A stretch of 33,704 nt of DNA from Minisyncoccota bacterium (lineage in GTDB: Bacteria > Patescibacteriota > Minisyncoccia > Minisyncoccales > JAQTPW01), in NCBI GenBank assembly GCA_028712565.1, contig JAQTPW010000008.1:1-33704 (forward strand), written 5' to 3'. Within the stretch, counting starts at the first letter, position 1, and every line of letters begins with the position of its first letter. The translations under genes were made by a program, and so were the position numbers. Of the stretch, positions 1 through 33,704 are shown one piece after another. Below the pieces are notes generated by a model. That model saw only the letters and a program-made list of their open reading frames with translations. It did no database searches and was not told the DNA's origin.

Positions 1-642
1 TACCACTAATTCCAGGAATATTATTCGTGTTATTTGTGCTCGCATTTGTGCGCATTAGCGAAATGTTAACTTCAACCCGAATTTGGCCCTTTTCCATATC
101 AGCATCGGAAACATTAAATAATGGAAAATCCTATGCAATTCTTCGGCAAATCTTTTGGCATCTTCAGCAGAATTTAAATCGGGCTCAGTAACCAATTCCA
201 TCAAGGGAATTCCGGCTCTGTTAAAATCAACCAAAGAATAATTTTGGCCTTCGGGATGGACCAAACTTCCCGTATCTTCTTCCAAATGAACTCTCTTTAT
301 TCTGATTTTTTTACCATTAACTTGTATATGTCCTTCTTGGCACAAAGGCTTATCATATTGGCTTATCTGATATCCCTTTGGCAGATCGGGATAAAAATAA
401 TTTTTTCTATCAAATTTTGAATATTCCGGAATTTGGCAATTCAAAGAAATACCTGTCATTATTGTTTTTCTAACTGCTTCTTCATTAATGACTGGCAGAG
501 TCCCGGGATGGCCCATGCAAACCGGACAAACATTATAATTTGGCCTAGTTTCATCGGGGTTATTTGGAGAATCGCAAAACATCTTGCTTTTTGTATTAAG
601 CTCTATATGAATTTCAAGGCCAATTGTAGGTATGTAAGACAT
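1..642 (-). CDS. gatB: Asp/Glu-tRNA amidotransferase subunit B (partial, frameshifted)
   Basis: GatB of the GatCAB amidotransferase, which turns misacylated Glu-tRNAGln or Asp-tRNAAsn into the amide form. The N-terminal kinase-like domain is clear: GLEIHIELNTKSKMFC, CPVCMGHPGTLP, NRAGIPLMELVTEPD. The ORF in the track stops at 55, but its last 25 or so residues do not look like GatB. Reading one frame over from about position 116 gives VSDADMEKGQIRVEVNIS, the conserved GatB continuation, and this frame stays open to the window edge. One A is therefore missing from an expected AAA (tt at 114-115 on plus). The C-terminal part lies outside the window. Residues after NIS are N/T-rich (NASTNNTNN) and come from a word repeat. 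gatC and gatA lie about 11 kb away. Identity is sure; whether the frameshift is real is not. Confidence 0.9.
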
Positions 643-741
643 TTGTTATCGAAACAATCAATTTCTATAAATTTCACGAAGTAAGTTTCAATAAATTTCT
701 GAAGCTAATTGAAATTAATGGAAATTAATTGAAATTTTTTG
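643..741 (-). repeat. AT-rich word array filling the deoC-gatB gap (family A)
   Basis: The whole gap between the deoC stop and the gatB ATG consists of variants of the words AATTTCAATTAATTTCC and AATTTATTGAAAC, present on both strands, so the array is an imperfect inverted repeat. The same vocabulary returns upstream of the PEGA gene (19360-19443). No SD is visible before gatB. Function unknown. Confidence 0.7.
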
Positions 742-1434
742 TTATTCTATTTTTCGCCATGCTTCATCATTTTCCATCCCTTTTCCTTCTGCTTCATTCA
801 CTATTTCTACCCCAGAACTCGTGCCGATGATATCTGCTCCAACTTCAAACATCATTTTAACATCTGCTAATTTTCGAATGGAACCTGCTGCCTTTACCAA
901 TAATCCGGGAGCTGATTCTTTCATAATACTTACATGTTTTGCTTTTTCTGCTAATTCCGAATGGTCCAAAGGATCGTTTACGGTCGCAGTTTTTACGCAA
1001 ATAGCTCCCGATTCTTTAACTATTTCAGATGCTTTTTTTATTTCATCATCAGTTAAATATCCCGACCCGATAATTACTTTTGTCGGCAGAATTTTTGTAA
1101 TTTCTTTTAGATCCTTTAAAACTTCTTCATATTTCCCGTTTTTAAAAGCATCTATTTTCATTACTACGTCAACCTCGTCTGACCCATCTGATTTTGCTTT
1201 TTTTACCATCTTCATTCTATTTTCATGAGAGCTCGCGCCAGTCGGCTCATCAATTAATGTAGTAACCTTAATATCGGTATCTTTTAATAAATTTTTTGCT
1301 TCTTTTGTGTATTTTGGAAGTACGCAAAGCCCGCGAAAATTGTATTTTCTTGTTTCCTCGCAAACCTTCCTAATTTCTTCCTCGGTCGCATCTTTTTTTA
1401 AGAAAGTTTGATCCAGGATCTTTACTATATTCAT
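742..1434 (-). CDS. deoC: Deoxyribose-phosphate aldolase
   Basis: Class I aldolase that reversibly cleaves 2-deoxyribose-5-phosphate to glyceraldehyde-3-phosphate and acetaldehyde, in cytoplasmic deoxynucleoside salvage. The 230-aa protein is of normal length. The Schiff-base lysine is K148 in CVKTAT, the second catalytic lysine K181 in LVKAAGSIR, and the acidic residue D89 in DEVDVV. The phosphate-binding end GADIIGTSSGVEIV is intact. Some usual residues differ (DQTFLKKDAT near the start; KVIIGSGYLTD in place of the common E-T-x-L). Its ATG overlaps the thyX stop by four bases (ATGA), so the two are translationally coupled. It follows thyX and precedes gatB on the minus strand. Confidence 0.93.
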   Translation of the reverse strand: MNIVKILDQTFLKKDATEEEIRKVCEETRKYNFRGLCVLPKYTKEAKNLLKDTDIKVTTLIDEPTGASSHENRMKMVKKAKSDGSDEVDVVMKIDAFKNGKYEEVLKDLKEITKILPTKVIIGSGYLTDDEIKKASEIVKESGAICVKTATVNDPLDHSELAEKAKHVSIMKESAPGLLVKAAGSIRKLADVKMMFEVGADIIGTSSGVEIVNEAEGKGMENDEAWRKIE

Positions 1435-2123
1435 ATTATTTTTTGGGCTGTAATTTTTTCTTCATCGATCGTAAAATCATCAAAAACCACAGGAACTATT
1501 TTCTTCACATCTTTTAATAAATTTACCATTACTCTTCTGATTTCCCAGTGGGCATGCGACTCGCACCTTAACGCAAATATATGCCTCCACTCACGAAAAT
1601 TAGCAGTTATTACAATTTGACTTTTAATAGCAGTTGGCAAAACTTGCCGCGCATCTTCTGGAATCCAACCAGCTTGCCTTAACCCTCGATACATTTGTTC
1701 GTTTAAATCCATCCATTCTTGCAAAGAAACTTTTATTTTTATATTTCCCGGTAAATTTAATTCAACTAACTTTTCATTCGCATCTTTATTGGGAGGAATG
1801 ATAACCTTAAAATCGCTTTCATCAACATATCTGGTAGACTCCTGGGTATAAGCTGCTATTCTGTGCCTTACCAATTCATGAGTAAAACCTCGAGAGACAT
1901 TATTAAATTCAACAGTCATTGCTGAATGCTCCAGAACGCTTTCATGCCCATGTTTTCTTAAAAATTCCACTAGTTTTGCGGCAGATTCATTAGTAATTTT
2001 ATTCCGGCTTTGGTAAGCCGTTCTTCCAGCAACTTCAATTAACTGTATTGGGGTTTCCCCTGAAAGACCTGTCATTATTGCTAAAATTCGATGCGAACCT
2101 TCGTTTTGCAAAATTTTCGCCAT
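1431..2123 (-). CDS. thyX: Flavin-dependent thymidylate synthase
   Basis: FAD-dependent enzyme making dTMP from dUMP with methylene-tetrahydrofolate and NAD(P)H. The ThyX signature RHR-x7-S is present as RHRIAAYTQES (R86-S96), preceded by GHESVLEHSAMTVEF, and the C-terminal block EWRHIFALRCESHAHWEIR is typical. At 230 aa it is full length. It overlaps deoC by ATGA and follows an unknown frameshifted gene by 27 nt. No SD lies at the right distance (an AAAGGA is about 27 nt upstream). A second, unrelated thymidylate-synthase-fold protein (2637-3293) lies just upstream, so one of the two may have another job. Confidence 0.95.
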   Translation of the reverse strand: MAKILQNEGSHRILAIMTGLSGETPIQLIEVAGRTAYQSRNKITNESAAKLVEFLRKHGHESVLEHSAMTVEFNNVSRGFTHELVRHRIAAYTQESTRYVDESDFKVIIPPNKDANEKLVELNLPGNIKIKVSLQEWMDLNEQMYRGLRQAGWIPEDARQVLPTAIKSQIVITANFREWRHIFALRCESHAHWEIRRVMVNLLKDVKKIVPVVFDDFTIDEEKITAQKII

Positions 2124-2150
2124 AGTTTTATTTATTTTTTATCAAATCCT

Positions 2151-2560
2151 TTATTTTTCCGACATAAATTTTTTGTAATCTACGCCGTAAATCGGACTGT
2201 CTTTCGGGCCAAGATGAATTTCCGTATCGCCGTTAAGATTAAGAGCCTTTTTTAGGTCTAAAATTTTATCTGAAATTTCCGGAAGCACTCTATCATCGAA
2301 AAAAAACCAATACTTCTATAACAATAAAGTTTGTTTTCATTTGGCAAATAAAACCCGCGAATATTAGCGGTTAGAAATTGCTCAGCATTATCGTCGTTTA
2401 ACCACCCTTCTCTTTCAAACCATTCTATATGGGATTCAGAAGTATTTTTGGGGCCAACTTCAATTCTGCCATTTCTCATGCAAAACATTATTCTTGCACG
2501 ATGAAATGAGTTATCTTCTGGCTTGCTATTTAAAAAAATTAAATTACTTTTTTTAATCAT
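2151..2560 (-). CDS. Unknown protein with apparent frameshift
   Basis: Not recognised. The ORF track ends it at 2258 with 100 aa, but in the next frame after a run of eight T (plus-strand A8, about 2299-2306) the reading continues as FFFDDRVLPEISDKILD and stops at 2151, 27 nt before thyX. One extra T would restore a protein of about 136 aa. The restored sequence carries two similar pieces, EVGPKNTSES in the middle and HLGPKDSPIYG near the end, perhaps a small internal duplication. No membrane segment or signal peptide is evident. It sits between the ThyA-like gene and thyX and starts just after a terminator. A TAAAAT -10-like box lies 9 nt before its ATG. Confidence 0.55.
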
Positions 2561-2587
2561 TGTTGTTAGATTTTAGCAATTTTTTTT

Positions 2588-2620
2588 TAAAAAGAAAAGC
2601 CCGGATTTTTATTCCGAGCT
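2588..2620 (-). terminator. Rho-independent terminator after the ThyA-like gene
   Basis: On the minus strand AGCTCGGA and TCCGGGCT form an eight-pair stem (one G-U) with an ATAAAAA loop, followed by TTTTCTTTTT. It separates the dcd-tmk-thyA-like unit from the downstream unknown-thyX-deoC unit. Confidence 0.75.
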
Positions 2621-2636
2621 CTTTAAAAAATTTTTA

Positions 2637-3293
2637 TTATATCCTCAATACCGTTTTTGCGGGATCCCAAGCATACTTATAAAGATGCAGCCCTTTACTA
2701 CAGGCAACTATTTCTCCATCATAAACCCCAATTTCTGAAGCCATATATTCCTTCAGAAGTTGAAGTGCTGCAAGATTTGAAGGAAATCCAGCCCATAAAT
2801 CCCAGGAACGAAAATATACCATAAAATGAAGCTTACCATATCTAATCCGAGCATCTACTAATCGCAAACACGGCGGGTCGGAAAGGTCAATTGAATTTTT
2901 ATCTCCTATTGTCATGCACGCCTGATTATTCCCGGATCCTGTTTCTTTAAACATTTTAATTACTTTGGGGATTTGCGGTTCCAAAAATTCCCCATACGTA
3001 TATTGCTCGTTCTTTTCTTTTGCAGAGGTCATAAGATACGGCAGATAACTTTCAACATAAGCCATAGTTGTTGGCGCGTCAACGCCTTGAGGAACATCTG
3101 GGACTAGGGGCATTGTGCCGGGATGACGTATATAAACCGTGACAAAATCAAGTTCTTTTCTTTTAGAATTTTTAAAACTTCCTCGAGTTATTTCATATTC
3201 AAAACCTACTTCAAGAACTTTCTGTAAGCATAAAAACCACGCTTCGGGCAAATCTCTCGCGTCAACGACTACAGGATTTAAGAAACCTTCCAT
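2637..3293 (-). CDS. Thymidylate synthase-fold protein (ThyA-like; TS or hydroxymethylase)
   Basis: A 218-aa protein with the ThyA/dUMP-dCMP hydroxymethylase fold, closest in appearance to the short archaeal-type enzymes. The catalytic cysteine is C142 in DPPC. The phosphate- and base-binding signature appears as RSWDLWAGFPSNLAAL (162-177), and HLY (203-205) matches the late HxY of ThyA. N173 stands where ThyA has the asparagine that reads uracil; dCMP hydroxymethylases usually have aspartate there, so dUMP is the likelier substrate. It lacks the long N-terminal arm of bacterial ThyA. A strong SD (AAAGGAGG) precedes the ATG, unlike most neighbours, and GC looks higher. It follows tmk by 12 nt. 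With thyX close by its exact reaction is uncertain. Confidence 0.8.
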   Translation of the reverse strand: MEGFLNPVVVDARDLPEAWFLCLQKVLEVGFEYEITRGSFKNSKRKELDFVTVYIRHPGTMPLVPDVPQGVDAPTTMAYVESYLPYLMTSAKEKNEQYTYGEFLEPQIPKVIKMFKETGSGNNQACMTIGDKNSIDLSDPPCLRLVDARIRYGKLHFMVYFRSWDLWAGFPSNLAALQLLKEYMASEIGVYDGEIVACSKGLHLYKYAWDPAKTVLRI

Positions 3294-3305
3294 TCTATCC
3301 TCCTT

Positions 3306-3923
3306 TCATATATTTTGTTCGGAACGAACAATATTTTCAATTTGGGAAAAAACTTCCTCCTTTGTTTTTTCGCCATCTACCATATAAACATTTTCAAAAC
3401 GGTTTGGCAAGATTTTGTAAGTTTCCCAAACCTTAGCTAGTTTTTCTCTTTTTTCAAAAAGAGTTTTCCCTATTCCTCTATGCTCAATTCTTTGGATGCA
3501 AATCTCCGGACTAACTTTTAAAATAAATGTTAAATCTGGAAGTAAAAATTCATCATTTGTTTTAATAAGCCAATCCAGATCAATCCCGTCAGATGCGCCG
3601 TAAGCAAAAGATGAAAAAAAATAGCGATCAGAAATCACTATTTTACCCTCTGCCAAGGCTGGCAGAATTAAATTTTCCAAATGCGCCTTTCTGTCGTTTG
3701 CAAAAAGTTTTTGCAAATCAGTTGGAGAAATTCTTTCTTTCTCGTCCAAAATTTGGCGTATCTGTTTTCCAGCTTCAGAGTCAATAGTCGGTTCTTTTGT
3801 TAAAACTGTCTGAAATCCTTTTTTATTAAAAAATTCTTTTAATAAATTTGCTTGAGTAGACTGCCCCGAGCCGTCCAAACCTTCAATTACAAAAAATTTT
3901 CCAGAAGCAGTATTTCTTTGCAT
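3306..3923 (-). CDS. tmk: Thymidylate kinase
   Basis: Phosphorylates dTMP to dTDP using ATP in the cytoplasm. The P-loop is GLDGSGQST (15-23), the TKEPT block follows, and the DRY motif is in SDRYFFSSFAYG (D99-Y101). The length of 205 aa is normal. It begins 6 nt after the dCMP deaminase stop and is followed 12 nt later by the ThyA-like gene, so deaminase, kinase and synthase form one dTTP-supply unit. There is no SD before its ATG. Confidence 0.95.
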   Translation of the reverse strand: MQRNTASGKFFVIEGLDGSGQSTQANLLKEFFNKKGFQTVLTKEPTIDSEAGKQIRQILDEKERISPTDLQKLFANDRKAHLENLILPALAEGKIVISDRYFFSSFAYGASDGIDLDWLIKTNDEFLLPDLTFILKVSPEICIQRIEHRGIGKTLFEKREKLAKVWETYKILPNRFENVYMVDGEKTKEEVFSQIENIVRSEQNI

Positions 3924-3929
3924 GATAAA

Positions 3930-4406
3930 TTATTCTAAAAAGGAAATTTCAAAAGAAGGTTTATTAACATTCTCCACTTTTATTCCAGCCTCCTTAAAAA
4001 TTTCTACAAAAGAATCGTCTGCATATTTGCCAAAACTGACAAATCTTTCGATTCGAGAATTAACTAACATTTTTGCACATATAATACATGGCGTATGGGT
4101 GCAGTAAATGGTGGCTGCCTCCAAATTAACGCCATGCAAAGCAGCTTGAATAATTACATTTTGTTCTGCATGTATCGCTCTACATATTTCCTGTCTAGTG
4201 CCAGAGGCAATATTTTGTTGATCTCTTAAACAACCCAGCTCAAGACAATCTTTTAGGCCAGCAGCAGCCCCATTGTAACCTGTTGTTAATATATGTTTAT
4301 TTTTTACCGCTACTGCACCAACATGATGCCGTAAACAAGTAGAACGCTCTGCTACAACAGATGCTATTTTTAAAAAATATTCGTCTTTTGATATTCTTTG
4401 AGCCAT
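3930..4406 (-). CDS. dCMP deaminase (ComEB/dCMP deaminase family)
   Basis: Zinc-dependent deaminase converting dCMP to dUMP, the feedstock for thymidylate synthesis. The zinc site is HAE (79-81, with E81 as proton shuttle) and PCIIC (C107, C110). The fold begins with the typical STCLRHHVGAVAV and GYNGAAAG segments. The 158-aa length fits the family. It is first in the unit with tmk and the ThyA-like gene, 39 nt after rplK. A related riboflavin-type or tRNA deaminase is unlikely given this context and the N-terminal block. Confidence 0.92.
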   Translation of the reverse strand: MAQRISKDEYFLKIASVVAERSTCLRHHVGAVAVKNKHILTTGYNGAAAGLKDCLELGCLRDQQNIASGTRQEICRAIHAEQNVIIQAALHGVNLEAATIYCTHTPCIICAKMLVNSRIERFVSFGKYADDSFVEIFKEAGIKVENVNKPSFEISFLE

Positions 4407-4445
4407 GTAAAATTAGAACATTCCCCTTACCTAAAAATAAAGGTA

Positions 4446-4868
4446 TTACTCAATAGTAATACCCATATTTTTGGCAGTTCCTTCTATAGTTTTCATTGCT
4501 GCCTCAATGTTTTGAGTATTTAAATCAGGAAGTTTTTTCACAGCAATTTGGCGGAGCTGTTCACGAGTGATTTTTGCAACTTTTGTTTTATTGGGAGTGC
4601 CAGATCCTTTTTCAATACCAGCTGCTTTCTTTAATAATTCCGAAGCTGGCGGTTGTTTCAAAATAAAAGTGTAAGTCCTATCTTCATAAATTGTAACTTC
4701 AACCGGAACTTTGAAACCAACCAAGCTTTTTGTTGCCTCGTTAAATGTCTTGCAAAATTCCATTATATTCAAACCTTGAGGCGCCAAAGCCGGCCCGACT
4801 GGAGGCGCAGGGGTTGCCTGGGTTGCTGGAATTTGCAAACTGATTACTGCTTTAATTTTTTTTGCCAT
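4446..4868 (-). CDS. rplK: Ribosomal protein L11
   Basis: Large-subunit protein of the GTPase-associated centre. The start is set at [15 protein letters not shown]; the track ORF adds 19 upstream residues that overlap nusG and look non-native. The N-domain block [20 protein letters not shown] is conserved, as is the C-domain that binds 23S rRNA. At 140 aa the length is normal. It lies 4 nt after nusG. The next gene downstream is dCMP deaminase, not rplA (L1), which usually follows rplK. Confidence 0.96.
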
Positions 4869-4872
4869 TTTT

Positions 4873-5418
4873 TTATACTTTTTTAATTTGTAATGAGTCC
4901 AATTCCACTGGCGTGTCTCTGCCAAACATATTAACCAAAACTTTTACCTTCCCCCTTTCCTCATCAATTTCGGAAATTTTCCCGTCAAAATCCTTGAATG
5001 GGCCATCAGTAATTTTTACCAAATCCCCAACCTTTACTTCAATCTTATATTGGGGCTCAACAATTCCCATTCTTTTTTTCAAATTATCAATCTCGTTTGG
5101 AGAAACTGGAACTGGAGTAGTTCCTGCTCCGACAAATCCTGTAACATTAGGGGTATTCCTGACAACATACCAAGAATCATCAGTGACTATCATTTCAACC
5201 AGAACGTACCCTGGGTAAATTTTTTCTTCAATTACTTTTCTTTTCCCGTCTTTTATTTTAATCTTTTTTTCCTTTGGGACAAGGACATTGAAAATTTTAT
5301 CATCCATTCCCAACGACTCAATTCTTTGCTTTAAATTTTTTGCAACGGCGTCTTCGTAGCCAGAATAAGTATGCAAAACATACCATTTTCGTTCTTGGGG
5401 AAGCGTTTGTCTTGGCAT
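4873..5418 (-). CDS. nusG: Transcription termination/antitermination factor NusG
   Basis: Binds RNA polymerase and links it to Rho and ribosomes. The NGN domain starts [19 protein letters not shown], with YPGYVLVEM and the [12 protein letters not shown] stretch. The C-terminal KOW domain is [20 protein letters not shown]. At 181 aa it is of typical size. It lies between secE (25 nt upstream) and rplK (4 nt downstream) in the usual order. There is no SD before its ATG. Confidence 0.97.
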
Positions 5419-5443
5419 ATTTTAATATAAAATACAAATTTAC

Positions 5444-5632
5444 TTAATATATAAATCTGCTTAATAGGACATTAAATAAAAAATCTAATCCTCCCAAATA
5501 AGCAGCCATTACTATTGAAATTCCAATTACAACCAAAGTATACCTTATGGTTTCCTGCCTGGTAGGCCAGTTAACTTTTTTTATTTCTACTTTTACTTCT
5601 TTAAAGAAAGTTGAAACACTGCTTAATTTCAT
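5444..5632 (-). CDS. secE: Preprotein translocase subunit SecE
   Basis: Small membrane subunit of the SecYEG channel. The 62-aa protein has the amphipathic region FFKEVKVEIKKVNWPTRQET, with the signature W-P-x-R, followed by a single hydrophobic helix (about residues 30-55). This is the short single-helix form found in most bacteria. It is first in the secE-nusG-rplK operon, behind a strong promoter placed in the 3' end of gyrB. Confidence 0.95.
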   Translation of the reverse strand: MKLSSVSTFFKEVKVEIKKVNWPTRQETIRYTLVVIGISIVMAAYLGGLDFLFNVLLSRFIY

Positions 5633-5652
5633 GCTTTATTTTTATCTGGTTT

Positions 5653-5672
5653 AAAAAACGGCCTTTCCGGCC
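5653..5672 (-). terminator. Terminator or attenuator hairpin in the secE leader
   Basis: On the minus strand GGCC-GGAAA-GGCC is followed by G and six T. It lies after gyrB but also inside the leader expected from the secE promoter, so it may end gyrB transcripts and attenuate secE. The stem is short. Confidence 0.45.
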
Positions 5673-5680
5673 ACAAGTTA

Positions 5681-5709
5681 ATAATAGCCGGGAAGTCCCT
5701 AAATGTCAA
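5681..5709 (-). promoter_or_regulatory. Sigma70-type promoter for secE-nusG-rplK
   Basis: Perfect -35 TTGACA (5704-5709, minus), 17-bp spacer, -10 TATTAT (5681-5686). The -35 lies in the last codons of gyrB (N-L-D-I-stop). The predicted start is about 40 nt before the secE ATG. Confidence 0.75.
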
Positions 5710-7630
5710 GGTTTTTTGCGGCCTTGGCATAGGTCTGGATAAACTTCTTTCTGGGCAATACCTCATCCCCCATTAAAACGTCAAAAATCCTATCAGCTTC
5801 CTTGGTTTCTTCAACTGCTACTTGCAGTAAAATCCTGTTTTTGGGATCCATCGTTGTCTCCCAGAGCTGGTCAGCATTCATTTCTCCAAGCCCTTTATAA
5901 CGCTGGATGTTAGACCCAAAGTTCTTTTTCATTAATTTTACCATTTCATTTTTTTGCTCTTCAGAATAAGCATACTGAATTTCTTTTCCGGTTTGAATCC
6001 TATAAAGCGGCGGCTGGGCGATATATAAATATCCTTTTTCAATCATTGGCCTGAAATAACGGTAGAATAAAGTTAAAAGCAGAGTCCTAATATGATTACC
6101 ATCTGAATCGGCATCGCACATAATAACCACCCTATGATATCTTGCTTTTTCAATGTTAAAATCTTCAGCAACTGCAGTTCCCAAAGCAATAATTAAGGCT
6201 TTTACTTCTTTTGAGTCCAAAATTTTATCGAGCCTCGCTCTTTCAACATTTAATATTTTCCCCCTTAGGGGCAATATTGCTTGAAAATGCCTGTCTCTTG
6301 CTTGGCGGGAAGAACCTCCAGCCGATTCTCCTTCAACAATAAATAACTCTGATTCTTCTGGGTTTCGGGATGTGCAATCTGCCAGTTTCCCGGGCAGAGC
6401 CAATCCCTCTAAAATTCCTTTTCTTAAAACCGTTTCTTTTGCCACCTTTGCAGCCTTTCTTGCCTTTTGAGATAAAACGCATTTTTCAATTATAGCCCTC
6501 GCATCTTGAGGATTTCTTTCCAAAAAATCAGCCAGCGCCTCTGATACAATATTTTCTACAGCTACCTTCACTTCGGGGTTTCCCAATTTTGCTTTTGTCT
6601 GTCCTTCAAATTGGGGATCTGTTAATTTTACAGAAACCACTCCGGTAAACCCCTCTCTCATATCTTCACCGCTAAGGTTCTCGTCATCTTCTTTTAACAA
6701 ATTATTTTTTCTTGCATAATCATTAAAGGTTCTAGTTAAAGCAGTCCTGAAACCAGTCAAATGCGTTCCCCCTTCTCCAGTGTAAATATTATTTGCAAAA
6801 CCTTCTTCATAGCACTCGTATTCGTCAGTATATTGGAAGGCAGCCTCAACTAAAATTCCGTCTTTTTCTCCAGAACCGTAAAAAATATTTGGATGCCTTT
6901 TTACAACTCCCTGAGTTAAATATTTAACATAAGAAGCCAGTCCTCCTTCAAAATAAAATGTGTAAGGTTTTTTTATCTTTTCTCTTTCATCAACAATAGT
7001 AATTTTTATTCCTTTGGTTAGATAAGCCTGCTGGCGCAAATGCGTTAAAATCCTTTTTAAATCAAATTTTATTTCTGGGAAAATCGCAGGATCTGGCTCA
7101 AAAATTATAGTGGTTCCAGTCTGCTTGCATTTTCCGAATATTTTAACCGGAGTTTTCACTTTGCCTTGTGAATATTCCTGAAAATATTTATTTCCATCTC
7201 GGCAAACTTCCGCCCTTATCCATTTTGAAAGCGCGCAGACCACTGCCACTCCCACGCCATGAAGGCCGCCCGATATTTTATAAGCTCCCGAACCAAATTT
7301 GGCGCCCTTGTGTAAAGTTGTCATTACTGTTTCCAAGGCGGACTTTTTAGTTTGCGGATGCTTTTCAACCGGAATTCCCCTTCCATCATCAATGCTTTTT
7401 ATCCTGTTCCCGGGAAGCAAATCAACTTCTATGTTTTTTGCATACCCTGCCATTGCCTCATCTATTGAATTATCAACGCATTCCCAAATTAAATGATGCA
7501 CTCCCTCAGAGCCAGTTGAACCAATATACATTCCCGGCCTTTTTCTGACCGGCTCCAATCCCTCAAGAACATAAATATCTTTTGCGGTATAGTCTGATTT
7601 TGGACTTAATTTTTCTTTTTTATCTGGCAT
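5699..7630 (-). CDS. gyrB: DNA gyrase subunit B
   Basis: ATPase subunit of type II topoisomerase. The GHKL domain has RPGMYIGSTGSEGVHHL and ECVDNSIDEAMAG with the catalytic glutamate, then DDGRGIPVE and GLHGVGVAVVCALS. The transducer domain follows. The TOPRIM domain carries EGESAGGSSRQARDR and the DADSDGNH metal site. The C-terminal YKGLGEMNADQLWETTMDP is typical. At 643 aa it is the usual size for the short form. GyrB is preferred over ParE on overall appearance, but gyrA/parC is not in the window. It follows pheS by 26 nt, and its leader contains a small family-A-like word stretch. Confidence 0.95.
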   Translation of the reverse strand: MPDKKEKLSPKSDYTAKDIYVLEGLEPVRKRPGMYIGSTGSEGVHHLIWECVDNSIDEAMAGYAKNIEVDLLPGNRIKSIDDGRGIPVEKHPQTKKSALETVMTTLHKGAKFGSGAYKISGGLHGVGVAVVCALSKWIRAEVCRDGNKYFQEYSQGKVKTPVKIFGKCKQTGTTIIFEPDPAIFPEIKFDLKRILTHLRQQAYLTKGIKITIVDEREKIKKPYTFYFEGGLASYVKYLTQGVVKRHPNIFYGSGEKDGILVEAAFQYTDEYECYEEGFANNIYTGEGGTHLTGFRTALTRTFNDYARKNNLLKEDDENLSGEDMREGFTGVVSVKLTDPQFEGQTKAKLGNPEVKVAVENIVSEALADFLERNPQDARAIIEKCVLSQKARKAAKVAKETVLRKGILEGLALPGKLADCTSRNPEESELFIVEGESAGGSSRQARDRHFQAILPLRGKILNVERARLDKILDSKEVKALIIALGTAVAEDFNIEKARYHRVVIMCDADSDGNHIRTLLLTLFYRYFRPMIEKGYLYIAQPPLYRIQTGKEIQYAYSEEQKNEMVKLMKKNFGSNIQRYKGLGEMNADQLWETTMDPKNRILLQVAVEETKEADRIFDVLMGDEVLPRKKFIQTYAKAAKNLDI

Positions 7631-7656
7631 AAATCTTATAAATTAAATGGAATTAA

Positions 7657-8799
7657 TTATCGTATAACTGCTTTTAGCTCTTCTTTTGTTTTATTTCTTA
7701 TTTCTTCCTGAATTTTATTTACCTCTTCGTTAGTTAAAGTTCTTTCAGGAGACCTGTAGATAATTCTGAACGTATAACTTTTTTTGTCTTTCCCGAATTT
7801 TTTTTCGTCTTCATAACTGTCTATAAGTTTTACTTCTTCAATTAGGTTTTCTGCAAAATCCCTGACAATTTCATAGTAATTATTCAGGTTTATATTTTTA
7901 TCAATTACAAAAGAAATGTCTCTTGAAATTTCCGGATACCTGCTGACCTCAACATATTTGCTGTTTATGTCTTTAAACTGGCTGGTAATTCTTGGATCAT
8001 TAGACCAAAGCACCCTTATGTCCGGGATTCCCATTTTTATCATCGCCAACCTTTCGCCAAAGCCAAAGGCCCAACCATTATATATTTCTGGATCTAAACC
8101 AAAATTTCTTAAACACTGAGGATGAACCAATCCCGCGCCATTAACTTCCATCCATTCGCCGTTGAATTTAATATCCATTTCCAGACTTTCAAAGGTATAA
8201 GGGAAATCGTCTTTTATAAATTTATACTCAACATCCTTACCGAAAATACCTTTTGCCAGATCCGCCTGCACCTCTTTTAAATCTTCTTGAGTAATAATTT
8301 TTTTTGATTTTTTGCAAATCAGCAATCCATCAATTTGATGAAAGGCGGGATAGTGGTCTCTGTCAATTTCATCTTTACGATAGACAATTCCCGGAGCCAA
8401 TGCTTTTATTTCTCCTTCTTTTTCCAATCTTTTCAAAACTTCCGGATCTTTTAAATAAAAAGACCAGAAAGCCGTCGTCTGCGTTCTTAAAATATATTTA
8501 TCAGCAATATAGTAAGTATCGGTTTCTCTTCTGCTAGGATGGTCTTTTGGCGTATTTAGGAGATCAAAATCATTCTCCGTGCTTATTATTTTCGGGAAAT
8601 CTACCAAATCAAAATCTTTGAACCTCGGCAGGTTCACTATCTGATCCATCAGAATTTTTACAGGAGAATTTTCCTTTTTAGTTAAATCAGGAAGAGATAG
8701 CAGTTTTTTAATTCTTTCGGCTTTTATATCATTTCTCTTGTCCAATTCAGAAATCAACTCCTCCTCTTTTTTGTCTTTATATACGATTTTTTTATGCAT
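7657..8799 (-). CDS. pheS: Phenylalanyl-tRNA synthetase, alpha-type catalytic core with C-terminal FDX-ACB domain
   Basis: Charges tRNAPhe. The class II catalytic domain shows HPSRRETDTYY (87-97), motif 2 GIVYRKDEIDRDHYPAFHQ (137-155) and motif 3 GWAFGFGERLAM (242-253). Motif 3 looks one residue shorter than the usual G-x-G-x-E-R. Residues 284-380 (RYPEISRDISFVID ... FRIIYRSPERTLT) are a ferredoxin-fold anticodon-binding (FDX-ACB) domain. In ordinary bacteria that domain belongs to the beta subunit PheT, while fusion to the catalytic core is the mitochondrial single-chain layout. No pheT is adjacent; gyrB follows. A near-consensus promoter ends only about 11 nt before the ATG, so the mRNA may be leaderless. 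Confidence 0.88.
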   Translation of the reverse strand: MHKKIVYKDKKEEELISELDKRNDIKAERIKKLLSLPDLTKKENSPVKILMDQIVNLPRFKDFDLVDFPKIISTENDFDLLNTPKDHPSRRETDTYYIADKYILRTQTTAFWSFYLKDPEVLKRLEKEGEIKALAPGIVYRKDEIDRDHYPAFHQIDGLLICKKSKKIITQEDLKEVQADLAKGIFGKDVEYKFIKDDFPYTFESLEMDIKFNGEWMEVNGAGLVHPQCLRNFGLDPEIYNGWAFGFGERLAMIKMGIPDIRVLWSNDPRITSQFKDINSKYVEVSRYPEISRDISFVIDKNINLNNYYEIVRDFAENLIEEVKLIDSYEDEKKFGKDKKSYTFRIIYRSPERTLTNEEVNKIQEEIRNKTKEELKAVIR

Positions 8800-8810
8800 A
8801 TACTTTATTA

Positions 8811-8839
8811 ATTATACCTCATTTTTGAGCTAAATTCAA
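8811..8839 (-). promoter_or_regulatory. Promoter for pheS-gyrB
   Basis: -35 TTGAAT (8834-8839), 17-bp spacer, perfect -10 TATAAT (8811-8816) on the minus strand. The spacer holds a small inverted repeat CTCA-AAAA-TGAG. The predicted start is about 5 nt from the pheS ATG. Confidence 0.75.
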
Positions 8840-8859
8840 GCAAAATATGTGGATAAATT

Positions 8860-8894
8860 CAAAAAAAATCCGCTGGGTTTTTGGTCCAGCGGAT
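8860..8894 (-). terminator. Rho-independent terminator of pyrF-pyrE
   Basis: Perfect nine-pair stem ATCCGCTGG/CCAGCGGAT followed on the minus strand by a run of eight T. It ends the pyrE transcript before the pheS promoter. Confidence 0.9.
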
Positions 8895-8911
8895 CTAATA
8901 TTAACCTCATC

Positions 8912-9562
8912 CTACTTAGTTGCTGCTTGATATGCTATTACTTCATCATACTTAGTTTTATCAATTTTTCCCTGATCCAAATAGTACTGCAGGAGTTCGG
9001 AGAGCTTGAAAGCCACATGTAAATTGTAGCCGGCTTTTTGCAACTGCTCTGGTCCACCCTGCTCGCGATCTACTAGAACAAGAACATCGTGAACTTTCAA
9101 ACCGCCAGCTTCCAATGTCCTAATCGCTTCGAGTTTGCTGTCGGCTTTGGTGACGAGATCGTCTATTACCAAGACGATTTGCCCGCGGTTAAAAACTCCA
9201 TCAATGCTGGCGCCGCCACCGTGAGTTTTAGCTTCTCGCGGGGTAATCATTGGAATACGGGTCTTATTTGATAAAACAGCTACAATTGGTGTTGCCGCGG
9301 TTGGAACATCGGCATAACAGTCGAATGCGGTAATTTTATCGCTCATCTTATTAAACAAGTTTACTACGTCGTCCATGGCTGCAGGAAACGAACGAAGTAG
9401 CCGCAGGTCAACATAAATCGGAGAAAGCGGAGCATCGGGATTTTTTTCATGAAGCTTGAGGCGAAAAGCCCCAAACTTAATTGCCCCGATGTCAAAAAGC
9501 CAATCAGCGACTACTGCCTTACCTTCGGAAAACCACTCATTATTAAACTCTTCCTTTTTCAT
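8912..9562 (-). CDS. pyrE: Orotate phosphoribosyltransferase
   Basis: Joins orotate to PRPP to give OMP. The PRPP-binding motif is IVLVIDDLVTKADSKLEAI, and the catalytic flexible loop is TPREAKTHGGGASIDG. At 216 aa the length is normal. Its start lies inside the 3' end of pyrF (20-nt overlap) and is preceded by a strong SD (AAGGAGG), which also supplies the last pyrF codons, so the two are coupled. The gene pair looks GC-richer than its surroundings and uses SDs, unlike most genes here, which suggests separate ancestry. Confidence 0.92.
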   Translation of the reverse strand: MKKEEFNNEWFSEGKAVVADWLFDIGAIKFGAFRLKLHEKNPDAPLSPIYVDLRLLRSFPAAMDDVVNLFNKMSDKITAFDCYADVPTAATPIVAVLSNKTRIPMITPREAKTHGGGASIDGVFNRGQIVLVIDDLVTKADSKLEAIRTLEAGGLKVHDVLVLVDREQGGPEQLQKAGYNLHVAFKLSELLQYYLDQGKIDKTKYDEVIAYQAATK

Positions 9563-10493
9563 TCTTACCTCCTTGAAATTTCTGTATACTCGCCTTTACC
9601 TCATTAATCTGATCTCGGATTTTCTTGGCTTCTCGACCGGCTGCCTCGGCAAAATCCGCGCTTTTCGAAGCGAAAATAATGCCGCGGCTGGAATTAATAA
9701 TCATCCCGAAACCATTACTATCCAACCCCGCTTTCACGGTGGCCTCTAGTTCACCGCCTTGAGCGCCAATACCCGGCACCAAAATCGGCGTGTCACCGAC
9801 GATCTCACGGACATTCTTTAATTCGTCGGGATAAGTCGCGCCAACAACTAGAAGCACATTGCCATTTTTGTTCCACTCTTTTGCCGCTTTATATGCAACT
9901 AAATGATACAGACGGATAAATTGCCTACCCGCAACACCTTCTTTGGTCGCGTATGAACTTCCGAAAAATTCAGCCACCGTTAAAGGAAGATCATCAAGAT
10001 ACACCTTTATGTCCTGAAAATCTTTTGCTCCTTTATTAGATGTCCGACATAAAACGATTATGCCTTTGTCAGTCCGATCTAGGAATGGTTCCAGTGCCTC
10101 GCCGCCGAAATACGGATTTACCGTAATTGCGTCGGCCTTGAGATTATCGAAAGCCATTCTCACGTAACCCTTGTTTGTGTTGCCGATGTCAGTCCGCTTG
10201 GCGTCGAGAATAATAGGAACATCAGGCGCTTCGTCACGAATATACGATATTGTGTCTTTTAGAGAACTCAGGCCAACAACCCATTGGTCTTCGTAAAAAG
10301 CCATGTTCGGCTTATATGCGCAAACATACTCTTTCGTTGCATCAATAATATTTGCGTTAAAGTTTGGGATTGTCACCGAAACTTCCCGTGCTTTCACGGA
10401 TTCCGGAATTTGCGAGTAATCGCTATCCAATCCCACGCAAACCATGCTGTTTACTTTCTGTTGGCGCTCCTTTAGCATCTCTATGAATGTCAT
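9543..10493 (-). CDS. pyrF: Orotidine 5'-phosphate decarboxylase (type 2)
   Basis: Decarboxylates OMP to UMP, completing the step begun by PyrE. The catalytic motif is ILDAKRTDIGNTNKGY (D-x-K-x-x-D), with VNPYFGGEALEPF and VPGIGAQGGELEATV typical of the longer type 2 family. The start is placed at MTFIEMLKERQQ (10493) because GGAGGAAAAGG lies just upstream; the track's extra 14 residues cover this SD. The protein is then 316 aa. The C-terminal GGKNEKGRV overlaps pyrE. No other pyrimidine-synthesis gene is in the window. Confidence 0.92.
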   Translation of the reverse strand: MTFIEMLKERQQKVNSMVCVGLDSDYSQIPESVKAREVSVTIPNFNANIIDATKEYVCAYKPNMAFYEDQWVVGLSSLKDTISYIRDEAPDVPIILDAKRTDIGNTNKGYVRMAFDNLKADAITVNPYFGGEALEPFLDRTDKGIIVLCRTSNKGAKDFQDIKVYLDDLPLTVAEFFGSSYATKEGVAGRQFIRLYHLVAYKAAKEWNKNGNVLLVVGATYPDELKNVREIVGDTPILVPGIGAQGGELEATVKAGLDSNGFGMIINSSRGIIFASKSADFAEAAGREAKKIRDQINEVKASIQKFQGGKNEKGRV

Positions 10494-10542
10494 TCCTTTT
10501 CCTCCTTCGGTTTTATTTATCCAACATATCCTCAACTAAAAT

Positions 10543-10570
10543 ATTTTAAGTTGTTAAAAAACAACGTCAT
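10543..10570 (-). promoter_or_regulatory. Possible pyrF promoter with palindrome between the boxes
   Basis: -10 TAAAAT (10543-10548) and a weak -35 ATGACG (10565-10570) are 16 bp apart. Almost exactly between them lies the perfect palindrome GTTGTTAAAAAACAAC (10550-10565), which could be an operator. The -35 is poor. Confidence 0.4.
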
Positions 10571-10627
10571 TTTAGATACAAATTGTAATTCCATATTAAT
10601 CATTTCCACTAGAAAATCAAGCTCGAT

Positions 10628-10650
10628 AAAAAAATCGCCTTTGGGGCGAC
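10628..10650 (-). terminator. Terminator of the tRNA cluster
   Basis: On the minus strand TCGCC-CCAAA-GGCGA is followed by seven T. It lies downstream of tRNA-Asp. Between it and the palindromes (about 10651-10723) I see no gene. Confidence 0.7.
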
Positions 10651-10723
10651 TTTTCTAGCGCCTTGAAGCGATTCTTTGAAACTTTCTGAGTCTTCGGGTC
10701 TCTTAATAAAAAATACTGTGGGC

Positions 10724-10758
10724 GTCGCGTCAAACGCGACAGCCAAGTTTGACTTGGC
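10724..10758. repeat. Two adjacent palindromes sharing core GTTTGAC with different arms
   Basis: GTCGCGTCAAACGCGAC (10724-10740) and GCCAAGTTTGACTTGGC (10742-10758) are perfect hairpins with one base between them. Arms differ (GTCGC/GCGAC and GCCAA/TTGGC) while the 7-base centre is the same in opposite orientation. The second covers the discriminator and CCA of tRNA-Asp. Confidence 0.85.
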
Positions 10759-10832
10759 GGACCCAAGGGGATTTGAACCCCTGATTTCCTCCGTGACAGG
10801 GAGGCGTGTTGACCAGGCTACACTATGAGTCC
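10755..10832 (-). tRNA. tRNA-Asp (anticodon GTC)
   Basis: Acceptor GGACTCA pairs with TGGGTCC. D-stem GTGT/ACAC, anticodon arm CCTCC-CTGTCAC-GGAGG with GTC, T-arm AGGGG-TTCAAAT-CCCCT, G73. CCA follows directly, unlike the other two tRNAs here. That GCCA is also one arm of a palindrome. The body without CCA is 75 nt (10758-10832). Confidence 0.95.
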
Positions 10833-10842
10833 AAAAACGAAG

Positions 10843-10915
10843 TGCCGGTGGTGGGATTTGAACCCAACGACCTTACGCTTATGAAACGTCTGCTCTACCA
10901 CTGAGCTACACCGGC
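10843..10915 (-). tRNA. tRNA with CAT anticodon (elongator Met or Ile2)
   Basis: Acceptor GCCGGTG/CACCGGC with A73, D-stem GCTC/GAGC, anticodon loop TTCATAA, T-loop TTCAAAT. No CCA is encoded. The anticodon stem has a mismatch at its base (G27-A43), and 49-65 of the T-stem (T-C) does not pair. The variable loop contains AGGTC, which resembles both elongator Met and the lysidine-modified Ile2, so I cannot decide between them. tilS is not in the window. Confidence 0.88.
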
Positions 10916-10925
10916 ACGATAAATG

Positions 10926-10998
10926 TTCCGGGGGTGGGACTCGGACCCAACTTCTGGTGCTTATGAGACACCTGAGATAACCCATTCTCTACCCCGGG
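10926..10998 (-). tRNA. Initiator tRNA-fMet (anticodon CAT)
   Basis: Folding with acceptor CCCGGGG against CCCCGGA leaves C1 opposite A72, the bacterial initiator mark. The D-stem GAGA/TCTC gives A11-U24, a second initiator mark. The anticodon loop is CTCATAA. The anticodon stem is GGTGT/GCACC, so the usual three consecutive G-C pairs at 29-31/39-41 are not all present. No CCA is encoded. It is first in the cluster, right after a strong promoter. Confidence 0.82.
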
Positions 10999-11007
10999 GC
11001 AGTAAAT

Positions 11008-11036
11008 ATTATAACTTATTTTAGAGCGCTTGTAAA
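11008..11036 (-). promoter_or_regulatory. Promoter of the tRNA cluster
   Basis: -35 TTTACA (11031-11036), 17-bp spacer, perfect -10 TATAAT (11008-11013) on minus. The -35 lies in the last codons of the upstream membrane-protein gene. The predicted start is a few bases before the initiator tRNA. Confidence 0.8.
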
Positions 11037-11545
11037 TTGGTAAGGGCTGTTTCGTAAATTCCCAAAGTTTTTTGCGCCTCCTCCAAGCTTAACTTATAAT
11101 TGGGATCGTGAACAATATTATTTCTGGTGGCATGGGCTTGCGAAACCGCATCCAAATTTGAAAGAATGGCCGGAGTTACTTTTTCCAATCTCTCTCCCAA
11201 TGTTTCGCCGGCAAAACCCATTATTTTTAAAACATCATCCAAAACAGAATCTCCTTCAATTATTGCCAATTTATATTCAGATTCCAAGCCAGTATCCAGT
11301 CTTGCCATAATTTTTTGCCATTGCCGAGCCAAATGCCGGGCTCCGTAGGGCTTGAAAGTGAAAAATTCCTGCCAGTCCCACAAAAATAATCTTTTCAAAT
11401 ACAATGTTGTAATAAGGGCATAAATTATAAAACCAAGCATTGCCGCAGAAGCGGTAATAAATATGATTTTCAAGCCAATAATAATATAGGCAAAAATTGG
11501 AGAATTGAAAAATAAATTAAATTGTTCGGAAATAGAATTAAGCAT
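11021..11545 (-). CDS. Membrane-anchored protein of unknown function (CPR-type)
   Basis: A 174-aa protein with a long hydrophobic stretch at about residues 17-47 ([20 protein letters not shown] and following), then a cytoplasmic-looking helical domain with [20 protein letters not shown] and [12 protein letters not shown] recall similar proteins next to gatCA in other CPR genomes, but cannot verify that here and know no function. It overlaps the gatA 3' end by 8 nt and so probably belongs to the gatC-gatA transcript. The region [14 protein letters not shown] resembles a conserved His/Asp surface, not a known catalytic motif. Confidence 0.7.
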
Positions 11546-12968
11546 TTTTTTCTAAAATTTTGCCGATTTTAAAAATTTTTTCTTCTTCAAAATAATTCCC
11601 AATGATTTGCAGGCCAACGGGCAAACCATCGACTTTCCCCGCGGGCAAAGAAATTGCCGGCAGCCCCGCCAAATTGATTGAAATTGTGAAAATATCAGAA
11701 AGGTACATAGTTAAAGGATCTTTTGTTTTCTCGCCGATTTTAAATGCGGGGGTCGGAGAAACTGGAGTCAAAATTGCGTCTACTGATTTGAATGCTTTTT
11801 CAAAATCATTTTTTATTAAAGTCCTGACTTTCTGCGCCCTTAAATAATAAGCGTCGTAGTACCCCGAAGACAAAGTATAAGTCCCAAGCATTATTCTTCT
11901 TCGCACCTCATCCCCGAATCCCCCTCCCCTGCTTTTTAAATAAACATCCAATAAATTTGCATTCTCGTTTTCGTCGGCAACTGAATAACCGTATTTTATG
12001 CCATCATATCTGGCAAGGTTTGCGCTGGCTTCGGCGGGTGCAATTATATAATAACATGCCAAAGCATATTCGGCATTAGGCAAAGAAATTTCTTCAACGC
12101 GAGCCCCCATTTCTTCGTATTTCTTAATTGCTTCTTTTATAATTTTTTCAACTTTAGCATCCATTCCTTTTACAAAATATTCTTTGGGAACTCCCAATTT
12201 TAATTTCCCGATTTCCAAATTTCCGCTTTCAACCTTTGGAATTTCCAAGCTTGTGGAATCCATTTTGTCTTTTCCGGAAATTTCTTCAAAAACAATTTGG
12301 CAGTCATCCACGGTTTTTGCCAAAGGCCCTATTTGGTCCAAAGAAGAGGCAAACGCCATAAGCCCGTACCGAGAAACCGCCCCATAAGTCGGCTTTAGCC
12401 CTACAACCCCGCAAAACGAAGCTGGCTGCCTTATAGAGCCACCTGTATCAGAACCTAGGGCAAAAACACACAGATTTCCGGCTACCGCCGCCGCCGACCC
12501 GCCAGAAGAGCCGCCGGGAACCCTCTTTAAATCGTGCGGATTTTTTGTTGTAAAATAAGCTGAATTTTCAGTAGAACTGCCCATGGCAAACTCGTCCATA
12601 TTTGTTTTTCCAAGAATTACAACCCCCTGATTTTTTAATTTTTTTATAACCGTGGCATCATAGGGGGCTGTATAATTTTCCAGAATTTTTGAAGAAGCCG
12701 TGCATTTTAATCCCTCGACCAAAATATTGTCTTTTATCGCAGCTGGAATTCCAGAAATCATAGAAATTTCTTTTTTTTCTGAAATCTGCTCATCAACTTT
12801 TTTTGCCAGAGATAGCGCCATCTCTTCTGAAACTGTTAAAAACGCAGAAATTTCCTTATCCCTTTTTTTTATTTGGGTTAAATAAGCTTTGCAGATTTCA
12901 ACTGCTGAAAATTCTTTTTTTAAAAGGCCTGTATTGATTTTTTTAATTGTAAGTTCCTCGATCTTCAT
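11538..12968 (-). CDS. gatA: Asp/Glu-tRNA amidotransferase subunit A
   Basis: Glutaminase subunit of GatCAB. It carries the amidase-signature catalytic triad: K79 in AAIKDNI, the cis-serine S154 in GGSSGGSAA and the nucleophile S178 in [12 protein letters not shown], numbers that coincide with those known for Staphylococcus GatA. At 476 aa it is full length. It overlaps gatC by four bases (ATGA). gatB is elsewhere (window start). GatCAB implies that this organism charges tRNAGln and/or tRNAAsn by transamidation. Confidence 0.96.
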
Positions 12969-13255
12969 TTTAAAATTTGCTTTACTTTTAGGAATCCGTC
13001 TTTTGTTTTGGGAGCCAGGTCCTGCAATTTTTTATTTTCATTTTCTTGATTTTCAGCGGCTTTATCTTTTCTTAATACGTTTTCAACTTTTACTGCATGG
13101 CTAGCTGGTTCCACATTTGAAACATCAACTTCTTTTAGTTTCTCAATATAATCCAAAATCAAAGCAAGCTGTTCCTGAAATTTGCCTGTTTCTTCTTCGG
13201 TTAAATTAATTCTCGCCAATTTTGCAATATGTTGGACTTCTTCTTTGGATAGCAT
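12965..13255 (-). CDS. gatC: Asp/Glu-tRNA amidotransferase subunit C
   Basis: Small subunit that wraps around GatA and joins it to GatB. The 96-aa protein opens with [20 protein letters not shown] and has the [19 protein letters not shown] segment; all are typical. It is the first gene of gatC-gatA-membrane protein. Its ATG directly follows a leader array nearly copied at rpoA, with TTATAAA just before the start and no SD. Confidence 0.94.
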
Positions 13256-13344
13256 ACAATTTATAAGCAGATTTACGCTGATATTTACGCTGAATTGCGC
13301 TGAATTTCAGCGTCTTTCTGCGTAGTTATCACGTCTATCAGCTT
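13256..13344 (-). repeat. Leader array upstream of gatC (family B copy 1)
   Basis: Fills the gap from the mreB stop to the gatC ATG. Made of words such as ACGCTGATATTTACGCTGA on both strands, including CGCTGAAATTCAGCG, so it can form a long imperfect hairpin. Aligned by hand with 24649-24742 it matches at roughly 80-85% of positions, in the same orientation and at the same place relative to the start codon. Confidence 0.85.
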
Positions 13345-14397
13345 CTATCTGGGAGGCTCTAATTCTTCGGTCTCAACCAAAACTTCTTCTAACAGATCTA
13401 GATTTTCCAAAACCATGCCAGCTCCCCTGACCACAGCGGTCATTGGATCTTCAATTAATTTTGTCGGCATTTTTGTTTCTTTTGCCACCAATATATCCAA
13501 ACCTCGCAGCAAGGAGCTTCCTCCGGCAAAATGAATTCCCGAAGCCATAATATCGGCCAACAATTCAGGCGGACTCTCTTCTACCGCTGTCTTAATTTCT
13601 GCGACGATTCTTCTCACTGATTTTTCCATTGCCCTCCTGATATCCTCATCAGAAACTAAAATTTCTTCCGGAAGCCCGGTTACTAAATTTCTTCCTCTCA
13701 TGGGAAGTTCTTTTTTCTCTTTCAAAGGGTAGGCAGAGCCAATCCCAATTTTTATTGCCTCGGCGGTTCTTTCCCCGATCAAAAGCCGGTATTCTTCCTG
13801 CGCAAACTGAATTATGTCTTCATTCAATTTGTCTCCGGCAATTCTCAAGCTCTTTGCCAAAACAATTCCGCCCAAAGAAATTATGGCTATTTCGCATGTT
13901 CCCCCGCCAATATCTACAATAAAGTTTCCCCCGGCTTCCTGAACCGGCAACCTAGCTCCAATTGCAGCTGCCATGGGTTCTTCAATTAAAAAAACTTCTC
14001 GGGCGCCTGCTGATTTTCCGGCGTCTACTACTGCTTTCTTTTCAACCTCGGTAACTCCGGAAGGAATTCCAATTATGACTCTTGGCCTTGGATTCAATAG
14101 AAACTTTTTTTTATGGGCTTTTTCAATAAAATATCTTAGCATTTGCTCCGTCACTTCAAAATCAGAAATTACTCCAGCTCGCAAAGGCCTGGTTGCAACT
14201 ATATGGGCTGGAGTGCGGCCTACCATTTTTTTTGCTTCAGCTCCAATTGCCAAAATCTGGCCGGTTTTTTGGTTAACCGCTACAACGCTGGGCTCCTGAA
14301 TTACAATTCCCCTGCCCCTAACATAAACTTCGGAGTTGGCAGTGCCCAAATCAATTGCAATATCTTCTGAAAATAATTTCCAAATTTTATTCAACAT
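13345..14397 (-). CDS. mreB: Rod-shape protein MreB (paralogue 1)
   Basis: Actin-like ATPase directing cell-wall growth. It has phosphate-1 IAIDLGTANSEVYV, phosphate-2 NFIVDIGGGTCEIAII and the adenosine motif ASGIHFAGGSSLLRGLD. The 350-aa length is normal. The C-terminus adds an acidic tail (EEVLVETEELEPPR). A second MreB lies 4 kb upstream (18199-19218); the two differ enough to be old paralogues. The gene follows proS on the minus strand and has a CTAGTAACTAG word leader. No mreC or mreD is in the window. Confidence 0.93.
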   Translation of the reverse strand: MLNKIWKLFSEDIAIDLGTANSEVYVRGRGIVIQEPSVVAVNQKTGQILAIGAEAKKMVGRTPAHIVATRPLRAGVISDFEVTEQMLRYFIEKAHKKKFLLNPRPRVIIGIPSGVTEVEKKAVVDAGKSAGAREVFLIEEPMAAAIGARLPVQEAGGNFIVDIGGGTCEIAIISLGGIVLAKSLRIAGDKLNEDIIQFAQEEYRLLIGERTAEAIKIGIGSAYPLKEKKELPMRGRNLVTGLPEEILVSDEDIRRAMEKSVRRIVAEIKTAVEESPPELLADIMASGIHFAGGSSLLRGLDILVAKETKMPTKLIEDPMTAVVRGAGMVLENLDLLEEVLVETEELEPPR

Positions 14398-14440
14398 GTT
14401 TTTGGTATCTTGTTTCTGGTCACTAGTTACTAGTTACTAT
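14398..14440 (-). repeat. Word array CTAGTAACTAG between proS and mreB
   Basis: The minus strand reads TAGTAACTAGTAACTAGTGA and related words from the proS stop to near the mreB start. The vocabulary continues into the last proS codons (GTATCTAGTAGCTTG), which encode VSSSL. Confidence 0.65.
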
Positions 14441-15679
14441 CTACAAGCTACTAGATACTTCGTTTATTTTTACCAATTTTGATTCTTTTTCGCTTCTTTT
14501 TTTAACTTCGACGCAATCTTTTTCCAAAGTCCTTTCGGAAACTACGATTCTTGTCGGGATCCCGATTAAATCGCATTCGGCAAATTTTTCTCCGGCGGTT
14601 TTATCCTCCCTATCGTCGTATAATACTTCTATTTTTTCTTCCTGCAAATTTTTATATAATTTTTCGGCTGCATTTTTTACTTTTTCGCTGCTCTCAATAG
14701 CTATTAAATGGACAGAAAATGGAGAAACTTCTTTTGGCCAAATAATCCCTTTTTCATCATTATAGATTTCTACAATAGTTCCCATTAATCTTCCCAACCC
14801 AATCCCATAGCACCCCATTATTATCGGATTTTCTTTTCCGTCTTTATCCCGGAACATAAAATCAAAAGGTTCGGAAAATCTTTTTCCCAATTTAAAAATA
14901 TTACCGACTTCTATTGATTTTTTAATTTCCAAATCTTTGCCGCCACATTCAGGACAGATGTGCTTTTCCTCTTCTATAATTTCTTTGTTAATGGCGAGGT
15001 CGCATTTTTTGCAAAAATATATTTCATCTTCTCCAGAAAGTGTTTCTGTTTGAAATTCATGAGAATATTTTGCAAAAGCGCCACCTGAAGCCAAGGTTAA
15101 AAAGGTCACTTTTTCCAAACCGCATCTTTTAAAAATTTTAAAATAAGCTGCCTTTACTTTTTCATAATATTCATCCAGATCCTCCTGGTTTTTATGGAAA
15201 GAATAAAGGTCTTTCATTGAAAACTCAATTCCCCGCAATAAACCTGATTTTGCCCTCAATTCATCACGAAATTTATTCTGAAATTGGTAAACATAGATGG
15301 GAAGGTCTTTGTAAGATTTAACAAATTTTTTAACCAAAGGAGTAATAATCTCTTCATGAGTCCAACCCAAGCTGAAATCTTTTCCCGCCCTATTTTGAAG
15401 TTTTAGCATTTCCGGATATTTCCACCTTCCTGTTTTTTCCCAATTTTCCTTCGGCAAAAGAGCCGGCAATAAAACTTCCTGGCCAGAAATGTTATTCATT
15501 TCCTCCCTTATTATATTTTCAATTTTTTTAAAAACCATAAGCCCTAAAGGCAGATAAGAATATACTCCCGACATCAATTTATCAATAAAGCCTGCCCGGA
15601 TTAAAAGCTGGGCGTTTTTGCTGGTTTCTTCTTTCGAAATCTCTTTCGAAATTTTTGTGAAAAGCTTTGATTGTTTCAT
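14441..15679 (-). CDS. proS: Prolyl-tRNA synthetase without INS editing domain
   Basis: Class II synthetase for proline. Motif 1 region LLIRAGFIDKLMSGVYSYLP, motif 2 FRDELRAKSGLLRGIEFSMK, motif 3 GCYGIGLGRLMGT, followed by an anticodon-binding domain (VHLIAIESS ... VVSERTLE). At 412 aa it is far shorter than the 570-aa bacterial form: the INS editing domain between motifs 2 and 3 is absent. In its place is a four-cysteine element, FCKKC (C223, C226) and CPEC (C242, C245), that looks like a zinc ribbon. It lies 1 nt from rseP, with which it should be co-transcribed. Confidence 0.94.
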   Translation of the reverse strand: MKQSKLFTKISKEISKEETSKNAQLLIRAGFIDKLMSGVYSYLPLGLMVFKKIENIIREEMNNISGQEVLLPALLPKENWEKTGRWKYPEMLKLQNRAGKDFSLGWTHEEIITPLVKKFVKSYKDLPIYVYQFQNKFRDELRAKSGLLRGIEFSMKDLYSFHKNQEDLDEYYEKVKAAYFKIFKRCGLEKVTFLTLASGGAFAKYSHEFQTETLSGEDEIYFCKKCDLAINKEIIEEEKHICPECGGKDLEIKKSIEVGNIFKLGKRFSEPFDFMFRDKDGKENPIIMGCYGIGLGRLMGTIVEIYNDEKGIIWPKEVSPFSVHLIAIESSEKVKNAAEKLYKNLQEEKIEVLYDDREDKTAGEKFAECDLIGIPTRIVVSERTLEKDCVEVKKRSEKESKLVKINEVSSSL

Positions 15680-15680
15680 A

Positions 15681-16706
15681 TTAGAATAAACGTATCACGT
15701 CTTTTATTGTTACAAAAATCATCAATAAAATTAACAAACTAAAAAATGCCGTAGTTAAAACTTGCTCCACTTTTTGGCTTACCGGTCTTTTCCTGACAGC
15801 TTCAATAATCAAAAACAAAAGTTTGCCTCCGTCCAAGCTTGGAATCGGCAAGACATTAAACATTGCAATATAAAGCGAAATCAAAGCAAAAAACAGCAAA
15901 AAAAACTGAGGGCCTTCCTTCAAAGCTGCAGAAAAAAGCGAGAAAGTCCCGACTGGCCCGGTCAATTCAACTCCAGTGGGCTGTCTTTTTATGGCTTTCG
16001 AAATTGCCCCGGCCCAGCCGGTTACAATATCAAAAGTGAATTCTGCAGTTCTTAGAAAACCTTTAAATGGAGCTTGATATAAAGGATAATTTCTTTGAGA
16101 TGGGCCGTAAGCCAAACTAATTCCCAAAGGCCCCTCTTCAGGGGGCGGAGACGCCCTTGGAGTAACAGAAATATTCAGATTCTCGCCGCCGCGCTGGATA
16201 TTTAAAACAATTTCTTTTCCTTTGTTATCATTAATAATATTTTGGACATCGCTGATTTTAAATATGTTTTTTTCATCTCCCAAAACTGAAGCAGAATTAA
16301 TGACATCTCCGGCTTTTAAAGATGCTAAAGCCGCAGGAGTATTATCTTTTACATAAGAAATTGCCACTCCGGTTGGAATTGCCGAAAAAATTATAAAAGA
16401 AATCAGCCAAAAAGAAATTACTCCAGCCAAAACTATAACAATTCTTTTCCAAATCGCTTTTTTAAAAAAACTGTCAGGATCTTCGGTATGCTCTACTTCC
16501 CCGGGCATTTTCACAAAAGCTCCCAAAGGCAAAAGATTCAAGGAATAAACGGTATCCCCTATTTTTTTTCCAAACAATCTTGGCGGAAAACCAATTCCAA
16601 ATTCATCAACTTTTACTCCAAAGCGCTTAGCGGCAATAAAATGGCCGAATTCATGAAGAACCACAAGCCCTAACAAGCTTATAAAAGCAATTATAATTAA
16701 AAACAT
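15681..16706 (-). CDS. rseP: Site-2 intramembrane metalloprotease RseP
   Basis: M50 family membrane protease that cleaves anti-sigma factors or leftover signal peptides. The zinc motif HEFGH is at 18-22 inside the first membrane helix, and the third ligand region is NVLPIPSLDGGKLL (D near 292). One PDZ-like domain lies between (about 120-190: KDNTPAALASLKAGDVI). The protein is 341 aa, shorter than the two-PDZ E. coli form. It sits between frr (4 nt upstream) and proS (1 nt downstream), a common bacterial neighbourhood. Confidence 0.93.
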   Translation of the reverse strand: MFLIIIAFISLLGLVVLHEFGHFIAAKRFGVKVDEFGIGFPPRLFGKKIGDTVYSLNLLPLGAFVKMPGEVEHTEDPDSFFKKAIWKRIVIVLAGVISFWLISFIIFSAIPTGVAISYVKDNTPAALASLKAGDVINSASVLGDEKNIFKISDVQNIINDNKGKEIVLNIQRGGENLNISVTPRASPPPEEGPLGISLAYGPSQRNYPLYQAPFKGFLRTAEFTFDIVTGWAGAISKAIKRQPTGVELTGPVGTFSLFSAALKEGPQFFLLFFALISLYIAMFNVLPIPSLDGGKLLFLIIEAVRKRPVSQKVEQVLTTAFFSLLILLMIFVTIKDVIRLF

Positions 16707-16710
16707 AAAG

Positions 16711-17265
16711 TTAAAATTCTATTTCTTTTTTCTTACGATCTCCCATTTCTTCAATTTTTTCATTAAATTCATCAACCATTTCCTGAAGCTCGTCTTTTGC
16801 CCTGAATTTGTCATCTTCTCTGATTTTCCCGTCCTTAAACCCTACTTGTATTTCTTCCCATGCTTCCTCTCTCCACTTTCTTATAGTTTTTCTGGCCTCC
16901 TCCTGCTTTTCTGAAAGCAAACGGAATAGGTCTTTTCTATATTCTTCGTTAACGCTTGGCAAATTTATCCTGATAAAATCTTTGTCAACAATTGGATTGG
17001 CCCCTATCCCGGTTCTTTCCAAAGCCGAAACAATTCCCGGAATATAAGATTTATCCCATGGCTGGATTGAAATTTGCCGCGGTTCTGGAACAGATATTGC
17101 GGCCAATTGTTTCAAGGGGAACATCTGGCCAAAGCAGTCAACAACAACATCTTCAACCAAAGACGGGCTCGCCCTTCCTGTTCTTATTTTTCCCAGTTCC
17201 CTGTCTAAAAAATTCACAACTTTTTCAAATTCGGGTTTTACTTTTTTTAAAATTTCTTGGTGCAT
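16711..17265 (-). CDS. frr: Ribosome recycling factor
   Basis: Splits post-termination ribosomes together with EF-G. The 184-aa protein has the diagnostic RTGRASPSLVEDVVVDCFG near the N-terminus, ISVPEPRQISIQPWDKSYI in domain II, and the long helical domain LLSEKQEEARKTIRKWREEA. It is first in the frr-rseP-proS unit. Its leader is an AT-only stretch without an SD. Confidence 0.96.
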   Translation of the reverse strand: MHQEILKKVKPEFEKVVNFLDRELGKIRTGRASPSLVEDVVVDCFGQMFPLKQLAAISVPEPRQISIQPWDKSYIPGIVSALERTGIGANPIVDKDFIRINLPSVNEEYRKDLFRLLSEKQEEARKTIRKWREEAWEEIQVGFKDGKIREDDKFRAKDELQEMVDEFNEKIEEMGDRKKKEIEF

Positions 17266-17317
17266 ATTTTTAAATTAAAAGTTTAAAAATTAAATTATTT
17301 TAAAGATAAAAATCCTG
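17266..17317 (-). repeat. Low-complexity A/T leader upstream of frr
   Basis: The holB-frr gap is almost pure A/T on the minus strand with repeated TTTTTAAACTTTTAATTTAA-type words, ending directly at the frr ATG. It is weaker than the other arrays and may be simple AT drift. Confidence 0.4.
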
Positions 17318-18199
17318 TTATAAATCCATCATTAATACTTCCAAAGCCAATCTAGGGTTAATATTGGTTGTTGAGGTTAAAAAAATAGTGGTTTGGATAT
17401 TTTTTAAGATATTCTTTAATTTTTCAAAAGTATATGTTTTTCGCAAAATGACCCAATTTTTCTTCAGTTTCATATTGGAAAGCAAAATATTCCTGAAATA
17501 TCCCAGCCAAATGTTTAGAGTCTCCCGCACATTCCCGCTATCTGCCAATTCCTTCGCATACCTGAAACGGAAAGCCAAATCCGAATCCAAAATTTCCGTT
17601 ATTTCCTTTATCTTTTTTTTAAATTTCCCCAATTTTTCAGGATCGGAAAGCAAGTTTATTGCGCTTCCCGGCCTTCCCATTGAAACTTCAGAAATTATAT
17701 TAACTTCTTTTTCTGCAAGGCCTTTTCCTCGCAAATAATTCTCAATTTCTTTTTTTTCTACGGGAAAAAATTTAATTTTTTGCACCCGCGACTTGATAGT
17801 CGGAAGCAAGGCTTCTGGAAAATCTGTAACTAGAATCAATATTGTATTTCCTTTTGGCTCCTCTAACGTTTTTAGAAAACAATTTTGTGCCTCGGTATTC
17901 ATTAAATGGGCGTTATCAATAATTGCGGCTTTAAAGGGCGCGGAAAACGGTTTTAACGACAACTTCCAGTTTAAATCTCTTATTTGCGAAATTTGGATTT
18001 CGGATTCAGCCGGCTCTACAAAAATAAAATCCGGGTGGCAGAAAAGATCCTCTCCAAAAGCCAATTTTAGAAATTCAACCGCAACGGTTTTTTTCCCCAA
18101 ATTTTCTTGCCCGCAAAAAAGATAGGCGTGGGAAAATTTTCCAGTTTTTATTAAATTTTCAAGCAATACCCAGTTCTTTTTGTGGCCTATAATTTTCAT
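17318..18199 (-). CDS. holB: DNA polymerase III delta' subunit (clamp loader)
   Basis: AAA+-like subunit of the clamp loader. It has HAYLFCGQENLGKKTVA (a P-loop altered to GKK), the Walker B-like region AAIIDNAHLMNTEAQNCFLK, the block TLEEPKGNTILILVT and SRVQ at the place of the SRC motif. The four-cysteine zinc module of DnaX and many delta' proteins is missing, as often in CPR. The 293-aa length fits. Its ATG overlaps the stop of the second mreB by one base (TAATG), so the two are coupled. DnaX is less likely because of the changed P-loop and the length. Confidence 0.85.
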   Translation of the reverse strand: MKIIGHKKNWVLLENLIKTGKFSHAYLFCGQENLGKKTVAVEFLKLAFGEDLFCHPDFIFVEPAESEIQISQIRDLNWKLSLKPFSAPFKAAIIDNAHLMNTEAQNCFLKTLEEPKGNTILILVTDFPEALLPTIKSRVQKIKFFPVEKKEIENYLRGKGLAEKEVNIISEVSMGRPGSAINLLSDPEKLGKFKKKIKEITEILDSDLAFRFRYAKELADSGNVRETLNIWLGYFRNILLSNMKLKKNWVILRKTYTFEKLKNILKNIQTTIFLTSTTNINPRLALEVLMMDL

Positions 18200-19218
18200 T
18201 AAGATTGACCAACTTTTTTACTCATTAAGCTTTTCTTGTAAATATCCAAATGTTCTAAAACCACGCCTGTTCCCTTGGCAACGCACAGCATGGGGTCGTC
18301 GGCTAAAAAGCACGGAACCCCGATTGACTGGGAGATCAATTCATCAATATTCCTTAAAAGCGCTCCACCGCCCGCCAAAACCATGCCCTTGTCCATAACA
18401 TCAGCTGATAATTCAGGCGGCGTATCTCTTAATACGGATTTTATCACTTGGATAATTTCAGTTAAGGTGTCGGTTACCGCTTCGCAAACCTCGCTTGAAG
18501 AAACTTTTATATTTCTTGGCAGGCCCAAAATCAAATCCCGGCCTCTTATTTCAATAAATTTCTCCTCTTTTTCCGGCAAAGCAGTCCCGATTTTTATTTT
18601 TATTTCTTCGGCTGTTTGATCTCCAATTGCCAAATTGTACTTTCTTTTGACATAATCAGCTATCGCTTGATCTAGTTTGTCTCCGGCAATTCTTACCGAA
18701 TGGCAAGTGACTATTCCTCCCAAAGAAATTACAGCCACTTCGCAAGTTCCCGCCCCCATATCAACAATCATATGGCCTGAACAGGAATTGATAGGAATCC
18801 CAGCTCCAATGGCTGACAAAATGGGCTCTTTTGCGATATAAACAGCTTTGGCTCCCGCCGCAGTCCCCGCCTCCACCACCGCTCTTCTTTCAGTAGAAGT
18901 AATTCCAGCCGGCACTCCGATTAATAATTCCGGTTTTAAAAATTTAAAAGCGCCGGCAACCCGGTCAATAAAATATTTCAGCATTGCTTGAGTTACCCGA
19001 TAATCGGCAATTACGCCGTCGCGGAGAGGCCTGTAAACTCTTATTGTATCAGGAGTCCTGCCTATCATTTCTTTTGCGGCGTTTCCAACTGCCAAAATCC
19101 GGTTATCTCCCAAGGTTACTGCGACAACCGAGGGCTCCCTTAAAACCGGGCCTTTTTTAGGAATAAAAACTATTGAATTTGAGGTTCCAAGATCTATTCC
19201 AATTTTTCTTGCAAACAT
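18199..19218 (-). CDS. mreB: Rod-shape protein MreB (paralogue 2)
   Basis: Second actin-like MreB in the window, 339 aa. Phosphate-1 is KIGIDLGTSNSIVFIPKKG, phosphate-2 HMIVDMGAGTCEVAVISLGG, adenosine motif DKGMVLAGGGALLRNIDE. Compared with paralogue 1 it keeps the textbook GGGALLRN and has a basic C-terminus (MSKKVGQS). It starts the transcript mreB-holB (then possibly frr-rseP-proS). Upstream, TTGCTA and TAAGAT 17 bp apart could be a weak promoter. One paralogue may act as an Mbl-like partner; the sequence does not say which. Confidence 0.94.
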   Translation of the reverse strand: MFARKIGIDLGTSNSIVFIPKKGPVLREPSVVAVTLGDNRILAVGNAAKEMIGRTPDTIRVYRPLRDGVIADYRVTQAMLKYFIDRVAGAFKFLKPELLIGVPAGITSTERRAVVEAGTAAGAKAVYIAKEPILSAIGAGIPINSCSGHMIVDMGAGTCEVAVISLGGIVTCHSVRIAGDKLDQAIADYVKRKYNLAIGDQTAEEIKIKIGTALPEKEEKFIEIRGRDLILGLPRNIKVSSSEVCEAVTDTLTEIIQVIKSVLRDTPPELSADVMDKGMVLAGGGALLRNIDELISQSIGVPCFLADDPMLCVAKGTGVVLEHLDIYKKSLMSKKVGQS

Positions 19219-19316
19219 ATTTTTTGCTTATTTATCTAACTTATCTTAACGCAAAATGCAAAGTTTAGCAAACTTTATAAAACCATTTTAGCAGATTTCT
19301 GTTCAAGAAAACAACC

Positions 19317-19345
19317 TTGAAAAAAAGTAAATCTTGAAGTATAAT
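19317..19345 (+). promoter_or_regulatory. Strong promoter of the PEGA gene
   Basis: -35 TTGAAA (19317-19322), 17-bp spacer, perfect -10 TATAAT (19340-19345). Transcription should start near 19352, so the word array that follows is the 5' untranslated leader. Confidence 0.85.
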
Positions 19346-19359
19346 TACAATAGCAACCT

Positions 19360-19443
19360 ATAGAAATTCATTAAAATTTACTCGCTCTGCTCGCGAAATT
19401 CGTTGCAATAAATTTCCATTAATTTCTATTAATTTCCATAAAA
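19360..19443 (+). repeat. Word array in the PEGA leader (family A)
   Basis: Repeats of AATTTCCATTAATTTCTATT with an inserted CGCTCTGCTCGCGAAATTCG; related to the array before gatB. Words on both strands give inverted-repeat potential. It lies between the promoter and the ATG. Confidence 0.7.
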
Positions 19444-19453
19444 TTTTCGCATT

Positions 19454-20725
19454 ATGTCTCGTAAAACTCGCACCATTTTGTTTTCCGTTTTTGTCTTTTT
19501 ATTTTTCATCATCTCCCCTGTTGCCGTCCTTTATTCGCAAGGATATAGATTTGATTTTGCGAACAAAAAAATTACCAAAACCGGAGGAATTTTTTTGAAG
19601 ATTTCACCAAAGCAGGCAGACATTTATATTGATGGAAAGCCTCTAAAGAAAACTGATTTTTTTTCCGGGTCCGCCCTTCTTGGAAATTTACTGCCCAAAA
19701 CCTATAAAATAAGCGTAAAAAAAGATGGGTTTCAAATCTGGGAGAAAAATCTTGAGGTGCAAGGAAAAGAAGTGACCGAAGCTAAAAATATAATTTTATT
19801 TCCTGAAAAGGCGCAGTTTTCTTTTCTATCAAAAGGAATTCAGGATTTTTGGGTATCTTCCGATGGCAAAAAAGTTGTCTTTAAAGAAACTGATTCAAAT
19901 GGTTGGGCGCTAAAATTATATAATTTGGAAAAAAATGTCAAAAGCCATCTGATTGGAGAAAAAGAAATTTATGCAAAAGGAGCTGATTTCACCAGTCTGG
20001 AGTGGTCGCAAGACCAAAAAGAATTATATCTGAAAGTTGTAATGAAAGAGCAGGAAAAAAATTTTGCTCTAAAATTAGACAGGACTCCGCCTGCTTTAGT
20101 TGAAAAAATAGCAACATCCTTGCCAGAGAATATAATTGTTTCCCAAAAATACAATAACGATGTTTACTATTTGAATAATTTGGGATACGTTTATAAATCC
20201 GATGCAACTTTTTCTCCCGAAGAAAAAATAAATGAAACCCCGTTTCCTGTCCAGCAGGAAACCGAATATAATTTAATAATATTCTCAAACTATATTTTCC
20301 TAAAAGAAAACCAAGCTTTGTATTCATTCAATTCCGATTCCAAATCTTTTGAAAAAATTTTTGAAGGGATTCGAGATTTAAAAATTTCTCCAGATAATAA
20401 AAAAATTGTTTATTCCTCCGATTCGGAAATCTGGGTCCTGTTTTTGGAAGACCAAAATGAGCAGCCCCAGAGAAACGCGGGAGAAAAAGTATTTTTGACC
20501 CGTTTTTCAGAAAACATCGGGGATGTTTTCTGGCTGAACTCTGATTATTTAATATTCAATATTGGAGATAAAATAAAAATCGCTGAAATCGATAACCGCG
20601 ACCGGGTTAATATCTACGATTTGGGAGAATTTACAAGCCCCAAAATATTTTTTGCCCAAAATTCAAAAAAATTATATTTTTTATCAAATGACAGCCTGTC
20701 ATTTTCAGAAAATCTAATTCCGTAA
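19454..20725 (+). CDS. Membrane-anchored PEGA-domain protein with beta-propeller repeats
   Basis: A 423-aa protein likely exposed outside the membrane. Residues 7-28 (TILFSVFVFLFFIISPVAVL) are a signal anchor. Residues about 42-95 form a PEGA domain (GGIFLKISPKQADIYIDGKP). After that come repeated segments such as FWVSSDGKKVVFKE, DLKISPDNKKIVYSSDSEIW and NSKKLYFLSND, typical of TolB/WD40-like propeller blades. PEGA proteins in other bacteria are linked to surface layers; no enzyme motif is visible. It has its own promoter and terminator and is one of two plus-strand genes. Function unknown. Confidence 0.8.
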   Translation: MSRKTRTILFSVFVFLFFIISPVAVLYSQGYRFDFANKKITKTGGIFLKISPKQADIYIDGKPLKKTDFFSGSALLGNLLPKTYKISVKKDGFQIWEKNLEVQGKEVTEAKNIILFPEKAQFSFLSKGIQDFWVSSDGKKVVFKETDSNGWALKLYNLEKNVKSHLIGEKEIYAKGADFTSLEWSQDQKELYLKVVMKEQEKNFALKLDRTPPALVEKIATSLPENIIVSQKYNNDVYYLNNLGYVYKSDATFSPEEKINETPFPVQQETEYNLIIFSNYIFLKENQALYSFNSDSKSFEKIFEGIRDLKISPDNKKIVYSSDSEIWVLFLEDQNEQPQRNAGEKVFLTRFSENIGDVFWLNSDYLIFNIGDKIKIAEIDNRDRVNIYDLGEFTSPKIFFAQNSKKLYFLSNDSLSFSENLIP

Positions 20726-20739
20726 TAATTTCAATTTTT

Positions 20740-20770
20740 AAAAAACACAGCATATTATGCTGTGTTTTTT
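20740..20770. terminator. Bidirectional rho-independent terminator
   Basis: Near-perfect palindrome AAAAAACACAGCATA/TATGCTGTGTTTTTT between the convergent PEGA and nuclease genes; both strands end in a T run, so it can serve both. Confidence 0.92.
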
Positions 20771-20788
20771 ACTTGAGATGATGTTGAA

Positions 20789-21472
20789 TTATGCTTTTTC
20801 TATTTTCTTCTTGAAATCCTCCCATTCTATTTCCCCACCATTGGCTAAAGTGCAAATTTCCTTAAAAGCGCAATATCTGCACTGCCAATCTTCAGAATAG
20901 GTTGGAATTCGGGATGGAATTATATTTTTGGCAATTTTATTTTTTAAATCGGCCAAATCCTTTAAAAGATTTTTTGCGAGAGTTGGATTATATTCAATTA
21001 CGAATTCTTTTAAATCAAGGCGGTCTTTATCAACATAAAGCAGCAGGCCTCTCGGAATTTTAAAAAAGTGGAGATAGAGCTGAAGCTGATTTATATTTTC
21101 TTCTTTTGCCTCGTCCAAATTCTTAAACACCATGCTGTTCATGCTTTTAATATCCAAAACATAAAGATTTTTGCCATCTGAAATAATGGCATCAGCCCTG
21201 CCGGAAATTAATTCCTGCGGAGGAATATTTACTTCCGACGCCACCACATGAACTTCTCTAATTGAAAGCAGGGGCTTCATTATAAGCTGATGCATATGGT
21301 CTCCGTGATCAAACATCCTTAAAATATTCGCGTTCATATCTTCTCTGGGAGCATTTTTGAATTTGAAAAAAACCGCTCGCGGGCACTTGCCGGCGTCGGT
21401 AATATAAAAATGCTGCTGTTCCCTATCCTTTTGTCTGTCCAAATAAAATTTATCGATTAATTCTTTAAGCAT
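20789..21472 (-). CDS. PD-(D/E)XK nuclease, Cas4/RecB-like, with Fe-S cysteines
   Basis: Nuclease of the Cas4/AddB-type fold. With the ATG at 21472 (the track start is a TTG 12 nt upstream) it has 227 aa. Motif II GRADAI (D94) and motif III LDIKS (D107, K109) form the metal site, and QLQLY is the Q-x3-Y-type helix. Four cysteines, C30 in GKCPRA and C198, C201, C207 in CRYCAFKEIC, match a 4Fe-4S clamp. Stand-alone members exist, and no cas gene or CRISPR array is in the window, so a CRISPR role is not supported. DNA repair or end resection is likelier. It lies convergent to the PEGA gene and 70 nt from the first structured repeat. Confidence 0.82.
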   Translation of the reverse strand: MLKELIDKFYLDRQKDREQQHFYITDAGKCPRAVFFKFKNAPREDMNANILRMFDHGDHMHQLIMKPLLSIREVHVVASEVNIPPQELISGRADAIISDGKNLYVLDIKSMNSMVFKNLDEAKEENINQLQLYLHFFKIPRGLLLYVDKDRLDLKEFVIEYNPTLAKNLLKDLADLKNKIAKNIIPSRIPTYSEDWQCRYCAFKEICTLANGGEIEWEDFKKKIEKA

Positions 21473-21542
21473 GACTGTATTCAATTATTTTAGCTCTTCT
21501 TGCAACAAAAAACAAGGACTATTTGCTTTGTTTTTTATTTTT

Positions 21543-21808
21543 TTCTTTAAAACGGGGCAACAAAGTTTTTACGGTAACCCCGTACAAATCTTTCGGGATT
21601 TTACAGGGCAAGCTTTCGCGAAGCTAATTTCTATTAAGCTCCGGAGGACAGTCCTCCGGAGGCTTTACAGAGGACTGTCCTCTGTAAGGCTTGGGCAAAG
21701 CATGGTCCCCGGCCTTTCAATAGAAAGGGCGGGGTTTGCCGTCGAGAATTTAGATAGTCCCGAGTCGCAGGAGTCGGGAACTATCGGTACCTGAAAACCT
21801 TATTACTG
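21543..21808. repeat. Structured direct repeat, copy 1 (with nested palindromes)
   Basis: The 105-nt core 21694-21798 differs at one position from 22424-22528. A 35-nt 5' box (21543-21577) matches 22378-22412 with three changes. Between box and core copy 1 has 116 nt, copy 2 only 11, so copy 1 seems to have gained about 105 nt carrying hairpins. Core hairpins: GGCAAA...TTTGCC enclosing CCTTTC-AATA-GAAAGG, and GATAGT-CCCGA...TCGGG-A-ACTATC. Outer segments GTTTTTA and TGAAAAC can close the structure. A further hairpin with arms TGCCATCCTCC and GGAGGGATTGGCA follows at 21824-21862. No coding content is credible (the plus ORF 21471-21794 is a shadow). I do not recognise a known RNA family. Confidence 0.75.
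21639..21687. repeat. Tandem palindromes with shared core GAGGAC-N-GTCCTC
   Basis: Two perfect 23-nt palindromes. The first has arms CTCCG/CGGAG, the second TTACA/TGTAA, around the same core GAGGACnGTCCTC. They lie in the extra DNA of repeat copy 1. Confidence 0.9.
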
Positions 21809-21912
21809 AGCGGATTATCTTTCTGCCATCCTCCTTCGCATAAAGCTTCGGAGGGATTGGCAAAAGCGCGTTAACGCCTTTACTACTGAAACGCTCATCT
21901 TTCTTCGGAAAT

Positions 21913-21941
21913 TTGACAAACTTTTCAAAATATGCTATGAC
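21913..21941 (+). promoter_or_regulatory. Promoter of the orphan gene
   Basis: Perfect -35 TTGACA (21913-21918), 17-bp spacer, -10 TATGAC (21936-21941). The expected start is about 18 nt before the ATG, leaving room for the SD AAAGGAGG (21951-21958). Confidence 0.8.
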
Positions 21942-21965
21942 TTTTTACAGAAAGGAGGAAATTAA

Positions 21966-22241
21966 ATGGCTTTGTACAAGAGAACTATTATAAAGGGAGG
22001 AGATCTGAGGCTTATCTGTATTGAAAAATTTGCGAAAGCACTGCAGCACATCGATTTGGTAAAACCGACACCGACACATCCTGACTCCGATACAATTGCC
22101 TGGGAAGTAAAACGGGCACCACTAGATCTTGGTCAATATCTGCTCATAGAGAACACGAATAATACATTAATTCTCACTCTCGTCACGGTAGATAATGTAG
22201 ACAGAATTGAAGAAAAGGAGATTTGCGAAACAACCATTTAG
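21966..22241 (+). CDS. Orphan 91-aa protein between two structured repeats
   Basis: Not recognised. A 91-aa soluble-looking protein with no membrane segment or cysteine cluster (two cysteines only: LICIEKF and EICETTI). A mixed alpha/beta pattern is suggested by MALYKRTIIKGGDLRLICIE and the late strands YLLIENTNNTLILTLVTVD. It is almost certainly expressed: a consensus promoter, a strong SD (AAAGGAGG) 7 nt before the ATG, and a terminator just after the stop form a complete one-gene unit. It is on plus, opposite to nearly all neighbours, and sits between two near-identical structured repeats. Its GC and SD use differ from neighbouring housekeeping genes, consistent with a cargo or acquired gene. 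Toxin, antitoxin or regulator are guesses without motif support. Confidence 0.75.
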   Translation: MALYKRTIIKGGDLRLICIEKFAKALQHIDLVKPTPTHPDSDTIAWEVKRAPLDLGQYLLIENTNNTLILTLVTVDNVDRIEEKEICETTI

Positions 22242-22267
22242 TTAGAAGACTAAATCCTCCGCTTCAT

Positions 22268-22320
22268 AGCACTGAAGGTTGAACAATTCAAGGTATTCTT
22301 GAATAACTTTCGGTGCTTTT
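22268..22320 (+). terminator. Terminator of the orphan gene
   Basis: A 13-pair stem AGCACTGAAGGTT/AACTTTCGGTGCT (two G-U) encloses a second hairpin ATTCAAG/CTTGAAT and is followed by TTTTATTTTC. Confidence 0.85.
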
Positions 22321-22377
22321 ATTTTCAATAAAAAAAACTCGGAAATAGTTTTTCGGTTCCATCCGCAGGCAAATTAT

Positions 22378-22538
22378 TTCTTTAAAACGAGGTAACAAAG
22401 TTTTCACGGTAAATTTCGCAGGCGGCAAAGCATGGTCCCCGGCCTTTCAATAGAAAGGGCGGGGTTTGCCGCCGAGAATTTAGATAGTCCCGAGTCGCAG
22501 GAGTCGGGAACTATCGGTACCTGAAAACTTTAGTTACC
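22378..22538. repeat. Structured direct repeat, copy 2 (three-way-junction fold)
   Basis: Same orientation as copy 1. Segments fold by eye into three helices: closing helix GGTAACAAAGTTTTCA with TGAAAACTTTAGTTACC plus GGTA/TACC; helix 2 GGCGGCAAA/TTTGCCGCC with a 7-nt bulge and inner hairpins CCCC/GGGG and CCTTTC/GAAAGG; helix 3 GATAGT-CCCGA/TCGGG-A-ACTATC. The linker GAGAATTTA is identical in both copies. This copy lacks the nested palindromes and has the better closing stem. The fold is equally possible on either strand, so the transcribed strand is unknown. Confidence 0.75.
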
Positions 22539-22559
22539 GAGTGAGGATTACCGTTTCTG

Positions 22560-22651
22560 CCCTTCGATGTGACTCAGGACAAGCCCTTCGACTTCGCTCA
22601 GGGCAAAAAAGATTGTTATCTTTTTTGCCACCCATTCGACGCGGCTCAGGG
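22560..22651. repeat. Cluster of three CTTCGAnnnnnCTCAGG hairpin words
   Basis: CCTTCGATGTGACTCAGGAC, CCCTTCGACTTCGCTCAGGG and ATTCGACGCGGCTCAGGG lie within 92 nt. Each has short complementary ends (CCT/AGG) around a TTCGA...TCAG core. Such words recur as dispersed elements in many environmental genomes (from memory, unchecked). The ORF 22541-22774 is only their translation. Confidence 0.75.
22602..22629 (-). terminator. Hairpin terminator downstream of rpsI
   Basis: Perfect 12-pair stem GGCAAAAAAGAT/ATCTTTTTTGCC with a 4-base loop, 33 nt past the rpsI stop. A second hairpin GCAAAAGC/GCTTTTGC (22654-22674) spans the rpsI stop codon itself. Confidence 0.65.
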
Positions 22652-22661
22652 TTGCAAAAGC

Positions 22662-23186
22662 TTAACGCTTTTGCCATTGGGGAGCACGTCGGGCACGTTT
22701 TAAGCCGAATTTCTTTCTTTCTCTCATCCGAGGATCTCTGGTCAAAAAACCAGATTTTTTCAATCTTTTTTTAAAATCAGGATTAAAAACAACTAAAGCC
22801 CGAGTTATTCCATGCCTTATTGCTTCAGATTGGGCGTTTAAGCCCCCGCCTTTTACTTTTGCTAAAATGCGGAATTTGTCCAAACAATTCATTCTGTCCA
22901 AGGCCGCTTTTGCACTTCCTTGAAGATCTGCAGTTGGAAAGTATTGATTTAACGGTTTTTCATTAACCAAAAAATCTTTATCTCCCTGCGTAAAAAGCCG
23001 GACTCTGGCTATTGCCGTTTTTCTTCTTCCCACAGCTTCATAATATTTTCCCGGTTTTTCTGCCGGAATTTTTATTTCCTCTGTCTCCTTTTCCGGAATT
23101 GCTGCTTTTGCTTCAGGTTTTTTTGGCACGTGTTTTTTTGCGACAGGCCTGACTATTTTTTTTGTTGTTATAGGTTTTTGCGGCAT
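22662..23186 (-). CDS. rpsI: Ribosomal protein S9 with N-terminal extension
   Basis: Small-subunit protein whose basic tail reaches the P-site. The S9 core starts at YYEAVGRRKTAIARVRLF and ends with the conserved KRARRAPQWQKR. About 50 extra N-terminal residues are Lys/Pro/Glu-rich (KKHVPKKPEAKAAIPEKE). The start is set at the ATG at 23186, 1 nt after the rplM stop; the track start is an upstream TTG. It is last in the ribosomal cluster, with rplM-rpsI in standard order. Confidence 0.95.
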   Translation of the reverse strand: MPQKPITTKKIVRPVAKKHVPKKPEAKAAIPEKETEEIKIPAEKPGKYYEAVGRRKTAIARVRLFTQGDKDFLVNEKPLNQYFPTADLQGSAKAALDRMNCLDKFRILAKVKGGGLNAQSEAIRHGITRALVVFNPDFKKRLKKSGFLTRDPRMRERKKFGLKRARRAPQWQKR

Positions 23187-23187
23187 A

Positions 23188-23538
23188 TTATTTTTCAAAT
23201 CTCAATCTTTTTATTTGCTCTGCTCTTAACTTATTTTTTGGAAGCATACCCCAAACTGCTTTTTTTAAAACTTTGGTCGGGTCTTTTTCAAAAAGTTTTT
23301 TATAAGAAATCTCTTTCATTCCTCCTAAATACAAAGAGTGGTGCCTGTATATTTTTTGCTCTGCTTTTTTTCCGGTCACTCGAAGGCCTTTTATATTTTT
23401 AACAAAAACGAAATCTCCCATATCCAAATACGGCAAATATTCGGGCTTTCCTTTCCCTCTTAGTAAATCAGCAATTTCAGAAGCTAATCTTCCAAGAACT
23501 TTATTAGTCGCATCTATTTTATGAGATTTCCTTTCCAT
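23188..23538 (-). CDS. rplM: Ribosomal protein L13 (short form)
   Basis: Early-assembly large-subunit protein. It shows KIDATNKVLGRLASEIADLL, GDFVFVKNIKGLRVTGKK, YRHHSLYLGG and AVWGMLPKNKL. At 116 aa it is shorter than the usual 142 aa, mostly at the C-terminus, as in other reduced genomes. It lies 2 nt from rplQ upstream and 1 nt from rpsI downstream. Confidence 0.95.
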   Translation of the reverse strand: MERKSHKIDATNKVLGRLASEIADLLRGKGKPEYLPYLDMGDFVFVKNIKGLRVTGKKAEQKIYRHHSLYLGGMKEISYKKLFEKDPTKVLKKAVWGMLPKNKLRAEQIKRLRFEK

Positions 23539-23540
23539 AA

Positions 23541-23891
23541 TTAACTGACTAACTCAATTATTAATATTTGCGCCCCGTCTCCAGATCTTCTCCCTAATTT
23601 TAAAATCCTTGTATATCCCCCGTTTCTATTCGCATATTTTGGGGCGATTTCTTCAATTAATTTTTTTACCAGTTTTTTTGTGAAATATTTTTCTAATTCT
23701 CTCTTGGCTGGCAAATTTTTTGCCTTGGCTCTGGTAATTAATTTTTCGGCAAAAATAGAAACTTCTTTGGCTCTGGCGGCAGTTGCTTTGATTCTTCCCT
23801 TAAGGAAAAGCGCGCTTGCCATAGATTTCAAAAGCGCTTTTCTCTGATCGGTTTTTAAGCTTAATTTTCTACCGCTTTTTCTTTTTCTCAT
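23541..23891 (-). CDS. rplQ: Ribosomal protein L17
   Basis: Large-subunit protein near the exit tunnel. Conserved MRKRKSGRKLSLKTDQRKALL at the N-terminus and GGYTRILKLGRRSGDGAQILIIELV at the C-terminus. At 116 aa it is normal. Its start lies 23 nt inside the end of rpoA, so the two are translationally coupled. Confidence 0.95.
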   Translation of the reverse strand: MRKRKSGRKLSLKTDQRKALLKSMASALFLKGRIKATAARAKEVSIFAEKLITRAKAKNLPAKRELEKYFTKKLVKKLIEEIAPKYANRNGGYTRILKLGRRSGDGAQILIIELVS

Positions 23892-24648
23892 GTTTTTTTT
23901 CAGAAGTTTTTTTCTTTTTTGGCTTTTCTGCAGGTGCAGTTTTTATTTCTTCTTTTTGCGCCGCTTCTTTAAATGTCTCAAATAATAATGTAAAATGATT
24001 CACCAATATTTCTGAAGCTTCATAAAAAGCTTTTTCTGGAGTCAATGTTCCGTCAGTTTCTACTTCCAAAGTAATTTTATCAAAATCTGTCCTCTCGCCA
24101 ACCCTCATATTTTCGAGTTTAAAACTAACCTTTTGGACAGGCGTAAAAATTGCATCCAATGGTATTACTCCTATTTCCAACTTTTCTTTTTTCCTCGCCT
24201 CTCTCGGAGAATAACCTATGCCTTTTTCAATTGTAATTTCCATATCTAATTCGGCGGTCCTTGAAGTCAAAGTCGCAATATGGCAATTTTTATTAATTAA
24301 TTCAACTTGGCTGGGCAACTCCAAATCCGAACCTTTTACCTCCTTTTCTCCTTTTATTTTAATCCTTCCCGTCTGTGGCTCATCGGAAAAAACCTTAAAT
24401 CTTAGCTGTTTCAAATTAAGCATAATAGATATTACATCTTCTATAACTCCGGGTATAGTTGAAAATTCGTGAGCTACTCCCTTTATTTTCATTTGAGTAG
24501 CTGCCACTCCCGGCAAAGAAGAAAGCAAAACTCTTCTTAATGAATTTCCAATAGTTGCTCCGTATCCGGGATATAATGCTTCTATCTCAAATACGGCTTG
24601 ATTACCTTCTTTTTTTACGATTTTTGGCGCGTTTGGTAAAGGTATCAT
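23869..24648 (-). CDS. rpoA: RNA polymerase alpha subunit lacking the C-terminal domain
   Basis: The N-terminal domain that dimerises and assembles the polymerase is intact (EALYPGYGATIGNSLRRVLLSS, GYSPREARKKE, EILVNHFTLLFETFKEA). At about residue 230 the protein changes to a Lys/Glu tail (APAEKPKKKKTSEKKHEK) and ends at 259, where the usual form is about 320 aa with an alpha-CTD that contacts UP elements and activators. rplQ starts inside this tail, so the CTD has not been lost to a frameshift. Its leader is an array that closely resembles the gatC leader. Confidence 0.95.
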   Translation of the reverse strand: MIPLPNAPKIVKKEGNQAVFEIEALYPGYGATIGNSLRRVLLSSLPGVAATQMKIKGVAHEFSTIPGVIEDVISIMLNLKQLRFKVFSDEPQTGRIKIKGEKEVKGSDLELPSQVELINKNCHIATLTSRTAELDMEITIEKGIGYSPREARKKEKLEIGVIPLDAIFTPVQKVSFKLENMRVGERTDFDKITLEVETDGTLTPEKAFYEASEILVNHFTLLFETFKEAAQKEEIKTAPAEKPKKKKTSEKKHEKKKKR

Positions 24649-24742
24649 ATTTTTATAAGCGGATTTACGCTGATATTTACGCTGATCTACGCCGATTTCA
24701 GCGTCTTTCTGCGTTGATATCAGCGTTTATCAGCTTCTATTT
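24649..24742 (-). repeat. Leader array upstream of rpoA (family B copy 2)
   Basis: Runs from the rpsD stop to the rpoA ATG. On minus it begins AATAGAAGCTGATAAACGC and ends CAGCGTAAATCCGCTTATAA, collinear with the gatC leader. The two halves are rough reverse complements, so a long imperfect hairpin is possible. It splits the otherwise tight rpsD-rpoA pair. Confidence 0.85.
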
Positions 24743-25372
24743 TTATCTCGAATAAAATTCAAATATTGCTGTAACTTCAGCTGGCGGCGCGGCTTCTTCC
24801 AAAGTCGGCTCGCCAATCACTTTTCCTTCCAATTTTTCAGCATTTAACTGAAGCCAGCTCGGGGTTTTATAATTTTTTAACAAATTGGGGAGATTTTGGA
24901 AAATAACTTTTTTCATTTTTTGCGGCCTAGGGCAAATTGTATCTCCCTTTTTCACTTCATGAGCAGGCGTATCTATGGAATGCCCATTTATCAAAAAAAG
25001 TCCGTGCGACACCATTTGCTGGGCTTTTGCCCGAGAGCTTGCAAAACCCAATCTAAAAATCACATTATCCAATCTTTTTTCCAGACTTGAAATCAAAGAT
25101 GCCGAAGCATTTTCAACTTTGCCTCGTTTTGTCAAAATCCGCTTGACATAGTTTTTAAACTGCCTTTCATTTAGGTTATACCAATTTCTCAATCTTTGCT
25201 TTTCCATCAATTCTTTACCGTATTCAGAAAGCTGGCCGTGCCTCTTTTTCATTTTTGGCCCGGGAGCATAAGCTCTTCTTAAATAAGCGCATTTTGCGGT
25301 AAAACAACGATCCCCTTTTAAAAAGAGTTTTGTTCCAAATCTGCGGCAAATTTTACAATCAGATTTTTGCAT
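24743..25372 (-). CDS. rpsD: Ribosomal protein S4 (zinc-type)
   Basis: Small-subunit assembly protein. The start is set at MQKSDCKICRRFG (25372), 1 nt past the rpsK stop; the track adds 12 residues that overlap rpsK. Four cysteines C6, C9, C23, C28 form the zinc site of the C+ S4 type. The S4 RNA-binding domain is RLDNVIFRLGFASSRAKAQQ followed by GHSIDTPAHEVKKGD. At 209 aa the length is normal. Confidence 0.96.
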   Translation of the reverse strand: MQKSDCKICRRFGTKLFLKGDRCFTAKCAYLRRAYAPGPKMKKRHGQLSEYGKELMEKQRLRNWYNLNERQFKNYVKRILTKRGKVENASASLISSLEKRLDNVIFRLGFASSRAKAQQMVSHGLFLINGHSIDTPAHEVKKGDTICPRPQKMKKVIFQNLPNLLKNYKTPSWLQLNAEKLEGKVIGEPTLEEAAPPAEVTAIFEFYSR

Positions 25373-25373
25373 A

Positions 25374-25847
25374 TTATACTCTTCTGGTTTTTGGCGGACG
25401 GCAGCCATTATGGGGTATCGGAGTTATATCTTTTATTGCGACAATCTCCAAACCCCTTGCGGCAAAAGACCTGATTGCCGATTCCCTGCCAGATCCAATT
25501 CCCTTGACAAAAACAGATATTTTTCCGACACCAACCTTTTGGGCAATTTGGGACACGGCTTCTGCTACCTTTGAAGCGGCAAACGGAGTGGCTTTTTTTG
25601 TGCCTTTAAAACCAATGGCTCCCGAACTCACCCAGCCCAAAACATTCCCCTGAGAATCAGTTAAGGTAATTATTGTATTATTATAAGAAGAATTAATATA
25701 AACTCTGCCCTCGGTAATTCTTTTTGCGGGAGCTATAGTTTGCGCTATCGGGTTCTTCGTTTCCTTAATCTCTTCGTTCACTTTTTTTGCTTCCTTTCCT
25801 TCTTTTGTTTCTTCTTCACTTTTTGCAATTACGTGTTTTTTTCCCAT
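25374..25847 (-). CDS. rpsK: Ribosomal protein S11 with N-terminal extension
   Basis: Platform protein of the small subunit. The S11 core begins at [20 protein letters not shown] and ends with [17 protein letters not shown]. The first 45 residues or so are a Lys/Glu-rich extension ([19 protein letters not shown]), making 157 aa against the usual 129. It follows rpsM by 9 nt. Confidence 0.96.
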
Positions 25848-25856
25848 AATTATTGA

Positions 25857-26246
25857 CTAGGTAGCTTCAGCTGGCGGCTTTCTTCCAGAACCCACTGTTT
25901 TCCTGACATTTCCGCGAACAGTTCTTGTGTTTGTTTTGGTTCTTTGGCCCCTTACTGGCAAACCTTTAATATGGCGGACTCCCCGCCAAGCATTGATATC
26001 TTTTAATCTTTTTATATTCATCATTATTTCTCTTCTCAACTCTCCTTCAATTTTATAATTTTTTTCAATAATTTCTTTCAGGCGCGAAATCTCATCAGCT
26101 GATAATTGAGAAACTTTGCGAGTGACATCAATGCCGGCTGATTTTAAAACTTTTAAACTCAAAGTCCGGCCTATTCCGTAAATATAAGTCAAACCTATTA
26201 ATATTTGTTTGTTATCGGGGATATTTACTCCCGCAATTCTTGCCAT
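25857..26246 (-). CDS. rpsM: Ribosomal protein S13
   Basis: Head protein of the small subunit that forms intersubunit bridges. ARIAGVNIPDNKQILIGLTY, the helix-two-turn-helix region, and the C-terminal tail HIKGLPVRGQRTKTNTRTVR are conserved. At 129 aa it is normal. It lies 5 nt after rpmJ. Confidence 0.97.
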   Translation of the reverse strand: MARIAGVNIPDNKQILIGLTYIYGIGRTLSLKVLKSAGIDVTRKVSQLSADEISRLKEIIEKNYKIEGELRREIMMNIKRLKDINAWRGVRHIKGLPVRGQRTKTNTRTVRGNVRKTVGSGRKPPAEAT

Positions 26247-26251
26247 AAAAA

Positions 26252-26365
26252 TTAACCTTGCCTTTGCTTATGTTTTGGATTTTTGCAAATAACGTAAACC
26301 CGCCCTTTTCTACGGACAATTTTGCAATCTTTACAAATTGTTTTGACTGACGGTTTCACTTTCAT
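26252..26365 (-). CDS. rpmJ: Ribosomal protein L36
   Basis: Too short for the ORF track. ATG at 26365 gives a 37-aa protein starting [15 protein letters not shown], with [20 protein letters not shown] at the end. The zinc ligands C11, C14, C27 and H32 are in place (the C+ form). It sits between infA and rpsM, its standard position in the bacterial alpha-operon. Confidence 0.96.
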
Positions 26366-26405
26366 AAACAAAAAGCAAAGCAAAAAAGCTAAGGAAAAAA
26401 TAATG

Positions 26406-26630
26406 TTATTTTCCGCGATAAATTATTCTCCCTCTTTTTTCGTCATAGGGATTCATTTCAACCGTGACTCTGTCTCCAGGTAATATTTTTATGCGAAAAA
26501 TCCTTAATTTGCCTGCTAAATGCGCCAAAACTTCATTTCCCTCATCTAGTTTTACCCTAAAAAGCGTGCTGGGTAAAGCTTCTACTACGATTCCCTTTTT
26601 CTGGAAATTTTTTTTGTTTTGGATCATCAA
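26406..26630 (-). CDS. infA: Translation initiation factor IF-1
   Basis: OB-fold initiation factor that blocks the ribosomal A-site. The core reads [20 protein letters not shown], then [21 protein letters not shown] and a basic end RGRIIYRGK. It is 74 aa from the first of two adjacent ATG codons (26630; the second, 26627, is equally possible). It is the first gene of the infA-rpmJ-rpsM-rpsK-rpsD unit, just behind a promoter. Confidence 0.95.
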
Positions 26631-26645
26631 TTAAGCAATAGTTAA

Positions 26646-26674
26646 TATATAACAAATCTTTTTATCTCAGTCAA
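26646..26674 (-). promoter_or_regulatory. Promoter of the infA ribosomal operon
   Basis: -35 TTGACT (26669-26674), 17-bp spacer, -10 TATATA (26646-26651) on minus. The -35 overlaps the last codons (L-D-stop) of the upstream gene. The start would be about 10 nt before infA. Confidence 0.6.
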
Positions 26675-27929
26675 GAACTAATTCCACTTTTATCTTATCT
26701 GCGTCATTAGGAAGCGAATTCAGCCAGAAAGGCCATGGGATCACTTGAACTTTTTTAACGTTCGGCAAATCTCCCAAAATTGCCCGGGCTTCAGCCAAAG
26801 ATTTGCCTTGCAACGCCTCTTTTAATTCTGCCTCTGGTATTGCAAAATAAATTTTGGCAGAAAATTCAAAGGCCAAAATAATTCTTCCAGAGGGGATATC
26901 TGCAGATTCTGCATTCCAGTTGATATTTAAGCTTTTTTCTTCAATTTTTTTATCTTTGCTAATCTGGGAAAGGATAAATTCTTTTGCAAAAGTTTCCAAA
27001 TCAGTTTTTTTAAAAACGAGCTCTTTTATTTTTATCTTAACCTTGTAGGTGAAATTTGGGGACTGGCTTCCTTCCTTTGCCGACGAATTCGATTCAAGGG
27101 TTTCAAAAAAAACAGCGTTTTCCGGCAAAATATAATCGGTAGAGATTTTTTCTTTTAAAGAATTTTTGCTTTCTTCAATCAGGCTATCTATTAACGTATT
27201 TTTCGCATATTCCAAATCTTTGCTGGAAACCTGAAGAACTTTGCCGGAAAATCCGCCAGCCATATCTTGGAATGATTTTGCGTAAAAAGACGTATATTTT
27301 GGCCCTCCTAAAAATCCGGGGATTGAAAAAGCCGTAGGCCCTATGTTATAACTTTCACCGGGCTCATCCGCCTCTACTTCAACATCAATAAAGCCGGGTT
27401 GAAGATTGCCTTTTTCCATTTTTCCCCCGGGAATTACCACCCTCTCAAGGGTTTTGAATATTTTTCCTTCGGCTGAAACAAATCTGGTTTCGGACACCAA
27501 AGGCTGGGAATTCACCGAATAATTATTATAAACTCGGATTTGGCCGTGAGCTTTTTTTTCAACTAAAACTTCTCCAGTTGCCGGAAACTCCCGGGAAACA
27601 GATTTTTCTTCCTCAAAAATTTCCCCGGGAATTGTGCTGGAAGAAACATAAATCTCTTTTGTATTTGCTTCAACAGTAATTTCCTTTGTAAAATCCAGAG
27701 TTTCGGTTTCTGGCCAAATCTGGATTTTTACATTGTTTAAAAAGAAGTTTGCAAAAGAAGCAAATGCGATTATTAAAATTAGCGTAGAAAAGAAAATCTT
27801 TTTAAAGGGAGAGGATTTTCCCCTTTCCATAATTTTTGAAACTTCCTCGTTTTTCACTTCCTTCTTTTCTGCCTCATGGTTGATTTTTTCAGGCGGTATT
27901 ATGTCTAAAATTTTTGGTGAATTGCTCAT
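26667..27929 (-). CDS. Membrane-anchored protein of unknown function next to PilM
   Basis: A 420-aa protein with a cytoplasmic N-terminus of about 44 residues, one membrane helix (IFFSTLILIIAFASFANFFL, about 45-64) and a large outer region rich in beta strands. The part VVIPGGKMEKGNLQPGFIDV and EADEPGESYNIGPTAFSIPG resembles baseplate-J-like or pilus-associated CPR proteins that I recall but cannot verify. It overlaps the PilM-like gene by four bases (ATGA), which suggests that the outer protein works with a cytoplasmic actin-fold partner, possibly in type IV pilus assembly. No enzyme motif is seen. Confidence 0.65.
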   Translation of the reverse strand: MSNSPKILDIIPPEKINHEAEKKEVKNEEVSKIMERGKSSPFKKIFFSTLILIIAFASFANFFLNNVKIQIWPETETLDFTKEITVEANTKEIYVSSSTIPGEIFEEEKSVSREFPATGEVLVEKKAHGQIRVYNNYSVNSQPLVSETRFVSAEGKIFKTLERVVIPGGKMEKGNLQPGFIDVEVEADEPGESYNIGPTAFSIPGFLGGPKYTSFYAKSFQDMAGGFSGKVLQVSSKDLEYAKNTLIDSLIEESKNSLKEKISTDYILPENAVFFETLESNSSAKEGSQSPNFTYKVKIKIKELVFKKTDLETFAKEFILSQISKDKKIEEKSLNINWNAESADIPSGRIILAFEFSAKIYFAIPEAELKEALQGKSLAEARAILGDLPNVKKVQVIPWPFWLNSLPNDADKIKVELVLD

Positions 27930-29140
27930 ATTAACAAAAGAAAAACTGAAGTAAATTGGCTATTATTTAATTTCTCGGGGATGTCCATATTTGGGCTTAT
28001 ATCCTTTGGCAAAATTGATTTTACTTCCGGGACTGCTCCCAAAGAAAGAGCGGAAATCAAAGATCCTTTTGGGAAAACGCCTGAAACAGAAGACCAATCT
28101 CCTTCTTTCAATATTTCTCCTATTTCAGGAAGCTGGCTTGCCCCGCCCAAAAGGAAAATTTTTTTGGGGATGAAGGTTTTTTCTTCAAATAAACTAATTT
28201 TTAAATTTCCAAACCACCTTTGAAGATACTTTAAAATGACTTCCCTTATTCCCTCCCCCATATTTTTGGGCAAATCGTTTTCTGAATATCTTTCTTTCAA
28301 AAGCCGGGACTGCTCTTTTGATATTCCGAAAACCTGGGAAAGGGCTTGGGAAAAATCCTCTCCGCCAACATCGAATTTAGAAATTTTTTCTAATATTCCG
28401 CGTTTAACTTGGATTATCTGGGTTACCTGCCCTCCCACGTCCAAAAAAATTCCGTCGGGATTTTCAGTTTTAAAAATAAAGGAAAGGGTTTCGGAAAGAT
28501 GGGATATGCCTAAAATTTCAATACCTGCCTCCTTAAAAACCGCCTTAATACTTTCCAAATAATATTTTGGCGAAAAAACAGCTAAAATTTTAAATTCAAT
28601 TTCCTTTCCCGGAAAACCGGAGATTTTAGGGATAGAATAACCGTCAATTTTTGTTTCAATTATTTTTAAAGAAAGAAAATCGATGTCTTCTGGCAAAATT
28701 CCTGATGTTTCAGAATAAAGCTTTGCTATTTTTTGACGGACGCTTTTTAAGACCGCCTGATAAATTTCTCTCTCTTCCTCCTCGGTTATTTTTTCTTTTT
28801 CTTTTTTTCTTTTGTAAACTTCTGCCGAAATTTTTCCTTCCAAAATATTGGCGTTAATTCCAAGAAAAGCGCCTGCGGGTTTTTTATCTGAACCTTTTCT
28901 TTTTTGGCTCTCTTCAATGGTTTTTAAAATTGCTTTTTTTATTACATCCTCTTCAAAATTTTGCCCGCCAAATTCACGAATCTGATCATAGTACCAAATA
29001 GAACTTCCCAAAATGGAAATTTTCCCTTCTTCTTTATTAAAAAGCAAAGTTTTTACCGCCTCTGAACCAATATCTACTGCCAGAAAAATGTTCGTTTTAT
29101 TTTTTTTAAATGGAAAAGCTGACATTCTTAATTTTATCAT
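27926..29140 (-). CDS. PilM/FtsA-like actin-fold protein
   Basis: 404-aa ATPase-like protein. Actin-fold motifs: phosphate-1 LAVDIGSEAVKTLLF, phosphate-2 GIFLDVGGQVTQIIQVKRG, adenosine IFLLGGASQLPEIGEI. An SHS2-like 1C domain lies between (KILAVFSPKYYLESIKAVFK). PilM recruits the PilN/PilO inner-membrane complex of type IV pili; FtsA tethers FtsZ. No C-terminal amphipathic FtsA helix is obvious, and the partner gene encodes a single-pass membrane protein, so PilM is preferred. The start could also be the ATG at 29125. It ends in a hydrophobic VFLLLI that overlaps the next start. Confidence 0.72.
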   Translation of the reverse strand: MIKLRMSAFPFKKNKTNIFLAVDIGSEAVKTLLFNKEEGKISILGSSIWYYDQIREFGGQNFEEDVIKKAILKTIEESQKRKGSDKKPAGAFLGINANILEGKISAEVYKRKKEKEKITEEEEREIYQAVLKSVRQKIAKLYSETSGILPEDIDFLSLKIIETKIDGYSIPKISGFPGKEIEFKILAVFSPKYYLESIKAVFKEAGIEILGISHLSETLSFIFKTENPDGIFLDVGGQVTQIIQVKRGILEKISKFDVGGEDFSQALSQVFGISKEQSRLLKERYSENDLPKNMGEGIREVILKYLQRWFGNLKISLFEEKTFIPKKIFLLGGASQLPEIGEILKEGDWSSVSGVFPKGSLISALSLGAVPEVKSILPKDISPNMDIPEKLNNSQFTSVFLLLI

Positions 29141-29148
29141 AAAAAATC

Positions 29149-30903
29149 CTATTCCAAAACTGCCTTAATTCTTCGAACTCCAGCCCCTGAAGATTCTTCT
29201 TTTATAATTTTGAAATGGCCCAATTCAGAAGTTCTTTTTACGTGCGGCCCTCCGCAGATTTCCTTTGAGTATTCCCCTATTGTATATACCTTAACATTTT
29301 CCCCGTACTTATTCTCAAAAACACCCATGGCTTTTGCTTTTTTTGCGGCTTCTAAATTCATCTCCTCGTAAACTACTTCTATATCCTCTTTTATTTTTTT
29401 ATTAACCAAATCCTCAACTTTTTTAATTTCTTCTTCTGTCATTTTCTGCGGATGGGAAAAATCAAACCTTAATCTTTCAGCATTGATATTACTGCCTCTT
29501 TGGAAAATATGATCTCCCAAAACCTGCCTTAGAGCAGATAATAATAAATGGGTTGCAGTGTGGTATTTAATAGAAATCATTCCTGTGTCTGAAAGCCCGC
29601 CTTTGAACATTCCGGCAGAAGCAGTTCTGGACAAATCCTGGTGTTTTTTAAACGCTTCTTCAAAACCTTCTTTATCAACTTTTAGGTTTTTTTCTTTTGC
29701 CAATTCTTCGGTTAATTCAATTGGAAAACCATAAGTATCATAAAGATGGAAGGCATCGGTTCCAGAAATATTTCCTTTTGTTATAATTTTTTCAAATTGT
29801 TTTAATCCTTCCTGTAATGTCTTTCCAAATTTTTCTTCTTCCCGCTGGACAACTGCTATTATATCATTTTCTTTTCGCTTTATTTCAGAATATGAGGTGC
29901 TGTAAATTTCCACTACTTTTTGTATTAAGGCAACTAAAAAATTTTCCGGCATATTTAAAATTTTTCCATACCTTATTGCCCTTCTTATCAAACGCCGCAC
30001 CACGTAACCATGGCCTAAATTCGAAGGTTCTACTCCTTTTTTATCTCCGATTATAAAAGTTGCGGCTTTGATGTGGTCTGAAATAACCCTGAATTCTTTT
30101 TTATTATCTTCATATTTTTTGCCGGACAATTCTTCAATTTTTTCTATAATTGGCGAAAATACATCAGTTTTGTAGTCGTCACCCAAGCCATTTATTGCAG
30201 ACAACATTCTTTCCAAACCCATTCCCGTATCCACATTTTTTTGGGACAATGCTTCATATCTCCCATCCAAATTCTTGAAATACTCCATAAAGACATCGTT
30301 CCATACTTCCACCCACTTTTTATTTTCCGGATCAAATTCGTCAGGCGCACTTTCAGAACCAGACCAAAAAAACATTTCAGTATCAGGCCCACAAGGCCCG
30401 GTCTGCCCTGCCGGTCCCCACCAATTATCTTTTTTGGAAAGCCTTTTTATCCTTTTTTCAGAAATTCCCAAACTCCTCCAGATTTTCTTTGATTCTGTAT
30501 CTTCTGGCGCATCAGGATCTCCTTCAAAAACAGAAATGGCTAATTTTTCTTTTGGGACTCCAAGCCATTTTTTTGAAGTTAAAAATTCAAAGCTAAGTTT
30601 TATAGCTTCTTCTTTAAAATAATCTCCCAGAGACCAATTTCCCAGCATTTCAAAAAAAGTATGATGAGTCGTGTCTCCAACCTCGTCAATATCTCCTGTT
30701 CTGACGCAAATTTGGACATTGGCCAATCTTTTTCCTCCCGGATGCTTTTCTCCCAATAAAAAAGGTACCAGAGGATGCATTCCGGCCGTGGTAAACAAAA
30801 CAGTCGGATCGTTTTCGGGGATTAAAGATGCAGAAGGAATAATTACATGCTTCTTTTCTTTGAAAAAATCCAAAAATTTTTTTCTTAAGTCACCAGAGGT
30901 CAT
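29149..30903 (-). CDS. alaS: Alanyl-tRNA synthetase lacking the C-Ala domain
   Basis: Class II synthetase for alanine. The start is set at MTSGDLRKKFLDFF (30903), because a promoter ends just before it and the track's extra 14 residues are non-native. The catalytic core has HHTFFEMLGNWSLGDYFK and VVRRLIRRAIRYGK. The editing domain has HTATHLL and CGGPHVKRTSELGHF (zinc ligands H, H, C, H). The protein stops at GAGVRRIKAVLE after 584 aa, so the C-terminal C-Ala dimerisation and elbow domain of the usual 870-aa enzyme is missing. It lies 8 nt before the PilM-like gene. Confidence 0.94.
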   Translation of the reverse strand: MTSGDLRKKFLDFFKEKKHVIIPSASLIPENDPTVLFTTAGMHPLVPFLLGEKHPGGKRLANVQICVRTGDIDEVGDTTHHTFFEMLGNWSLGDYFKEEAIKLSFEFLTSKKWLGVPKEKLAISVFEGDPDAPEDTESKKIWRSLGISEKRIKRLSKKDNWWGPAGQTGPCGPDTEMFFWSGSESAPDEFDPENKKWVEVWNDVFMEYFKNLDGRYEALSQKNVDTGMGLERMLSAINGLGDDYKTDVFSPIIEKIEELSGKKYEDNKKEFRVISDHIKAATFIIGDKKGVEPSNLGHGYVVRRLIRRAIRYGKILNMPENFLVALIQKVVEIYSTSYSEIKRKENDIIAVVQREEEKFGKTLQEGLKQFEKIITKGNISGTDAFHLYDTYGFPIELTEELAKEKNLKVDKEGFEEAFKKHQDLSRTASAGMFKGGLSDTGMISIKYHTATHLLLSALRQVLGDHIFQRGSNINAERLRFDFSHPQKMTEEEIKKVEDLVNKKIKEDIEVVYEEMNLEAAKKAKAMGVFENKYGENVKVYTIGEYSKEICGGPHVKRTSELGHFKIIKEESSGAGVRRIKAVLE

Positions 30904-30910
30904 TGATATC

Positions 30911-30939
30911 ATTTTAAGCGAAAAACTAACTTTTTTCAA
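30911..30939 (-). promoter_or_regulatory. Promoter of alaS, apparently leaderless
   Basis: -35 TTGAAA (30934-30939), 17-bp spacer, -10 TAAAAT (30911-30916) on minus. The A of the alaS ATG is the eighth base after the -10, so transcription may start at the start codon. Confidence 0.7.
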
Positions 30940-30959
30940 TTGCAAAAACGGCTACCACT

Positions 30960-31006
30960 CGCAGTTTTAGGATTTAGAACTTAGGATTTAGAATTTAGCT
31001 ATTAGG
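30960..31006 (-). repeat. Word array CTAAATTCTAAATCCTAAG upstream of alaS
   Basis: Minus strand reads CTAAATTCTAAATCCTAAG and TTCTAAATCCTAAAAC immediately after the DUF458 stop. It lies upstream of the alaS promoter rather than in its leader. Confidence 0.65.
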
Positions 31007-31547
31007 AATATCTGTCCGCTACTGTTGAAGCCACAAAGGATTCCGGTTTTATTTTCGGCTCAAAGCCGTTTCCACGGATTAAACCAATAACCTCTTTTAT
31101 CATATCTTTGGTTTTTCCGTTCTCTCCGACATCGGCATGAATATAGCGGAATTGATATCTTTCTTTTCCATTTTTAGGATTAATTAGGGATTCTTTTTCG
31201 GAAGCTAAATATTCTTTGAATTTTTGCTCAAAATTTTCCCGAAGATATAAAGCGAAATCGCAGGATAATAAAACTTCTTCTAAAATTCTTTCTCTCCAAT
31301 TATAAAATTTCCGGTTCTCGTAACCTATCTTTTTTAAGAAAAATCTTCCGCCCTCCCCGACTCTCAAAGCCACTACCACCAGCGGAAAATCCGGAGTCTC
31401 GCTTGAGGAAGAATCGCAGCCAACAATAATATCATAAAATCTGTCTGGTTTTTCTTTAATATAACCAATTAGTTCTTCAACAACTTTATCCAATTTTAAA
31501 CTCCCCTTGGTAGGGCTGTAAAAATAACCTTCCAAAAATCTTTTCAT
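31002..31547 (-). CDS. YkuK/DUF458 ribonuclease H-like protein
   Basis: 181-aa protein of the DUF458 (YkuK) family. It has YDIIVGCDSSSSE near the N-terminus, and the family end HADVGENGKTKDMIKEVIGL ... IKPESFVASTVADRYS. The aspartates at 45 or so (GCDS), in HADVG, and in VADRYS would match an RNase H-like active site. The biological role is not established. It starts 1 nt after the tpiA stop and precedes alaS. Confidence 0.82.
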   Translation of the reverse strand: MKRFLEGYFYSPTKGSLKLDKVVEELIGYIKEKPDRFYDIIVGCDSSSSETPDFPLVVVALRVGEGGRFFLKKIGYENRKFYNWRERILEEVLLSCDFALYLRENFEQKFKEYLASEKESLINPKNGKERYQFRYIHADVGENGKTKDMIKEVIGLIRGNGFEPKIKPESFVASTVADRYS

Positions 31548-31548
31548 A

Positions 31549-32340
31549 TCAATGAGAAATTTTACCAGATTTTAAGAATAAATCAATTTCCTTTACGATT
31601 TTTTTAAATTCCTCGGGATTCAAAGACGCGCCCCCTATCAAAAGCCCGTCAAAACCTGCATCTTTTATATAACTTAAAGCATTGTTAGAATTTACGCTTC
31701 CGCCATAAAGAATTGGCAGATTTTTAAGTGATTTTTTTAAAAATAAAACCACTTCTTTTGCGTAATCTGCGTCGCAAGCATTTCCAGTGCCAATTGCCCA
31801 AACCGGCTCATAGGCCAATATTAAATTATCAATTTTCAATTTGCCTGCCCGCATCGGCTGCGCCGAAGACGCTGCAGGCGGGCAGTTTTCAATTCTGTCT
31901 AGATCGGCTTTAAGCTGCCGTTCTAAAATTATTTTTGTTTTACCTGCTTTTTTTTCTTTTTCTGTTTCGCCTATACAAAGAATAACTTTTAATCCCGAGG
32001 TTAAAGCTGATTTTATTTTTTTATTAATAACCTCATCGGTTTCGCCTAATTTCCGTCTTTCTGAATGGCCAATAATTACATATTCACATCCTAGGCTTTT
32101 CAGCATTTTTGGCGAGATTTCGCCGGTAAAAGCTCCTTTTTCTTCAAAAAAAACATCCTGGGCGCCCAATTTAAAACTCGAATTTTTAAAAATCGGGCTT
32201 GAAACAAAAAGAAATGGCGGGCAAATGACTATTTCAATTTTTTTTATCTTATTTAGTCCCTTCTTAATAGAACTCAAAATCGATTTAGCTTCTGCCAAAT
32301 TTTGCGGATTCATTTTCCAGTTAGCAACAATAAATTTCAT
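31549..32340 (-). CDS. tpiA: Triosephosphate isomerase with an in-frame palindrome insert
   Basis: Interconverts DHAP and glyceraldehyde-3-phosphate. N7 and K9 in ANWKMN, H92 in IIGHSERR, E178 in LAYEPVWAIGTGN, and the phosphate loop YGGSVNSNN are all intact. The length is 263 aa, slightly above the usual 250. The excess is residues 153-167 (CPPAASSAQPMRAGK), 45 nt of GC-rich palindromic DNA just before the catalytic strand, in a surface loop. DeoC (window start) also feeds glyceraldehyde-3-phosphate. The leader is a word array with inverted-repeat structure. Confidence 0.96.
   Translation of the reverse strand: MKFIVANWKMNPQNLAEAKSILSSIKKGLNKIKKIEIVICPPFLFVSSPIFKNSSFKLGAQDVFFEEKGAFTGEISPKMLKSLGCEYVIIGHSERRKLGETDEVINKKIKSALTSGLKVILCIGETEKEKKAGKTKIILERQLKADLDRIENCPPAASSAQPMRAGKLKIDNLILAYEPVWAIGTGNACDADYAKEVVLFLKKSLKNLPILYGGSVNSNNALSYIKDAGFDGLLIGGASLNPEEFKKIVKEIDLFLKSGKISH
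31840..31885. repeat. GC-rich palindromic element inside tpiA
   Basis: Ends CTGCCCGC and GCGGGCAG are perfect reverse complements around a GC-rich centre. The motif TTTTCAATT occurs directly on both sides (31833-31841, 31886-31894), like a target duplication. Net effect is 15 in-frame codons. Confidence 0.8.
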
Positions 32341-32432
32341 AAAAAATTGATGCTAATATACGAATTGATACTAATTATACTAATTTAAATTTATTCGTAT
32401 TATTAGCATGCATTAGTATATTGGTATCGCAG
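32341..32432 (-). repeat. Word array between galT and tpiA (inverted repeat)
   Basis: From the galT stop to the tpiA ATG the DNA is built of AATACGAATA, ATTAGTATA and TTAGCAT words. GCTAATATACGAAT and ATTCGTATTATTAGC are near reverse complements and can form a long hairpin. A TATAAT occurs inside but with no good -35. Confidence 0.75.
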
Positions 32433-33470
32433 TTATTGCTCGCGAAGATATTCTGCTGCTTTTTCCGGTTCAATGGTCGAAATCTCCATTCTGGTCCCGA
32501 TTTCAAAGCCGGCCCAAGTTGCGGTTTTGGGCAAAATTGTCCAGTGCCAGTGATAATATGGGTAATCCCTTCCATCGCAAGGGGCAGTATGCAGATAAAA
32601 ATTATAATCAGGATTATTCAGGCCCTTGTATAATTTATTCAGAACGGTTTTGAGAGCTTCAGCAAACTGCCATTTTTCTTTTTCTGTAATTTTTTCAAAA
32701 TAGGAGAGGTGGAATTTTGGAGAAATAATCACTTCAAATGCGGCCTTTGACGCAAAAGGGCAAATTGCCGTAAATCCTTCATTTTCAAAAATGACTCTTT
32801 CTTTTGCCTTCCTTTCCCAATCGTTCATCTGGCAGTAAACGCATTTTTTATTTTTCTTAAAATATCTTTTTGCATTAGATAATGCCTGTTCCAAGTCAAC
32901 ATCCAATAATGTAGTCGTAATTATTTGTGAATGAGGATGCGATTGGGAAGCCCCAGCCGATCTCCCATGATTATGAAAGATAGAAACATAATGGACAAAT
33001 TTTTTCTTCATTAAATCCAAATATCTTTCTTGATAAGCATCAATAACTTCTTTCACATTTTCCAAAGACAACAAAGCAATTGAATTTTCGTGATCTCCCG
33101 TGACAACTAACTCGCAAAAGCCAACAGCATTCATTTTTTGATATAGGCCGCCTTCAATTCTTTTTTCTAATTTTGGATAAGCCAAAAATGAGGGGTATTT
33201 ATTAGGAAGGGCAATTGTTGTCCATTTTTCAGGAACTTTTTTTGAAATCGGAATATTTTTACCATGAGAAAAAATTAAAAGCGGCTTCTCTTGGGTTTCT
33301 ATATGGCAAAATGGGCAATCTTTTTTAGGAACTTGGCCGTTTTGCCTTGTTTCCGTTTTAAACATTTCTGGCTTCTTTGCCCTTCCTGTCGCAATTACCA
33401 CCCAATCTTTTGAAACTAAATCTAATCTTAACTCCGACGGAAATTGAAAATTTTTTTCATTTTTAACCAT
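32433..33470 (-). CDS. galT: Galactose-1-phosphate uridylyltransferase
   Basis: HIT-superfamily enzyme swapping UMP between UDP-glucose and galactose-1-phosphate (Leloir pathway) or a related sugar nucleotide. The nucleophile motif is SHPHSQ (H178, H180, Q182). Zinc cysteines are C52 and C55 in DCPFC, and a second pair C210/C213 is in CVYCQ. The C-terminal HWHWTILPK block is typical. The usual HPHGQ has Ser in place of Gly. At 345 aa the length is normal. Its ATG overlaps the end of a glycosyltransferase gene (TATGGTTAA), so both may serve surface-sugar synthesis. Confidence 0.92.
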   Translation of the reverse strand: MVKNEKNFQFPSELRLDLVSKDWVVIATGRAKKPEMFKTETRQNGQVPKKDCPFCHIETQEKPLLIFSHGKNIPISKKVPEKWTTIALPNKYPSFLAYPKLEKRIEGGLYQKMNAVGFCELVVTGDHENSIALLSLENVKEVIDAYQERYLDLMKKKFVHYVSIFHNHGRSAGASQSHPHSQIITTTLLDVDLEQALSNAKRYFKKNKKCVYCQMNDWERKAKERVIFENEGFTAICPFASKAAFEVIISPKFHLSYFEKITEKEKWQFAEALKTVLNKLYKGLNNPDYNFYLHTAPCDGRDYPYYHWHWTILPKTATWAGFEIGTRMEISTIEPEKAAEYLREQ

Positions 33471-33704
33471 ATATTCTTTTAATTAAATTTATTCTTATTT
33501 TTAAAATATCCAAAGCCATCTTAAGCATTGATTTAAATTTAACTTTGGATTCCAAATCGTTTTTCCATAAAACCGGTATTTCTTTTATTTTATATCCGAA
33601 TTTTTTGGCTAAAATCAAAATTTCCGGGTCAAAAGCAAAGCGGTCAACTTTACATTTTGGGAAAATATCTTCTGCCGCCTTTTTTGTAAAACCTTTGAAA
33701 CCGC
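33463..33704 (-). CDS. Family-2 glycosyltransferase, C-terminal end (partial)
   Basis: Missed by the track because its start lies beyond the window. The reading frame enters from 33704 and gives GFKGFTKKAAEDIFPK, DRFAFDPEILILAKKFGYKI and IPVLWKNDLESKVKF, then stops at 33463. This pattern (F-D-x-E-I-L ... G-Y-x-I-x-E-I-P-V-x-W) is typical of dolichol-phosphate-mannose-synthase-like GT2 enzymes, which load sugars on polyprenyl phosphate at the membrane. It overlaps the galT start by 8 nt. The catalytic GT-A part is not in view. Confidence 0.8.
   Translation of the reverse strand, partial: GFKGFTKKAAEDIFPKCKVDRFAFDPEILILAKKFGYKIKEIPVLWKNDLESKVKFKSMLKMALDILKIRINLIKRIYG

Follow-up and report, generated by a model that had tools for sequence, protein, structure and literature searches.

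Palindromes before rpoA and gatC as probable gene-less copies of a small GxxExxY nuclease element in a Patescibacteria-like genome

The look-alike palindromes that precede rpoA and gatC in a Patescibacteria-like genome of 867 kb (32 contigs) are probably gene-less derivatives of a small mobile element, the parent form of which would be a GxxExxY gene together with its flanking word arrays. Both copies lie in the window, that is, the whole stretch of DNA analyzed, which is the entire contig 17 (C17) with a length of 33,704 nucleotides. According to the proposed scheme, the complete element would comprise one GxxExxY gene enclosed by a pair of inverted arrays, each built of four 8-bp words; with the gene absent, the two arrays would abut and make a palindrome of roughly 90 nt. 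The copies would settle at sites tolerated by the host, either in the tight spaces between the genes of compact operons or in frame within permissive protein loops. The nuclease would probably act on its own word arrays, either as a DNA duplex or as a folded hairpin, and on the target DNA, with the repair of the break copying the element into the target. Both the mobility of the element and its nuclease-driven spread are suggested by the anatomy described below. A broader proposition, which we regard as evenly balanced, is that GxxExxY nucleases with lineage-specific, helically phased arrays form a distinct and widespread class of minimal mobile elements in several phyla, which leave dispersed palindromes lacking the gene and enter essential proteins in frame, with no splicing.

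The palindromes in the window and their dispersal in the genome

The first full palindromic element (24652–24741, minus strand) is composed of two inverted four-word arms and fills the gap between rpsD upstream (24743–25408, minus strand; Pfam Ribosomal_S4 and S4) and rpoA downstream (23869–24648, minus strand; Pfam RNA_pol_A_bac and RNA_pol_L), with sequence-model matches at 24654–24696 (plus) and 24696–24739 (minus). The second full copy (13260–13348, minus strand; model matches at 13262–13304, plus, and 13305–13347, minus) fills the gap between mreB (13345–14397, minus strand; Pfam MreB_Mbl), the stop codon of which overlaps the element end, and gatC downstream (12965–13255, minus strand; Pfam GatC). 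As an earlier note made from the sequence had described, the element spans each gap from the stop codon of the upstream gene to a few bases short of the ATG. The resemblance of the two gaps (24649–24742 and 13256–13344), which that note had put at 80–85%, was confirmed and proved slightly higher: in the BLAST search of the same genome, positions 3–91 of the rpoA-gap query matched C17:13260–13348 at E 3e-26, the 89 aligned nt being 89% identical, and the MAFFT alignment was concordant. For a 22-nt core common to both gaps, the window contains these two exact occurrences and no other, against 0 expected. The ability of both gaps to form hairpins was likewise upheld, since the rpoA-gap and gatC-gap copies both fold far more strongly (z −7.2 and −5.1) than sequences shuffled with their dinucleotides preserved. 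A 9-nt direct repeat, ATAAAAATA, was observed at the rpoA copy; none of the other copies that were read showed it.

Each arm follows the scheme (T)A-G/T-AAGC-N-GAT, NN, ACGCNGAT, NNNN, ACGCNGAT, NN, ACGCNGA, i.e., four 8-bp words of the ACGCNGAT type separated by spacers of 2, 4, and 2 free bases, and this spacing places one word per helical turn. In the rpoA copy, arm 1 (24654–24696, plus) reads TATAAGCGGAT TT ACGCTGAT ATTT ACGCTGAT CT ACGCCGA, and arm 2 (24696–24739, minus) reads TAGAAGCTGAT AA ACGCTGAT ATCA ACGCAGAA AG ACGCTGA. Two inverted arms make up a full palindrome, and half-palindromes of about 45 nt are also present. TA precedes the AAGC-type end in most arms, and most full copies are TA-flanked at both ends. 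Across 77 distinct arms, the information content was 1.3–2.0 bits in the word columns, except for the free fifth base, and 0.2–0.35 bits in the spacers; the set was collected by word match, so that the word information is partly built in, whereas the spacer freedom is not. Within one genome, all 32 word positions of the copies can match while most of the spacer bases differ. In 15 full elements, the words of one arm agreed with those of the other at 0.89 and the spacers at 0.14 (0.33 in permuted pairs). Thus, pairing in the hairpin is confined to the words, with the spacers unpaired, and covariation of the hairpin was rejected. The low spacer agreement probably reflects a strand-biased spacer composition and was not counted as evidence for selected loops. 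In addition, short palindromes such as GGTCGCTTCGCTCC were found nested within ACGCTGAT elements of several genomes (L022, L043, and L014), which looks like one small repeat inserted into another.

A census of the genome assembled from searches and sequence stretches placed the palindrome family in at least a dozen places, and about 15 were listed by BLAST; the pair is therefore not peculiar to rpoA and gatC, contrary to what had been supposed. The sequence model gave 18 matches in this genome and 19, 7, 49, and 21 in four other genomes of the order. Elsewhere in the studied genome, full intergenic palindromes occur between rplJ and rplL, before groES, and adjoining the 16S rRNA gene, and a copy with one degraded arm precedes a dnaK-like gene (groES, 16S rRNA, and the dnaK-like gene were named by sequence, with no profile used). 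Over four genomes, 45 copies were located between genes and 7 inside genes; because the latter were recognized via open frames, copies that break a frame would escape this count.

GxxExxY genes between inverted arrays

In the studied genome, inverted ACGCNGAT arms enclose a GxxExxY gene at C12:132596–133109. The same arrangement was found at the loci L081 and L066, where two inverted arms about 450 bp apart surround one small GxxExxY gene, which is split into two frames in L066. At the locus L089, from a Falkowbacteria MAG, inverted ACGCNGAT arms likewise flank the GxxExxY gene, with a full palindrome alongside, so that the arrangement is known from three genomes besides the studied one. The arm-enclosed gene was assigned to the family GxxExxY (TIGR04256 / PF13366) of the PD-(D/E)XK nuclease superfamily with E values of 2e-32 to 3e-27 and scores of 95–113 bits over nearly the full profile, the cut-offs being 35 and 22. 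GxxExxY genes above the cut-off were present in 16 of the 60 genomes of the order and in all five of the element-rich ones (Fisher p 8e-4). The catalytic E, D, and (E/D)xK are kept in 61, 62, 62, and 62 of the 63 aligned members; the catalytic residues and the QxxxY motif are nearly invariant (59–62 of 63 loci), and the C12 copy of the studied genome retains D and ExK. Three more GxxExxY genes of this genome (G000 C13:55638, C10:13439, and C12:159016) are accompanied by arrays of differing words. To our knowledge, GxxExxY proteins are curated as a family by NCBI and Pfam with no role assigned, and a limited literature search returned incidental mentions only, with no paper on their function or on a tie to flanking arrays or mobility. 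No sequence match to the nuclease was found in the PDB, and its AlphaFold model, built from two sequences only, had a pLDDT of 43.

The association of GxxExxY genes with inverted arrays was not limited to the ACGCNGAT words, and other members are flanked by inverted arrays of ACGAAT, ACACAGAT, TGCGAAT, ACTAAT, and more. When the upstream flank was scored against the reverse-complemented downstream flank, the median for 47 GxxExxY genes from Patescibacteria-rich samples was 26, compared with 10 for random window pairs and 12 for mispaired flanks, these two serving as the controls in place of every short gene of the genomes. The scores of 43 of the 47 genes exceeded the random 95% point of 15 (p 7e-24). 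The recurrence of 6-mers in the flanks peaks at 10, 12, and 21–22 nt, distances close to one and two turns of the helix. Among the 18 GxxExxY genes sampled from the phylum Elusimicrobiota, 15 lie between inverted arrays (p 5e-12), so the association extends over several phyla. On plasmids of cultured bacteria, a clear array of the CACAGAGGACACAGAG type was seen at one of five GxxExxY genes, in Bacteroides finegoldii; the other four were without one, and thus the link between gene and array is not universal. Nuclease similarity tracks word similarity over 63 loci (Mantel r 0.25, p 0.001), and words are shared by 61% of the nuclease pairs more than 50% identical, against about 10% of the less similar pairs (about 6–19%).

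The conserved words, drifting spacers, and helical spacing have the look of a DNA-binding site, and the words follow the lineage of the nuclease. The arrays could therefore be binding sites (operators, chromosome-organizing sites, or DNA-uptake sites) of a host protein or of the GxxExxY protein, spread by duplication and recombination, with the nuclease merely one of the regulated genes. We consider this account unlikely, since the presence of the arrays is patchy, the strict element pattern being matched by 7 genomes out of 380 in the phylum, mostly in the studied genome (0 for the reversed control); several word families exist within one genome; and units of gene plus arrays inside LepA, RecG, and GatB point to the insertion of a unit. 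For the array flanks themselves, a role as operators of the nuclease gene could be an alternative. Among the Patescibacteria, the named carriers belong to Jorgensenbacteria, Parcubacteria, Magasanikbacteria, Taylorbacteria, Uhrbacteria, Falkowbacteria, and Nealsonbacteria; carriers beyond them are Elusimicrobia and Omnitrophota. Presence and absence were compared between families only, and most of the genomes were metagenome assemblies.

Insertion sites between and within genes

The gap between rpsD and rpoA varies among the genomes of the order in which it could be read. It is short and empty in some genomes, e.g., G019. It holds palindromes of ACGCNGAT words in the studied genome and in G038, as well as, by coordinates, in G033, and palindromes of unrelated words in others: ACGAAT in G036, AGCGTCTAG in G045, and AGAAATTA in G004 and G039. 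Because the gap is empty or filled with unrelated palindromes in other genomes, it looks like an insertion-tolerant spot rather than a conserved leader, and no feature particular to this repeat is conserved there. The earlier note had offered two readings of the rpoA and gatC gaps, of which the mobile element was supported and the leader with shared regulation was not. As a shared cis-regulatory leader, the hairpin would be an RNA regulator (an attenuator or a protein-binding leader) co-opted for both genes, in agreement with the strong folding, with the copies directly before start codons, and with the copy before rpoA in three element-rich genomes (the studied one, G033, and G038). However, other copies are situated after stop codons, beside 16S rRNA, and in frame within coding sequences, and the full copies, as palindromes, show no strand preference. 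This scatter regardless of start codon and orientation is what the earlier note itself had named as a refutation. The variable content of the rpoA gap and the unpaired spacers also count against it, and the conserved 5′ position with a pairing-supported structure that is expected of a cis-regulatory RNA leader was not found. Rfam returned only two tRNAs in the window and no family for the palindromes, so a riboswitch or another known RNA family was rejected as well. Taken together, a common leader is distinctly improbable, and such repeats should not be read as shared leaders.

Copies of the putative mobile element were also found in frame inside genes. In the studied genome, these are genes for a Mur ligase (insert peptide FSVDQRRYQRKSASI), threonyl-tRNA synthetase (ThrRS; IEADKRESTLI), a DegT aminotransferase (FSVNQRNNQRQSAST), Elp3 (IEADKHRMTAQK), and an O-antigen ligase. 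In the alignment, the host ThrRS is seven residues longer at the insert than the solved ThrRS, and the C domain of the Mur ligase exceeds its profile in length. The DegT aminotransferase gene with its half-element (L009, G000 C12:60533–63575) contains a second in-frame repeat, REAEARYGEAKARLREAEARYGEAKARLRDDASARQAG. O-antigen ligase-like genes from two families of the order, L010 (G000 C6) and L298 (G038 C12), have an in-frame element, which sits in both after apparently the same transmembrane segment.

Whole GxxExxY genes with their arrays occur in frame inside LepA, RecG, and GatB, in two genomes each, as well as in a glycosyltransferase and in the C half of a transketolase (the RecG, glycosyltransferase, and transketolase hosts were named from sequence). 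The LepA host aligns with the solved LepA (2ywe) on either side of a 160-residue insert located between residues 68 and 72, and the GatB host aligns with 3al0 on either side of a 145-residue insert between residues 204 and 208. No splicing domain or intron was found at these insertions, and since the frame is open through the nuclease, they are most simply explained by insertion within the host protein. The nucleases are no closer to each other within the LepA site (0.57) or the RecG site (0.52) than across sites (0.51–0.60), which suggests that these two sites were hit independently, as tolerant loops. Vertical descent of all same-site insertions is thus unsupported for LepA and RecG. The pair of nucleases in GatB is specifically related (0.69 versus about 0.3), which is consistent with descent or homing. 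Strict homing endonuclease genes, each invading a single allele site, would fit this pair and the fact that LepA, RecG, and GatB were hit at the same site in different genomes; the scattered palindromes would then be unrelated debris. Nevertheless, strict homing is very improbable, given the similarities at LepA and RecG and the fact that the palindromes share words and spacing with the gene units.

Relation to known systems and further repeats

Among known phenomena, the closest likeness is to the Rickettsia palindromic elements, for which in-frame insertion into many genes has been described (PMC10969869). In both cases, small palindromes lie between genes and in frame in unrelated genes, with several families per genome and in a bacterium with a reduced genome (PMC10969869). 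The elements described here differ in length (about 90 or 45 nt, compared with ~150 nt), in their phased words with free spacers, and in the link to a nuclease gene; the likeness is one of anatomy, and homology is not claimed. As in MITEs, the gene-less derivatives share their ends with a gene-bearing parent, whereas the parent gene here encodes a PD-(D/E)XK nuclease, not a transposase, and no defined target duplication was seen at the copies read. Homing endonuclease genes, inteins, and group I introns are similar in that a small nuclease gene occupies conserved sites of essential genes; unlike inteins and group I introns, the insertions here are without a splicing domain or intron. The small dispersed intergenic palindromes also resemble REP/BIME-type repeats and, like these, are tied to a nuclease-type gene that has the same repeats on both sides, but their movement by RAYT (REP-associated tyrosine transposase) is scarcely credible, as no Y1 transposase (PF01797) was detected in the studied genome (5 of 14 control genomes score), the repeat architecture is different, several copies are intragenic, and the partner gene is a PD-(D/E)XK nuclease.

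If the preferred reading of a nuclease-bearing mobile element is true, GxxExxY proteins would gain a testable role, as proteins encoded by a minimal mobile element that ends in phased word arrays, and coding palindromes of the RPE type would have an identifiable parent. It would also be a candidate explanation for the odd short insertions that conserved proteins carry in ultra-small bacteria. The intact nuclease domains within LepA, RecG, and GatB would then mean that essential proteins tolerate selfish genes in their interior, which is unusual.

Several further matches were set aside. In the MAG UML_A.mb.15 (JAHJXD contigs, L047–L107), a repeat of roughly 138 nt is bounded by inverted ends that terminate in TA, TAGTT...TGTGTAAAAATT / ATTTTTACACA...AACTA. 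It is present about 30 times in nearly identical form and carries within it a half-element belonging to the ACGCTGAT family; the 30-odd matches are therefore one half-element riding in this repeat and were not taken as independent copies. The single match in a viral sequence (L109) and those in Burkholderiaceae, Streptomyces, Halomonas, and Gemmatimonadetes look like chance in GC-rich DNA, with no further words. A phage or plasmid origin of the element was rejected, as there was no phage match and no viral relative.

A second palindrome family with a like architecture, built of ATTAATTTC words with a 10-nt period, was located in the window by pattern search at 640–741, with a further copy at 19360–19439. 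The pattern gave 18 sites in the genome, compared with 0 for the reversed-pattern control, and the family occupies about ten places there; no matching GxxExxY gene was identified for it. The window also contains a 109-nt sequence present twice with 98% identity (21694–21802 and 22424–22532), about 730 nt apart, beside which lies a 39-nt repeat (21539–21577 and 22374–22412), with a small ORF (21966–22241) in between.
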